This document shows, in pieces, positions 1 through 44,431 of a stretch of DNA of 44,431 nucleotides. A model generated the notes under the pieces. That model had not been told where the DNA came from. It was given only the letters and a program-made list of their open reading frames with translations, and searched no databases. The position numbers and the translations under genes were made by a program. This DNA is from Gemmatimonadaceae bacterium (GTDB lineage Bacteria > Gemmatimonadota > Gemmatimonadetes > Gemmatimonadales > Gemmatimonadaceae). Positions within the stretch are counted from its first letter, which is position 1, and the number at the start of each line of letters is the position of its first letter. Location of the stretch: contig DASYSS010000100.1 of assembly GCA_036003045.1 (NCBI GenBank), positions 1 to 44,431 on the forward strand. Reading direction: 5' to 3'.

Positions 1-1
1 T

Positions 2-616
2 TCATCCCGCCTGCATTGCCATGCAAGGGTGACGCGCGATGTCTGCGCGAAGCGATCGCTCGTCCACCGCGAACGCAACCGTCACCTCGATCTCGGCGCG
101 CTCGGGAACGAGGCGAACGATTTCGAGGCGCCGTGTTTCCGGGCGCGAAAGAGCGCCGAGTACGCGCGGTGCCGCGTTCGCCGTCGCGGCCATGGGAACC
201 CGGCACGGGAGAAAGAGCCGGCGCGAGGCGTTGCCGAGCTGCACTTCGAGTCCATAGCGCGCGAGAAACGCGGAGAGTACGTCGTATGCAGACCGCGCCG
301 CCCTGAGATCGACGTCCGAGTGATAGACCCGCCAGGCGTCATGGACCCATCGATCACCGCGTCGGTCGCGAGTGATGACGAGCAGAGAGGAGGGATCGTG
401 CCGCGGTAAGGACATCGGCGCGGCGACCCATACACCGACGGTCTCGAAGAGCGCGGTGCCACGGTCCGTCGTCGTCAGATCATTGACCCACCGGGGGAAC
501 CGGAGCACCCGCTCGACGTCGCGACGCGTTACGTGATGGGTTGGCGCGTGACGCTTGAACTCGTGCTCGAATTTGATGCGGAACCCATTGAGGGGCACAC
601 CGACTGCTGGTGCCAT
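2..616 (-). CDS. Hypothetical protein, 204 aa
   Basis: I do not recognise the family. The frame stays open upstream to 739, but the ATG at 616 is preferred because an AGGTG-like ribosome site sits just before it and the upstream residues (Arg/Gly/Cys-rich) look untranslated. The product is soluble-looking, with no signal peptide and no membrane segment, and mixes hydrophobic beta-strand-like stretches (FETVGVWVAAP, SSLLVITRD) with many Arg and Asp. The C-terminal stop lies at the window edge, so the gene is complete. The 298 bases between this gene and the next (617-914) contain no convincing gene; a TATACGAT-like stretch on the minus strand near 705 could be its promoter. It is transcribed in the same direction as the hydrolase upstream of it. 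Confidence 0.55.
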   Translation of the reverse strand: MAPAVGVPLNGFRIKFEHEFKRHAPTHHVTRRDVERVLRFPRWVNDLTTTDRGTALFETVGVWVAAPMSLPRHDPSSLLVITRDRRGDRWVHDAWRVYHSDVDLRAARSAYDVLSAFLARYGLEVQLGNASRRLFLPCRVPMAATANAAPRVLGALSRPETRRLEIVRLVPERAEIEVTVAFAVDERSLRADIARHPCMAMQAG

Positions 617-914
617 GGCAACACCTGCGGCTCCGCGGTCGCAGCCGCGGGTCGTCCCAAAAAAAACCTCTACGTACGGTGCGTCGTCGCCGCCGTCCGA
701 TCGTATAGACTTGCGAATCCAGCAAACGTATCGGGCCACATTTGCTTCTTACCGAGATGTAAAGCGGCTCGGATGTGTTCACGCCGAGGCGCAGCAAACC
801 CGCCCACTCAGGTCGCGGGAAATACAAACTCGCCCTGAAAGTCCACGAGGACGAAATCGTTTTTGGCGTTACGCTTACCGTTGGGCGGTTCGTCGCGGGT
901 ATGGCTCGAGCCAG

Positions 915-1751
915 TTAGAACAGCCCGTGAGCGTGATACCAGTCGTGAACCCGCTGGAACATCGCCGGCGACGTTCGCACGGCGAGGTGATCGAGGCCCG
1001 GGTACACGAACAGTTGATGGTCGACGTTCGTCGCAGCCAACACCGAGTCCTGACGCTGGTCGTAGCTCAGTGCCACGGTGGTGTCGGCGTCACCATGATG
1101 CATCTGGTAGGGCGTTCGGATGGTGATCGCTTCCGCGATCGTTGGCGCCGGTCCCGCGACGATGAACGCCGGGCGGACGCCGCCGCCCGTGTGCGACGCG
1201 ACGCGAAAATCACTCGGGTACGCGCCCAGCAGCGCGACGTCGACATACGCGCCCATGCTATGCCCATGAGCGGCGACGCGGGTCATGTCGACGTACCCGA
1301 GCTTGCGCAACAAGAGATAGGTCATGTGGGCGCGCTCCACGTTGGCGGCACTGGCGCCGACGTCGGCCGCGGTTCCGGGCGACCCGAGCGGTACGCCGCT
1401 CGAATGGGTGTAGTTCACGCCGATGCACACGAGTCCCCACGTTACCATCGTCGGCGCAACGAGACCCGAGAAGAACGAGGCGCTGCCATCGGAGCCATGA
1501 CTCAGCAGAACCGCCGGAAATGGTCCCGCGCCGAGGGGTTTGTACAATACGCCGGTGAGATCATACGCGACGCCGTCGACGGCGCCTTTGTACGACCATG
1601 TTGCCCCAGTGGGCGACTCGGGATTTCCGGTGACTACGAACCCGGTGTCGGAGCCGGAGCCGATCGTGCCGCTCGAGGTAGCACCGGAGCCACCGCACGC
1701 GGCGATGGCGATGAACGAGAGCAACACGAGCATTCGGACGCCGCTATGCAT
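915..1751 (-). CDS. Lipoprotein alpha/beta hydrolase (dienelactone hydrolase/PET hydrolase-like)
   Basis: Predicted envelope-anchored serine hydrolase, 278 aa. The start at 1751 gives a lipoprotein signal peptide whose lipobox reads IAAC followed by GG. The nucleophile elbow GHSMG is present, preceded by a beta strand (VDMTRVAAHGHSMG); the acid is probably the Asp of HHGDAD and the base the His of GLDHLAV, in the right order for the fold. An oxyanion-type HGSDG motif follows the first central strand (FPAVLLSHGSDG). This layout fits secreted ester or amide hydrolases of the dienelactone/platelet-activating-factor acetylhydrolase group; the substrate cannot be read from sequence. The gene stands alone, 163 bp from the next start. 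The frame extends further upstream to 1838 but those residues would spoil the signal peptide. Confidence 0.8.
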   Translation of the reverse strand: MHSGVRMLVLLSFIAIAACGGSGATSSGTIGSGSDTGFVVTGNPESPTGATWSYKGAVDGVAYDLTGVLYKPLGAGPFPAVLLSHGSDGSASFFSGLVAPTMVTWGLVCIGVNYTHSSGVPLGSPGTAADVGASAANVERAHMTYLLLRKLGYVDMTRVAAHGHSMGAYVDVALLGAYPSDFRVASHTGGGVRPAFIVAGPAPTIAEAITIRTPYQMHHGDADTTVALSYDQRQDSVLAATNVDHQLFVYPGLDHLAVRTSPAMFQRVHDWYHAHGLF

Positions 1752-2068
1752 AAGAGCATGGACGGTTCGAGGATCTGGCCGCGCGACATGCGCGACGCGG
1801 CAATGGAAAGTGGTAGAGAATACGCCGGTGCCCGTCAAGCCGATTCAGGCTTCTTGGCGCGATTCCATGTGCAGATGGCGATTTACTCCGCGGATACCTT
1901 CAAGAAGCAAGGCTTGCCAACGGTCAGCTCGCGCGAGCACACGGTGGAGGGAATGACTCCGGTGCTCATCGGATTGATCTGGCTGACGAACGCGTCGTAG
2001 CTGACGGCTCGACGCCGCCGCCATTCGCTGATCCGAATGACGGCGGCGCTGCAACGGCGGCGGCTTGA
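1752..2068. other. Non-coding gap, 317 bp
   Basis: Between the hydrolase start and the stop of the Ig-like lipoprotein gene. Short open frames exist on both strands but none has a ribosome site, a recognisable domain or a plausible composition. It probably holds the hydrolase promoter; I see no strong hairpin. Confidence 0.4.
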
Positions 2069-3256
2069 TCACGTGCAGGTGCCGGCCGCGGATGTGACGT
2101 TGACGGTGTAGCTCGCTGTGTGCCCCGCGACCGCGACCGTCCCAGCGTACGTGCCAAACTGGCTGATCGGCACTCGCACGACGACTGATCCGGATGAGAG
2201 CGTCCCCGCGAGGCTCGTCGGACCGATGACGCCCGGGCCGGAAATACCGAGCTGGTACGCTTGGTCAAGCTGCGCCGGCGTCGTGTTGATCGTGACGCAC
2301 ACTTCACTCGTCGTGGTCAGATGACGATACGTCGCCGTGCTGGAGAGCGTGAACGTTGCCGCGGGTGGCATCCACGTTTGGTCGACCGTGATATACCGAA
2401 CACTCATGTTGTGCTTCGCGGTGCCGCCGCCGTCCGTCGCCTTGTCCTCGGCGAACACGCCGAAGCAATAGCGGAGCGTCGTGGGGGCTCCACCCGCGCT
2501 GACGGGATTGAAGGCGTTGGCGTTGAGCGTGAAGCTGCCGTTCGACAGCACGCTCGACGTGTAGTCCCACGAGTTGCCTGCGACCTGCCCCGGCCCCGTA
2601 CCGCTCGGCCACGGCGTGTTATCCGTATTACCGCACTGGTTGCTCGGGCCGGGCTTGAGGACGCTCCCGGTGGCCTTGAACAAATAGGCATCCGCGATCG
2701 TGCCGCCGATGCTGAACGGCATCGACGCACCGTTCGACTGCGACGTGGCCGGCGGAGGCGCCGGAATCGTGATCGCCGGGCCGTGGTTCTTCAGGTAGAG
2801 ACTCATCGTCGACGTGGCGCGGTTGCCGGCAACGTCCTTTCCGTTCCAGACGATGCCGAGTTGGCCGTCGGGAAGGCCCGTCAGCGATGCGGTGTACGTA
2901 TTTCCGTTGCGGGTCACAGGGAGAGACTCCCCGCCGATCGACGCGCTCACGCTCGATGGATCGACCCCGCTCGCCGCCGCTCCGTTTGATCCAATGATGT
3001 CGTTGATGTCGACATGAATGCTGTTGATCGCGAAAGGACCGGTCAGCGACGACACCGGAAACGGATTGACAAAAAGCGGCGGCGTGTTGTCACTCACGGT
3101 CGGCGTCGTGTTTTCCACCAACGACGGCGGGACGAAGAAATCCGCCGGCTTGGCTTCGCAGCCCGCCAGGACGAGCATCGATGCAAGAACCGCTACCGAC
3201 GTGGCGTGGCGCGCGAGCGGCCGGCCGCCAAATGAGAATTCCGAGTCGAGTTTCAT
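2069..3256 (-). CDS. Ig-like-domain lipoprotein
   Basis: Predicted surface or periplasmic lipoprotein, 395 aa. The ATG at 3256 has a GAGGAA ribosome site 8 bases upstream, and the signal peptide ends in the lipobox LAGC. The mature protein begins with a Pro/Thr-rich linker, then a beta-rich region with Ig-like or cadherin-like features (residues about 70-170: DGQLGIVWNGKDVAGNRATS is typical of bacterial Ig-like repeats), followed by a central region with isolated Cys residues and a C-terminal beta domain ending TASYTVNVTSAAGTCT. No enzyme motif is visible. The start lies 11 bp after the stop of the outer-membrane protein gene, so the two are almost certainly one operon. A role as a partner or surface-exposed binding module of that barrel protein is an inference. 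Confidence 0.75.
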   Translation of the reverse strand: MKLDSEFSFGGRPLARHATSVAVLASMLVLAGCEAKPADFFVPPSLVENTTPTVSDNTPPLFVNPFPVSSLTGPFAINSIHVDINDIIGSNGAAASGVDPSSVSASIGGESLPVTRNGNTYTASLTGLPDGQLGIVWNGKDVAGNRATSTMSLYLKNHGPAITIPAPPPATSQSNGASMPFSIGGTIADAYLFKATGSVLKPGPSNQCGNTDNTPWPSGTGPGQVAGNSWDYTSSVLSNGSFTLNANAFNPVSAGGAPTTLRYCFGVFAEDKATDGGGTAKHNMSVRYITVDQTWMPPAATFTLSSTATYRHLTTTSEVCVTINTTPAQLDQAYQLGISGPGVIGPTSLAGTLSSGSVVVRVPISQFGTYAGTVAVAGHTASYTVNVTSAAGTCT

Positions 3257-3267
3257 TGAAGTATTCC

Positions 3268-4953
3268 TCAGAAGCCGGCGTGGATGGGAAGCCGGTACGT
3301 AAGGCCGGCTCCAAAGCGGAGATTGAGGTCGGCGTCGTTCGAGGTGCCCGCGCCGGTGTAGGTCATGTTCAAGCGCCAATTCAGATCCGACGACAGCGGG
3401 CGCTCGATGGCGACGCCGATGTTGGTCTTCCACGTCTCGAGCGTCCGATGCGACTGGTCGAGCGAAACGCCGAGCCGTGTGATCGGAACGAGGTCGAGGT
3501 AGTCGTAGGCATACGTGACTCCGCCGATCACCTCGACATGGGTCTTCCACAGAAACGACAAGCTCCGGCCGGCGCTCAGATCGTAGAACGTCCCGTTCAA
3601 GTCTCCGTCGACTCGCGAGAATGGTGAACCGGGTGTGCTGAACCGCTGGGTGTAGTGCAGTGTGTTGACGTGACGGCACGCCCAAATGCGCCACCCGGCC
3701 TGCGCGAATCCAAGCCCGACGCCCCAGCCCGGCGCGGTCTGCTCCCCGGTGAAGGCGCCGATGTTCGCCTGGTCGCCCGCCGTATGCGCGAATTGTTGAT
3801 ACCAGTTCTCCTCGATCCCCGCGCCCACGAACCACCCGCCGCCGCCCACCTTGCCGTGAGGGATCGCGCCCACCTTGGGCGGTTCCGTTCCACTCGGCGT
3901 TCCGGTCCCGGGCTTCTCCATCGTATGAGGACGCGTCGTGTCGATGGCCGGCGGAGCGCCGGTGCCAGGGCGTTCTTGGGTGTGCGGGTGCGTCGTGTCC
4001 GTTGGCGGCCGCGCCGGCGGCACACTGTCCTTCGGCGCCCTGGGCTGCGGCGTCGTCAGATGTTCTGTGCAGTCGATGATCGGGATTGGCAAACCATAAA
4101 TGTCAAGAATCTGATAGTAGATTCGCGTGAGGCGTGCGTGTTCGGCCTGCTCCCACTTCTCTTCCGCTTCGAGCACGCGGACGGCCGCCGTGTCGGATGG
4201 AACGCTACGAAGCGCCGCCGCCAAGCGATCGAAGACCTCGTCGTGGTAGTTGCGCAAAGCAGTCGCCGCGTCCTGGTTCTCGCGGAGCAGCTGAGCGATC
4301 GCCTTTTTCCACGCGTCGTACTCCGCTTGCGTGCAGAAAAACTTCGGAATGGACGGGATGCCCTGGAGGAACCGGGCGGGCCGCTTCAGGCCGGCCAGAG
4401 GATCCTTCTTCGGCGGGTCGACCGGTGGCGGATTTCGCCTCGCCTTGGGATCGCTGCAGTCGACGACCCGAGTCTTTCGATAGAGCTCGAGCTTCTCGTT
4501 GAGCGCCTTCTGCGGGTCCTGAAGGATCTCTTTGTTCGACTCCGACCAGAAGCCGGGCGCGAGCGGATCGATGCCCGCTTTGGCGAACGCACTACCGGGC
4601 CCGGATATTTCCGTTGAGCCGTTCACGCTTCCCTTGAACGCAGTCCAGTCGCGCTCGAGGTCGCCCAGCTCCGCGCGCAGTTCGGCCAACATCCGGCCCG
4701 CGGCCAGTTTGTCGGCGTTGTCGCAGTACACGCCGCCGACCGGCACTTCGTCGATCCGTTTGAGCAGCGCGGCAGCGCGATCCTTGAACTCGGCCGACTG
4801 GCGGCGATAAGACTCGACGCCGTTCTCGAAAAAATGCCACTGCGCGCCCGCGCTGGCGGCGTTCGCCGCCAGCCCGCCGAGCGCCATCGTCAGTACCAGC
4901 GCGATCCTCCCGGTGCCGTTCGCGGCAAGACGCAACGCTTTGGATCCGACCAT
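3268..4953 (-). CDS. Outer-membrane protein: helical N-domain, Pro-rich linker, C-terminal beta-barrel
   Basis: 561 aa with a signal peptide (hydrophobic ALVLTMALGGLAANAASAGAQ). Residues about 40-300 are alpha-helical with conserved-looking Cys residues and Glu/Lys/Arg-rich helices. A Pro/Thr-rich linker follows, holding two copies of a DTTxPHTxExPGTG unit. The last 200 residues alternate as amphipathic strands (GWFVGAGIEENWYQQF onward) and end in Phe, as outer-membrane barrels do. The ATG at 4953 has an AGGGAG ribosome site. It is first in an operon with the Ig-like lipoprotein and is divergent from the ECF sigma factor/kinase pair, which suggests an envelope structure controlled by that pair; this is inferred from gene order only. 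The function of the periplasmic helical domain is unknown. Confidence 0.7.
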   Translation of the reverse strand: MVGSKALRLAANGTGRIALVLTMALGGLAANAASAGAQWHFFENGVESYRRQSAEFKDRAAALLKRIDEVPVGGVYCDNADKLAAGRMLAELRAELGDLERDWTAFKGSVNGSTEISGPGSAFAKAGIDPLAPGFWSESNKEILQDPQKALNEKLELYRKTRVVDCSDPKARRNPPPVDPPKKDPLAGLKRPARFLQGIPSIPKFFCTQAEYDAWKKAIAQLLRENQDAATALRNYHDEVFDRLAAALRSVPSDTAAVRVLEAEEKWEQAEHARLTRIYYQILDIYGLPIPIIDCTEHLTTPQPRAPKDSVPPARPPTDTTHPHTQERPGTGAPPAIDTTRPHTMEKPGTGTPSGTEPPKVGAIPHGKVGGGGWFVGAGIEENWYQQFAHTAGDQANIGAFTGEQTAPGWGVGLGFAQAGWRIWACRHVNTLHYTQRFSTPGSPFSRVDGDLNGTFYDLSAGRSLSFLWKTHVEVIGGVTYAYDYLDLVPITRLGVSLDQSHRTLETWKTNIGVAIERPLSSDLNWRLNMTYTGAGTSNDADLNLRFGAGLTYRLPIHAGF

Positions 4954-5108
4954 TGTTCGCTCCCTGAAGGGGTTCGCTTACAACGCCGGATTTCGCGCTG
5001 AAAGTGCTCATTGCCCTCAGAGGTCGGGCCGACGAGCCGTCAGCCATGCCCGTGATTGGCGCCCGAGGGCCATGAGCGGTATCGTCTGGTCGACCCAGCC
5101 GCGCTCCT
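4954..5108. promoter_or_regulatory. Divergent intergenic region between the envelope operon and sigma/kinase operon
   Basis: 155 bp separating the starts of the outer-membrane protein gene and the ECF sigma gene. It must contain both promoters, but I could not identify convincing -35/-10 pairs. If the sigma factor regulates its neighbours, its recognition motif should be here. Confidence 0.35.
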
Positions 5109-5705
5109 GTGCTCCCTCTCCCCCCGTCCGAATCGGCGCCGGTCACCGAGATTCTCGCCCAGGCGCGAGCCGGAGACCGCGCGGCAATGGAGCGGCTCGT
5201 CTCGCTCGTGTACGGTGAGCTGCACGCAATGGCCCATCGCAAGCTGTCGTTCGAGCGCACGGGTCACACGCTGCAGACGACGGCGCTCGTCAACGAGGCC
5301 TACCTCAAGCTGGTAGATCAACGCAACGTCGATTGGCAGAACCGTTCCCACTTCTTTGCGGTGGCGGCGCTCGCGATGCGGCGGATTCTCGTCAACCACG
5401 CCGAAGCGCGGAACGCCGCCAAGCGAGGCGGCGCGGTGGAGCGCGTTCCGCTCGATGAGGTTCAGGTCATCGGCGGCGACATTCCCGACGACCGGCTGCT
5501 CGCGCTCGACGAGGCGCTGAAACGGCTCGAGCAGTTCAATGAACGCGGCGCCCGCGTGATCCAGTATCGCTTTTTCGGCGGAATGAATTACGACGAAATC
5601 GCGACGACCATGGGTGTTTCTCCCATTACGGTCCGCCGTTCGTGGGAATCGGCGCGGGCGTGGCTCAAGCGTGAGCTCGAAGCCGATATCGTCGACCAGC
5701 CATGA
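5109..5705 (+). CDS. ECF-type RNA polymerase sigma factor (kinase-associated)
   Basis: 198 aa, GTG start. Region 2 is the segment from LVSLVYGELHAMAHRKL through TALVNEAYLKLVD to HFFAVAALAMRRILVNHA; region 4 is the C-terminal helix-turn-helix (YDEIATTMGVSPITVRRSWESARAWLKREL). The sequence matches the ECF sigma subfamily (Pfam Sigma70_ECF type) common in Planctomycetes, Acidobacteria and Gemmatimonadota, which is usually encoded beside a Ser/Thr protein kinase instead of an anti-sigma factor. Here its stop codon overlaps the kinase start as ATGA, so the two are translationally coupled. Control by kinase phosphorylation is the expected mechanism from related systems, not something visible here. 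No ribosome site is clear before the GTG, so the exact start is uncertain. Confidence 0.9.
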   Translation: MLPLPPSESAPVTEILAQARAGDRAAMERLVSLVYGELHAMAHRKLSFERTGHTLQTTALVNEAYLKLVDQRNVDWQNRSHFFAVAALAMRRILVNHAEARNAAKRGGAVERVPLDEVQVIGGDIPDDRLLALDEALKRLEQFNERGARVIQYRFFGGMNYDEIATTMGVSPITVRRSWESARAWLKRELEADIVDQP

Positions 5706-8131
5706 CGAGTCCCCGCCCAAACCTCGATCCCTCGCAACCGACGGCCGAACGCTGGGCCGCGATTGAATCCGCATTCGGCGAGGCGTCCGGGCTGGCCGCG
5801 GCCGAGCGCGCCTCGTATTTCGCGGCGCTCGACCGGGACGATCCAGCGCTCGCCGCCGAGGTGAGGTCGCTCCTCGAGGCGAGCGACCCGTGGTGGATCG
5901 ATGAGTCGCTGGTCACGCTGCCGGTCGCTGAGCCGATGGTCCCTGACCAACGAATCGGCGCATACCAACTCGTTCGCGCCCTCGGCCGCGGCGGGATGGG
6001 CGAGGTGTGGCTCGCGCTGCGTGAGGGCCAGGATTTCCGGCAGCACGTCGCGCTCAAGATCGTGCGTGCCGGGATGGAATCGTCGGAGCTGGTCGCCGGC
6101 TTTCGGGCGGAACGGCAGATCCTCGGGTCGTTGAACCATCCCAACATCGCGCACTTACTCGATGTCGGCGAAACGGAAGACGGACGGCCATTCCTGGCAT
6201 TGGAGTTCGTCGAGGGCCACCAGCTCACTGACTACTGCGACGAGCATCGGCTGTCGGTCGACGACAGGCTGCGCTTGTTTCGAACGGTGTGCAACGCGGT
6301 CAGATTCGCGCACCAGAACCTGGTGGTTCACCAGGACCTGAAACCGTCGAACATCCTGGTGACGTCGGACGGCGTCCCGAAACTGCTCGACTTCGGGATC
6401 GCAAAAGTCCTGGCGCCGACCCGCTTTGACGCGGATCCGGCGAGTTCGGCGGCCGGGCCGGACCTCAAAGCGCTGACGCCGGAGTACGCGGCACCAGAAC
6501 AGATCGAAGGCGGGCCGACCACCACGGCGAGCGACGTCTACGCGCTCGGCGTCATTCTCTTCCAGCTTCTTTCGGGGCGGCGGCCATATCGTGATGTCGG
6601 CGCCGACCGGTCTGCACTGCTGGAAGCCATCCGCACCCGGCCGGTGCCATTGGCGAGTGAAGCCGTCGACTCGGACGGCGACGTTGAACGCGCGGGTCAA
6701 GTTGCCGCAGCCCGAAAGCTGTCGCCCGATGCGTTGCGGGCGAGACTGGCCCGCGACCTGGACGCCATCGTCCAACGCGCGCTGGCGCCGCTCGCCGCCG
6801 ACCGGTACTCCTCCGCGGAGCAGTTGGCAGCAGACGTCGAGCGAAGCCTGAACCGGTACCCCGTGAGCGCGCGTCCGCGAGCGCCGCGCTACGTCGCCGA
6901 ATGTTTCATGCGCCGTCATCAGGTTGGCGTCGTGTTGAGCGTCCTCGCATTCGCGAGCTTGGCGGCCTTCATCGTCACGGTCCTTCGACAATCGGCGGCG
7001 ATTCGCGAGCGGTCCGCGCAGGTCGAGAGCGAGCGCAAGCGCGCGGTGGCCGTTTCCTCGTTCCTTCAGGATCTGTTTCGCGGCGCCGACCCGGCGGAGG
7101 CAAAAGGCACGACGATCACGGCGCGGGAACTGTTGGATCGAGGCGCCGCGAAGATCGAGCGCGAGCTGGTCGACCAGCCGGCAGCGAAAGCTGATCTGAT
7201 GACGGTGATGAGCGAAAGCTACCAGAACCTCGGTTTGTATCCGCCGGCCGAACAGTTGGCGGAACGCGCGGTGGCGACGCTCCGCGCTCGCCACGCTCCG
7301 GCCGACTCGGCCTTCGCCGCCGCGCTGATCGCGCACGGAATGGCGCTGCACTACATCGATCGCACCCGCGACGCTCGCGTCGAGTACGACTCTGCGCTCG
7401 CGATCCGGCGCCGACTGGGCGACACGACGAGCGCCGTGGTCGCGCAGACGCTCGCCCTCGAGGGGTCGACGTTTCAGGACGACGGAGCGGACAGCACGGC
7501 GCGCCGGCTTTATAGCCGGGCAATCGGCTTGCGGCGCGCGAGTGGGGGAGGGGAAGTCACGACGGACACCGTGCTCGCGTTCACGCTCAACAACCTCGGC
7601 GTGCTGTTGCGGCGGAAGGGAGATCTGAACGGTGCGGATACGGCGTACCGCGAAGCGCTCGCGATTCGCGAGGCGACGCTGGGGCCGGATCACTTCGAGA
7701 CTCTGCGGACTCTCAACAACCTCGCGCTCGTGTCCGGGGCGCGCGGAAACCTCGCGGTGGCCGAGTCGTTACTGATCGTCGCGGCGGACGGATGGAAGCG
7801 AGTCGTCGGGGCCGATCATCCAGCGACCGCATTCGCTCTCAACAACCTGGGCAGTGTCTACATGAGGATGAACCAGCCGGCCAAGGCGCTGCGGTTGTTC
7901 AATGAGGCATTGGCCATCCGGCGGGCGAAACTCCAGCCGAGCGAGCCACTCATCGCGGTGACTTGGACCAACGTCGGCACGGCTCTACAAGCATTGGATG
8001 ATCGCCGAGGTGCGCTTCAGGCGTATCGTGCCGCGCTTGCGGTACGAGAATCGGTACCGGGACCGGAGACACCGGCGGTGGCGGACTTGAAGAAGGCGAT
8101 CGCGCGTCTCGAGAAGACGACTCGACGCTGA
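5702..8131 (+). CDS. Transmembrane Ser/Thr protein kinase with C-terminal TPR repeats
   Basis: 809 aa. After an 80-residue N-terminal helical region comes a kinase domain: glycine loop GRGGMGEVW (95-103), ATP-binding Lys119 in VALKIV, catalytic loop VVHQDLKPSN (208-217), metal-binding DFG (230-232) and activation-loop end TPEYAAPEQ. The catalytic loop has HQD where most kinases have HRD. A single membrane helix spans about 408-428, placing the kinase in the cytoplasm and the rest outside. Residues about 480-800 are tetratricopeptide repeats of the kinesin-light-chain type, with repeated NNLG and EALAIR signatures. It is coupled to the ECF sigma factor by a 4-base overlap. The TPR tail probably senses a periplasmic protein partner and the kinase acts on the sigma factor; both are inferences. 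Confidence 0.92.
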   Translation: MTSPRPNLDPSQPTAERWAAIESAFGEASGLAAAERASYFAALDRDDPALAAEVRSLLEASDPWWIDESLVTLPVAEPMVPDQRIGAYQLVRALGRGGMGEVWLALREGQDFRQHVALKIVRAGMESSELVAGFRAERQILGSLNHPNIAHLLDVGETEDGRPFLALEFVEGHQLTDYCDEHRLSVDDRLRLFRTVCNAVRFAHQNLVVHQDLKPSNILVTSDGVPKLLDFGIAKVLAPTRFDADPASSAAGPDLKALTPEYAAPEQIEGGPTTTASDVYALGVILFQLLSGRRPYRDVGADRSALLEAIRTRPVPLASEAVDSDGDVERAGQVAAARKLSPDALRARLARDLDAIVQRALAPLAADRYSSAEQLAADVERSLNRYPVSARPRAPRYVAECFMRRHQVGVVLSVLAFASLAAFIVTVLRQSAAIRERSAQVESERKRAVAVSSFLQDLFRGADPAEAKGTTITARELLDRGAAKIERELVDQPAAKADLMTVMSESYQNLGLYPPAEQLAERAVATLRARHAPADSAFAAALIAHGMALHYIDRTRDARVEYDSALAIRRRLGDTTSAVVAQTLALEGSTFQDDGADSTARRLYSRAIGLRRASGGGEVTTDTVLAFTLNNLGVLLRRKGDLNGADTAYREALAIREATLGPDHFETLRTLNNLALVSGARGNLAVAESLLIVAADGWKRVVGADHPATAFALNNLGSVYMRMNQPAKALRLFNEALAIRRAKLQPSEPLIAVTWTNVGTALQALDDRRGALQAYRAALAVRESVPGPETPAVADLKKAIARLEKTTRR

Positions 8132-8144
8132 CGGTAACCCACGG

Positions 8145-11100
8145 TCACCGAGAGAAGATGTACCGGAGCCCCTTGGGCGCTTCTTTCGCCTGCCAGAGCA
8201 TCGACGACGGGTAGGGGAGCAACGTGAGCTGAAGCGGCGACAGGATCCGCGGCAGTTGCTCGTGCACGTCGGCCCACGACTTCGCCCACCCTTCGTCGCT
8301 CGCATCCTCTTGATGCTTGTAGGCGTCGCTCACGTCGTACACTTCCGGAAGAGCAACGAAATAGTCCGCGAGCTTCTTCCAGTGGGCGGTCATCATCTCC
8401 GTCCAGTGCGCCTGCGCCGCTCGCACTGCCTCGAGCTGGTCTCTCGTCAGCAGCAGCGAGTCGGACTCGGTGGCGATCGATGCGTATGGGTCGAGGACGG
8501 TGCGGATGTAGCGTTTCACCAATTCATCTGACGTGAGCTTGGGGCCCGGGTGGCCGGCGCGGCCGGGGTTGAGCCAGCGTTCGAGCTGCTGTTCGGTGGC
8601 AGGGCGGCCGAGCGTCATCGACACGTCGAGCGTGAGGCGGAAGGGAGCGCGAAGGGTGTTGAGCGACGGGTTCGTCGTGCCGAAGCGCGGGTTCACTTGA
8701 TAAACGAACCGGCTGTTCGCCGCGTCGAAGCCGCGGACGTTGTACAGCACCGGATCGGCGAACGGCTGCGTGCCCCAGCCGCGCAGATGGTCGCTGCCGT
8801 GAAGCAGCTGATCGAGCCCGCCCAATGGGTTCGTCAGGTTGAGCGCGACGTTCTGCACGTTCTTCGGCAGATGGAGCCTCCCACCGGTGACGTTCACCTG
8901 CGCGTTGAATGACGCCGTCCACGGACCCTGGCAGCTGTTGCGCTGCGCGGCGGCGCCGAGTTGGCGCTCGAGGCAGTTGCGCGCGGCGCTCGACGTAGAG
9001 AACAGCGAACGAAGCGCCGACGCGACGCTCGTGTCGCGCGTGGTCGCCGGGTTGAAGACGAACGCGCGGTCGTTCGCGAGCCCATCCCCGTTTACATCGG
9101 AGCCGACGAGCGGCGTGAACGGCACGCCGGAGGAGAATCGTCCGAGGCCGGTCAGCGTGAAGCCCGCCCTGGATATGCCGAGCGAATAAATGAATGAATG
9201 CCGGATGTCGAAGTCGCCTCGGCTCCATGCAACCACATTCGGATCGCCGAAGGCCGAGCCGTCGAAGCCGCGATGCTGAGCGCGGTTGTCGGCGTAGGTG
9301 TACGCCAGCGACGTGTAGAGGAACGTGCGTTTGAAGGTCGTGTTGCGAGAGACGGTCGTGGTGAATTGGGCGGTGTGGGAACGAAGGTCGGAAACGTTGT
9401 CGACGACGCGGCCAAAGCTCTGGTCAACCCGAGCCGGCACGCTCGAGACCCCGCCGGTCGCTGGATCGATCGCCGTCGCGGGAACGAACACCGGTCGTCC
9501 TTCCTCACCCAGAGTGAATTGAGAGCTCGGCCGAAAATTCGCGTCGACGATCCCGGGCTGATTCAAGTTGAGCGCGTAGGTCCCCTCGAGCGCGTAGACG
9601 AAGTTGGCGAGGTTGGAGGAGAAGGAGAGATTGCCGCGCCAGCTTCGCGACGCGGTGTAACGCGAATCGAAGAGCTGGACGCCGGGAGCGGCGTCGGAAA
9701 AGACGGGGTTGGGCGCGCCCGGGACACAGCTCGACGGAATCGAGGATGGATCCGCGACGAACGAGGACCAGTCGGGCGTCGGAGCGGCGGCGCCGAGGCA
9801 GGTGATGCGCTCGATACCGTTGGGGAGACCAGTCGAGACGCGCGCCGTGGAGAGGAGCGCGGCGGGGAGCATGTTCCGGAATTCGCCGATGCCGCCGCGG
9901 ATGTACATGGTCGGCGCCAACGCGAACGTGCCGACCGGATTGAACATGATGCCGGTGCCGCCGGGCCGGCGCAGCCAGGTGAAGCCCAGCCGAGGACTGA
10001 GGCCCCACGTGTCGGGGGCGTGGTCCGTGCGGAGTCCAAACACTCGTTCCACATCCGGGTTGTACGCCGGCACGGCGTTGAACCGGTTCCCCTCGAGGCG
10101 CAGGCCGCCGAGCAGTTGGAGCGTCGGCGACACGCGCCAAAGGTCGCCGGCGGAGAGGAATGCGTTCCATTCGCTGCCGGTGCGCGTCGGGTCGTTGAGA
10201 GTTCTGGTATAGACCGTCGGGCGCCCGGCCTGAAGATCGCTCAGCGAGTTGAACGAGAAGGTGCCGTACTTGTTGGTCTCCAGATCCTGCGAGAAGCCGT
10301 CGAGCCGGACGTCGGTATCGAACTTGAGACGATGCGGACGCTTGGCGGACACGTAGCTCTGCATCGTGCCGATGTTCTCCCACGTCCACTGGCGAACGTC
10401 GGTCGTGAGTCCGGAGTTCCCGCCGAAACCCAAACTCGTCGAACCCGACGTGGCGTCGGGGAAGCTCGACGTCACGAGCACGCGGCCGTCGGGGAGCTGC
10501 ACGTACGGCGTCGCCTTGTTCTCCGAGTAGCTGAAGCCGCTCTTCGCGTCGAGGAGATAGTCGTCGTGGATGAACGTGGAGTAGTAGCCTTGCACCATGC
10601 CGATCGCCTGCCGGCTCTCGCCGCCGTGGCTCGGCGTTACCGTGGGCGACAGCGAGGTGGCCTGAGCACGCGACACCTTTCCGTAGAAGGTGATGGCCTC
10701 GGTGGTCGTGGACGGTTTGAGGTTCGCCCAGTCGTAGGGTGAGTGGTCGAATCGGGCGATGAGCGAGATGTTGTCGTTGATGCGATCGGGCGACGCGACG
10801 GGTCCGGCAACGGGCACGTGGGCACTCGACAGGAGGCTCCTGAGCCGGTCGACAGAATCCTGCGAGACGCCGGCGTGCGCGAGCAGGAGGGGATCGGCAG
10901 AGAGCAGCGAGGTGGCGTTCGAGAGGCTGCGGCCCCCCTGCACGCCGTAACTATAGAAGTACTTGTCGTCGGCGGACATCGAGCCGCCGCTGCCGAGGCT
11001 CGCGTTGAAGTTGGTGACGCGGGAGCCGAGGGCGCGCGAGACAGGATCGGTGTACTGCAGCGCCGGCGCGTCGAGCGTGAGATGCCCGCGCCGGTTGGTA

Positions 11101-11822
11101 AAGAGACTGCCGCCGCTCAGCTCCGTAGCGGTCTGCGCGCCAGAAAACCAACCGCGTGCGGGGTCATAGGTCGAGGTTGTCACGCGCGTCGTCATCTGCG
11201 CATCGCGTGGGACGTCGGCGCCTGGGAACGCCATGCCATTGAGCGTGGTGCTGTTGGCGCCGGGGCCGAGGCCGAGGGCGGAGATGCCGCCGCTGACGGT
11301 GGAGATTCCGGGGATCGTCGAGGCGAGCGACGCGAGATCTCCGGCGAGATCGGGCGAGAGTGCACCGGTCACGCCATAGGCAAATGTCTCCGACGATCCC
11401 ACCTCGGGGCCGAATCCCGGCCCGCGCTGCGGCTTGGGCTTCGTCGCTTGTACCTGGACGGCGTCGAGACGTTGAACGACGGCGGGCATCTTCGCGTCCA
11501 CGGTGTACACGCTGTCCGGGCCGCTTCGGGTGATCCGTTTGCGAAACGCGTTGAATCCGATCTTCGTGATGTGGACCAGGTAGTCGCCGGTGCCGTTCGG
11601 GATGACGATTCTATAGAAGCCGGCGGAGTCGGTGCGGGTCTCGAAGGTGGCGCGGTCGGGCGCCATGGTGACGACGATGTTGGCGGCTGGGATGGGGACG
11701 GTCCCGTCGGCGGTCGCGTGTCCCTGGATGATCTCGCGGCGGATGGCGGGAGACTGGGCGCTCGCCAGGGTCGGGAGTGCGACGCAGTGCGCGAGGGTCA
11801 GCGCGATCAGTCGGTATGACAC
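8145..11822 (-). CDS. TonB-dependent receptor (Oar-like) with a C-terminal helical extension
   Basis: 1225 aa outer-membrane receptor, GTG start, signal peptide cut after LPTLASAQ. Residues about 28-115 form a carboxypeptidase-regulatory-like beta-sandwich (AGFYRIVIPNGTGDYLVHI). A plug-like domain follows (SLASTIPGISTVSGGISALG, then NGMAFPGADVP), then a long beta-barrel whose strands end near PFRLTLDVSMTLGRP. This order fits the Oar/RagA-like receptors used for large substrates or adhesion. Unusually, the barrel is followed by about 150 residues of helical sequence containing LTRDQ and LSPLQ motifs and ending in FSR, so the normal terminal strand is not at the C-terminus. No TonB box is obvious. 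It is convergent with the kinase gene, 13 bp apart, and monocistronic. Substrate unknown. Confidence 0.85.
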   Translation of the reverse strand: MSYRLIALTLAHCVALPTLASAQSPAIRREIIQGHATADGTVPIPAANIVVTMAPDRATFETRTDSAGFYRIVIPNGTGDYLVHITKIGFNAFRKRITRSGPDSVYTVDAKMPAVVQRLDAVQVQATKPKPQRGPGFGPEVGSSETFAYGVTGALSPDLAGDLASLASTIPGISTVSGGISALGLGPGANSTTLNGMAFPGADVPRDAQMTTRVTTSTYDPARGWFSGAQTATELSGGSLFTNRRGHLTLDAPALQYTDPVSRALGSRVTNFNASLGSGGSMSADDKYFYSYGVQGGRSLSNATSLLSADPLLLAHAGVSQDSVDRLRSLLSSAHVPVAGPVASPDRINDNISLIARFDHSPYDWANLKPSTTTEAITFYGKVSRAQATSLSPTVTPSHGGESRQAIGMVQGYYSTFIHDDYLLDAKSGFSYSENKATPYVQLPDGRVLVTSSFPDATSGSTSLGFGGNSGLTTDVRQWTWENIGTMQSYVSAKRPHRLKFDTDVRLDGFSQDLETNKYGTFSFNSLSDLQAGRPTVYTRTLNDPTRTGSEWNAFLSAGDLWRVSPTLQLLGGLRLEGNRFNAVPAYNPDVERVFGLRTDHAPDTWGLSPRLGFTWLRRPGGTGIMFNPVGTFALAPTMYIRGGIGEFRNMLPAALLSTARVSTGLPNGIERITCLGAAAPTPDWSSFVADPSSIPSSCVPGAPNPVFSDAAPGVQLFDSRYTASRSWRGNLSFSSNLANFVYALEGTYALNLNQPGIVDANFRPSSQFTLGEEGRPVFVPATAIDPATGGVSSVPARVDQSFGRVVDNVSDLRSHTAQFTTTVSRNTTFKRTFLYTSLAYTYADNRAQHRGFDGSAFGDPNVVAWSRGDFDIRHSFIYSLGISRAGFTLTGLGRFSSGVPFTPLVGSDVNGDGLANDRAFVFNPATTRDTSVASALRSLFSTSSAARNCLERQLGAAAQRNSCQGPWTASFNAQVNVTGGRLHLPKNVQNVALNLTNPLGGLDQLLHGSDHLRGWGTQPFADPVLYNVRGFDAANSRFVYQVNPRFGTTNPSLNTLRAPFRLTLDVSMTLGRPATEQQLERWLNPGRAGHPGPKLTSDELVKRYIRTVLDPYASIATESDSLLLTRDQLEAVRAAQAHWTEMMTAHWKKLADYFVALPEVYDVSDAYKHQEDASDEGWAKSWADVHEQLPRILSPLQLTLLPYPSSMLWQAKEAPKGLRYIFSR

Positions 11823-11887
11823 GAGCGGCTCGGTCCCGGGTGGCTTGCGGAAAGGGCGCGGCGGCGCGCTGTGGCGTAAGAGTTTTT

Positions 11888-11893
11888 AGTATA
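11888..11893 (-). promoter_or_regulatory. Candidate -10 box for the TonB receptor gene
   Basis: TATACT read on the minus strand, about 65 bases upstream of the GTG. The same bases overlap TATAAT on the plus strand (11890-11895), so direction is ambiguous. The spot is strikingly AT-rich for this DNA; no good -35 is visible on either strand. Confidence 0.3.
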
Positions 11894-11940
11894 ATGCTCT
11901 TGCGCCGTCGCGATAGCGGGGGAGGTACGGCGCTGTGGAC

Positions 11941-12042
11941 GTCCTTAGGGCGCTGATGTCCTTAGGGCGCTGACGTCCTTAGAGCGCTGACGTCCTTAGA
12001 GCGCTGACGTCCTTAGAGCGCTGACGTGCTTGGGGCGCTGAC
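11941..12042 (+). repeat. 17-bp tandem repeat array, six units
   Basis: Six direct units of 17 bp with consensus GTCCTTAGRGCGCTGAC. The first two read GGG at the variable triplet, the next three GAG, and the last is degenerate (GTGCTTGGGGCGCTGAC). There are no spacers between units. A related array with the core CGTCCTAAGRGCGCCGA lies at 23881-23965, in the same orientation. The array sits in the gap between the TonB receptor gene and the S9 peptidase gene. Confidence 0.9.
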
Positions 12043-12198
12043 GTCCACGCTCCGGCGAGCCCGAGCAACATGGCGTTCGAGGTGTGCGGTGACTCCAAAT
12101 CGTCGACACGACCCGTCGACTCCGCGATGACCGTTCGCTCGGCTGGCCCCGCCGCGGGCAGGCTCGTATGTTCGCGAGCATCGACCGCAACCGACGAC

Positions 12199-14277
12199 AT
12201 GAACGTTCCACTTCGCCTCCCAGTCCTGCCGCTGTGCGCCGTACTCGTCGTGGCTACCGGCAACGCCATTGCTGCGCAGACGACACCTGGCGCGCACTTC
12301 CCCACGAACGAGGACCTGCGCCATACGCGCGCAATCGCCGATCCGCGACTCTCTCCCGACGGGCGGATGGTCCTCTTTGCGGTGACAGAGCCAACGGTCG
12401 ACAGTGCCACGACTCACTTCTGGCTCGCCGATGTCGCCACGAACACGTCGCGGCAGATCACGTTTGCGCCCGCAGGGACAAAGAGCAGCGAGCGAGACGG
12501 CACATGGTCGCCCGACGGGCGCGCCGTGTATTTCGTCGCGAAGCGCAGCAAGCACTCGCAACTCTATAGGTTGCCGCTGAACGGCGGTGAAGCCCAAGCG
12601 ATCACGATGAAGATCGTTCCCTCGATCGACGCGTCCGCCGCGCCCGATGCCGTGGATGGATCGGCTGCGAAAGCGTCGCGCGACTCGGTCGAGATCGACG
12701 TGGCGGACTACTCGGTGGCGCCGGACGGGCGCACGGCGGCAATCGTGGCTCGCGATCCCGACACGCCGGGCGAGGAGAAGCAGAATCAAGATAGGGCCGA
12801 CGCCCACGCGATCGACCAGGACATTCACGGCTCGCGCGCATACCTGTTCAACTTCGCGTCGTCGAAACTGACGCCGATCGCGATCGCCCCCGACATAAAA
12901 GAAGTCGTATGGTCGCACCGCGGCGACCGTCTCGCGGTGGTGACGAGCCCGATGAACAACGTCAGCGATCTCGGGCCGTCGGACACGCTGTGGATCGTGG
13001 ACGTCGCGAATCCCGGCGCGCCGAGGCGCCTGGCCGAGTCGCCGACGACCGCCGGCAAGATCGTCTGGTCGCCGAGTGACGCGAGACTGTTCTTCGCCGC
13101 CCAGGCCGCCGCGGATACACCGCCAGGTTACTCGGACCTGTATGTCGTACCGCTCGCCGGCGGCGGTATCAGAAATCTGTCGAGCGGCTATTCGGGTTCC
13201 GTGAACTCACCGGACCTCGCGGAGACGGAGGAGACGGTCATTGCCAGCGTCGCGAACGGAACCAGGACGGGCTATGCGCGCTTCGCGGTCGCCGGCGGGC
13301 CGCCCGTCGAGCTCGCGATGGGTCACGCCGCGGTTGCATCGCTCCAGACGAACGATCGTCGCAGCGCGTGGGTGTATCTGGCCGCCGGCACCGACGAGCC
13401 GACGGCGCTGTACGTCGCCTCGAGCCTCGGCGGCGCCGCGACCCGGGTCTCGGCGCCGGCTACCGCCGACGCGAGTTGGCCAGCGGTGAAAGCGCGCGTC
13501 GTGCACTGGAAGAACGACGGCCGCACGATCGACGGGCTTCTGTATCTGCCGCCCGAAGCTGCGCGCGGGAAAGTGCCGCTGGTCGTCGACGTGCACGGCG
13601 GCCCGCTCGGCGCCTGGCTCGAGTACTACTCGGCATTCGCGCAGTTTCTCATCGGACGCGGCTGGGCCGTGTTGATGCCGAACCCCCGTGGGAGCAGCGG
13701 ACGCGGCGCCGCGTTCGCCGCGGCGAACAAGAACGATCTCGGCGGTGGCGACTACCGCGACATCATGGCGGGCGTCGACTACGCGATCGCCAACCAGCCG
13801 ATCGACGCCAACAAGCTGGCCGTCTTCGGCTACAGCTATGGCGGCGAGATGGCCGCGTTCATCGAAGGAAAGACGGACCGCTTCAAGGCGATCGTGTCGT
13901 GCGCGCCGGTGATCGACCAGTTCAGCGAGTACGGCACCGAAAACGGATCGTGGTACGACCGGTGGTATTTCGGAAAGCCGTGGGAGCAGTTCGCTGACGC
14001 GTGGCGGCAGAGCCCTCTCGCTGGCGCAAGTCACGCCAAGACGCCGTTCCTGCTGCTCCAGGGCGAGTCGGATTTGACCGACCCGATCGGGCAGTCCCAG
14101 GAGATGTACCGGGCATTGCGTCAGGCCGGCGTGTCGGTCCAGCTCGTGACATATCCGCGCGACGATCACGGTCCGCTCAGTCGCAACATCGTCGGGGGGC
14201 CGAGTCCGGAGCCGTGGCACGGCTTCGACGCGCGTCAGCGGATCGTGAAGTTCTACGAATCCGCGTTCGGCCGTTAG
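12199..14277 (+). CDS. S9 family prolyl oligopeptidase / dipeptidyl aminopeptidase
   Basis: 692 aa secreted peptidase. The ATG at 12199 opens a clean signal peptide (LPVLPLCAVLVVATGNAIAAQ); the frame is open upstream but those residues are not signal-like. Residues about 25-430 form the WD40-like beta-propeller (repeats such as ADPRLSPDGRMVLFAV and GTWSPDGRAVYFVA). The C-terminal alpha/beta-hydrolase domain has nucleophile Ser546 in GYSYGG, Asp625 in GESD and His657 in DDHGP, a complete catalytic triad. The length and motifs fit S9C-like acylaminoacyl peptidases that trim short peptides in the periplasm. No ribosome site is clear. It stands alone and ends before a strong hairpin. Confidence 0.92.
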   Translation: MNVPLRLPVLPLCAVLVVATGNAIAAQTTPGAHFPTNEDLRHTRAIADPRLSPDGRMVLFAVTEPTVDSATTHFWLADVATNTSRQITFAPAGTKSSERDGTWSPDGRAVYFVAKRSKHSQLYRLPLNGGEAQAITMKIVPSIDASAAPDAVDGSAAKASRDSVEIDVADYSVAPDGRTAAIVARDPDTPGEEKQNQDRADAHAIDQDIHGSRAYLFNFASSKLTPIAIAPDIKEVVWSHRGDRLAVVTSPMNNVSDLGPSDTLWIVDVANPGAPRRLAESPTTAGKIVWSPSDARLFFAAQAAADTPPGYSDLYVVPLAGGGIRNLSSGYSGSVNSPDLAETEETVIASVANGTRTGYARFAVAGGPPVELAMGHAAVASLQTNDRRSAWVYLAAGTDEPTALYVASSLGGAATRVSAPATADASWPAVKARVVHWKNDGRTIDGLLYLPPEAARGKVPLVVDVHGGPLGAWLEYYSAFAQFLIGRGWAVLMPNPRGSSGRGAAFAAANKNDLGGGDYRDIMAGVDYAIANQPIDANKLAVFGYSYGGEMAAFIEGKTDRFKAIVSCAPVIDQFSEYGTENGSWYDRWYFGKPWEQFADAWRQSPLAGASHAKTPFLLLQGESDLTDPIGQSQEMYRALRQAGVSVQLVTYPRDDHGPLSRNIVGGPSPEPWHGFDARQRIVKFYESAFGR

Positions 14278-14349
14278 CGCGAGCTCGTGAGTTCCCCTCG
14301 CATCACACGGGCACCAATTCAAACGCAGACGACACCGATTTGAACTACA

Positions 14350-14386
14350 ATCCCGCAGATTGTTTCGCTTTTTTGATCTGCGGGAT
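14350..14386. terminator. Hairpin between convergent genes, possible bidirectional terminator
   Basis: A perfect 11-bp inverted repeat, ATCCCGCAGAT / ATCTGCGGGAT, with a 15-base loop containing a T tract. It lies between the S9 peptidase (plus) and the permease remnant (minus). The T-run is in the loop, not after the stem, so it is not a classic intrinsic terminator. Confidence 0.5.
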
Positions 14387-14393
14387 CTCTCCG

Positions 14394-14990
14394 CTATCTC
14401 AGCGCCTCCATCGGATCGATGCGCGCCGCCCGCCGCATGGGAGCCAGCGCCGCCAGCACGGCGCACAGGGCGAGCACCAATCCAGCGACGGCCAACGTGA
14501 GCGGATCGGTCGCCGCAACGCCGAACAACTGCGAGGCGATCAGTCTATGTGTGGCGAGCACGCCGGCGGCTCCGAGACCAATGGCGACAGCCGTAACGCC
14601 CGCCGCCTCGCGCAACACGACGCGGACCAAATCGCTCGGCAAGGCCCCGAGCGCCGCGCGGACTCCAAGCTCCTGCGTCGCTGCGCGACCGAGTAGCTGA
14701 TGACGCCGTAGGGCCCCACGGCCGCCAGGAGGAGCGCGAGCGTCGCGAATGCTCCGAGCGTGATCATGCTCATCCGTTGCTGCTGCGTGGCAGCGGTGCG
14801 CACGAGACGATGCGGGCGCCGAGCATCTGGAAGTAGTTGTTCGCGACGATGCGCTTTGCCGCAACCGGGCGTCACGCAGCAGATCCCACGCAGCCGGCGT
14901 CGTGATGGCCTGTCCGTCGACGCCAATGGTTGCCGCGCACGTCGCCGGCGAGTTGGAACGCCGATAGCTTGACGGTGTCGAAGAGCCGAC
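14394..14990 (-). pseudogene. Remnant of an ADOP/MacB-FtsX permease (C-terminal part, frameshifted)
   Basis: The last 100 residues are a clear FtsX-like C-terminus: a membrane segment (VTAVAIGLGAAGVLATH), FGVAATDPLTLAVAG, another membrane segment and the terminal RRAARIDPMEALR typical of ADOP permeases. Just upstream, a different frame carries the preceding motif (SMITLGAFATLALLLAAVG, PYGVISYSVAQR), and a third frame near 14950 carries a fragment like the usual GDVR region. The pieces line up in order only if one allows frameshifts near 14700 and further upstream, and the N-terminal 600 residues are missing. It is therefore a decayed copy; the intact homologue in this window is at 21212-23872. 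The left boundary of the remnant is approximate. Confidence 0.8.
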
Positions 14991-15010
14991 CTAGCCACCC
15001 CGAGCATCCT

Positions 15011-15874
15011 ATGGTCCGCATCCGGTCGATCATCGTGGGCGCGTTGTTTCCGGCGGCGCTTATCGCCCAATCATCGTCATCCGATAAAGGGCCCAACAAC
15101 ATTCGCGCGTCGTTCGCGTACTTCGCCGAACACTATGGCCGCCTGATCGTCGCCGCGCTCGACTCCATCCCGGCCACGAAATACGGCTTCAGCCCGACGC
15201 CGGCGCAGCAAACAGTTGGATACATCGCGCAACACCTCGAGGATGCCAATTTCGGCCTGTGTTCACGACTCGGCAGACCCGATCCACGCGCGGCGGCGGA
15301 ATGGCGTATCAGCGATTCGGTTCGAGCGAAATGGCCCAAGGACACGCTCGTTGCGCGAGTCCGCGCGTCGATCGTCTTCTGCACCGCGGCCATCGGCCAG
15401 CTCAATGACCGGCGCATTGGGGAAGTGGCCACAATGCAATCCGATTCCGGCAGAACCATCTTGCCGGCGCGCGTGCTGCTGGCTTTCACGACGGACTTGG
15501 CCGAACACTACGCGCAGCTCGCATCGTATATGCGGCAGCTTGGCTTGGTTCCGCCATCGGCAGCGCCGCCGAGCAAAGCCCGCGTCGCCATCGACCTGCC
15601 CGTCAGCACGCTCGCCGCGTACGCCGGCAAGTACAACTTGTCTCCGGCCTTCGCGGGAGTCGGCGTGATGCTCGACGTGCACGTCCGCAACGGCGCCTTG
15701 TATCTCACGCCCAGCGGACAGCCGGAAGCGCGGCTATGGCCTGAGAGCGCGACGGATTTCTTTTTCAGGGAGATCGACGCCCAGGTCAGCTTCACGCGAA
15801 ACGCGAGCGGTGTGGTGACGGGGCTCGTGCTTCATCAAGGCGGCGAGAATCGGGTCGGGCCGAAAGTGAAATAG
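15011..15874 (+). CDS. Secreted DinB-fold protein with a C-terminal DUF3471-like domain
   Basis: 287 aa. The ATG at 15011 gives a signal peptide (RSIIVGALFPAALIAQ). Residues about 25-185 form a four-helix DinB bundle: FAYFAEHYGRLIVAALDSIP, the first metal-ligand helix with GYIAQHLEDAN and the last with DLAEHYAQLASYMRQLG, where the His residues are the expected metal ligands. Residues about 200-287 are a small beta domain (TLAAYAGKYNLSP to VTGLVLHQGGE) like the DUF3471 tail of secreted hydrolases. DinB proteins are metal-dependent thiol transferases or hydrolases in known cases; the substrate here is unknown. The gene overlaps the decayed permease upstream and is convergent with the NmrA-like gene, 15 bp apart. 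Confidence 0.8.
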   Translation: MVRIRSIIVGALFPAALIAQSSSSDKGPNNIRASFAYFAEHYGRLIVAALDSIPATKYGFSPTPAQQTVGYIAQHLEDANFGLCSRLGRPDPRAAAEWRISDSVRAKWPKDTLVARVRASIVFCTAAIGQLNDRRIGEVATMQSDSGRTILPARVLLAFTTDLAEHYAQLASYMRQLGLVPPSAAPPSKARVAIDLPVSTLAAYAGKYNLSPAFAGVGVMLDVHVRNGALYLTPSGQPEARLWPESATDFFFREIDAQVSFTRNASGVVTGLVLHQGGENRVGPKVK

Positions 15875-15889
15875 CTGCCTAAGGGTCGA

Positions 15890-16771
15890 TCACAGCCGGC
15901 GCGACACCCACTCATCCAGCGTCATCAGCCGCATACCGAGGCGTTCGGCCAGCGGTCCGGCATCGAACGACTGGTTGACCGTCTCAGTCAGGACCGCGGT
16001 CTGCATGATCTGGCTCAGCCCCGGATGAAAAGGCCGTAAGAGCACGGACATTACCCTTGGCACGGCGATCGGCGCATGCGTGACGCGGGCGCGCCGGCCG
16101 ACCCTGCGCTCGTAGATGCGAACGACGTCGTGGCTGGAGAGGTTCTCCGGACCGCCGATGTCGACGGTCTGACCGACGAACGATGATTCCGTCAGCGAAC
16201 GAAACGCGATCTCGGCCACGTCCGACGCCGCGACGAAATTCCGCGGGCGTTCGCCGCGGCCGAACAGCACGACCTTTCCCTTCTTGATGAGCGGCTCGCC
16301 GATGAGAACATGCGCGTGCAGATCCATGAACGCCGTCGGCCGAAGAATGGTCCACGCGAGTCCGCTCTTGACGAGATATTGCTCGACGTCGTGCTTGATC
16401 CGGAAGAAGGGAATCCGCCGGAACGCCCGATCGGGCTCATGGACGGAGACGTAGACGAAGCGGCGCACGCCGGCTGCTTTGGCGGCGTCGATCAGTCGGC
16501 ATTGGCCGGCACCATCGACGTGAACCGACGCATGGCGTCCCCGCCCGAGAATCGAGTGTGCAGCCGAGACGACCGCGTCCGCTCCTTGGCATGCGCGAAC
16601 GAGCGAGTCGGAGTCGAGGAGATCACCGCTGACGACGTCGGCGCCCTCGGCCCGGAGCGCGGCGACCTTGTTCGGCGTCCGCGACATGACGCGCACGTCG
16701 TACCCGGCGTTGAGCAGCCGAGTCGCGAGCATTTGGCCGAGCGTTCCACTTCCGCCGACGATGAGGATCAC
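15890..16771 (-). CDS. NAD(P)-binding NmrA/SDR-a-like oxidoreductase
   Basis: 293 aa cytoplasmic protein with the N-terminal dinucleotide-binding motif GGSGTLGQ (residues 6-13) and Arg31, which favours NADP(H). VVSGDLLD, ADAVVSAA and the YVSVHEPD strand follow the atypical SDR pattern; the usual YxxxK is replaced by FRIKHDVEQYL, as in NmrA-like and complex I NDUFA9-like proteins. The C-terminal part has the GGPENLSSHDVVRI motif common in these proteins. It could be a NADP sensor or a reductase acting on a small molecule or quinone; the sequence does not decide. It is monocistronic. Confidence 0.85.
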   Translation of the reverse strand: MILIVGGSGTLGQMLATRLLNAGYDVRVMSRTPNKVAALRAEGADVVSGDLLDSDSLVRACQGADAVVSAAHSILGRGRHASVHVDGAGQCRLIDAAKAAGVRRFVYVSVHEPDRAFRRIPFFRIKHDVEQYLVKSGLAWTILRPTAFMDLHAHVLIGEPLIKKGKVVLFGRGERPRNFVAASDVAEIAFRSLTESSFVGQTVDIGGPENLSSHDVVRIYERRVGRRARVTHAPIAVPRVMSVLLRPFHPGLSQIMQTAVLTETVNQSFDAGPLAERLGMRLMTLDEWVSRRL

Positions 16772-16908
16772 GCGCCTGCTCCGGTGCGTTCAAATATCCG
16801 GCGGGCTGGCCAGGATTCAAGCCGACCGCGAGAAGGGGCATCAGATCACGAAACTCCGGGAGGGCGAGACGGCCGAGAGGCGTTGTTCGAACATGTGAAG
16901 CGGCGTAC

Positions 16909-17547
16909 TTAACGCTCGTGGGACGAGGTCTCGCCTCGCGCGAGGGCCAGATGGTGCGCGGCGTGGTGATCTCCTTCAGTCAACAGCCCGGCGAAGCCAA
17001 GACCCCGGATGCGAGCAACGGTCCGGGCGTCGGAAGAATTCTTGGCCGTGACAGCGATGATCGCACCTTCTGGCGTCGGCGTCGCCGACGCATGATACTC
17101 ATCGCCGCGATCCAACATCTTCGCGTGATTGACCGCCATCCTCCGAATCGCATCGGCCGTGTGCCCCGTGCCTGTCACTCTCATCTCGACGCCCCCGGGG
17201 ACGTTCCTCTGCGCCACTGCGGCGTGCAGCGTCACGTCGTCCATGTCGATCAGGTGCTGGCGAAGCGCCTCGATGTTGACCTTCGCCCAATCTGTGTTGG
17301 GGTCGGCCTTCAGCATCCGCACGACTTCGGAGATCGCGCCATACGCCGCCTGCCCGGCAGATACGGGCAATCGGGCGCTGCATTCCTTCGTGATTTGCGC
17401 GTGGGCCGAGTGATCCATCGTCGCGTGGTCGGCAGCAGGCGCGGTCAGGATGCTACAGTCGACCGAGCCTGCGGATTGGGCGTGAACGCGGGGTGTCGCG
17501 ACGAAGAGGGCGGCAACTCCGGCGAGGATTACTTTCGTGCGGATCAT
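16909..17547 (-). CDS. Secreted His/Met-rich hypothetical protein, possible metal binder
   Basis: 212 aa with a signal peptide (ILAGVAALFVATPRVHAQ). After cleavage it has a His/Met-rich stretch (ADHATMDHSAHAQ), an alpha-helical middle part (AISEVVRMLKADPNTDWAKV, then LRQHLIDMDDVTLHAAVAQ) and a C-terminal HHAAHHLALARG cluster. The ATG at 17547 has a GAGAGGG ribosome site. The His clusters at both ends suggest binding of copper or another transition metal in the periplasm, but no family was recognised. It is divergent from a Crp/Fnr regulator with a dyad-symmetric site between them, so it is probably a target of that regulator. Confidence 0.7.
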   Translation of the reverse strand: MIRTKVILAGVAALFVATPRVHAQSAGSVDCSILTAPAADHATMDHSAHAQITKECSARLPVSAGQAAYGAISEVVRMLKADPNTDWAKVNIEALRQHLIDMDDVTLHAAVAQRNVPGGVEMRVTGTGHTADAIRRMAVNHAKMLDRGDEYHASATPTPEGAIIAVTAKNSSDARTVARIRGLGFAGLLTEGDHHAAHHLALARGETSSHER

Positions 17548-17618
17548 GGCACCCTCTCACGGGTTAAGGTCTGCCATGAACCATGATGGGCACGAAGGCG
17601 AGGACCAAGAGACTAAAG

Positions 17619-17636
17619 TCACACCAGTTGGCGTGA
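17619..17636. promoter_or_regulatory. Dyad operator between His-rich protein gene and Crp/Fnr gene
   Basis: TCACACCAGTTGGCGTGA, an 18-bp near-perfect palindrome with TCAC/GTGA ends, sits 10 bases before the GTG of the regulator in a 99-bp divergent gap. Size and symmetry fit a Crp/Fnr dimer site. Its position overlapping the regulator start suggests autorepression; binding is inferred. Confidence 0.5.
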
Positions 17637-17646
17637 GGGTTCAATT

Positions 17647-18315
17647 GTGATATCTCGGGATGCACTTGCCCGGCTACCGCTGTTCGATCGAGTAGCCCCG
17701 CAGGCCATCGATGCCCTGGCCGCCCGCGGCACCGAGCTGGCCGTTCCAACTGACGCAGTGATTTTTCGGGCTGGCAGCCCGCCACGCGGTTGGTTCGTCG
17801 TCCTCGAGGGTCGCGTTCGCGTCGTCCGCGGCAGCGGTGCGCGACAACACGTCATCCACACCGAGGGACCGGGAGGGACTCTCGGCGAAGTCCCGTTGGT
17901 GGCGGGGGGGACCTATCCGGCGACGAGCATCGCGGCGGAGCCGACCCGATGCGCGTTGTTCGACCGAGCCTCTCTCGAGGCCGCAATCGCCGAGTGCCCG
18001 GAGATCGCGTTCTTGTTGGCAGGGCGGTTGGCGTCGCGAGTTCGGTCGTTGGTTGCCCGGCTCGACGAGCGCTCGGCCACGAGCGTGCGCGCCCGCCTCA
18101 TCGACTTTCTCCTGCGCCGGCACGCGGCGACGGCGTTGAATTCCTTCTCAATCGGCATGACGCAGCAGGACTTGGCCGAGGAGCTTGGGACGGTGCGCGA
18201 AGTCGTCGTCCGCGAACTGCGGCATCTCAAGGAAAACAAACTGATCGTGGCGCGGCCGAAGGGTCGTTTTCAGATTCCCGATCCGGCCGCTCTGCACAAC
18301 GCGGTCGATCGATAG
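17647..18315 (+). CDS. Crp/Fnr family transcriptional regulator
   Basis: 222 aa, GTG start. Residues about 10-120 form the cyclic-nucleotide-binding-like beta-roll (FRAGSPPRGWFVVLEGRVRV, then GTLGEVPLVAGG in place of the GELAL-type cassette). A long dimer helix follows (ASRVRSLVARLDE), then the winged helix-turn-helix (MTQQDLAEELGTVREVVVRE). The phosphate-binding cassette lacks the Arg expected for cAMP binding, and no Cys cluster is present for iron-sulfur, so the signal is probably different (redox, metal or no ligand). It is divergent from the His-rich secreted protein and has a palindrome just upstream. It is convergent with the DinB gene. Confidence 0.9.
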   Translation: MISRDALARLPLFDRVAPQAIDALAARGTELAVPTDAVIFRAGSPPRGWFVVLEGRVRVVRGSGARQHVIHTEGPGGTLGEVPLVAGGTYPATSIAAEPTRCALFDRASLEAAIAECPEIAFLLAGRLASRVRSLVARLDERSATSVRARLIDFLLRRHAATALNSFSIGMTQQDLAEELGTVREVVVRELRHLKENKLIVARPKGRFQIPDPAALHNAVDR

Positions 18316-18355
18316 AGCTGGTCAGACATGACGGAGTGTCGCGTGCCGTCGTTCG

Positions 18356-18931
18356 CTATCGCGATGGTGGCCGGCTGTCCGGCGGGATGATGCCGTTCAT
18401 CCGAAGGTATTCCACCAACTGACCGTAGTGATCGAATGAATGCGCCACCGCGTCGATGGCGAAAGACAGCCGATTCCTTTGCCATGCGCTCGACGTCGCG
18501 AGCGGGGCGGTGACGTTGGCCGAATTGATTGACGCGGCCGATCGATGCAGCGCGGCAAACGAACCTTGCAGATACGTCATGATCTGCACCTTCGTTCGCA
18601 CCGAGTCCGGACCCGTCTCGTTCAACATCTCGGCGCTCGGGGTCTCTCGAAGGATCAACGCCGCCGCCCGGTAATTGTTGGCGGCAAGGTGCTTCACCTG
18701 CTCCCCGAAGGTGCGCACGCCTTCGAAGTCACCGAGCGCGGTCGATGGCCGAAATGAATACCGCTCCGCCGGCATCGCATCCGCGAGCGGCACCACATGC
18801 TGTTCCGTGTTCGCGATCCACGAATCGACGGTCTCGGCGATCGTTCCTTGCCGCGACGGCCGGATGGTTTGCGACCCGGCGGTGGCCGCTTCGATGAGAA
18901 ATAGGATGGCGGCACGTGAAAGTCGGTTCAT
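18356..18931 (-). CDS. Secreted DinB-fold protein
   Basis: 191 aa. A hydrophobic N-terminus (LSRAAILFLIEAATAGSQ) suggests export. The rest is a DinB four-helix bundle: WIANTEQHVVPLADAMPAER, FGEQVKHLAANNYRAAALI, and AHSFDHYGQLVEYLRMNG followed by IIPPDS, the usual end of this family. The His residues of EQVKHL and SFDHYGQL are the expected metal ligands. It resembles the exported protein at 15011 but lacks its extra C-terminal domain. Function unknown beyond the fold. It is divergent from the MerR gene. Confidence 0.85.
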   Translation of the reverse strand: MNRLSRAAILFLIEAATAGSQTIRPSRQGTIAETVDSWIANTEQHVVPLADAMPAERYSFRPSTALGDFEGVRTFGEQVKHLAANNYRAAALILRETPSAEMLNETGPDSVRTKVQIMTYLQGSFAALHRSAASINSANVTAPLATSSAWQRNRLSFAIDAVAHSFDHYGQLVEYLRMNGIIPPDSRPPSR

Positions 18932-19081
18932 GAGCTCTCCGGAGTAGCCCGAGTCAGCGCGGTCCCGACGACTCTAACGCTTCAAGTCGACTCGAGCGCA
19001 AGCCGGGCTCCTGGAACACGCCGGTCCGCGCGCGCCCACCCACAGCCTGGCTTGCTGAACGCGGATGGCGTACAATGGCTC

Positions 19082-19483
19082 ATGGCCCAGCTCACAATCT
19101 CGGAGGTCGGCAATCGCGTTGGCCTCCGGCCGTCGGCGCTCCGCTACTACGAGGAGATCGGTATTCTCCAGCCGCCCGCCCGCGTACACGGCCAGCGACG
19201 CTATGACAACGCGGCGCTCCATCGTTTGGCGGTGATTCAGCGGGCTCGCTCCCTTGGGTTTTCACTACGCGAGATTCGAACGCTCCTCCACGAATTCCCT
19301 ACAGACGCTCCCCCGGCGGAGCGTTGGGCGACCCTGGCGCGACAGAAGCTCGATCAGCTGGCAACCCTCATGTCGCGCATGAAGGACAGGGAGTCGTTGC
19401 TTCAGCGCCAAGGGACGTGCACCTGTAAATCGCTCGATGAGTGCGGACGCTGTCTCACGGAAGCGAGTGTCACGGAGTCCTGA
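19082..19483 (+). CDS. MerR family regulator with a C-terminal Cys cluster
   Basis: 133 aa. Residues 4-72 are the MerR winged helix (TISEVGNRVGLRPSALRYYE, then IGILQPPARVHGQRRY), followed by the dimerisation helix and a Cys-rich tail: C113, C115, C121 and C124, spaced CxCx5CxxC. SoxR uses CxxCxCx5C to hold a [2Fe-2S] cluster; here the same intervals occur in a different order, so an iron-sulfur or metal site is likely but its kind is open. MerR proteins activate promoters with an overlong 19-20 bp spacer, and two such promoters occur 1.4 kb downstream at 20873-20947. The ATG at 19082 is chosen because the domain starts there. Confidence 0.9.
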   Translation: MAQLTISEVGNRVGLRPSALRYYEEIGILQPPARVHGQRRYDNAALHRLAVIQRARSLGFSLREIRTLLHEFPTDAPPAERWATLARQKLDQLATLMSRMKDRESLLQRQGTCTCKSLDECGRCLTEASVTES

Positions 19484-19510
19484 TCCGGAGCCACGCGCGG
19501 TGACGGGCGG

Positions 19511-19897
19511 TTACCCCCCGTCAGGTGGCTGCCACAGCTCGACTTTATTGCCCTCTGGGTCGACCACCCAACCGAACTTTCCGTACTCGGATTCGTCGAC
19601 CCGTTCTTCGACTTGCACGCCCTCCGATCGAAGCGCGGCAAGCAGTGCGTGCAGGTCGGCGACGCGGTAGTTGACCATGAACGGCGCAGCGCTTGGAGCG
19701 AAGTGTTGGGTGTCGGCAGGAAAGAGGGTCCACGCCGTCGTCCCAGCCCCTTCGGGATTGTCTGGCCCGTTCCAATCGAAGGCCGCGCCGCCCCACGTCT
19801 GGACGTCGATGCCCAGGTGGGTCTTGTACCAAGCACCCAAACTCTTTGGGTCCTTGGCCTTGAAGAAGATGCCACCGATACCTGTCACTCGCTTCAT
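19511..19897 (-). CDS. VOC (glyoxalase/bleomycin-resistance fold) family protein
   Basis: 128 aa, one complete vicinal-oxygen-chelate unit: GIGGIFFKAKDPKSLGAWYK at the N-terminus, a central SAAPFMVNYRVADLHALLAA and the C-terminal GWVVDPEGNKVELWQPP, where the Glu before LWQP is a usual metal ligand. The protein is cytoplasmic. Such single-domain proteins include small-molecule lyases, isomerases and antibiotic-binding proteins; the specific substrate cannot be told. It is convergent with the MerR gene (27 bp) and downstream of the secreted hypothetical gene on the same strand (79 bp gap), so it may share that gene's MerR-type promoter. Confidence 0.88.
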   Translation of the reverse strand: MKRVTGIGGIFFKAKDPKSLGAWYKTHLGIDVQTWGGAAFDWNGPDNPEGAGTTAWTLFPADTQHFAPSAAPFMVNYRVADLHALLAALRSEGVQVEERVDESEYGKFGWVVDPEGNKVELWQPPDGG

Positions 19898-19976
19898 GAA
19901 GTCTCCAACGCTGAAAGGCCGGAAACGGACGCAAACGGAATGTTCAAACTTCTCTCGTGCGCGCTCTGCATCGACC

Positions 19977-20831
19977 CTACGCGCACCGGGCCAAGAAGGC
20001 GTGGGCGAACGCCGCTAGGTCAGTGAGGGACAATACCTGGCGTGCGCTCACGACGTATTCCCGTGCGAGACGATCGAAGCATAACTGGGCTCTTTCTCGT
20101 GGAGGACCGCCCACGCTTGGGAGGCCGTCGATGTACGCGCCAGTCGTATCCAATGTGAGGGATAACAGCGTCCTCCGTTGAGACGCGAAATCGTAGCGGT
20201 ACGTTGCGTTGCCGTCGCAAGCGTAGTAGCCGTCTCGCAAGCGAAGGCGGAGCGAGTCCGGAACGGATACGCGCGCCAGTTTGATGACGTCCCTCGCCGT
20301 CGTCGCGACCCGAAAGACCACCCCTGAATGGTCGACCGTGTACCCACTCAGGCCGCCCCCGCAGCGGTCTCCGGCGGCGATATCGCGAACGACGGCAACG
20401 CGATCACTCTCGAGCCGCACCCAGAAGAGGTTCGAGAACTGGCCACTGCCATATCCATAGGCCTCAGTGGCAACGAGAAACCGATCGCCGGCCGAAGCCA
20501 GAGCCCGATAGCCGATGATCCGCGGAGTGTCCGGGTCGCGATGTTTGGCCCGACGCCAGCCGTCGGCGTCGGCTTGAATTGCGACTACGGTATCGGTGCA
20601 GGAGGCAAGGAGGATCGGTTTGACGCGATCGAGACGCTCCGCATCGAAGTCGAGGCAGAAAGGATGTAAAGCCTTACCGTGGTACACGAGCCGAGCCGTC
20701 GCCGAGTCTCCCGTCACCACGACCCCAGTTGTTTGCGCGGCCGATGGCAATGGCGGCAGCCAAATGACAATGCCAAACGCGACTGGAATGGCGACGCGCA
20801 TCACTCGCCAACGAGGAGTAATCAATTGCAC
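19977..20831 (-). CDS. Secreted hypothetical protein, 284 aa
   Basis: An N-terminal signal peptide (VAIPVAFGIVIWLPPLPSAAQ) precedes a largely beta-stranded protein with motifs such as VVAIQADADGWRRAKH and RIIGYRALASAGDRFLVATE, which resemble blades of a propeller. Four Cys residues (LHPFCLDF, LASCTDT, AGDRCGG, YYACDG) may pair. The C-terminus is helical (ERAQLCFDRLAREYVVSARQ). I do not recognise the family. A MerR-type promoter (20873-20903) lies directly upstream on the same strand, giving a leader of about 35 bases, so it is probably induced by the neighbouring Cys-rich MerR protein. Confidence 0.65.
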   Translation of the reverse strand: MQLITPRWRVMRVAIPVAFGIVIWLPPLPSAAQTTGVVVTGDSATARLVYHGKALHPFCLDFDAERLDRVKPILLASCTDTVVAIQADADGWRRAKHRDPDTPRIIGYRALASAGDRFLVATEAYGYGSGQFSNLFWVRLESDRVAVVRDIAAGDRCGGGLSGYTVDHSGVVFRVATTARDVIKLARVSVPDSLRLRLRDGYYACDGNATYRYDFASQRRTLLSLTLDTTGAYIDGLPSVGGPPRERAQLCFDRLAREYVVSARQVLSLTDLAAFAHAFLARCA

Positions 20832-20872
20832 GGAAGCCAGTTGTCGGGCGTCACCATCATTTCACGCGGGTC

Positions 20873-20903
20873 ATCGTACCACCTGAAGTACGCTCGAGGT
20901 CAA
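20873..20903 (-). promoter_or_regulatory. MerR-type promoter with a 19-bp spacer, for the secreted hypothetical gene
   Basis: Read on the minus strand: -35 TTGACC, a 19-base spacer holding the imperfect dyad ACCTCGAG-CGTA-CTTCAGGT, and -10 TACGAT. Overlong spacers with a central dyad are the hallmark of MerR-family activated promoters, and the dyad resembles the SoxR box type (CCTCAAGT...ACTTGAGG). Confidence 0.6.
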
Positions 20904-20916
20904 TCCGACGCTGCCC

Positions 20917-20947
20917 TTGACCTCACGCCCACTTGAGGTGCGAGAAT
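20917..20947 (+). promoter_or_regulatory. MerR-type promoter with a 19-bp spacer, towards the ADOP permease
   Basis: -35 TTGACC (20917-20922), a 19-base spacer containing ACCTCA-N8-TGAGGT, and -10 GAGAAT (20942-20947). The core CCTCACGCCCACTTGAGG matches the SoxR-type consensus at most positions. It points to the permease 260 bases downstream and is back-to-back with the 20873-20903 promoter. Confidence 0.55.
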
Positions 20948-20969
20948 GACCGGTTCGCCAAGCACTCCC

Positions 20970-21071
20970 ATGAGACCCGATTCTACCACCAAGCCCGCCG
21001 TTTCGCTGTCGTACCCGTCGACCGCGCGCCAGCATCGCCTTCAGCGTTGGAACACGGGTACGCCATGGTGA
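20970..21071 (+). CDS. Possible 33-aa leader peptide
   Basis: First ATG after the plus-strand MerR-type promoter; 33 codons ending in TGA at 21069-21071, Ser/Thr/Pro/Arg-rich, with no ribosome site worth the name. It precedes two mutually exclusive hairpins and the permease start, an arrangement seen in attenuated operons. It may equally be chance. Confidence 0.2.
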   Translation: MRPDSTTKPAVSLSYPSTARQHRLQRWNTGTPW

Positions 21072-21120
21072 CCGGCCCCCTCGAGGCGCGATTCGTCTCG
21101 GACGAGCCGGCGACCACGAC

Positions 21121-21187
21121 GGTCGCCCTGCGGCGATGAACCTCCACTTGCTTACCGAGAGGGCGACCGGTATTCTCATCTCGGTAA
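21121..21187 (+). promoter_or_regulatory. Overlapping alternative hairpins in the permease leader
   Basis: GGTCGCCCT (21121-21129) can pair with AGGGCGACC (21160-21168), and TTACCGAGA (21152-21160) with TCTCGGTAA (21179-21187). Both stems are perfect 9-mers, and they share base 21160 and interleave, so only one can form at a time. The second ends 24 bases before the permease start. There is no T-run, so if regulatory it would act on translation. Confidence 0.4.
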
Positions 21188-21211
21188 CCGATATGACCTT
21201 GAGGCATGCCC

Positions 21212-23872
21212 ATGCGCGTCTCTCGATGGCCGGCCATGTTCGCGCTTCGCCTGCGCACGCTCCTTCGCCGTGCGGACGTCGAGCGCGATCTCGAAGACGA
21301 GATTCGGGATCACATCGAGCAACAAACCCAGCTCAACGTCGCGCGCGGCATGAACCCGGTCGCCGCGCGGCAGGCCGCGCTGGTGGCTTTCGGCGGCGCG
21401 TCGCGCATCAAAGAAGAGGTGCGTGACCAGCTGCGACCCGCGGCCCTCGCCGAGTTGACGCAGGATCTGCGATACGCGTGGCGGATGTGTCGGCGAACGC
21501 CGGCACTCACGGCAGTCGTCGTCGTGACGATAGGAACAGCGGTGGCGCTGGCGACGTCGGCCTTTAGCGCCGTCGACGGCGTGCTTCTCCGTTCACTTCC
21601 GTATAGAAGCGCGGAGCGCCTGGCGCTCGTTTGGGACACTCAGCGGCAAAAGGGAATCGCGCAACTCGACCCCGTGTCGTTCACCAACGCCATGGATTGG
21701 CGCCGCGACGTCAGGGCGCTGCAGTCCTTGGCCGTCTTCAGTTGCACGCCGCGGCCGATCATTACCACGAGCGGAGTCGCGGATCGGACGACGCAAATGG
21801 AGGTGTCACCGGATTTCTTCGCCGTCATCGGCGCAACGCCGCTGCTTGGCCGGCTGCTCGAGCCAAGTGACTTCGCGCCCGGCGCGGCGCCGGTGGTCGT
21901 CATCACGCACGCATTGTGGCGGCAGCGCTTGAACGCCAATCCGGATGTCGTATCGTCGCGCCTATCGGTCGACGGCGTGCCGGCAACCGTCATCGGCGTT
22001 CTCAGGCCGGAGTTCACGGCTTTACCGACGATGCTCGCATGTCAGCCGGAGATGTATCGCCCGTTGCCGTCGCGCTACGACGACGCGCAGCGATCGTGGA
22101 GCTTTCTCAAGACGATCGCGCGGCTGGCTCCGGGCGCGACGATCGAAAGCGCGCAGCGAGAGCTCGACGTCGAAAGCGCGCGCCTTGCGGCGGCGTTCCC
22201 GGAAGCCAATCGCGGACACCGCGCCGTGGTCGTGAGCCTCGGCGACTACGTGACGAGACCGCTCGAGGGAGAGCTGCTGCTCGTTCAAGCGGGCGCCGTG
22301 TTCGTGCTCCTCATCGCATGCGCCAACATCGCCGGCCTGATGCTGACGCGCACCGCGGCTCGTCAACGCGAGCTCGCGATTCGAATCGCGCTTGGTGCGA
22401 GCCGCGCGCGTCTGGCGCGACAGCTGGCGACCGAGTGCGGGTTGCTGGGAGCGGCCGCGTTCGTGCTCGGCGCCGGCCTCACGTCGATCGGCGCAGTCGC
22501 CATCGCTCGACAACTCGGCGACGTGTTACCCGATCCGCGCGGAGTCTCGGCCGACTGGCGAGTTCTCGCGTTCTCGATTCTCGCCTCGTTTGCCGCGACG
22601 ATCGTGTTCACGATTGCGACGGTGGCCGCGGCCTTCCGAGGGCCGGGGCCGCTCTCGTCGCTGAGGGACGGTGGGCGCACGTCCGCCCCAGGTCATGCAG
22701 GCGTTCGCCGCGTCGTCGTCGCCGCCCAGCTCGCAATGGCGACGATCGTTCTCGTGGGCGCCGGGTTGCTCGCGCGAAGTTACGTAAAACTACGCGCGGT
22801 TCCCTCGGGGTTCGATCCGAGAGGTGTGGTGACGGCGCGCGTCACGCTGCCCGATACGCTCTATCCGCGGGGCGAGCGTCAGGTGCGATTCTTCGGCGAA
22901 GTATTGAATCGCATCTCCGCCGTGCCGGGCGTGACCGCCGCGGGAGCGGTGAGCGTGCTTCCGGAGTCGCCGAATTTCGACAGGACCGACGCGAAAGTCG
23001 TCGGACGAACGTATGCGCCCGGCGAAGTGCCGAGTCCAGACGTGTATCGCGTCACGCCGGGCTACTTCGAGGCGATGGGTATTCCGCTCGACGCGGGACG
23101 GCGATTTACCCCGACGGATGACGACCAGCATCCGCTCGTCGCGATCATCAACGAGACGATGGCACGGGCTCTCTTTCCGGACGGGAGCGCGGTCGGGAAG
23201 CGCATTTGGAGCGGGGCGGGCCAGGCGGAACGTACGGTGGTCGGCGTCGTGGGCGACACGTATCAGTACGGACTCGATCGCTCCCTGACCATGCAACTGT
23301 ACGTGCCGCACGCGGATAATTCGGGCGGCGACCTCACGCTCGTGGTTCGCGCGGCGAGGGACGACGCAGGGGCCAACATCGCTGCGCGGGTTCGCGATGC
23401 GGTGCGGGACGTGGACCCGGGCGTGCCGGTCGATGAGATCCTGACGATGAAGCAGGTGCTGGCGCAGTCGGCGGCTCGCCACCGCGTCATCGCGCAGGTC
23501 TCGATCGCGTTCGCGATTGGCGCGATCGCGCTCGCGGCGCTCGGACTCTACGGCGTGATCGCGTTCGGCGTGTCGGCGCGAACGCCGGAGATCGGCTTGC
23601 GTATGGCGCTGGGAGCGACGAGCCGAGCGATCATCGCCAACGTCGCGGCAGATGTGGGTCGGATCGTCATCGTCGGGATTGTTGTCGGCCTGTCGTTGTC
23701 GGTGTGGCTGGCGGGCTTATTATCGCCGCTCCTTTTTCGTGTTTCGGCGCGGGATCCGCTGGCGTTCTTCGGGTCCTGTGCCGCGCTCACCGTCGTAGCC
23801 GCGCTCGCGGCGCTGCTCCCGGCGCGACGGGCCGCGCGTGTCAGTCCTGCGATTGCGCTGCGCTGCGATTGA
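21212..23872 (+). CDS. ADOP-type ABC transporter permease (MacB/FtsX family)
   Basis: 886 aa, full length for the acidobacterial duplicated orphan permease group. The N-terminal 75 residues are the helical prefix domain (LRLRTLLRRADVERDLEDEI). Then come a first FtsX unit with a membrane helix near 95-115, a periplasmic MacB-PCD domain (DFFAVIGATPLLGRLLEPSD), three membrane helices (QAGAVFVLLIACANIAGLML onward), and a second PCD/FtsX unit ending LLPARRAARVSPAIALRCD. The ATG at 21212 is preferred over 21206 because GAGG lies 7 bases upstream. These proteins resemble the macrolide/lipoprotein exporter permease but are encoded without an ATPase partner, as here. Cargo unknown. It follows a MerR-type promoter and a structured leader, and ends at a 17-bp repeat array. 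Confidence 0.93.
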   Translation: MRVSRWPAMFALRLRTLLRRADVERDLEDEIRDHIEQQTQLNVARGMNPVAARQAALVAFGGASRIKEEVRDQLRPAALAELTQDLRYAWRMCRRTPALTAVVVVTIGTAVALATSAFSAVDGVLLRSLPYRSAERLALVWDTQRQKGIAQLDPVSFTNAMDWRRDVRALQSLAVFSCTPRPIITTSGVADRTTQMEVSPDFFAVIGATPLLGRLLEPSDFAPGAAPVVVITHALWRQRLNANPDVVSSRLSVDGVPATVIGVLRPEFTALPTMLACQPEMYRPLPSRYDDAQRSWSFLKTIARLAPGATIESAQRELDVESARLAAAFPEANRGHRAVVVSLGDYVTRPLEGELLLVQAGAVFVLLIACANIAGLMLTRTAARQRELAIRIALGASRARLARQLATECGLLGAAAFVLGAGLTSIGAVAIARQLGDVLPDPRGVSADWRVLAFSILASFAATIVFTIATVAAAFRGPGPLSSLRDGGRTSAPGHAGVRRVVVAAQLAMATIVLVGAGLLARSYVKLRAVPSGFDPRGVVTARVTLPDTLYPRGERQVRFFGEVLNRISAVPGVTAAGAVSVLPESPNFDRTDAKVVGRTYAPGEVPSPDVYRVTPGYFEAMGIPLDAGRRFTPTDDDQHPLVAIINETMARALFPDGSAVGKRIWSGAGQAERTVVGVVGDTYQYGLDRSLTMQLYVPHADNSGGDLTLVVRAARDDAGANIAARVRDAVRDVDPGVPVDEILTMKQVLAQSAARHRVIAQVSIAFAIGAIALAALGLYGVIAFGVSARTPEIGLRMALGATSRAIIANVAADVGRIVIVGIVVGLSLSVWLAGLLSPLLFRVSARDPLAFFGSCAALTVVAALAALLPARRAARVSPAIALRCD

Positions 23873-23880
23873 GAACGAGA

Positions 23881-23965
23881 CGTCCTAAGGGCGCCGACGT
23901 CCTAAGGGCGCCGACGTCCTAAGAGCGCCGACGTCCTAAGAGCGCCGACGTCCTAAAGGCGCAAC
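23881..23965 (+). repeat. 17-bp tandem repeat array, four units plus a partial one
   Basis: Direct units CGTCCTAAGRGCGCCGA: two with GGG, two with GAG, then a degenerate copy (CGTCCTAAAGGCGCAAC). It begins 8 bases after the permease stop. It is the same family, orientation and subvariant order as the array at 11941-12042 (15 of 17 positions shared). Confidence 0.9.
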
Positions 23966-23992
23966 TTCGTGTGGCGTGTTCAGGGGGCGAGA

Positions 23993-24057
23993 GGGTGGGG
24001 CTGTCCGGAGCGGAGCCGAGGCAATATTGCAGTGGTCCGTGGAGGACAGTCCCACCC
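23993..24057. repeat. Hairpin-forming dispersed element, copy 1
   Basis: Inverted repeat GGGTGGGGCTGTCC (23993-24006) and GGACAGTCCCACCC (24044-24057), 13 of 14 pairs plus one G-U. The right arm and its flank up to about 24066 match the element at 39041-39080 at about 28 of 34 positions. Confidence 0.7.
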
Positions 24058-24106
24058 CGAGCCTTCGCGCGAAGAGAGCGTGACCATAGGTAGTATGCAG
24101 CATTGG

Positions 24107-24165
24107 CATTGCAGCTTTGTACACCTGTTGACAGCGTGCCGCCCCTATCCCGCTTGACGTTAGGC
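24107..24165 (+). other. TTGCAGCTT motif plus attC-like right end
   Basis: CATTGCAGCTTTG at 24107-24119 belongs to the recurring motif seen at 26535, 31839, 36340 and 43656. It is followed 50 bases later by GACGTTAGGC, a perfect attC right-core form GTTRRRY at 24159-24165. No matching left arm was found, so this is at best half an attC site. The next gene starts 36 bases later. Confidence 0.3.
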
Positions 24166-24200
24166 CGCCCACCCCTTCAACCAGATTCGGAGTCCGCTGC

Positions 24201-24614
24201 ATGGGGCTGGCCTCGCTATCGCGAGGAACCGCCGTCGTGGTGCTCGTGGTGCTATCGTCACGGCGAGCTCGCGCGCAGGCGAGCCACGCGTGCAGTACAG
24301 ATCGCGCGGTCTCGACACTCGTGGGCGCCGGGCTCGGTGCCGCCGCGGCCGCGATTCCGGCGACGATCGTGCACCGGCACGATGCGGGGCGGGGCGCCCT
24401 GGCTGGGGCCGTGATCGGGGGGCGTGCTCGGTCCGTCGGTGGCGCGTTTTACAATGTCGGCTGCGACCGTGAGCCGTGTAACGCCACCCGCCCGCGGGCC
24501 GGTGTGATGCTGTCTCCGCCACACAAAGTGCAGTTGCGGGCGGGCTCCTTGGAAGTCTTATCGGTTGGGCGTGGCCGCCCAAGCGGCCGTAGGCGCCGCT
24601 TGACGATTGGATGA
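24201..24614 (+). CDS. Small secreted protein with glycine-zipper motif
   Basis: 137 aa. Signal peptide TAVVVLVVLSSRRARAQ, then a Gly/Ala-rich hydrophobic stretch (VGAGLGAAAAAIPATIV) and GALAGAVIGGRARSVGGAF, a glycine-zipper pattern of the kind found in small envelope proteins. Two Cys (NVGCDREPC) follow. The basic end (RPSGRRRRLTIG) is unusual. The family is not identified. It starts shortly after a GTTAGGC attC-like end, as cassette genes do. No ribosome site is obvious. Confidence 0.5.
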   Translation: MGLASLSRGTAVVVLVVLSSRRARAQASHACSTDRAVSTLVGAGLGAAAAAIPATIVHRHDAGRGALAGAVIGGRARSVGGAFYNVGCDREPCNATRPRAGVMLSPPHKVQLRAGSLEVLSVGRGRPSGRRRRLTIG

Positions 24615-24654
24615 GGCTTCCAAGGGGCTGAGCATCATTTTATAGTATGCTGTC

Positions 24655-24954
24655 ATGACAACCAGCATGAGCGCGGCGGCGTGGCGTGACCGGGGCATCG
24701 ATCTTCTTCGCGACATCGCGTCGATTCCGCGACGTCGCTTTTTCTGGCTTCTCGTTGCGGCGATCGCCGGCTATTCGTTCGGGTACCGAGACGCGTTTCG
24801 CGGGCCCGAATCGTTGGCCTGGAAGGTCGGCGACCTGCTCGAGCGCGTCGCGCCGGCGACCGTCGACGAGGCACGGCGCCGAAATGCCGAGGCCCTGCGG
24901 CAACGCATGCGGCAGCAGGTGGAGCTGCCGCAGCAGGTAGAGCTGCCCGAGTAG
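24655..24954 (+). CDS. Small single-span membrane protein, 99 aa
   Basis: One membrane helix (FFWLLVAAIAGYSFGY, residues about 29-44) flanked by Arg residues, and an Arg/Glu/Gln-rich helical C-terminus ending in two QVELP repeats. No homologue recognised. The ATG lies inside the perfect palindrome TGTCATGACA, and a TATAGTAT stretch 7-14 bases upstream looks like a -10 box, which would make a nearly leaderless transcript. The gene is followed directly by an 8-bp repeat array. Confidence 0.55.
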   Translation: MTTSMSAAAWRDRGIDLLRDIASIPRRRFFWLLVAAIAGYSFGYRDAFRGPESLAWKVGDLLERVAPATVDEARRRNAEALRQRMRQQVELPQQVELPE

Positions 24955-24979
24955 GTCTACGCGGGCGGCGTTCCTGTCC

Positions 24980-25039
24980 GCTCCGGCGCTCCGGCGCTCC
25001 GGCACTCCGGCACTCCGGCACTCCGGCACTCTGGCGCTC
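24980..25039 (+). repeat. 8-bp tandem repeat array
   Basis: About seven direct units of CTCCGGCR, the last ones degenerate (CTCTGGCG, CTCGGTTG). It lies between the 99-aa membrane protein gene and the cupin gene and belongs to neither the 16-bp nor the 17-bp family. Confidence 0.8.
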
Positions 25040-25125
25040 GGTTGCGGCATTGCGGCGTCGGCTGTCATTTCAAGCGGACGCCCTGCAAACGATTGCCGCT
25101 AGCGTCACATCAAGCGAGGATCGCC

Positions 25126-25542
25126 ATGCGATTTCGCGTGCTCCCGTTGTGCGCCTTGCTCGCTACTTTCGGGTCGGGATTGGCCAAAGGTGCGTTGGCT
25201 CAGGCGCTCCCCAAGGGCGTGACGGCCTTGCCCGTCCAGGGAGACTCGGGCATCTCAGCCTCGTGGCGACTTCTGGATGACTCGGCATTTAGCGTTGCGC
25301 GTGACTATGCGGAGCCCGGCGCCACGCGCCGGATGCACAACCATCCGGAATTCTCGTACCACGTGTTCATTCTACTGAGCGGCACGCTTCGCCTTACCGT
25401 CGAAGGCGAGGAGCCCAGGGACGTGCATGCTGGAGAGGTGTTGCGCATCAAGGCAGGCGCGAATCACACCTTCACGAACATCGGCACGGTCGTCGCCACA
25501 ATCGTCGAGGTGTTTGGCAAACCCCACACACCCGCCAAGTAG
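25126..25542 (+). CDS. Secreted single-domain cupin
   Basis: 138 aa. The ATG at 25126 has GAGGA upstream and opens a signal peptide ending ALAQ. The mature protein is one cupin barrel: motif 1 RRMHNHPEFSYHVFILLSG with metal-ligand His residues and Glu, and motif 2 LRIKAGANHTFTNIG with the third His. Such small periplasmic cupins bind a metal and can be dioxygenases, isomerases or binding proteins; the substrate is not evident. A second cupin of similar size is at 40336-40791. Confidence 0.85.
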   Translation: MRFRVLPLCALLATFGSGLAKGALAQALPKGVTALPVQGDSGISASWRLLDDSAFSVARDYAEPGATRRMHNHPEFSYHVFILLSGTLRLTVEGEEPRDVHAGEVLRIKAGANHTFTNIGTVVATIVEVFGKPHTPAK

Positions 25543-25596
25543 TCGCGTTCCGCCACGCCCATCTCACCAAAGCCGCTCGGCGATGACACATCTTTG

Positions 25597-26181
25597 ATGT
25601 TCAGCTGCTGTCGATTGACGCTCGTTCTCGGGTTCACCCTTGGAGTCGTGTCGCCTGGTTCGGTGAGCGCCCAGCGCGCGTATCGTTGGAGCTCCGATGC
25701 CACGGTCGGCGGCGCGATCGTCAGCGGGGGCGACTTCTTCAACAACGGCCGCGCCGCCGCCCATCTCGCTGTTGCCGGCCGGCTGCTGCAGCGGGCAGGG
25801 GGACGCTTCGCCGCGTATGCGGAGGTTGGCTACGATTGGTTCGGTCAGTTCGGACTATTCGGCACCAACCCTGATCTGGTGTGCATCGTCACTCCGGGCG
25901 GCGGTTGTGAGCCGTCGTATCCCGACGTTGCTGGACCCAGCGGGACGGTCGGCCTGCTGTACGCTCCCGTTCCGAGCGTCGAGAGTCGGATCGGCGTGGG
26001 TGGAGCAGCGTACTCGGTGGACGGCACGCGCATTGGCGCCGCGATCGGCCAACTCGATGCCAGCGTGTTTCCCGCCGGCCACCTTGGATTGGTCCTCGGT
26101 GCGCGGCTCGCGGTGATTCCCCGATATCGGCGCGATCGCCTCACGCTGCTGCCGTTGCTGATAGGCGTGCGCGTTCGGTAG
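25597..26181 (+). CDS. Small outer-membrane beta-barrel-like protein
   Basis: 194 aa. Signal peptide LTLVLGFTLGVVSPGSVSAQ, then alternating strands with aromatic girdles (SSDATVGGAIVSGGDFFNNG, FAAYAEVGYDWFGQFGLFG) and Gly-rich turns, ending RLTLLPLLIGVRVR. It could be an 8-stranded porin-like protein. Two Cys (VCIVTPGGGCEPS) may form a loop disulfide. The ATG at 25597 is used; a TTG directly before it is possible. The stop is 15 bases before a 16-bp repeat array. Confidence 0.65.
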   Translation: MFSCCRLTLVLGFTLGVVSPGSVSAQRAYRWSSDATVGGAIVSGGDFFNNGRAAAHLAVAGRLLQRAGGRFAAYAEVGYDWFGQFGLFGTNPDLVCIVTPGGGCEPSYPDVAGPSGTVGLLYAPVPSVESRIGVGGAAYSVDGTRIGAAIGQLDASVFPAGHLGLVLGARLAVIPRYRRDRLTLLPLLIGVRVR

Positions 26182-26195
26182 TTGTGAACGGGAGT

Positions 26196-26316
26196 CGAGA
26201 ACTGCCGAACGCCGAGACTGCCGAACGCCGAGACTGCCGAACGCCGAGAATGCGAGACTTCCGAGCTCCGAAACTGCCGAACTCCGAGAACTGCCCGATG
26301 CCGAAGGGATTCCGAG
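26196..26316 (+). repeat. 16-bp repeat array R1
   Basis: Begins TCGAGAACTGCCGAACGCC and continues as units close to ACTGCCGAACGCCGAG, then variants with CTTCCGAGCTCCGAAA. It ends CCGATGCCGAAGGGATTCCG. Start and end closely match those of array R2 (29476-29620), so the two arrays are homologous along their whole length. It lies 15 bases after a stop codon. Confidence 0.9.
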
Positions 26317-26361
26317 TTGCAACGAGCAATTGGCGCCGCGCCGATTCGCGTGGTGGCCACC

Positions 26362-26466
26362 ATGCAGCCGGCGCAAGCCGTCGTGCGCGACGTCATTGCC
26401 TGCCTCGCCGAAGCGATAGGCGTTCGGGATGCCGCGACCGTGCTCTCTCGCGACCGTGATCTCTAA
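26362..26466 (+). pseudogene. Truncated acyl carrier protein fragment
   Basis: 34 codons: starting MQPAQAVVRDVIACLAEAIG and ending SRDRDL, then TAA. This is how helix 1 and loop 1 of a phosphopantetheine-binding carrier protein read, but the frame stops just before the expected LGxDSL site, so it cannot carry a prosthetic group. The stop codon coincides with the left core of the attC-like site at 26461-26588, so the truncation is at a possible recombination boundary. The frame is open upstream to 26317 but without homology. Confidence 0.45.
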
Positions 26467-26588
26467 GGAACGCTGAACCTGTCAAGCGATGTGCGGTTGT
26501 TACGAAGTCTGCGGCTGCGCAATCTTATATGACTCGCTTGCAGCTTCGCGATCGCTTGAGGCTGCTAGAAACATCATCGTCGTTATGG
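26461..26588 (+). mobile_element. attC-like recombination site B
   Basis: 128 bp. The left arm CTCTAAGGAACGCTGAA and the right arm TCATCGTCGTTATGG pair as TAAGGAACGCTGA against TAACGA-CGATGA, with one extra base in the left arm, as in integron attC sites. The right core GTTATGG contains the start codon of the next gene. A TTATATGACTCGCTTGCAGC stretch lies in the middle. The left arm matches that of 31766-31887 over about 25 bases. No integrase gene is in this window. Confidence 0.45.
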
Positions 26589-26896
26589 ACTTCATCCGGA
26601 ATCCGACGCCGACGGAGCTCGTCGCCTTCGGTCGCAGTGTCCGCCGCCGCCGAGCTGCGGTGGGGACCGTTGTCGCGCTATCGTTCGGCGTAGCGGCGCT
26701 CATCCGCGACGGCGGGGGCGCGGGCTGGTGGTTCGCCGTTGTTTGGGGCAGCGCAGCGCTTCTCAGTGTCAGGATCTGGCGATGTCCGCGCTGCGGACGA
26801 CTTCTGGATCGCAACCTTCTGGCCCGCGAATGTTCTCATTGCTATCTGCGATTTGATGGCAATGTGCCGACGAGTCGTCCCGCTAACTCACGCTGA
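26585..26896 (+). CDS. Small membrane protein with C-terminal zinc ribbon (cassette-like gene)
   Basis: 103 aa. The N-terminal half has two hydrophobic segments (AAVGTVVALSFGVAALI and WWFAVVWGSAALLSV); the C-terminal half is a four-Cys zinc ribbon, WRCPRCGRLLDRN followed by ECSHC. The ATG sits within the right core (GTTATGG) of the attC-like site to the left, and the stop lies 8 bases inside the left arm of the attC-like site to the right. One gene filling the space between two such sites in this orientation is the layout of an integron gene cassette. Function unknown; zinc ribbons next to membrane helices often serve as small adaptors. Confidence 0.7.
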   Translation: MDFIRNPTPTELVAFGRSVRRRRAAVGTVVALSFGVAALIRDGGGAGWWFAVVWGSAALLSVRIWRCPRCGRLLDRNLLARECSHCYLRFDGNVPTSRPANSR

Positions 26897-27004
26897 CGCG
26901 GCGACGACCCTCAACGCCTCCCCCTCTCGTTGTTGAGCGTCGTCCTCTAGTGCGCGGGGGTGACCCTTCACCCTTGCCCTGAGCGCAGCCTCGCGTGGTT
27001 GAAA
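26881..27004 (+). mobile_element. attC-like recombination site H
   Basis: 124 bp from CGCTAAC (26881-26887) to GTTGAAA (26998-27004). Outer arms TAACTCACGCTGA and GCGTGGTTG pair with one extra base on the left, as at the other two sites. Unlike a simple attC, the interior holds its own strong stem (GACGACCCTCAACG against CGTTGTTGAGCGTCGTC, 26902-26943), so part may be a terminator. The next gene starts 6 bases after the right core. Confidence 0.4.
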
Positions 27005-27009
27005 CCGAG

Positions 27010-27471
27010 ATGGTGCCTACGACCGCACGTGCCGCAGTTGTCGCGAGTATTCTTTTCGGGGGCGCGTGTGCACGGCCAACCTATCGGCCGACACCGATTC
27101 CGTTGGCGCAACCGCCGGCATGGGCGACCGTGTTCGCGGCCCGCGGCTTCACAATCGCGGCCGATACGCAACACGTCGAGAATGTCGCCAGTGAACACGC
27201 GCTGCTGATTTGGTTCCTCACGCGTCACGAAGAAACGCGACAGGCCGATTCGCTGCGATTCAACCGAAGCCGCATTCGCCTCCTGGTCCGCTGCCACCCC
27301 CTCGGCTTTCGGAGCGTCAGCCAGGAGCTCGCACTAGACGACGCACCACCGATCTTTCACATGGAATGGCCCTGGGCGGGACCCAAGGCCCCCGCGTGGC
27401 GAGCACCAGAGTTAGGTGCTACCGATGATCGATTTCTTCGACAAACGTGCGCCGATCTCGGGCGGCCGTAA
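27010..27471 (+). CDS. Small putative lipoprotein, surface-adhesin-E-like
   Basis: 153 aa. N-terminal signal segment ending FGGAC, a weak lipobox. The body has the pattern of the surface-adhesin protein E family: a predicted strand FTIAADTQHVENV, a central HALLIWFLTRHEE and the RIRLLVRCHPLGFRSVSQEL strand pair with one Cys. This resemblance is by eye and moderate. The ATG at 27010 is used; a GTG at 26995 lies within the attC-like site. It begins right after that site, so it is the next cassette-like gene. Confidence 0.5.
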   Translation: MVPTTARAAVVASILFGGACARPTYRPTPIPLAQPPAWATVFAARGFTIAADTQHVENVASEHALLIWFLTRHEETRQADSLRFNRSRIRLLVRCHPLGFRSVSQELALDDAPPIFHMEWPWAGPKAPAWRAPELGATDDRFLRQTCADLGRP

Positions 27472-27671
27472 TCAAACACTTCAGGCACATACGAAGGCGG
27501 ATCATGACTGACAGCGCACAGCGCGCCTCGACGCCTACCTCCGCGCATTTGAAACGTTGGACCCGGAGACCTTGCTCGTCGCACCGAAAAGACAAACATG
27601 TCGGGCCATTTGCGGCAGCACCGGCATCTCGTTGCGTGGCGCGAGCCTAGCCGTGAGCGACAGCTTTGAGC

Positions 27672-29444
27672 ATGAGCTGTGAGCTGAAAGGCGATAGGGC
27701 ATGGCGTCACATCGGTTGGATTGCGCCAGCGGAGGCCGGCGCTCTTATTAGGCTCCAACCCAACCGGTCGACGGCCACCATTCCACGCTCACTCACGCTC
27801 GGCGCGTTTGCGTCGACTCTCCTGTGCGCCACCGCCGCGGCGCAAACGTCGGTGATTCTCCCCGGGCCGTCGGGCCGAGCGAAAGCGAAGTTCGAGATTC
27901 GCGTTCCGCCGTCGGTGCGCAACGAGCCGCTCACGGGACGCGTCTACGTCGTCATCAGCGGCGACAGCACCCGCGAGCCGCGGTCGCAGATCGGCCGAGT
28001 GGGGACGCCGCTGTTTGGGCGTGACGTGGAGCGCCTCGCTCCCGGCGCGGCCGCTACCATAAATGGCGCGGATCTGGGGACTCCGGTGTTCGACCTGGCC
28101 GACATTCCGGCCGGCGACTACTGGATCCAGCCGTTCGTGAACGTCTACTCGGAGTTCAAGCGGGCGGACGGTCACACTCTATGGATGCACGACGACCAGT
28201 GGGAAGGGCAGAACTGGCCGCGCTCCCCCGGAAACATCTACGGCGCGCCGCAGAAGGTGCACTTCGATCCGAGGGCCGCGACGGTCGTGAAGCTGGTCGC
28301 CGACAAAGTGATTCCGCCGATTCAGGTCCCGGCGGACAACGAGTACGTGCAGCGATTCAAGTTCCAGAGTCCGTCGCTCACCAAGTTCTGGGGCCGGCCG
28401 ATCTACCTCGGCGCGACGGTGCTGCTGCCGCGCGACTACAAGACGGCGACGATCAGCTATCCCGTGAATTACATCCAGGGGCATTTCGGTCTTGGTGCGC
28501 CGTATGGATTCGACCCGGCGGGGGGCGGCCGAGGAGGCGCGGCGTTCAGAGATGCGTGGTTGTCCGACAACTTCCCGCGCATGATCGCCGTCACCTTCCA
28601 GCATCCGACGCCGTACTTCGACGATTCGTACGCCGTGAACAGCGTGAACATGGGCCCGTACGGCGACGCGATCATGAACGAGCTCATTCCCGAGGTCGAG
28701 AAGCGTTATCGCGTGATCAGGGAGCCCTGGGCGCGGTGGCTGTCGGGCGGATCGACGGGTGGATGGGAGTCGCTCGCGCTTCAGATCTATCATCCGGACT
28801 TTTTCGGCGGCACGTGGTCGTCGTGTCCCGACCCCGTGACGTTCAGCGACGTCGAAGGCGTGAACATGTACAAGGACGTCAACGCCTTCTACAAGAATTA
28901 CAGCCAGTGGCAGCTCACGCCGACCGTGAACTCGCGCGAGGTCAACGGAGAGATTCGGCAGACGGCACAGCAGCGCTACTGGATGGAGCTGGTGAACGGC
29001 ACGCACGGCCGCTCGGGCACTGGCCAGCAAGACATTTGGCAAGCGGTGTGGGGGCCGATCGGCGCCGACGGTTTCTTCAAACCGGCGGTGGATTCGCGCA
29101 CGGGCGCGATCGACCACACGGTGACGCAGTACTGGAGCGACAACTACGACCTCTTGCACTATCTCCAGAAGAATTGGACGACTGTCGGCCCGAAGCTCGT
29201 GGACAAGATCCACGTCTACGTCGGCAACATGGACAGTTTCTTTCTCGACCGCGCGACGCGCGAGCTGCAAGCCTGGATGAAGACGACGACGAATCCGCAC
29301 TACGAGGGGTACTTTGTGTACGGCGATCAGAAGCCGCACTGCTGGAGCGGGCCGGGGACGAGCGCGGACCGGCTGCGGGAGATGGCGGAGTTCGGGCTGC
29401 GGAAGATGCCGGAGGGGATGACGGCGGCGTGGTGGAAGTATTGA
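27672..29444 (+). CDS. Secreted esterase, enterochelin esterase/putative esterase family
   Basis: 590 aa. The ATG at 27672 is followed by a long N-region and then the signal segment TLGAFASTLLCATAAAQ; a nearer start codon is lacking, so the true start is uncertain. Residues about 60-200 form a beta-rich N-terminal domain, and the catalytic alpha/beta-hydrolase domain follows: SYPVNYIQGHFG, RMIAVTFQHPTPYFDDSYAV, nucleophile elbow SGGSTGGWES and the late His of GDQKPHCW. This is the esterase D/enterochelin esterase type layout, widely found as exported ester hydrolases. The acid residue is not certain. It ends 31 bases before repeat array R2. Confidence 0.82.
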   Translation: MSCELKGDRAWRHIGWIAPAEAGALIRLQPNRSTATIPRSLTLGAFASTLLCATAAAQTSVILPGPSGRAKAKFEIRVPPSVRNEPLTGRVYVVISGDSTREPRSQIGRVGTPLFGRDVERLAPGAAATINGADLGTPVFDLADIPAGDYWIQPFVNVYSEFKRADGHTLWMHDDQWEGQNWPRSPGNIYGAPQKVHFDPRAATVVKLVADKVIPPIQVPADNEYVQRFKFQSPSLTKFWGRPIYLGATVLLPRDYKTATISYPVNYIQGHFGLGAPYGFDPAGGGRGGAAFRDAWLSDNFPRMIAVTFQHPTPYFDDSYAVNSVNMGPYGDAIMNELIPEVEKRYRVIREPWARWLSGGSTGGWESLALQIYHPDFFGGTWSSCPDPVTFSDVEGVNMYKDVNAFYKNYSQWQLTPTVNSREVNGEIRQTAQQRYWMELVNGTHGRSGTGQQDIWQAVWGPIGADGFFKPAVDSRTGAIDHTVTQYWSDNYDLLHYLQKNWTTVGPKLVDKIHVYVGNMDSFFLDRATRELQAWMKTTTNPHYEGYFVYGDQKPHCWSGPGTSADRLREMAEFGLRKMPEGMTAAWWKY

Positions 29445-29475
29445 GGCGAGGGGAGGGGGACGAATGCTGTGGGAT

Positions 29476-29620
29476 CGAGAACTGCCGAACGCCGAGACTG
29501 CCGAAGTCCGAGACTGCCGAACGCCGAGACTGCCGAACTCCGAGGCTTCCGGGCTCCGGAACTGCCGAGCTCCGGAACTGCCGAACTCCGAAACTGCCGG
29601 GTGCCGACGGGATTTCGGCA
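29476..29620 (+). repeat. 16-bp repeat array R2
   Basis: Starts TCGAGAACTGCCGAACGCC like R1, runs as ACTGCCGAACGCCGAG and ACTGCCGAGCTCCGGA variants, and ends CCGGGTGCCGACGGGATTTC. It lies in the same orientation as R1 and likewise just after a stop codon on the plus strand. Confidence 0.9.
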
Positions 29621-29638
29621 CATGAAAGCAGCGGAGGT

Positions 29639-29675
29639 GAGTGTTATACGGCAAAAAGCTCGCAGTATAACACTC
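29639..29675. promoter_or_regulatory. Perfect 11-bp inverted repeat upstream of methyltransferase gene
   Basis: GAGTGTTATAC and GTATAACACTC, perfectly complementary, with a 15-base loop. AT-rich arms are rare in this DNA. It lies 64 bases before the methyltransferase start and overlaps TATAAC, a possible -10. It could be an operator or a terminator of the esterase gene. Confidence 0.5.
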
Positions 29676-29738
29676 TCAATCTCTGATGAGACGTCGGCAC
29701 TTTGATAGCGCGTCTGAGTCAGGGCGGCATCTATTTCG

Positions 29739-30371
29739 ATGAACAGACATAGCGAAGATCGCGTTCCAACGTTCATGCCCACTCTCCAGGAACAGTTTGG
29801 CGCGATCGACATCTACGTCTTCGATCAGCTGCTGCGCGGCAACGTCTCGAAGGGGATGACGATCTTCGACGCCGGCTGTGGCACCGGCCGGAACATCGTG
29901 TATCTGCTCCGCGCAGGGTACGAGGACTTCGGCGCCGATCCCGATCCGCAGGCGATCGACGCCGTACGCCGCCTCGCGCCGCACCTACCGGCTGACAACT
30001 TCCGCGTCGAATCTGTCGAATCACACTCGTTCCCGGATCTCTTCGCCGACGTCGTCATCATCAACACCGTCCTGCACTTCGCGCGAGACGACGATCATTT
30101 CCACGCGATGCTGCAGGGCTGCTGGCGGACGCTCAAGCCGGGAGGGCTTTTCTTCTGCCGGCTCGCGTCCACGATCGGGGCCGAACGTCTCGTCCGGCAT
30201 TTGCACGATCGCTGGTACGCGATGGCGGACGGCACCGAACGGTACCTGGTCGACGAGGCGATGTTGATGCAGGTGACGAAGGACCTCGGAGCCGAGCTCG
30301 TCGACCCGATCAAGACGACCGTCGTGCAGAACCTGCGATCGATGACGACGTGGGTGCTACGCAAACGGTAG
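29739..30371 (+). CDS. Class I SAM-dependent methyltransferase
   Basis: 210 aa. SAM-binding motif I IFDAGCGTGRNIVYL (about 42-56), motif II acid in YEDFGADPDPQAID, and post-motif segments FADVVIINTVLHFARDDDHF and WRTLKPGGLFFCRL. Cytoplasmic, no extra domain; the acceptor is not identifiable. The family is small-molecule-type (methyltransf_11/25-like). The first 40 residues contain a short helix (FGAIDIYVFDQLLRGN). It precedes the signal peptidase gene by 65 bases. Confidence 0.88.
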   Translation: MNRHSEDRVPTFMPTLQEQFGAIDIYVFDQLLRGNVSKGMTIFDAGCGTGRNIVYLLRAGYEDFGADPDPQAIDAVRRLAPHLPADNFRVESVESHSFPDLFADVVIINTVLHFARDDDHFHAMLQGCWRTLKPGGLFFCRLASTIGAERLVRHLHDRWYAMADGTERYLVDEAMLMQVTKDLGAELVDPIKTTVVQNLRSMTTWVLRKR

Positions 30372-30436
30372 CATGCGGCGCTTCTTTCGCCATCGCGCGT
30401 AGATTTCAACTAGTCCTCCATCCGGAGCCGTCACAA

Positions 30437-31228
30437 ATGGGCAAGGCTCGACGTAAACGGGCGGCGCGCGCCGCGGTCCGCTCCACGCCTGCTCGACGTG
30501 CGTCGCTGGCCGTCCGCACTCGCGCGTTCATCATTGGCGTGCTGCCCGTGGTCGCGATCGTGCTCGGCACCCGGCAACTGCTCGCCGAGGCCTTTCGGAT
30601 TCCGAGCGGCAGCATGGAGCCAACTCTTCTCGTCGGCGATTGGCTCTTCGTCAACAAGCTCCGTTTCGGGCCGCACATCCCATTCACGAGTCGTTCGCTA
30701 CCGGGCTATGCCAGCCCCAAGCGGGGCGATGTCACCGTCTTCATCTCGCCGCCGCAGGACATGACGATTCGAATATCCGCCGACGAGGTCACACCGACGT
30801 TGGTGAAGCGCATCGTCGGCGTCGCCGGCGACACGCTCCTCATGCGCCACGGGGAGCTGATCGTCAACGGCGCCGTGGCATCGTCACCCAACTCGTTTCG
30901 TCTTCCGGACTCCCTCGCGGACCAGCCGCAGCCGATCTTCGCCTGGCAGCATCAGGTCGAGATTCGCGGTTCTCGATTCGGTGAGCCGGTACCGGTTCCC
31001 AGCCTCCACGAGTGGGGGCCGCTCGTCGTGCCCACCGGCATGTTCTTCATGATGGGCGACAACCGCGACAACTCCGTCGATAGCCGGTACTACGGACCCG
31101 TACCGCGCGCAAACCTGCGTGGTACGCCCATGTTCGTGTACTACTCATATGATCCTGACCGAGGCGTCGACTACATCCGCGCCGTGACCGCCATCCGATG
31201 GCGCCGTCTCGGCGACTGGATCCGCTAA
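30437..31228 (+). CDS. lepB: Signal peptidase I
   Basis: 263 aa. A basic N-terminus and one membrane helix (FIIGVLPVVAIVLG, 31-44) precede the catalytic Ser59 in SGSMEPTLL, the base Lys124 in LVKRIVGVAGD, and box E MGDNRDNSVDSRYYGPV. It removes signal peptides from exported proteins on the outer face of the inner membrane; this window encodes many substrates. The ATG at 30437 has CCGGAG upstream; the frame is open from 30350 but overlaps the methyltransferase. An insertion between the Lys and box E (GSRFGEPVPVPSLHEWGPL) is longer than in the minimal enzyme. It may be one of several copies in the genome. Confidence 0.93.
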   Translation: MGKARRKRAARAAVRSTPARRASLAVRTRAFIIGVLPVVAIVLGTRQLLAEAFRIPSGSMEPTLLVGDWLFVNKLRFGPHIPFTSRSLPGYASPKRGDVTVFISPPQDMTIRISADEVTPTLVKRIVGVAGDTLLMRHGELIVNGAVASSPNSFRLPDSLADQPQPIFAWQHQVEIRGSRFGEPVPVPSLHEWGPLVVPTGMFFMMGDNRDNSVDSRYYGPVPRANLRGTPMFVYYSYDPDRGVDYIRAVTAIRWRRLGDWIR

Positions 31229-31324
31229 GGCTCCCCGGAATTCGTCGCATCAAATTGCTCGGTATCGGCAAACTCTTAAGGTCCTTTGCAGTTTAGTCAA
31301 CGCGTCATACGGCTCGATGGCATC

Positions 31325-31771
31325 ATGCCAAACACAGAACGTCTGGCGCGCGCGGGGATAGTCACTGCCGGACTTGCAGTGGCCGGCGGTGTCATCGGTG
31401 GCCTTTGCGGAATCGCAGCGATTCTCGCCGTCGCCATCATTGAGGAGGGTCTGCATGCTTTCGCGTCCCACGAGGTCCTCTCAATTCTGAGCATGGGTGC
31501 GGCGGTGGGGGCGGCTGCGGGAATTGTAGGCGCCCCGGCCTTGGCGTGGGGATTGCTGCGACGTGTTCCGCTCGGCCGGGCGATTCTTGTAACCGCACTC
31601 GGCACGGTCGCCGGCGCGATCGTTGGAGAGTTGTTGCATCCCTTTAACCCGTACGCGAGCGCCGTACCCGGGGTCATCGCCGGGGGGCTCGCCGGATTCC
31701 TCATCGCTGGCGTCGGCCTCCGTCTCAGACCCGGCCGCGCCACGTCAGGCTCCGGGGACAGAGCCGTTTAA
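31325..31771 (+). CDS. Polytopic membrane protein, Gly/Ala-rich, 148 aa
   Basis: Four predicted membrane helices (IVTAGLAVAGGVIGGLCGIA, ILSMGAAVGAAAGIVGAPAL, AILVTALGTVAGAIVGELL, VPGVIAGGLAGFLIAGVGL) rich in Gly-xxx-Gly pairs; no recognised family. A TTTGCAGTTTAGTCAACG motif ends about 25 bases before the ATG. The TAA stop lies inside the left core of the attC-like site at 31766, where cassette genes usually end. The ATG at 31325 is chosen because upstream residues are not helix-like and lack a ribosome site. Confidence 0.6.
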   Translation: MPNTERLARAGIVTAGLAVAGGVIGGLCGIAAILAVAIIEEGLHAFASHEVLSILSMGAAVGAAAGIVGAPALAWGLLRRVPLGRAILVTALGTVAGAIVGELLHPFNPYASAVPGVIAGGLAGFLIAGVGLRLRPGRATSGSGDRAV

Positions 31772-31887
31772 CGAACGCTGAAGGTGACAAGGCCGCTACT
31801 GATTGCGCTGCGCTCCGAGCAGCGTTTCTATATAATTGCCTTGCAGCTTAGCCAAGGTGGTAGCATCGAAGTGATGCGACGTTAGGG
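31766..31887 (+). mobile_element. attC-like recombination site A
   Basis: 122 bp from GTTTAAC (31766-31772) to GTTAGGG (31881-31887). TAACGAACGC on the left pairs with GCGACGTTA on the right with one extra left base, as in attC. Inside are a CGCTGC/GCAGCG hairpin, TATAAT (31831-31836) and CCTTGCAGCTTAGCCAAGG. The left arm nearly matches site B. The upstream gene ends in the left core; the next frame starts with GTG directly after the right core. Confidence 0.5.
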
Positions 31888-31888
31888 C

Positions 31889-32136
31889 GTGCTCCCACTC
31901 CACTGCGGTATAAACTTCCAATTCGCGGCATACCGCGGCTGTACAAAATGTGCGCCATGCGGAGACCTCGACTCGGGGTGTTCGATGGGCAGGGACGCGC
32001 GCAGTCGAACACCGCCGGAATGACCTTCCTCAAACTCGATTGGCCCAACCGCAGCGCGGCGACGGCCACGTGCACGGGATGTGGCCGCATCGAATGGTTT
32101 CTCGCCGACCCCGAGGAGTTGCCCGATGCTGGATAG
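31889..32136 (+). pseudogene. Frameshifted small zinc-ribbon protein
   Basis: Two frames must be joined. The first starts with GTG at 31889, immediately after the attC-like core, and holds the first ribbon half, GCTKCAPCGDLDSG. The second continues as VFDGQGRAQSN and carries FLKLDWPNRSA and the other half, CTGCGRIEWF, ending at TAG 32134-32136. A shift near 31970-31980 reconstitutes a CxxC-x(n)-CxxC ribbon of about 80 aa. Read as a single frame only the 62-aa C-terminal part (from 31948) is translated. This could be real decay or a sequencing error. The arrangement fits a cassette gene. Confidence 0.5.
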
Positions 32137-32200
32137 GCTGCTGCGCCATTACGGCGCCTCAGGACGGTCCGCAACCGACATCCTGCCGGGGTGATTGTCG

Positions 32201-32788
32201 ATGACCGTCCATGCCCGTCGCTATCCGATTCACTCTGACGACTGCGAGCGTCCGTTGCGTCGCCACCGCGCTACGTTGGCACTCGTTCTCTGCGTAGCCG
32301 GGACGAGCAGTGCGTGCGTGCGCACGCCACGCTCCTACTCGCCTGTAGGTGCGAGCGCCTTGTATGGCGATCGTACCGAAGACGGGGTGACACTGCTCCT
32401 CCACCTCGAGCCGCCGGCGGCGATGGCGCGGGTTCGAGAAGAGCTGCAGGCGACCGGGTATGAGCTGGCGGATACGGCTGCGGACGGCGCGGGGCAGACC
32501 GTGCGAACTCGCGCCCATGTCGTGGGCGGCGACACTCTGATGGTGGTCACGGCGCAGGTGATCCGGGTCGAGCTGCCCGAGGTGGCGTCGAGCGTTGTCC
32601 TGACGGCCACCTTTGACGTACCGTCGCGCGGAGTGCGCAACGCGCCGGTAATACAGAAACCCGGCACCGTGAGTCCGCTCTACGCACGCTTGAAGACTGT
32701 CGCCGAACGCGTAGGTGGGTCACGCGCGCCTGCGCCCGACGATCGCCAGCAAGCACGGGTGTTAACCGCTGGTTATCCGCGTGACTGA
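32201..32788 (+). CDS. Exported hypothetical protein, possible lipoprotein, 195 aa
   Basis: A basic N-region and hydrophobic segment (ATLALVLCVAGTSSAC) suggest export, with a Cys at the end that could be lipidated although the lipobox is weak. The body is alternating strands and helices (GVTLLLHLEPPAAMARVREE, GDTLMVVTAQVIRVELP), with no known motif. The ATG at 32201 has GGGG-type ribosome bases before it. It is followed by a second lipoprotein gene (26 bp) and a DUF3830 gene, probably one transcript. Confidence 0.55.
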   Translation: MTVHARRYPIHSDDCERPLRRHRATLALVLCVAGTSSACVRTPRSYSPVGASALYGDRTEDGVTLLLHLEPPAAMARVREELQATGYELADTAADGAGQTVRTRAHVVGGDTLMVVTAQVIRVELPEVASSVVLTATFDVPSRGVRNAPVIQKPGTVSPLYARLKTVAERVGGSRAPAPDDRQQARVLTAGYPRD

Positions 32789-32814
32789 TGTGGAGGTCGA
32801 ACAGTTGGGCAGGC

Positions 32815-33369
32815 ATGAGATCGTTCTTTCAAGTCGTTGCGGCGACGGCCATACTCGCGGCTGCTGGCTCGTGCGATGCGCCGACGGCTCCGGTCGATCA
32901 CGACGTCGAAGGCTCGTGGAGTGAGAACACTCACGGAATGCTCAATCCGGGCAACTCCTTCCTCGTCGACCTCCACGAGTCGGGCGGCGTCGTCCAAGGC
33001 GTGGGTACGTTCTCCGGCGAGGCCGGGCCTATGGGCGCGCTGGTGGTCAGCGGCACCATTTCGCACGATTCACTGCAGCTCGCGATCGTCGCCATTGTCG
33101 GGTCGGGCACCGTTCCAGTAAGAACGGACACCTCGCACTTCGCCGGCGTGCTGACCTCGCGCGATAGGATCGACGGAACGCTGACCGAGAACAACCTCGC
33201 GACCGCGTTCGGCCTAGTGCGCGTCGCCGGCCGAATGGCCGCGTCGGTCATGGTGTCAGGGAAGTCACCTGGCGCGCCCCAGTCCCATCCGCGCAGACTC
33301 CAGTATCGTATGAAAGCAGCCAACGTCGGCACGCCGAGTGCGCGAATCGCCGCCTCGGCATCACTCTGA
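32815..33369 (+). CDS. Putative lipoprotein, 184 aa
   Basis: The ATG at 32815 starts a signal peptide (FFQVVAATAILAAAGSC) with the Cys positioned for lipidation. The mature protein is beta-rich with Gly-rich turns (FLVDLHESGGVVQGVGTFSG, SGTISHDSLQLAIVAIVGSG, SRDRIDGTLTEN), resembling small extracytoplasmic beta-barrel lipoproteins. A GGAGG ribosome site lies 17 bases upstream. The last 30 residues are basic and low in structure. Its stop is directly followed by the DUF3830 start. Confidence 0.6.
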   Translation: MRSFFQVVAATAILAAAGSCDAPTAPVDHDVEGSWSENTHGMLNPGNSFLVDLHESGGVVQGVGTFSGEAGPMGALVVSGTISHDSLQLAIVAIVGSGTVPVRTDTSHFAGVLTSRDRIDGTLTENNLATAFGLVRVAGRMAASVMVSGKSPGAPQSHPRRLQYRMKAANVGTPSARIAASASL

Positions 33370-33810
33370 ATGATTCAGCGGATCACGATCACGGTCGCAA
33401 ATACCTTCGTCTTCAAGGCGAAGCTCCTGATCGATCGCGCGCCCAACACCTGCGCTGCCTTCACCGCCTTGCTTCCTTATCGCCAGCGCTTGATTCACGC
33501 CCGCTGGAGTGGCGAGGCCTGCTGGATTCCGCTCGGCGACTACCAGCTCGGCGTCGGCCATGAGAATCACACGAGCCATCCGTCGGCGGGCGACCTGCTA
33601 TGGTATCCCGGCGGAATCAGCGAAACCGAGCTACTGTTCGCGTATGGCTCCGCGGTCTTCGCGAGCAAGGTCGGTCAGCTCGCGGGCAATCACTTTCTCG
33701 AGGTCGTCGAGGGCGGAGAGCGACTCGAGGAAATGGGGCGCTACGTGCTGTATCGTGGAGCGCAGGACATTCTGTTCGAAGCGGAACTCCTTTCCGTCGC
33801 GCCCGGCTGA
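33370..33810 (+). CDS. DUF3830 family (cyclophilin-like fold) protein
   Basis: 146 aa cytoplasmic protein whose body matches the DUF3830 pattern: RITITVANTFVFKAKLLIDR, then APNTCAAFTALLPYRQRLIHARWSGEA, GDLLWYPGGISETELLFAYG and GNHFLEVVEGGERL. The fold is cyclophilin-like; a role in metabolite binding or hydrolysis is suspected in the family but unproven. Its ATG abuts the stop of the lipoprotein gene, so they are cotranscribed. It is convergent with the second kinase, 34 bp apart. Confidence 0.85.
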   Translation: MIQRITITVANTFVFKAKLLIDRAPNTCAAFTALLPYRQRLIHARWSGEACWIPLGDYQLGVGHENHTSHPSAGDLLWYPGGISETELLFAYGSAVFASKVGQLAGNHFLEVVEGGERLEEMGRYVLYRGAQDILFEAELLSVAPG

Positions 33811-33844
33811 TGCCGAGCTTCCAGCGCTCACTCGCGACCCCGCC

Positions 33845-36208
33845 CTATTTCCGCAGTCGCTCCGGCATGCCCATCCGCGCGAGCAGCGCCTGAAAGCGCG
33901 GTTCCTGCCGGAACGGATACAGTGCCGGCATCGCGTTCAATATCTGCAGCAGATCCAGGTCGCGTGCAGCGACCGCGCGATTGAGCGTGGCGTACGCGCG
34001 ATCCTTATCGCCGGCCAGCAACAACAAACCACCAAGCTGGGATACCCGCGGATCACCTTCCAGCGAGTGAATCGCCCTCGCGAGCCCCGCTCGATCACCA
34101 CGGGCGTTCGCCAACAGACCATCGTTGAACGTGCGCACCCAGTAGTCGCCGCCGGCAATCCGTCGTGCGCGCTCGTGTTCCCGCCGCGCACCCGCGCTGT
34201 CGCCGACGTCCGCGAGCACGAGCGAGAGAATGTCGAACACTTCATAGAACGTTGAATCCAGACGCGTGCCGATGCGTGCCGACTCGAGCGCCGCCGAGTC
34301 CTGTCCACTCGACCACAGCCCCCACGCGCGATCGCTCCGCCACTGCGCGGTGCTTGGCTCGAGATCGATCAGTCGCGTCGACGGATTCGCCATGGCATCG
34401 AAGTCGTGCATTTCCCACATCGCCCAGCCGAGTACCCCGAGCCCCAGCGATGAACTTGGCAGCGAGTCGGCATGCGCGAAGTCGGCGTAGGCCGGACCGA
34501 ACTCCCACGCATTGTGCAGGCGCACCATGCCACGCGCGTAATAGGCGTCGCCCTGGCGCGGATCGAGCGCAATGGCGCGATCGGCCGCGCGCATGGCGTT
34601 GGCAAATGCGGAATCGCGCGACGTGGTCTGATAGATCAATGCGTACGCGTTCGTGATGGCCAGCGTCGCCCAGGCCGGTGCGTACGTCGAATCGATGGCC
34701 AATGAGCGATGCAGGTGCGTCACGCTGCGCTGAAATCCCTCGGCCGTGCGGAGCGACGCGGCTTCCTGTCCCAACAAGAACTCCGCGTACGCGCGCGGAT
34801 CGACTTGTCGCGCCGTGCTGAGCGCCGTCTCCTGTTCGGGTGTCAGCCGCACACGAATGCCGCGCGCAATGTCGGCGGCGACATCGCGTTGCAGCGCAAT
34901 CACGTCGGCCGCGGGGCGCTCGAAGCTGCGCGTCCACAACTCCTCGTTCGTCGCGTCAATGAGCTCGGCTGAGAGTCGCACGACAGTGCCGGCCTTCACG
35001 ATCGATCCGGAAACGATGGCGTCGACACCGAGTTCACGAGCGATGTCCGGCAATGGCTTGGTCGACGCACGATACGGGACCACCGCGCGATAGCCGAGCA
35101 CGTGGACGCCCGCGTCGGTGAGCGTCGAGATCACTTCGCGGGTCATGCCGTCGGCGAAGAATTGCTGCGTCGAGTCGCCGGTCTCGTTGGCCATCGGCAG
35201 CACGGCGATGCGCCGAATGGGCGATGCACCGCTCGTGCGCCGCGAGAACTGCCAGCCAACCGCGAGTGCCGCGACAATCGACACCGACCCGATTGCGACA
35301 CGTGTTGCCGTCACTCGCGGCATTCGTTGGCGCGCGAGCGAGGGTGAACTCGCGGCGGCACTCTCGGCAGACGAAAGCGACTCGACAAATCGGGCCGCCG
35401 GATAAGGGCGTGCCGCAGGATCCTTCGCCATCGCGAGACGGATCGCACCGGAGACGGCGACGGGTGTTTCCGGACGCGCATCGGTTACCGCCGGCGGTTC
35501 GGCGACGAGATGTTGCGACGTCACAGACGCCGCGGTCGCACCAGAGAACGGCGGGACACCGGCGAGCATCTCGTACAACACGCAGGCGAGCGAATAGAGG
35601 TCGCTGCGGCCATCGACGGTCGTTTCGCCAACGGCCTGCTCAGGGCTCATGTACGCGGGAGTTCCAACCGCCAATCCTGTTTGCGTGATACGACTGTCGT
35701 CCGACGACGCGAGTACGCGCGCGATGCCAAAATCAGCGACCACCGCGTGGCCACGTTCGAGCAGGATGTTCTCGGGCTTGATGTCCCGGTGCGCAATGCC
35801 GCGCTCGTGCGCATAACCGAGTGCGTCGGCGACTTCGCGCGCAATGCGCAGCGCGTCGTCGATGGGGAGTCGCTTCTCACGATTCAGCCGATCGCGAAGT
35901 GACTCGCCGTCGACGACCGGCATGACGTAAAACAGCGCGCCGTTGGCCTCGCCGGAGTCGAAGAGCGGCAGGATGTGGGGATGCCGCAGCGTTGCCGTGG
36001 TCCTGATCTCGCGCGCGAATCGGTCCGCGCCGACGACGAACGCCAGTTCCGGTCGAAGCACCTTGATGGCGACGGCCCGGCCGTGCTTCAGATCGGTGGC
36101 GCGAAACACCGTTGCCATTCCACCGGTGCCGAGCTCCGATTCGATGCGATACCGGTCGGCGAGTGCCGACCGGAGGTGCGCCTGGAGGTGCGTTGGAGGC
36201 GACGTCAC
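33845..36208 (-). CDS. Ser/Thr protein kinase with TolB-like and TPR domains
   Basis: 787 aa, GTG start. Kinase domain: glycine loop GTGGMATVF (27-35), Lys49 in VAIKV, catalytic HRDIKPEN (140-147), DFG (159-161) and TPAYMSPEQ. One membrane helix about 303-321. Outside it comes a TolB-like/FlgO-type segment (IRRIAVLPMANETGDSTQQF, FADGMTREVISTLTDAGVHV, about 330-440), then TPRs to the end (AIALDPRQGDAYYARGMVRL). This PknB-type kinase plus TolB-like plus TPR layout is common in Gemmatimonadota. Unlike the kinase at 5702 it has the standard HRD, and no sigma factor gene sits beside it. No ribosome site is visible before the GTG. Substrates unknown. Confidence 0.93.
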   Translation of the reverse strand: MTSPPTHLQAHLRSALADRYRIESELGTGGMATVFRATDLKHGRAVAIKVLRPELAFVVGADRFAREIRTTATLRHPHILPLFDSGEANGALFYVMPVVDGESLRDRLNREKRLPIDDALRIAREVADALGYAHERGIAHRDIKPENILLERGHAVVADFGIARVLASSDDSRITQTGLAVGTPAYMSPEQAVGETTVDGRSDLYSLACVLYEMLAGVPPFSGATAASVTSQHLVAEPPAVTDARPETPVAVSGAIRLAMAKDPAARPYPAARFVESLSSAESAAASSPSLARQRMPRVTATRVAIGSVSIVAALAVGWQFSRRTSGASPIRRIAVLPMANETGDSTQQFFADGMTREVISTLTDAGVHVLGYRAVVPYRASTKPLPDIARELGVDAIVSGSIVKAGTVVRLSAELIDATNEELWTRSFERPAADVIALQRDVAADIARGIRVRLTPEQETALSTARQVDPRAYAEFLLGQEAASLRTAEGFQRSVTHLHRSLAIDSTYAPAWATLAITNAYALIYQTTSRDSAFANAMRAADRAIALDPRQGDAYYARGMVRLHNAWEFGPAYADFAHADSLPSSSLGLGVLGWAMWEMHDFDAMANPSTRLIDLEPSTAQWRSDRAWGLWSSGQDSAALESARIGTRLDSTFYEVFDILSLVLADVGDSAGARREHERARRIAGGDYWVRTFNDGLLANARGDRAGLARAIHSLEGDPRVSQLGGLLLLAGDKDRAYATLNRAVAARDLDLLQILNAMPALYPFRQEPRFQALLARMGMPERLRK

Positions 36209-36327
36209 GCCACAAGGTGGGCCGTGAATGAGGGAAGGGGAAGAGCTTTGTCGGGCGCGCGGTTCGCTGCCCGGCCGCTTGAAAGAACGATGCTACGGCA
36301 TTGATTGTTTGCCGTTGCGCGCGAACT

Positions 36328-36359
36328 TTTATATGATGTCTTTGCAGGTTGGCTAAGGA
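36328..36359 (+). promoter_or_regulatory. TATA-rich plus CTTTGCAGGTTGGCTAAGG element
   Basis: In the 281-bp gap between the kinase and a DinB gene: TTTTATATGATGTC followed by CTTTGCAGGTTGGCTAAGG (36340-36358), then AG. TATATGAT may be a -10 box, and AAGGAG may be a ribosome site in front of a four-codon frame (ATG at 36371). The same two-part element is seen at 26524-26553 and 31828-31857. Confidence 0.4.
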
Positions 36360-36489
36360 GTTGGGCCGACCATGGAGACCTCGTGATCCGTCTCGACGGA
36401 CTGAAGCTGTTCGTAAGCGGCATCGCCGAGACGGGCGTCAACCCTTTTGATAGGGCCCCGTGGTCGGGTTGAGAGTAGCCCAGGCCTCG

Positions 36490-37017
36490 ATGACGGAGCT
36501 GCTGACGGACCACGGGGCCGCGGTACGGGCCTTTGCCGCTCACGCCTCCGCCATTGCACCTGACCAGTGGAATGTGGAGCGAGCTCCCGGCAAGTGGACG
36601 CCGGCGCAGGAGGCAAAACATCTCGCGCTCGCGTATGCAGCCTTTGTCCGCGATCTTCGCGGAGGGCCGACGCTCCGACTCAAGGGGCGCTGGTGGCAGC
36701 GTCGGCTCTGGCGCTGGCGAGTATTGCCTCAAATTCTCGACGGCGGCCGCATCCCGCACGGAGGCCGTGCGCCACGTGAGGCCCGCCCGCCCGATCGCCC
36801 TGGACATCAAACGGAACTGCTCGCGGAGTTGGCCACGGAGGTCACGCAATTCGAAGCCACGGTCATGGACTTACAACAGTCGCAACCACGGCGGCGAGTG
36901 ACGCATCCCTACTTTGGCGCTCTTACGTTGCCTCAGCTGGTAAGGTTCTGCACGGTGCACACGCGACACCACGCCGCGTTTCTTCCCGATGCGACGGTGC
37001 TGGCTAACGGCCGCTAG
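36490..37017 (+). CDS. DinB-superfamily protein (cytoplasmic)
   Basis: 175 aa, a four-helix DinB bundle: LLTDHGAAVRAFAAHASAIA, then WTPAQEAKHLALAYAAFVRD with its metal-ligand His, and FCTVHTRHHAAFLPDATV with two more. No signal peptide. Start: ATG 36490 by comparison with the family; a GTG at 36460 would add ten residues. The stop region GGCTAACGGCCGCTAG has an attC-like left arm but I found no right arm. Family members include bacillithiol- or mycothiol-linked transferases; function here unknown. Confidence 0.75.
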   Translation: MTELLTDHGAAVRAFAAHASAIAPDQWNVERAPGKWTPAQEAKHLALAYAAFVRDLRGGPTLRLKGRWWQRRLWRWRVLPQILDGGRIPHGGRAPREARPPDRPGHQTELLAELATEVTQFEATVMDLQQSQPRRRVTHPYFGALTLPQLVRFCTVHTRHHAAFLPDATVLANGR

Positions 37018-37105
37018 ATCTCGGCGGGCCGGGCCAATGCCGGGTTCGACGGACAACCACCCTGAGAGTACTCTAAAGTTTGCCACAATGGAGCGAGGAG
37101 AGGTG

Positions 37106-38023
37106 GTGACTCGATTACCGGTCGTCCTCACGCTGCTGGTCAGCCTCGCCGCCTGCTCGGTACCCACGGAGGGCGGTTCGACCAACGACCCAAGCCGGCT
37201 GCCGTACGTCGTGAGCCCGGCGGGCGTTCGCATTCACGGGACTTCGCGGCTTCTTGTCATCCCCACGCGTTTCGCCGACGGTCCCGCGTCTCCGCTCACG
37301 TCGTCGGACATCGCCGCGCAGCTATTCAGCGGTGCGACCGGCGGGGCGGGGCCGCTGGCGGAGACCTATAGCCTGGCGTCCGGTGGAACGTTCACCCTGC
37401 GCGGCGACGTGACGCGATGGGTTACGACGTCGGTCACCTTCGCCGCCGCCAACGCGCGCGGCGTCATCACCGAGTCGGGGCTCGGCGACCATACGTTGCT
37501 GGCGCTGCAGGCCGTGGATGCGGACGTGGATTTCGGCCTCTACGACAACGACGGTCCGGACGGCATCCCGAACAGCGGCGATGACGACGGCATCGTGGAT
37601 GGCGGCGTGGTCATCCTCCACTCGGAGCCCAACGAGTACTGCGACGCCAGCGTGCGTGGAACTCATCCCGTTTCTGTGACTCAGTGGCGTCCCAACGGGG
37701 CGCGGTTTCGCACACAGGATCCCTCGCGCAAAGGACGGTTCATCGAGGTCGGTGCGTACACGATTCTATCGGCGACGGGCTGCTCGTCGAGCATCGTCCA
37801 ATCGCACGTCCTCGCGCACGAACTCGGCCATCTCGCACGTGCGGATATCGCCGGTCCGGTGATGGGGGCGCAAGGCTCCCGAATTCCGAGACTGCCGAAA
37901 CGCCGAGACTGCCGAGGTCCGAAACTGCCAAACGCCGAAACTGCCGAACGCCGAGACTCCGAGACTACCGAACACCAAAGAAGCCGAACTCCGAGATTGC
38001 CAAACACCGAGCGGCGGCTGTGA
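37106..38023 (+). CDS. Lipoprotein M6-like metalloprotease, truncated by a repeat array
   Basis: 305 aa as read. The GTG at 37106 has GAGGAG upstream and opens a lipoprotein signal peptide (PVVLTLLVSLAAC); ATG at 37088 is an alternative. The body follows the M6/immune-inhibitor-A pattern: LLVIPTRFADGP, AAQLFSGATGGAGPLAETYS, a Gly/Asp-rich GLYDNDGPDGIPNSGDDDG, and the zinc site HVLAHELGHL. Normally another 100 or more residues with the third zinc ligand follow, but here about 12 residues after HELGH the frame runs into the 16-bp repeat (LPKRRDCRGPKLPNAETAER and on), translated for 45 residues. The enzyme is therefore almost certainly inactive. Confidence 0.7.
   Translation: MTRLPVVLTLLVSLAACSVPTEGGSTNDPSRLPYVVSPAGVRIHGTSRLLVIPTRFADGPASPLTSSDIAAQLFSGATGGAGPLAETYSLASGGTFTLRGDVTRWVTTSVTFAAANARGVITESGLGDHTLLALQAVDADVDFGLYDNDGPDGIPNSGDDDGIVDGGVVILHSEPNEYCDASVRGTHPVSVTQWRPNGARFRTQDPSRKGRFIEVGAYTILSATGCSSSIVQSHVLAHELGHLARADIAGPVMGAQGSRIPRLPKRRDCRGPKLPNAETAERRDSETTEHQRSRTPRLPNTERRL
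37883..38010 (+). repeat. 16-bp repeat array R3, inside the M6-like frame
   Basis: About eight units, for example ACTGCCGAAACGCCGAG, ACTGCCAAACGCCGAA, ACTGCCGAACGCCGAG, then more degenerate units with ACACCAAAG. It directly follows the zinc-binding part of the metalloprotease and encodes its last residues. Confidence 0.85.
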
Positions 38024-38137
38024 GGATTGAGCTCGACGACGTGAGCAGGCCGGAGGTTCGAGCACATTCTCCAGCTGTTGCGCGAGCGCGCGTATCGGGA
38101 GTTGGAGAATGGCAATAGTGTTTTTATGTCCGTGCAG

Positions 38138-38968
38138 CTAACGAAACAGGTCGCCGCCGCTGACCACCACTGAGCCGGGGACGAATCGGACCGTGCCGTT
38201 CCACACATGCTGCATCGCTGGGAGCATTCGCTGAAGCAACTCCGCATTGAACTGCGAGTGATGACAGGCGAGCGCCTTCTTCGCCGCTTCGAGATCGCCG
38301 GGCGTGAATGGCACCTCGACCGTGAAATACTTCGCCTGCGGGATGACCATTGGTGGCTCGCCCCGCTGCGGATTGGACAGGCGGAACATCTCCGCCGGCA
38401 AGTACATGTAGACGAGGCGCTCGGGCATGCCTGTGACGCCGGCGCGGTGCAGCTGGGTGGCGATGTCGCTCACCAAGCGATGGTCCGGGTGCCCAGTGCC
38501 GCCGTCGGGACCCCACGTCACCACGACGTCCGGGCGCAGCCGCTCGATCTCCTTGGCGATGCGGTCCGTGAGTCGCATGAGCAAACTGCGATCGCCCAGA
38601 TAGTCGCCGAGCTTTCCGTCAGGAAATGCGAAGAGCACCGGCTCCTGCGCTCCGAGCGCCGCCGCTGCGCACCGCGCCTCCTCGACACGAGCCTTGACGA
38701 GCGCGTCTCCCACGGGGCCTGAGTCGGACCGTTGGAGGTACGTCTGCGAGCCGCTGCCGCCCGACCCGTCCGTCGCGATGAGCATGAAAACCTGCACGCC
38801 TTCGCGGGCGTAGCGCGCCAGCGCCGGTGCCGCCGCGGTTTCGTCATCGGCATGGGCGAGGAGCGCGACGAGTTTCTTCGGCAGAGTCTGAGCGCCCGTC
38901 GTGGGCGAGAGCCAGGCCGTGAAAACGAGGAATGCAGCCGTAAGCAGCGGGCGCGTCGGCGGTCTCAT
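38138..38968 (-). CDS. Secreted PIG-L/LmbE family deacetylase
   Basis: 276 aa. Signal peptide LTAAFLVFTAWLSPTTGAQ, then the zinc-binding motif LLAHADDETA (the usual HPDDE, here HADDE) and the third ligand in TGHPDHRLVSDI. The segment FMLIATDGSGGSG is the second conserved strand. The family removes N-acetyl groups from sugar conjugates such as GlcNAc-inositol or antibiotic precursors; this one acts outside the cytoplasm. Start at ATG 38968; the frame continues upstream to 39640 over repeats and the M28 gene, so that longer version is rejected. Its TAG stop lies within CGTTAGC at 38136-38142. Confidence 0.85.
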   Translation of the reverse strand: MRPPTRPLLTAAFLVFTAWLSPTTGAQTLPKKLVALLAHADDETAAAPALARYAREGVQVFMLIATDGSGGSGSQTYLQRSDSGPVGDALVKARVEEARCAAAALGAQEPVLFAFPDGKLGDYLGDRSLLMRLTDRIAKEIERLRPDVVVTWGPDGGTGHPDHRLVSDIATQLHRAGVTGMPERLVYMYLPAEMFRLSNPQRGEPPMVIPQAKYFTVEVPFTPGDLEAAKKALACHHSQFNAELLQRMLPAMQHVWNGTVRFVPGSVVVSGGDLFR

Positions 38969-38987
38969 GTACGTCGAACCTACGCCA

Positions 38988-39024
38988 AGATCCCGAACGA
39001 CGAAACTACCGAACTCCCGGGTTG
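38988..39024 (+). repeat. Short 16-bp-family remnant R4
   Basis: CCCGAACGACGAAACTACCG followed by AACTCCCGGGTTG, two degenerate units of the ACTGCCGAAC family, in the 168-bp gap between divergent PIG-L and M28 genes. Confidence 0.55.
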
Positions 39025-39040
39025 TTTCGGGTCGCAAGCG

Positions 39041-39080
39041 GGTGGGGCGCTCCGCGGACGACAATCCCACCCCGAGCATT
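39041..39080. repeat. Hairpin-forming dispersed element, copy 2
   Basis: GGTGGGGCGCTCCGCGG then ACGACAATCCCACCCCGAGC; GGTGGG pairs with CCCACC. The right arm and flank (to about 39080) match the 24032-24066 segment at roughly 28 of 34 positions. It lies right next to the R4 remnant. Confidence 0.6.
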
Positions 39081-39136
39081 TGCATCGACGGGCTCGCGGT
39101 TTCACCGAACGACGGTTGTCGGTGTACTTCTATAGA

Positions 39137-40129
39137 GTGTCCGATTCGGGGGCAGCATTGGCTGGGGTCGCCAGGTATCGAGGGTTCGCATGGCTCGCGG
39201 TGATGGCCGCGTCGTTCGCGTCTCGTATGCCGACGCTCGGAGCCCAGGCGACGGCGGATACCGTCGCGATCGCGGCACTGGCGCGGGATCTCTCGTCGGA
39301 CGCTAATCGTGGGCGAGGGCCGTGGACGCCGGAGAACGCGCGCGTCGCGAGACAGCTCGGACAAAAGCTCGAGCAGCTCGGGGCACGGCCGGTGTTCGGC
39401 ACGTCGCTGCTCGTTCCATTCACGACTCCTGAACATCCAGCCGACACGGTCCTCAACGTGGTCGGCGTCTTTCCGGGGCGCGGAGGGACGACGACCGGTG
39501 ACCTCGTCGGAATCACGGCGCATCTCGATCACTTGGGCGTCGGGCCGCCCGACGCGACCGGCGATTCGATCTACAATGGCTTTCTCGACGACGCCGTTTC
39601 GATCGCGATGATCTTCGACGTCGCGCGGCGATACGTGCAATCGCCGGGCGACCGGCCGCTAGTCGTGATGTTCTTCAATCTCGAGGAGCAGGGGCTGCTC
39701 GGCGCGAAGGCGCTGGCCGCGCGCGCGGACGCAGCGCCATTCATCGATCGGCTCAAGCTGTTGATCGAGGTCGATGCAGGATCGCCGGCCGGAGAGGCGC
39801 TGACGTGGCAGCTCATGCAGTCAGCGCCACCCAACCCGGGCGCTCTCATCGCGGATTCACTAGCGCGCGCGCGCGGCTGGACCACCACTTCATCGGCGCC
39901 GCGGCCGATCAGCGACGTGTTCGTCTTCGCGCAGCGCGGCGTGCCGATCGTGTTCCCAATCCCGGGAGGGACGTGGCGCGGATACACGGACGCGCAGCGC
40001 GCCGAGGCGATGCGCAAGTTCGACCATTACCACCAGCCTTCGGATCAGTGGAGGCCTGACTTCCCTTGGGTTGGAACGGCCGCGTACGTGGATTGGTTGT
40101 TTGGGATCGTTCAACGAGCGACGCGATAA
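39137..40129 (+). CDS. Secreted M28 family zinc aminopeptidase
   Basis: 330 aa. The GTG at 39137 precedes a signal peptide (YRGFAWLAVMAASFASRMPT); GTG 39122 and TTG 39116 are alternatives. The M28 core is complete: first ligand in GITAHLDHLGVG, bridging Asp in FLDDAVSIAM (usual NGxDDNASG), Glu pair in FFNLEEQGLLG, Asp in LIEVDAGSPAG, and the last His in DHYHQPSDQW. It trims N-terminal residues from peptides in the periplasm or outside. It is divergent from the PIG-L gene and ends next to repeat array R5. Confidence 0.9.
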   Translation: MSDSGAALAGVARYRGFAWLAVMAASFASRMPTLGAQATADTVAIAALARDLSSDANRGRGPWTPENARVARQLGQKLEQLGARPVFGTSLLVPFTTPEHPADTVLNVVGVFPGRGGTTTGDLVGITAHLDHLGVGPPDATGDSIYNGFLDDAVSIAMIFDVARRYVQSPGDRPLVVMFFNLEEQGLLGAKALAARADAAPFIDRLKLLIEVDAGSPAGEALTWQLMQSAPPNPGALIADSLARARGWTTTSSAPRPISDVFVFAQRGVPIVFPIPGGTWRGYTDAQRAEAMRKFDHYHQPSDQWRPDFPWVGTAAYVDWLFGIVQRATR

Positions 40130-40135
40130 CGGCCG

Positions 40136-40317
40136 GACGCCGAGACGGCTGGACTCCGAAACTGCCGAACTCCGAAACTGCCGAAAGCCGAGACGCCGAA
40201 ACGCCCGAGCGCCGGGCCTTCCGAACGACAAAACTGCCAAAGGCCGAGATGCAGAGTGACCTCGCAGTTTCGGACTAGGGCAGTTTCGCTAGGGCAGTTT
40301 GAGTCGGCAGTTTCGAG
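40136..40317 (+). repeat. 16-bp repeat array R5 with an inverted tail
   Basis: Direct units such as ACTGCCGAACTCCGAA and ACTGCCGAAAGCCGAG up to about 40248, followed by the same motif in reverse orientation (GCAGTTTCGGACTAGGGCAG, then GGCAGTTTCG) to 40317. The two halves can fold on each other. It lies between convergent M28 and cupin genes, where it could serve as a bidirectional terminator. Confidence 0.8.
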
Positions 40318-40335
40318 TCAGGCCCGTCGATCGCC

Positions 40336-40791
40336 CTACTTCTTGGCCACTCCCTTTTTCGTAGGATCGTCCGACGGATTCACGTACGTGAGCGCGAACG
40401 GGCCCATCAGGTTGACCTGGACGATCGTGCGACCTTTGACCACGGCGTAGTGATGCTGGCCCGCTCCGGCCACGACGAAGCCACCGACGGGTATGGCCGT
40501 GAGCTTTGACTTGTCGACCTTGTCGCCCATGCCGACCTGGAACGTTCCTTGGATCACCGTGACGGCTTCGTCGGTCGGATGGAAGTGCGGCGGAAGCACG
40601 TAGCCGTTCGGGAAGTCGAGACGGACGGTCACGGGTTCCGCTTTGCCGGGATCGCCCTGAAGCACGGCCAACTTCGCGCCGGCTGGGAAGATCGCGGGTG
40701 CCGGGCCCCACTTGAGCTCAGGCGCTTGCGCGTGGGCACGGGCGGGCAGGACAAGTGCCGCGGCGAGAACTGTTGCGGTCAGAATGCGCAT
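40336..40791 (-). CDS. Secreted single-domain cupin
   Basis: 151 aa. The ATG at 40791 has AAGGGAG upstream. Signal peptide LTATVLAAALVLPARAHAQ; then a cupin barrel with motif 1 LPPHFHPTDEAVTVIQG (His, His, Glu) and the second-motif His in GAGQHHYAVVKG. The sequence resembles periplasmic cupins of the DUF4437 type. The metal is expected from the ligands; the substrate is unknown. It lies 65 bp downstream of the methyltransferase gene on the same strand, possibly in one operon. Confidence 0.87.
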   Translation of the reverse strand: MRILTATVLAAALVLPARAHAQAPELKWGPAPAIFPAGAKLAVLQGDPGKAEPVTVRLDFPNGYVLPPHFHPTDEAVTVIQGTFQVGMGDKVDKSKLTAIPVGGFVVAGAGQHHYAVVKGRTIVQVNLMGPFALTYVNPSDDPTKKGVAKK

Positions 40792-40856
40792 CGTTGTTGC
40801 TCCCTTTAAAAAAGAGTGATGTGGTGGGTTGCGGTTCGACCTTCCTGCTATTCTGC

Positions 40857-41672
40857 TCACGCCCGCGCGATCAAGTAGCGGAACGTGTTCTCTAGGCGGT
40901 ACTCGCCGCGCGCGGTGCCGAAGGGGCGGATCGACTCGGCGACTGTTTTGCGCACGCGCCGCTCGCCGGCGAGTTGAACCGCGCGCACCGCCGGACCCGA
41001 TGACAGCATCGCGTCGAGCGCGTCGTCCAGATCCGCGAAGCACCATTCGACGGCGACGTCGACGACCTCCACGGGTGTGAGCTCCATCTCCGCCGCGACG
41101 GCTTCGAGCGCATCCGGCTGCGACAGTGCGAACGGACCCGGGATGGCGGACGACGAAGGCACCAGAGCCTCGATGGCGTCGAGATAGGCGGCGGCTTCAC
41201 ACTCGTCGGCGCGGCCCCAAGCGGCGATGACGATCTGCGACCTGCCGCCCGGCTTGGCGACGCGCCTCGCCTCGCGCAGCACGGCGCTCGGGCTCGAGAC
41301 GTACGGGAACGAGTTGATCCCGGTCACGACGTCGAACGTCGCGTCGTCGTAAGGCAGGTTGCCGACGTCGCCGAGGTCGAACGTGCCGTTCGGTACGCGC
41401 TGGCGCGCTATGTCCAACAGCGCCGGCGCGGAGTCCAATCCAACGACCGCCGCGCCGCGCGCGGCGGCGAGCCGGCAGAACAAACCGGCGCCGCAGCCGG
41501 CGTCGAGAAGCGACGTCCCCGCGAGCGGTGCGAGGCGATCGAGGATGGCGACGTACAACTGTCGCATCGCCGGCTCCATGAGCTCGGCCCAGTCGTGGGC
41601 GCGGGCACTCCACAACTCACCGCCAAGCGGAGTCGCACCGCCGTACACCTGTTTCAGTGAAACGCTCGTCAT
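40857..41672 (-). CDS. Class I SAM-dependent methyltransferase
   Basis: 271 aa. N-terminal helix pair, then motif I SLLDAGCGAGLFCRL, acidic motif II VVGLDSAPALLDIAR, motif III FDLGDVGNLPYDDATFDVVT and GINSFPYVSS, followed by VAKPGGRSQIVIAAW. The C-terminal third is a small helical lid (LDAMLSSGPAVRAVQL). Typical of small-molecule methyltransferases of the methyltransf_11 type. The substrate is not identifiable. It precedes the cupin gene and follows the LuxR-type regulator, all on the minus strand. Confidence 0.9.
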   Translation of the reverse strand: MTSVSLKQVYGGATPLGGELWSARAHDWAELMEPAMRQLYVAILDRLAPLAGTSLLDAGCGAGLFCRLAAARGAAVVGLDSAPALLDIARQRVPNGTFDLGDVGNLPYDDATFDVVTGINSFPYVSSPSAVLREARRVAKPGGRSQIVIAAWGRADECEAAAYLDAIEALVPSSSAIPGPFALSQPDALEAVAAEMELTPVEVVDVAVEWCFADLDDALDAMLSSGPAVRAVQLAGERRVRKTVAESIRPFGTARGEYRLENTFRYLIARA

Positions 41673-41811
41673 GTGCTGCTGTTCTCTCTGCGTCAGATTC
41701 GAGTCCTACAATCGCTGACGAGAGATACCGGGCGCGCGAATTAGCCGCTTCGCCCGGAAGAGCCATGGATGCGCGTGGCAGCCGCGTGGCCCGTTTGGGC
41801 CATGACGGGTG

Positions 41812-41850
41812 GACCGTGACCGGTGACCGGTGACCGGTGACCGGTCACCG
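41812..41850 (+). repeat. 7-bp tandem repeat
   Basis: GACCGTGACCGGTGACCGGT and onward: five units of GTGACCG ending in GGTCACCG, which is the inverse. The end forms a palindrome (GGTGACCGGTCACC). It sits just after the LuxR-type gene stop. Confidence 0.8.
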
Positions 41851-41865
41851 ACGCCGACGGCCGAC

Positions 41866-43548
41866 TTAAATCAGTCCTTCGCGAGTGGCGTACGCGGCTG
41901 CGGCGGCGCGGGAGGAGAGGTCGAGTCTCGACAGCAGATTCGCGACGTGACGCTTGACGGTATGCTCGCTGAGCTTGAGGCGCACGGCGATGTCGGAGTT
42001 GCTCGAGCCTCGTGCGATGAACCGCAAAATTTCGAGCTGGCGGCCCGTGAGGGACGGCGTGGCGCTCGGCTTTCCCTTTCCGCCGCCGAAGGATCGAAGT
42101 AGACGCTGTCCGCGATTGGCCTCGTGCTCGGCGCCGAGTGCGTCGAGTGATTCCATCGCCAGACGGGCCTCGTGCTCGGCGAACGCGGTCCGGCCGAGCG
42201 CGATGAGCACTTCGGCGAGGTCGAGGCGCGTGCGTGCCGTCTCGAAGGGCGCGCCGTTCTGCTGAAAGAGATCGGCCGCATGCTCGAGGTGCGTCGCGGC
42301 TCCGGCAAGATCGCCTTGGTGGCGTTGCACGACGCCTCGCGCGGCGGCAACCGAGGCGGCGAACGACGCCGTGGCCGCGGCGGCCGCGATACGCTCGAGT
42401 TCTTGGAGCGCGACTTTCGCCGCGGCGAGAGCGCCATTCTCCGTATGCGCGCGAACCAATAGCTCGAGCGCGGAAGCGCGCGCGGTGGGCTCGGCGTCGC
42501 CGGCGTGCGCGAGATACTGATCGAGCAACGCGGCGGCTTCCGCGGCGTGGCCGCGCTCGAGCGCCAACTCCGCGATTCCGACGCGAGACTGCGGCTGCGT
42601 GGTCGACTGCTCGAACAGTCGCTCGGCGTCGTCGAAGCGTCCCTGGCGAAGTCGTAGCACGCCGAGTCGTGCGACGGGGGGACTCGTGAGCGCGGGGCGA
42701 GCCTGTTGCAACTCGCGTGTCGCAGCCGCCAGCTCTTCTTCCGCCTTCGTCCAATCACCGTGCCAGATGAGTACACCCGCATACTGCGTTCGGCAGATTG
42801 CCGAGAGCGGGCGGAGGCCCCAGCGTCGTGTGAATTCTTGAACGCGTGCCACCCACTGTGCCGCGCGGTCGTAGTCGCGGATGCGCTCGCAGGCAAAGAT
42901 CTGCCAGCACGACACGAGACCGACGGCGTGCAGCTCTTTCACCTCGCCGGCGGTCGTCGCGATGCTGGCTTCGTCGAGCCGGCGCATTCCGAGGTCGACG
43001 TCGCCCGCGCTCACCCGCGCGAGTCCCTCGAGTCCGAGCGCCGTGAACTCGACGCCCTGATCCGCCAGCTCACGCCCGAGTTTCGCCGCACGCGCGGCAC
43101 TGGCGATCGCGGCCGAGGGATCGTGTCGCCGAAAGAGCGCGACCTCGGCTTCCCGAATCATGAGCCATCCGTATTCGGCGGTGTCGTGCCGGCCGACGAG
43201 GAGACGCCGCGCGCGCTCGAGCCATCCGGATGCGACCGCGAAGTCGCCGCGGAAAGCGAGATAGTCCCACACGAGCCAGATCGCCACGCGCGCGGCGCCG
43301 CGCGAGTCCTGTCGTTCGCGGTACAAGACGTACGCCCGCTCGCGTGAGTCGAAGGTGAGCGTGGGTTCGTCGAGCCACCAAGCGGCGAGGCCGAGGTCCT
43401 CGAGCGCTTCGGGTGTTTCTTGCTCAGCGATGGTCGCGGTGAGGTGGGTGCGGGCTTCGTCCCACGCGCCCCGATCGAGCGCGTCGCGGCCTGCTGCGAG
43501 CGGAGCAGAGGGTTGGATCGGGGGGGCCGGTGGGGTGAGCATTCTCAT
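41866..43548 (-). CDS. LuxR-family regulator with TPR-like repeats
   Basis: 560 aa. Start at ATG 43548 (MRMLTPPAPP); the frame continues to 43647 but there over the R6 repeat. Residues about 15-470 are helical TPR-like repeats (WDEARTHLTATIAEQETPEA, DRAAQWVARVQEF, AATHLEHAADLFQQNG). The C-terminal 65 residues are the LuxR/GerE DNA-binding domain (LTGRQLEILRFIARGSSNSD, IAVRLKLSEHTVKRHVANLL). There is no ATPase domain of the MalT type, so the signal is read by the TPR part through protein or peptide binding. Targets may include the methyltransferase/cupin pair downstream; this is inferred from position. Confidence 0.9.
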   Translation of the reverse strand: MRMLTPPAPPIQPSAPLAAGRDALDRGAWDEARTHLTATIAEQETPEALEDLGLAAWWLDEPTLTFDSRERAYVLYRERQDSRGAARVAIWLVWDYLAFRGDFAVASGWLERARRLLVGRHDTAEYGWLMIREAEVALFRRHDPSAAIASAARAAKLGRELADQGVEFTALGLEGLARVSAGDVDLGMRRLDEASIATTAGEVKELHAVGLVSCWQIFACERIRDYDRAAQWVARVQEFTRRWGLRPLSAICRTQYAGVLIWHGDWTKAEEELAAATRELQQARPALTSPPVARLGVLRLRQGRFDDAERLFEQSTTQPQSRVGIAELALERGHAAEAAALLDQYLAHAGDAEPTARASALELLVRAHTENGALAAAKVALQELERIAAAAATASFAASVAAARGVVQRHQGDLAGAATHLEHAADLFQQNGAPFETARTRLDLAEVLIALGRTAFAEHEARLAMESLDALGAEHEANRGQRLLRSFGGGKGKPSATPSLTGRQLEILRFIARGSSNSDIAVRLKLSEHTVKRHVANLLSRLDLSSRAAAAAYATREGLI

Positions 43549-43570
43549 GGAAGCATACGGCGGGCGGTTC

Positions 43571-43650
43571 CGGAGGGCGAGACTGTTCAGTCCGGAGGGC
43601 GAGACTGCCGAACGCCGAAGGTGCCGAACGCCGAAACTTCCGAGCACCGA
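43571..43650 (+). repeat. 16-bp repeat array R6
   Basis: Two copies of TCCGGAGGGCGAGACTG 21 bases apart, followed by ACTGCCGAACGCCGAAG, GTGCCGAACGCCGAAA and related units. It lies upstream of the LuxR-type gene, so it may contain or replace that gene's promoter. Confidence 0.8.
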
Positions 43651-43654
43651 GGTT

Positions 43655-43674
43655 CCGTTGCAGCTTAGCGATTG
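43655..43674 (+). promoter_or_regulatory. CGTTGCAGCTTAGCGATTG motif
   Basis: Another copy of the recurring motif, directly after array R6 and 34 bases before the start of the small membrane protein gene. Unlike the copies at 31839 and 36340, no TATA-rich stretch precedes it. Confidence 0.35.
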
Positions 43675-43707
43675 CTACGCAGCCCCCCACACGAAAAGGG
43701 AACTGAA

Positions 43708-43875
43708 GTGAGTAGCCGCACCTCCGCCGCGCTCTACATACTCTTGATGGTCGCCGTGATCATCACGGTCGACGTGCTGTTTTTCAAAGGCCGGTTCTGG
43801 GCGCGGTTGGCAGCGAACGTCGGGATCGTGCTGATAGGCGCAGCTTTCTACTTCAGATTCGTGAAGCGTCCCTGA
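43708..43875 (+). CDS. Small two-helix membrane protein, 55 aa
   Basis: GTG start at 43708 with the ribosome site AAAAGGGA 7 bases upstream; a longer frame from 43672 lacks a site. Two membrane helices: LYILLMVAVIITVDVLFF and LAANVGIVLIGAAFYFRF, joined by a basic turn KGRFWAR, and a basic end VKRP. No family is named, but small two-helix proteins of this size are common in Gram-negative inner membranes. It may be transcribed with the GNAT gene that starts 25 bases later. Confidence 0.75.
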   Translation: MSSRTSAALYILLMVAVIITVDVLFFKGRFWARLAANVGIVLIGAAFYFRFVKRP

Positions 43876-43900
43876 CCGGGCGTGGATTGGCACTCTTTGT

Positions 43901-44431
43901 ATGCGCTTCCGTCGCTTGGTCCGTCGAATCCTTCGCACCGTGCGCGCGCCACGGATTGTTGCACCGCCGGTGGCCATTGGCGAGTTGACGCTACGAGAGG
44001 CGACGATGGCCGATCTACGCCTGCTCGCCGAGCTCCATGTTCGCACGTTCAACGAAACGCACGTGGGGCCGTTCGGGTCGGGTCCGACCTATGCGACTCG
44101 GGAATGGCAGTGGCGGGACAAGCTCGCCGAAACCGATGCGACCCATTTCGTTCTCGTGCTGGAGACTCCCGCGAAGCAACTCGTCGGCTTCATCTGGTGT
44201 CATCCGACGCAGGACAATCCACAATGGGCGGCCCGCCTGAACAAGATCTATCTTCTCCGCGAATACCAGAGGCGCGGGCTGGGCAAGCGCATGGTCGCCG
44301 CGGCCGTGGACCGGCTCCTGGGCAATGGCCTGATGTCGATGGCGCTATTCACGGAAGTGGACAACGAACCCGCCTGCAACTTCTACGAGCAGCTGGGCGG
44401 CGAACGTCAACTGGATGAGCGCGGGGAGTTC
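43901..44431 (+). CDS. GNAT N-acetyltransferase, 3' end cut by the window
   Basis: 177 codons from ATG 43901 to the window end, no stop reached. A basic N-terminal tail (MRFRRLVRRILRTVRAPRI) precedes the GNAT domain: LTLREATMADLRLLAELHVR, the strand HFVLVLETPAKQLVGFIW, then the acetyl-CoA site in KIYLLREYQRRGLGKRMV with its Q/RxxGxG/A pattern, and EVDNEPACNFYEQLGGE at the end of the domain. The catalytic domain is therefore nearly complete. It transfers an acetyl group from acetyl-CoA to an amine; the acceptor is unknown. The start is the first ATG; the ribosome site is weak. Confidence 0.85.
   Translation, partial: MRFRRLVRRILRTVRAPRIVAPPVAIGELTLREATMADLRLLAELHVRTFNETHVGPFGSGPTYATREWQWRDKLAETDATHFVLVLETPAKQLVGFIWCHPTQDNPQWAARLNKIYLLREYQRRGLGKRMVAAAVDRLLGNGLMSMALFTEVDNEPACNFYEQLGGERQLDERGEF

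Follow-up and report, generated by a model that had tools for sequence, protein, structure and literature searches.

The window studied here is the whole stretch of 44,431 nucleotides, which belongs to a 5.37-Mb draft genome of a soil-type bacterium, probably one of the Gemmatimonadaceae. Between positions 18356 and 23872 it carries a gene for a MerR-family regulator, three sites resembling MerR-type promoters (here called PdinB, Psec and Pplus), and the genes that lie around them:

18356-18931, minus strand: gene for a DinB_2-fold protein with a signal-like N-terminus, divergent from merR; residues H81 and H164-x3-H168
18971-19001, minus strand: PdinB, a third MerR-type promoter; -35 TTGCGC at 19001-18996, 19-nt spacer, -10 TAGAGT at 18976-18971; dyad at 18980-18997, between merR (19082, plus) and the divergent DinB_2 gene (18931, minus)
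19082-19483, plus strand: merR, for a regulator of 133 aa with Pfam domains MerR_1 and MerR-DNA-bind
19511-19897, minus strand: gene for a glyoxalase/VOC-like protein, flanked by merR and the orphan gene
19977-20831, minus strand: gene for an orphan protein of 284 aa with a signal-like N-terminus and 6 Cys
20873-20903, minus strand: Psec, a MerR-type promoter; -35 TTGACC at 20903-20898, 19-nt spacer at 20897-20879, -10 TACGAT at 20878-20873; dyad at 20882-20899
20917-20947, plus strand: Pplus, a MerR-type promoter; -35 TTGACC at 20917-20922, 19-nt spacer at 20923-20941, -10 GAGAAT at 20942-20947; dyad at 20921-20938
20971-21072, plus strand: 33-codon ORF seen in the sequence, the nearest ORF to Pplus
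21148-21191, plus strand: promoter-like element upstream of the ADOP gene; TTGCTT, 17 nt, TATTCT
21206-23872, plus strand: gene for an ADOP-family duplicated permease of 888 aa, downstream of Pplus

Psec and Pplus lie back to back, with 13 bp between their -35 boxes and, from the coordinates, 39 bp between their dyad centres. An earlier, sequence-only reading had proposed for each strand a TTGACC box exactly 19 bases from a -10 box, with a SoxR-like dyad in the spacer, and direct reading of the DNA confirmed both promoters at these places. Among spacer lengths from 15 to 21, only 19 yielded a -10 box with 4 of 6 matches at either site, and a sigma-70 scan with spacers of 16 to 18 returned none of the three window promoters. 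The SoxR operator core is CCTCAAGTNNACTTGAGG; it was matched at 13 of 16 positions in Psec, 14 in Pplus and 13 in PdinB. The sequence-only reading did not contain PdinB, which was found by matrix and position scoring.

A spacer of 19 or 20 bp between -35 and -10 defines the promoters of the MerR family (COG0789), according to sections of PMC1526738. All three window sites had 19 bp. Each spacer contained a palindrome, though an imperfect one (5, 6 and 6 of 9 pairs in the window dyads; the upstream operators found in relatives had 6-9). A regulator gene was linked to them as well, for PdinB lies 81 nt from merR. Its position was kept in the two closest relatives, G118 of the same genus (loci L037/L020) and the acidobacterial locus L004. 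The G118 counterpart, TTGCGT TCAAGCCGGCTTGAAGTGC TAAGCT, precedes a DinB gene with 76% protein identity, and its operator TTCAAGCCGGCTTGAA is a 16-bp perfect palindrome. The L004 counterpart, TTGACT TAAAGTCGACTTGAAGTTG TAGGGT, precedes a gene for a signal-bearing RLCCPF protein. As for conservation of the pair at 20873-20947, a genus-wide DNA search gave no match before about position 21134 in the other five genomes, and the sole homologue of the orphan protein, in G115, is truncated at a contig end.

With a weight matrix built from 20 operators at the merR loci of relatives (window excluded; the operators had originally been chosen by a score containing the SoxR-like core), Psec scored 32.2, PdinB 30.6 and Pplus 24.7. 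Elsewhere in the window the highest score was 8.4, the maximum in 60 simulated order-3 Markov windows was 14.2, and the leave-one-out scores of the 20 training operators ranged from 29.0 to 47.9. A position score combining the -35 box, the -10 box at 19 bp, dyad symmetry and the core was computed at every position. Among 88,800 positions the three sites scored 30, 28 and 27 and the next independent place 22; the value 23 belonged to one of the three sites read backwards. Under a slightly different version of this score, the maxima across 30 order-2 Markov windows were 21-26, and the lowest upstream operator of the relatives (L025, 26) equalled the top of these windows. The 19-bp spacers, the dyads and the matrix scores far above background support the MerR-type nature of both promoters of the pair.

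Genes behind the three promoters

The dinB gene starts 39 nt past the -10 box of PdinB. Its product exceeded the Pfam gathering score of DinB_2 (29.6 vs 24.8 bits), and its signal-like start, judged by eye, suggests that it is exported. The six DinB homologues at E<=1.6e-30 (the window's, three in G118 and one each in G116 and G131) were all found in loci with a merR gene and an operator. Among 26 weaker DinB matches with loci (flanks of at most 1.5 kb), none had an operator; their best scores were 19-23, compared with 27-33. The link between this DinB group and the operator is thus specific. All 6 operator-linked DinBs were DinB_2 by Pfam, and the His triad that marks the DinB superfamily (H81, H164 and H168) was invariant in all of them. 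DinB, which the sequence-only reading had not named, is the best-supported partner and target of the window MerR. The association spans two supported MerR clades, that of the window and that of L054/L055/L061/L062, whose relation is left open by the tree. The presence of the same DinB group with two MerR clades suggests partner exchange or repeated recruitment. A second DinB-like protein of the window (14930-15874) fell just under the DinB_2 cut-off and has a DUF3471 domain; there was no high-scoring MerR-type site nearby.

The orphan gene starts 41 nt past the -10 box of Psec; at other loci, target ORFs chosen by eye started 6-82 nt past the -10 box there. The earlier proposal that the minus promoter serves a secreted Cys-containing protein fits this distance, the signal-like start and the 6 Cys, from which export would be expected. 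The protein had no Pfam or NCBIfam match at E<=0.001, and among 178 other genomes of the family it had one partial homologue (G115, 47%). No merR match at E<=1e-15 was found in G115, a genome 79% complete. The model of the orphan protein, from a two-row alignment, had a mean pLDDT of 48.8. The VOC-like gene between merR and the orphan gene had no MerR-type site of its own.

On the plus strand, Pplus had been described as facing the ADOP permease. The orientation is as described, and the permease itself is well assigned by NCBIfam TIGR03434 (760.2 vs 622.3 bits). Its membership in the MerR unit is uncertain, with a gap of 258 nt from the -10 box of Pplus to its start and an element of its own at 21148-21191. 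This element overlaps a perfect 9-bp inverted repeat, TTACCGAGA...TCTCGGTAA, at 21152-21187 with an 18-nt gap. A similar element lies upstream of an ADOP gene in G115 (L078, about 1505-1550; the ADOP is cut by the locus end), and a more divergent copy upstream of a PadR gene in G118 (L123, about 1457-1413, minus). The full element pattern, with up to 3 mismatches, was present in 2 of 6 genomes of the genus. The form CTTGCTTACCGAG...CTCATNTCGGTNACCGA, which precedes ADOP or PadR genes at these three places, looks like an operator-promoter common to a few ADOP loci. Because the element is directly upstream of the window's ADOP gene and recurs before ADOP or PadR genes, ADOP is probably under its own control. 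Tandem repeats around CGTCCTAAGRGCGCCGA were seen by eye at about 23884-23960, directly after the ADOP stop codon.

In G118, one contig carries an operator between the divergent dinB and merR genes, with merR followed by padR and ADOP; on another contig, the order is operator, dinB, merR, padR and ADOP (the PadR and ADOP labels were confirmed). PadR and ADOP genes thus follow merR at 2 of 3 such G118 loci. An ADOP neighbourhood alone is weak evidence because these genomes contain many ADOP genes; the window's own genome has 7 over the threshold used, the window's included. An orthologous pairing of ADOP with MerR was rejected, since none of the ADOP homologues listed for the genus, which are 32-39% identical, is a close orthologue. 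The idea that a concealed or degenerate gene lies in the Pplus-ADOP interval was also rejected, since no homology was found among the loci compared or in the DNA of the genus; the 33-codon ORF likewise had no homologue in either search.

It is possible, at somewhat under even odds, that only Psec and PdinB are real MerR targets, Pplus being decayed or non-productive and ADOP depending solely on a promoter of its own, perhaps of the PadR type. Pplus had the lowest matrix score of the three window sites and a poor -10 box, which begins with G. This explanation would also account for its distance from ADOP, the separate recurring element and the want of a recognisable gene between them. However, its score was still far over that of the simulated windows, the perfect ACCTCA...TGAGGT pair is retained in its dyad, and ADOP comes after merR in two G118 loci.

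The regulator and its relatives

The regulator ends in C113-x-C115-x5-C121-x2-C124 (C-x-C-x5-C-x2-C) and has no Cys elsewhere. The sequence-only reading had noted a MerR with an unusual four-Cys tail encoded 1.4 kb from the promoter pair. The gene is there, with all four Cys in the C-terminal tail, but only part of the tail is unusual. Its core, C-x-C-x5-C, is ordinary, being present in all 21 members of the subfamily (21 distinct MerRs, window included; four SoxRs and four outliers were left out), while the fourth Cys at that spacing was found only in the window and in its G118 orthologue. The subfamily has a scattered distribution in the phylum, with a match at E<=1e-25 in 14 of 395 genomes and a close orthologue in one other genome of this phylum sample (G118); one member was met in an acidobacterium. 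The closest relatives found were those of G118 (67% identical) and L004 (53%), which grouped with the window MerR at 100/99 support. Among the best 5000 records of a plasmid collection, all MerR matches had less than 60% identity.

For 17 of the 21 subfamily MerRs, a 19-bp-spaced operator was found within 400 bp upstream (score 26-32). The remaining four have an operator elsewhere in the locus: L038 (27) and L039 (28) in G118 (C26 and C15, respectively), and L053 and L030 (28 each). In L053 the operator is upstream of an RLCCPF gene, which is followed by merR. A 19-bp-spaced operator was also found with all four SoxRs.

With L030, L041 and L050 set aside, the genes after these operators were classified by reading. 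DinBs with signal-like starts were found in the window, L037, L038, L039, L040 and L044; thioredoxins in L028, L042, L043 and L051 (in the last, behind an RxCC[PA] gene), with Pfam confirming L042 and L028; and small RxCC[PA] proteins in L004, L040, L045, L046, L051, L053, L058, L059 and L060. The operator of L056 precedes another kind of protein. None of the four RxCC[PA] proteins scanned reached a Pfam cut-off. RxCC[PA] genes directly after MerR-type operators include L004:5358-5840, L045:5742-6092, L046:5829-6203, L040:5791-6120 and L053:1141-1476. Beside the merR-RxCC[PA] pair of L045, rhodanese-, sulfite-exporter- and persulfide-dioxygenase-like genes were recognised by eye (L045:6194-8991), a hint of sulfur chemistry. 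In the open-licence literature, we found no description of this MerR subfamily system, no paper joining MerR, a DinB family protein, thioredoxin and operon, and no paper joining MerR, PadR, Gemmatimonas and permease.

Several features would fit a true SoxR, with a [2Fe-2S] cluster in the tail and a unit that responds to redox-cycling drugs. SoxR (TIGR01950) was the best NCBIfam match of the regulator, each of the three operators shares 13 or 14 of the 16 positions of the SoxR core, and the genome search gave no further Cys-tailed MerR_1 protein. The match to SoxR was 68.6 bits, however, against a cut-off of 116.9 bits, which the family SoxR tested (L031) passed with 195.5 bits. The regulator matched 13 NCBIfam models and reached the cut-off of none of them; CueR (TIGR02044) gave 61.5 vs 147.4 bits and MerR 58.9 vs 150.85. 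The cluster ligands of Escherichia coli SoxR are C119, C122, C124 and C130, according to sections of PMC9909328. C-x-C-x5-C aligns with the last three of these, and the first, C119, is absent from the window MerR. All four SoxRs of the family carry C-x2-C-x-C-x5-C and form their own 100/100 clade, which excludes the window MerR, and the fourth Cys is absent from L004, a close relative. A true SoxR is quite unlikely in our view, and we rejected it on Cys count, NCBIfam score and clade. Since it falls below the NCBIfam cut-offs and differs in Cys pattern and clade, the regulator would act like an activator of the MerR/SoxR kind and yet be none of SoxR, CueR, CadR and MerR.

Binding of the three sites by another MerR-family protein of this genome is very improbable. 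The MerR_1 search did find two further proteins, but neither has the C-x-C-x5-C tail: one lies in a frame of 276 codons and has 2 Cys, neither of them in a tail motif, and the other is 241 aa long and has a single Cys. Moreover, the third operator stands beside the window merR itself, in a position that its two closest relatives have preserved. These results support the earlier proposal of the 19082-19483 product as the likely regulator.

Three patterns were searched across the genome. The pattern TTGACCTCNNGNNNACTTNAGG was derived from Psec and Pplus themselves and is hence post hoc; searched with up to 3 mismatches, it matched exactly at these two sites and nowhere with 1 or 2 mismatches. 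It had eight matches with three mismatches, which is at or below background (reversed control, 16), one of them being PdinB (18980-19001). The subfamily pattern TTGACNTCNAGTNNACTTGANG, with up to 3 mismatches, had three matches in the genome, namely the three window sites with 2 mismatches each; its reversed control also gave three. When up to 3 mismatches were allowed, the bare core CCTCAAGTNNACTTGAGG occurred at 7 places, 3 of them clustered within one 2-kb stretch around merR; at the 19-bp spacing, none of the other 4 had more than 3 of 6 matches in either the -35 or the -10 box. Because the reversed control of the bare core gave 16 places, the core is not enriched genome-wide, as would be expected if the pattern were a chance match, but that explanation is practically negligible and was rejected on the 2-kb clustering of three sites, all with -35 and -10 boxes at 19 bp, and on matrix scores with nothing comparable elsewhere in the window or in the 60 simulated windows.

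Proposed circuit and comparison with known systems

With a probability of about 0.8, we read Psec and Pplus as real MerR-type promoters in a three-promoter regulon of the 19082-19483 MerR. At the level of sequence, the comparisons establish how the promoters are built, that both the promoter class and the place of PdinB are conserved, that the regulator is unique among the MerR_1 proteins found, and how large the regulon is at the pattern used. On this reading, a MerR dimer would sit on each 18-bp dyad, between the -35 box and a -10 box placed too far away by the 19-bp spacer, and would keep the promoter inactive without inducer. Occupation or modification of the Cys tail (C113, C115 and C121, with C124) would then make the dimer kink the DNA and bring the -35 and -10 boxes into register for sigma-70 RNA polymerase. 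The conserved core target, an exported protein of the DinB fold, would be made from PdinB, and the orphan exported Cys protein from Psec. Pplus would give a transcript starting about 250 nt upstream of ADOP, which may supplement the ADOP expression driven by that gene's own promoter.

Sections of PMC9909328 and PMC1526738 describe a 19-20-bp spacer as making MerR promoters weak and a ligand-bound MerR dimer as kinking the centre of the dyad, thereby realigning the boxes. We infer by analogy that this family mechanism of binding and activation by distortion applies to the window promoters. The two start points expected from Psec and Pplus would be about 88 bp apart, so that two polymerases would just fit and might influence each other.

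Our best guess for the inducer is a soft metal or a thiol-reactive compound, since thioredoxin and RxCC[PA] genes are among the targets of related MerRs. These target genes suggest redox or metal induction, and together with the restriction of Cys to a single loop they would make superoxide less likely than a soft metal or a thiol-reactive compound. More speculatively, and doubtful as it stands, the regulator could represent a sensor class apart from SoxR, CueR, MerR and CadR. Such a class would have three to four Cys all in one C-terminal loop and, as its dedicated output, an exported envelope module in which a DinB-fold metalloprotein that keeps its His triad is joined by the orphan Cys protein and ADOP. 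It would couple a cytoplasmic thiol or soft-metal sensor to extracytoplasmic thiol chemistry.

The three sites appear to form a testable stress circuit under a Cys-tailed MerR. What began as a pattern seen by eye is now a small regulon, in which one regulator probably acts through three operators of the 5.4-Mb genome, and it offers a handle on what signal-bearing DinB proteins, the orphan Cys protein and perhaps ADOP respond to. An operator type and a Cys-tail type are now defined for a MerR subfamily scattered across the phylum.

The window system resembles SoxR and soxS-type promoters in the 19-bp spacer, a dyad like CCTCAAGT..ACTTGAGG, the last three tail Cys and the MerR fold. It differs from them in the missing first cluster Cys, the score under the SoxR cut-off and the separate clade, and in having three local targets with signal-like products.

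With the CueR/HmrR, CadR/PbrR and MerR divergons it shares a regulator gene adjoining a palindromic promoter with a 19- or 20-bp spacer, and a C-terminal Cys loop. The spacing C113-x7-C121 is that of Cys112-x7-Cys120 in CueR. In contrast to these metal regulators, the window MerR has an additional C115 (and C124), the targets found include no metal ATPases or mer genes, and the dyad is different. In MerR and CadR the partner protomer supplies a third ligand (Cys82' and Cys77', respectively), according to sections of PMC9909328, whereas the window MerR has no Cys outside the tail that could correspond to it.

The DinB protein can be compared with the thiol transferases of the DinB/STL superfamily, such as BstA, whose His triad is H67, H160 and H164 in the part of PMC5815605 that describes it. 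The DinB_2 fold and three invariant His with H-x3-H spacing are common to both; unlike BstA, the window DinB has a signal-like N-terminus.

The window system can also be set beside the unnamed C-x-C-x5-C MerR subfamily of the phylum (L050, L051, L054, L058 and others), which shares the tail core, the operator TTGACTTCAAGTnnACTTGAAGnnnTAGnnT and a site at the merR locus. Many of these relatives drive thioredoxin or RxCC[PA] genes, whereas the window MerR would drive DinB, the orphan Cys protein and possibly ADOP, and the window has, in addition, a back-to-back promoter pair away from merR.

Follow-up and report, generated by a model that had tools for sequence, protein, structure and literature searches.

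Integrons are bacterial gene-capture systems, the cassettes of which each comprise a usually promoterless gene and, after it, an attC site. The bottom strand of attC forms an imperfect hairpin in which an extrahelical base sets strand polarity, and the integron integrase recognizes this folded site, with the GTT core of the R' box as the point of recombination. Clusters of attC sites lacking an integrase (CALIN) are a known class, and are thought to be degraded integrons (PMC9024848); integrons have also already been listed for Gemmatimonadota (PMC8618304). The window analysed here is the whole of contig C100 (44,431 bp), from a draft genome of 5.37 Mb in 106 contigs, and we are very confident that it holds what erosion has left of a chromosomal integron cassette array belonging to a Gemmatimonadaceae genus. 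The presence of attC sites without intI on this contig, of intI on another contig, and of arrays beside intI in congeners, together identify an eroded, CALIN-like array that stands apart from its integrase. Two strong sites and one half site lie on the 44-kb contig, where a CALIN is defined by two or more attC sites with no intI close by; at 5.2 kb between sites 1 and 3, the IntegronFinder distance rule might nevertheless split the cluster. The sequence-only reading, which had proposed an integron-cassette layout and perhaps a relict array, is thereby supported, with the R' boxes of sites 1 and 3 mutated and the other sites partial; of the three findings that it had named as refuting it (no covariance match to attC, no integrase in the genome, and left arms lacking paired right arms), none holds. 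The features of the array are as follows.

26461 to 26562, forward strand: attC site 1, of which the bottom strand folds; covariance model R1 47.1 bits, E 1.4e-11; nhmmer E 6.9e-12; R'' CTCTAAG, L'' CTGtCAAGCGA, L' TCGCTTGCAG, R' decayed to TTGAGGC.
26585 to 26896, forward strand: zinc-ribbon gene, a cassette gene (103-aa ORF).
26881 to 27004, forward strand: attC-like site 2; R'' CGCTAAC and L'' GCTGaCGC (26892-26899) on the left, L' GCGCAGC (26983-26989) and R' GTTGAAA (26998-27004) on the right.
27010 to 27471, forward strand: possible next cassette gene, a 153-aa ORF directly after the site 2 core, with a lipoprotein-like start.
27717 to 27756, forward strand: possible relic of an attC centre, GGATTGCGCC..GGCGCTCTTATTAGGCTCC; nhmmer 6.9 bits, E 0.15.
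31223 to 31310, forward strand: decayed attC candidate, starting at the stop of the signal-peptidase gene.
31325 to 31771, forward strand: cassette gene, a 148-aa ORF with its stop TAA in R'' of site 3.
31766 to 31865, forward strand: attC site 3; R1 63.9 bits, E 1.4e-16; R2 66 bits; R'' GTTTAAC intact, L''/L' largely intact, R' decayed to GGTAGCA.
33370 to 33810, forward strand: DUF3830 gene, with a homologue 83% identical in congener G002.
36300 to 36366, forward strand: right two thirds of attC site 4; nhmmer E 1.6e-6.
43655 to 43676, forward strand: truncated attC right arm, with the 12-mer TTGCAGCTTAGC.

Sites 1 and 3 carry the identification. R1, a covariance model built from 15 congener sites with the window's own genome excluded, and searched with filters off, returned both as strong matches (E 1.4e-11 and 1.4e-16), after which the next match in the window reaches only 14 bits. 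Genome-wide, the sole further strong match lies at C42:1032-1131 (53 bits), and the next best scores 21 bits versus 47-64 for the strong sites; exact copies of AACGCTGAANNTGNCAAG are likewise confined to three places (window 26469, window 31774 and C42:1040). Sites 1 and 3 fit the attC inverted-repeat structure (R''/R' and L''/L') at 44-66 bits with partly mutated R boxes and an extrahelical t or a, and, judged from sequence and modelled structure, both are true attC sites of an integron. The left arms of all three sites in the sequence-only reading lie exactly where it had placed them, and the single extrahelical base that it described there is seen in sites 1, 3 and 2. Its right ends, at 26588 and 31887, were wrong: the right arm of congener sites is TTGCAGCTTAGCTAGGGCGTTAGGY, which sets the true ends at 26562 (site 1) and 31865 (site 3), and we dropped the longer arms because alignment with congener sites shows that the wrong GTT had been paired. 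The presence of genus-specific right arms also answers the concern that the left arms might belong to a dispersed repeat with no right arms. Folding of single sites was uninformative (z -0.4 to -2.7 only), and missed the full attC pairing of site 3. The third attC of the genome, on contig C42 (L006:57-806 and 1032-1131), is about 1 kb from the contig end, where it adjoins a transposase-like ORF, with a multicopper-oxidase-like gene downstream of it (names for both assigned by eye).

The 103-aa protein encoded after site 1 has a hydrophobic N-terminal half and a C-terminal CPRC...CSHC zinc-ribbon. Its gene had been described as starting in the right core of site 1 and stopping in the left arm of site 2; the stop codon (TGA, 26894-26896) is indeed inside that arm, but the ATG is outside the right core, 22 bp past the true end of site 1. 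The protein has no Pfam or NCBIfam match above cut-off, only three weak matches (at most 23 bits) among 58 relatives, and no relative in plasmid and viral searches, and such a want of family, plasmid or viral relatives is what a cassette gene would show. Neither Pfam nor NCBIfam gave a family for the 153-aa ORF beyond site 2.

Of the three sites originally noted, site 2 is the weakest. It is somewhat unlikely, in our estimation, that it is not an attC at all, such that only sites 1, 3 and 4 are real and the zinc-ribbon gene has an attC on just one flank. Consistent with that alternative, neither R1 nor the wider model R2 detects 26881-27004, the genus right-arm matrix gives its right arm less than -20 bits, and, given the left arm, an equal arm arises in about 4% of random segments. 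Against it, the left core TAACNNACGCTGA is found just twice in the 5.4-Mb genome, at 26884 and, on the same strand, at 31769 in site 3 (reversed control 0), and its copy at 26884 coincides exactly with the 3' end of the gene downstream of site 1, in the same orientation; among congeners it occurs in 36 places, mostly at attC sites found by the models. The right core earlier assigned to GTTGAAA at 26998-27004 is plausible, as L'' pairs with L' and leaves over one extrahelical A, although the genus models miss the site. The rare left core, the paired right arm, and the position of the site at the 3' end of the gene after site 1, together make site 2 a probable attC that has diverged or decayed. 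The zinc-ribbon gene would then have been captured as a cassette, flanked by attC site 1 and by a second, divergent attC.

Further relics extend the array rightwards. Site 4 has largely lost its left arm, and keeps an intact R' (GTTGGGC); the right-arm matrix ranks 36325-36366 top in the window, at 41.3 bits versus 13.0 for the maximum of 60 simulated windows. The 12-mer TTGCAGCTTAGC occurs in two places genome-wide, 31841 and 43658, both in the window and on the forward strand, and its positions in congeners coincide with attC sites; 43658 is probably a further attC relic. The candidate at 31223 is probably a decayed attC relic, not significant alone (right-arm matrix 5.4 bits versus a null per-window maximum with mean -1.1 and sd 3.9; nhmmer E 0.66), and R2 missed it together with site 2. 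The match at 27717-27756 is weak and also not significant alone, since scores of up to 9.6 bits arise among 20 shuffled windows. The relics span 26.4 to 43.7 kb in a single orientation. Counting against an array are the many intergenic gaps of the region in which no attC is recognizable, a 2.4-kb kinase gene that interrupts the stretch from site 3 to site 4 on the opposite strand, the mismatch of site 2 with the genus model, and the location of array and integrase on different contigs. The signal peptidase I, methyltransferase, esterase and kinase genes of the window may be resident. For lepB, copies 82% identical in G002:C6 and 77% identical in G003:C172 are not accompanied by any strong attC in the flanking stretches retrieved, so that it may be a resident gene rather than a cassette. 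The DUF3830 homologue of G002, by contrast, sits between attC sites. The 148-aa ORF before site 3 has no Pfam match, and a scan of the window with Rfam found no match.

Repeats of other kinds were seen alongside. Imperfect 16-bp tandem repeats of a CGAGACTGCCGAACGC family occupy 26190-26300, 29470-29600, 37880-38000, 40130-40300 and 43560-43650; a metalloprotease-like ORF (37088-38023; weak Peptidase_M6, HELGH) runs straight into one such array, and it appears as if the repeat has replaced its C-terminus. The 17-bp tandem repeats GACGTCCTTAGAGCGCT and GACGTCCTAAGGGCGCC, at 11938-12046 and 23879-23962, form related arrays 12 kb apart, and a perfect 11-bp inverted repeat (GAGTGTTATAC / GTATAACACTC) lies at 29640-29680, between the esterase and methyltransferase genes.

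The integrase is indeed absent from the window, as first read: a profile search found no TIGR02249 match on contig C100. A search of the genome, however, recovered an intact intI on a different contig, C81, encoding 335 aa and scoring 394 bits on TIGR02249 versus a curated cut-off of 265. Over almost its whole length the protein matches the IntI4 structure 2a3v (E 3.7e-77), its catalytic R, K, H, R, H and Y are invariant among five relatives, and its nearest named relatives belong to Gemmatimonadaceae MAGs (60-63% identity). A conserved AATTAGCGTT-type sequence downstream of intI in three genomes, in the same place in G004 and G005, is probably the attI. In both of these congeners the cassettes lie downstream of intI and in its orientation.

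The crossover core has fared differently in this genome and in its congeners. The R' triplet reads TTG in site 1, GGT in site 3 and GCG in the C42 site, such that GTT is wanting in three of three strong own-genome sites, yet is kept in 39 of 46 congener sites; none of three would retain GTT by chance with a probability of about 0.007 (hypergeometric). Sites 2 and 4 do have GTT. Given its loss, we class sites 1 and 3 as decayed attC and not as working sites; all three strong sites remain attC-like but have probably lost the crossover point, and the cassettes are probably locked in place. The genus integrase would have inserted the window cassettes, which may no longer be excisable.

Alternatively, the window could be part of a complete, active integron that the assembler split, and no relict at all. 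Draft genomes are known to break integrons into CALIN and In0 (PMC9024848), the genome's own intI is intact, contig C81 ends four bases past the attI-like GTT core, and the C42 site is itself near a contig end. We nonetheless hold this to be quite improbable, as the strong sites of the window are buried 12-18 kb deep in a 44-kb contig, site 4 and the 43655 relic are truncated, and the loss of GTT from every strong own-genome site is at odds with its retention in congeners. Returning to an eroded array, the surviving sites might represent a survivor set, wherein an active integrase removes cassettes with a working core and only those with mutated R' triplets remain. We think this unlikely, and offer it tentatively; if true, core mutation would constitute a route from captured cassette to permanent chromosomal gene.

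Intact versions of this integron are kept in sister species of the same genus. A pattern drawn from sites 1 and 3 (GAACGCTGAANNTGNCAAG, 35-65 bases, CTTGCA) and searched in 98 genomes has three matches in this genome and 13 spread over three further species of its genus, with no match outside the genus among those 98 and none for the reversed control. The congener consensus is NNCTAAC-GAACGCTGA-AGCTGaCAAGG...CCTTGCAGC-TTAGCTAGGG-CGTTAGRY, over 91-121 bp. Copies are in tandem and beside intI in both G004, where R1 finds 27 sites, most within a stretch (C36:825-9314) whose end is about 500 bp from intI at 9819-10733, and G005, where intI occupies C42:11046-11984 of that genome and attC sites follow from about 9799 downwards. 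The alignment of 15 congener sites folds into R-box pairs, an unpaired spacer, a long L-box stem and a variable hairpin, with one extrahelical base in the L-box stem (unpaired column 83 of the consensus). Across 46 congener sites, 92.4% of cells are paired versus 78.9% in shuffles, double-changed cells number 182 versus 55 (0/500 shuffles as high), and slid controls of the structure are 21-42% paired. Covarying R boxes and L stem, and the extrahelical base, match the known features of attC bottom-strand folding. It is accordingly extremely improbable that we are dealing with dispersed palindromic repeats of a REP or MITE-like kind that have nothing to do with integrons, a notion prompted by two similar copies in the window, one on another contig and other intergenic repeats in the region, given that the congener elements form head-to-tail arrays beside intI, about one gene apart (G004, G005), that their covarying structure carries the attC R box, L box and extrahelical base, and that strong copies genome-wide number only three.

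Variants were also encountered among the congeners. G002 (100% complete) has 30 attC matches, for example in L060 (G002:C27) and L188 (G002:C22), and no integron integrase at E 1e-60; its attC sets are large CALINs. A longer attC subtype (about 120 bp), found repeatedly in G004 and G002 (e.g., L061:7321-7440, 7743-7861, 3184-3304 and 9195-9314), shares the R and L boxes but has another long loop.

The element is real, but its kind is already known. As in the CALINs defined with IntegronFinder (PMC9024848), the window has several attC sites with genes between them in one orientation, and no intI on the contig; it differs in that this genome has an intact intI elsewhere, and in that its sites are sparse and most are partly decayed. 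The arrays of G004 and G005 resemble the chromosomal integrons of Treponema, in which cassettes also lie downstream of intI in the same orientation, and the window recalls T. phagedenis, in which the system was lost and attC remnants were left (PMC3607928), although here the phylum and attC family are different, and intI is still in the genome. With sedentary chromosomal integrons (PMC8618304; PMC8352920) the locus shares lineage-conserved attC sequence and structure, and genes mostly of unknown function; unlike those, the window array is eroded, and the congener arrays run to tens of sites. What this case supplies is a genus-specific attC family (46 aligned sites), its intI and an attI-like site, and a demonstration that lineage-specific models can still find attC relics without a GTT core. 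As the decayed array is found in a sister species of array-bearing congeners, the erosion of a chromosomal integron can be traced within one genus, and for a member of the CALIN class this within-genus comparison is unusually clear.
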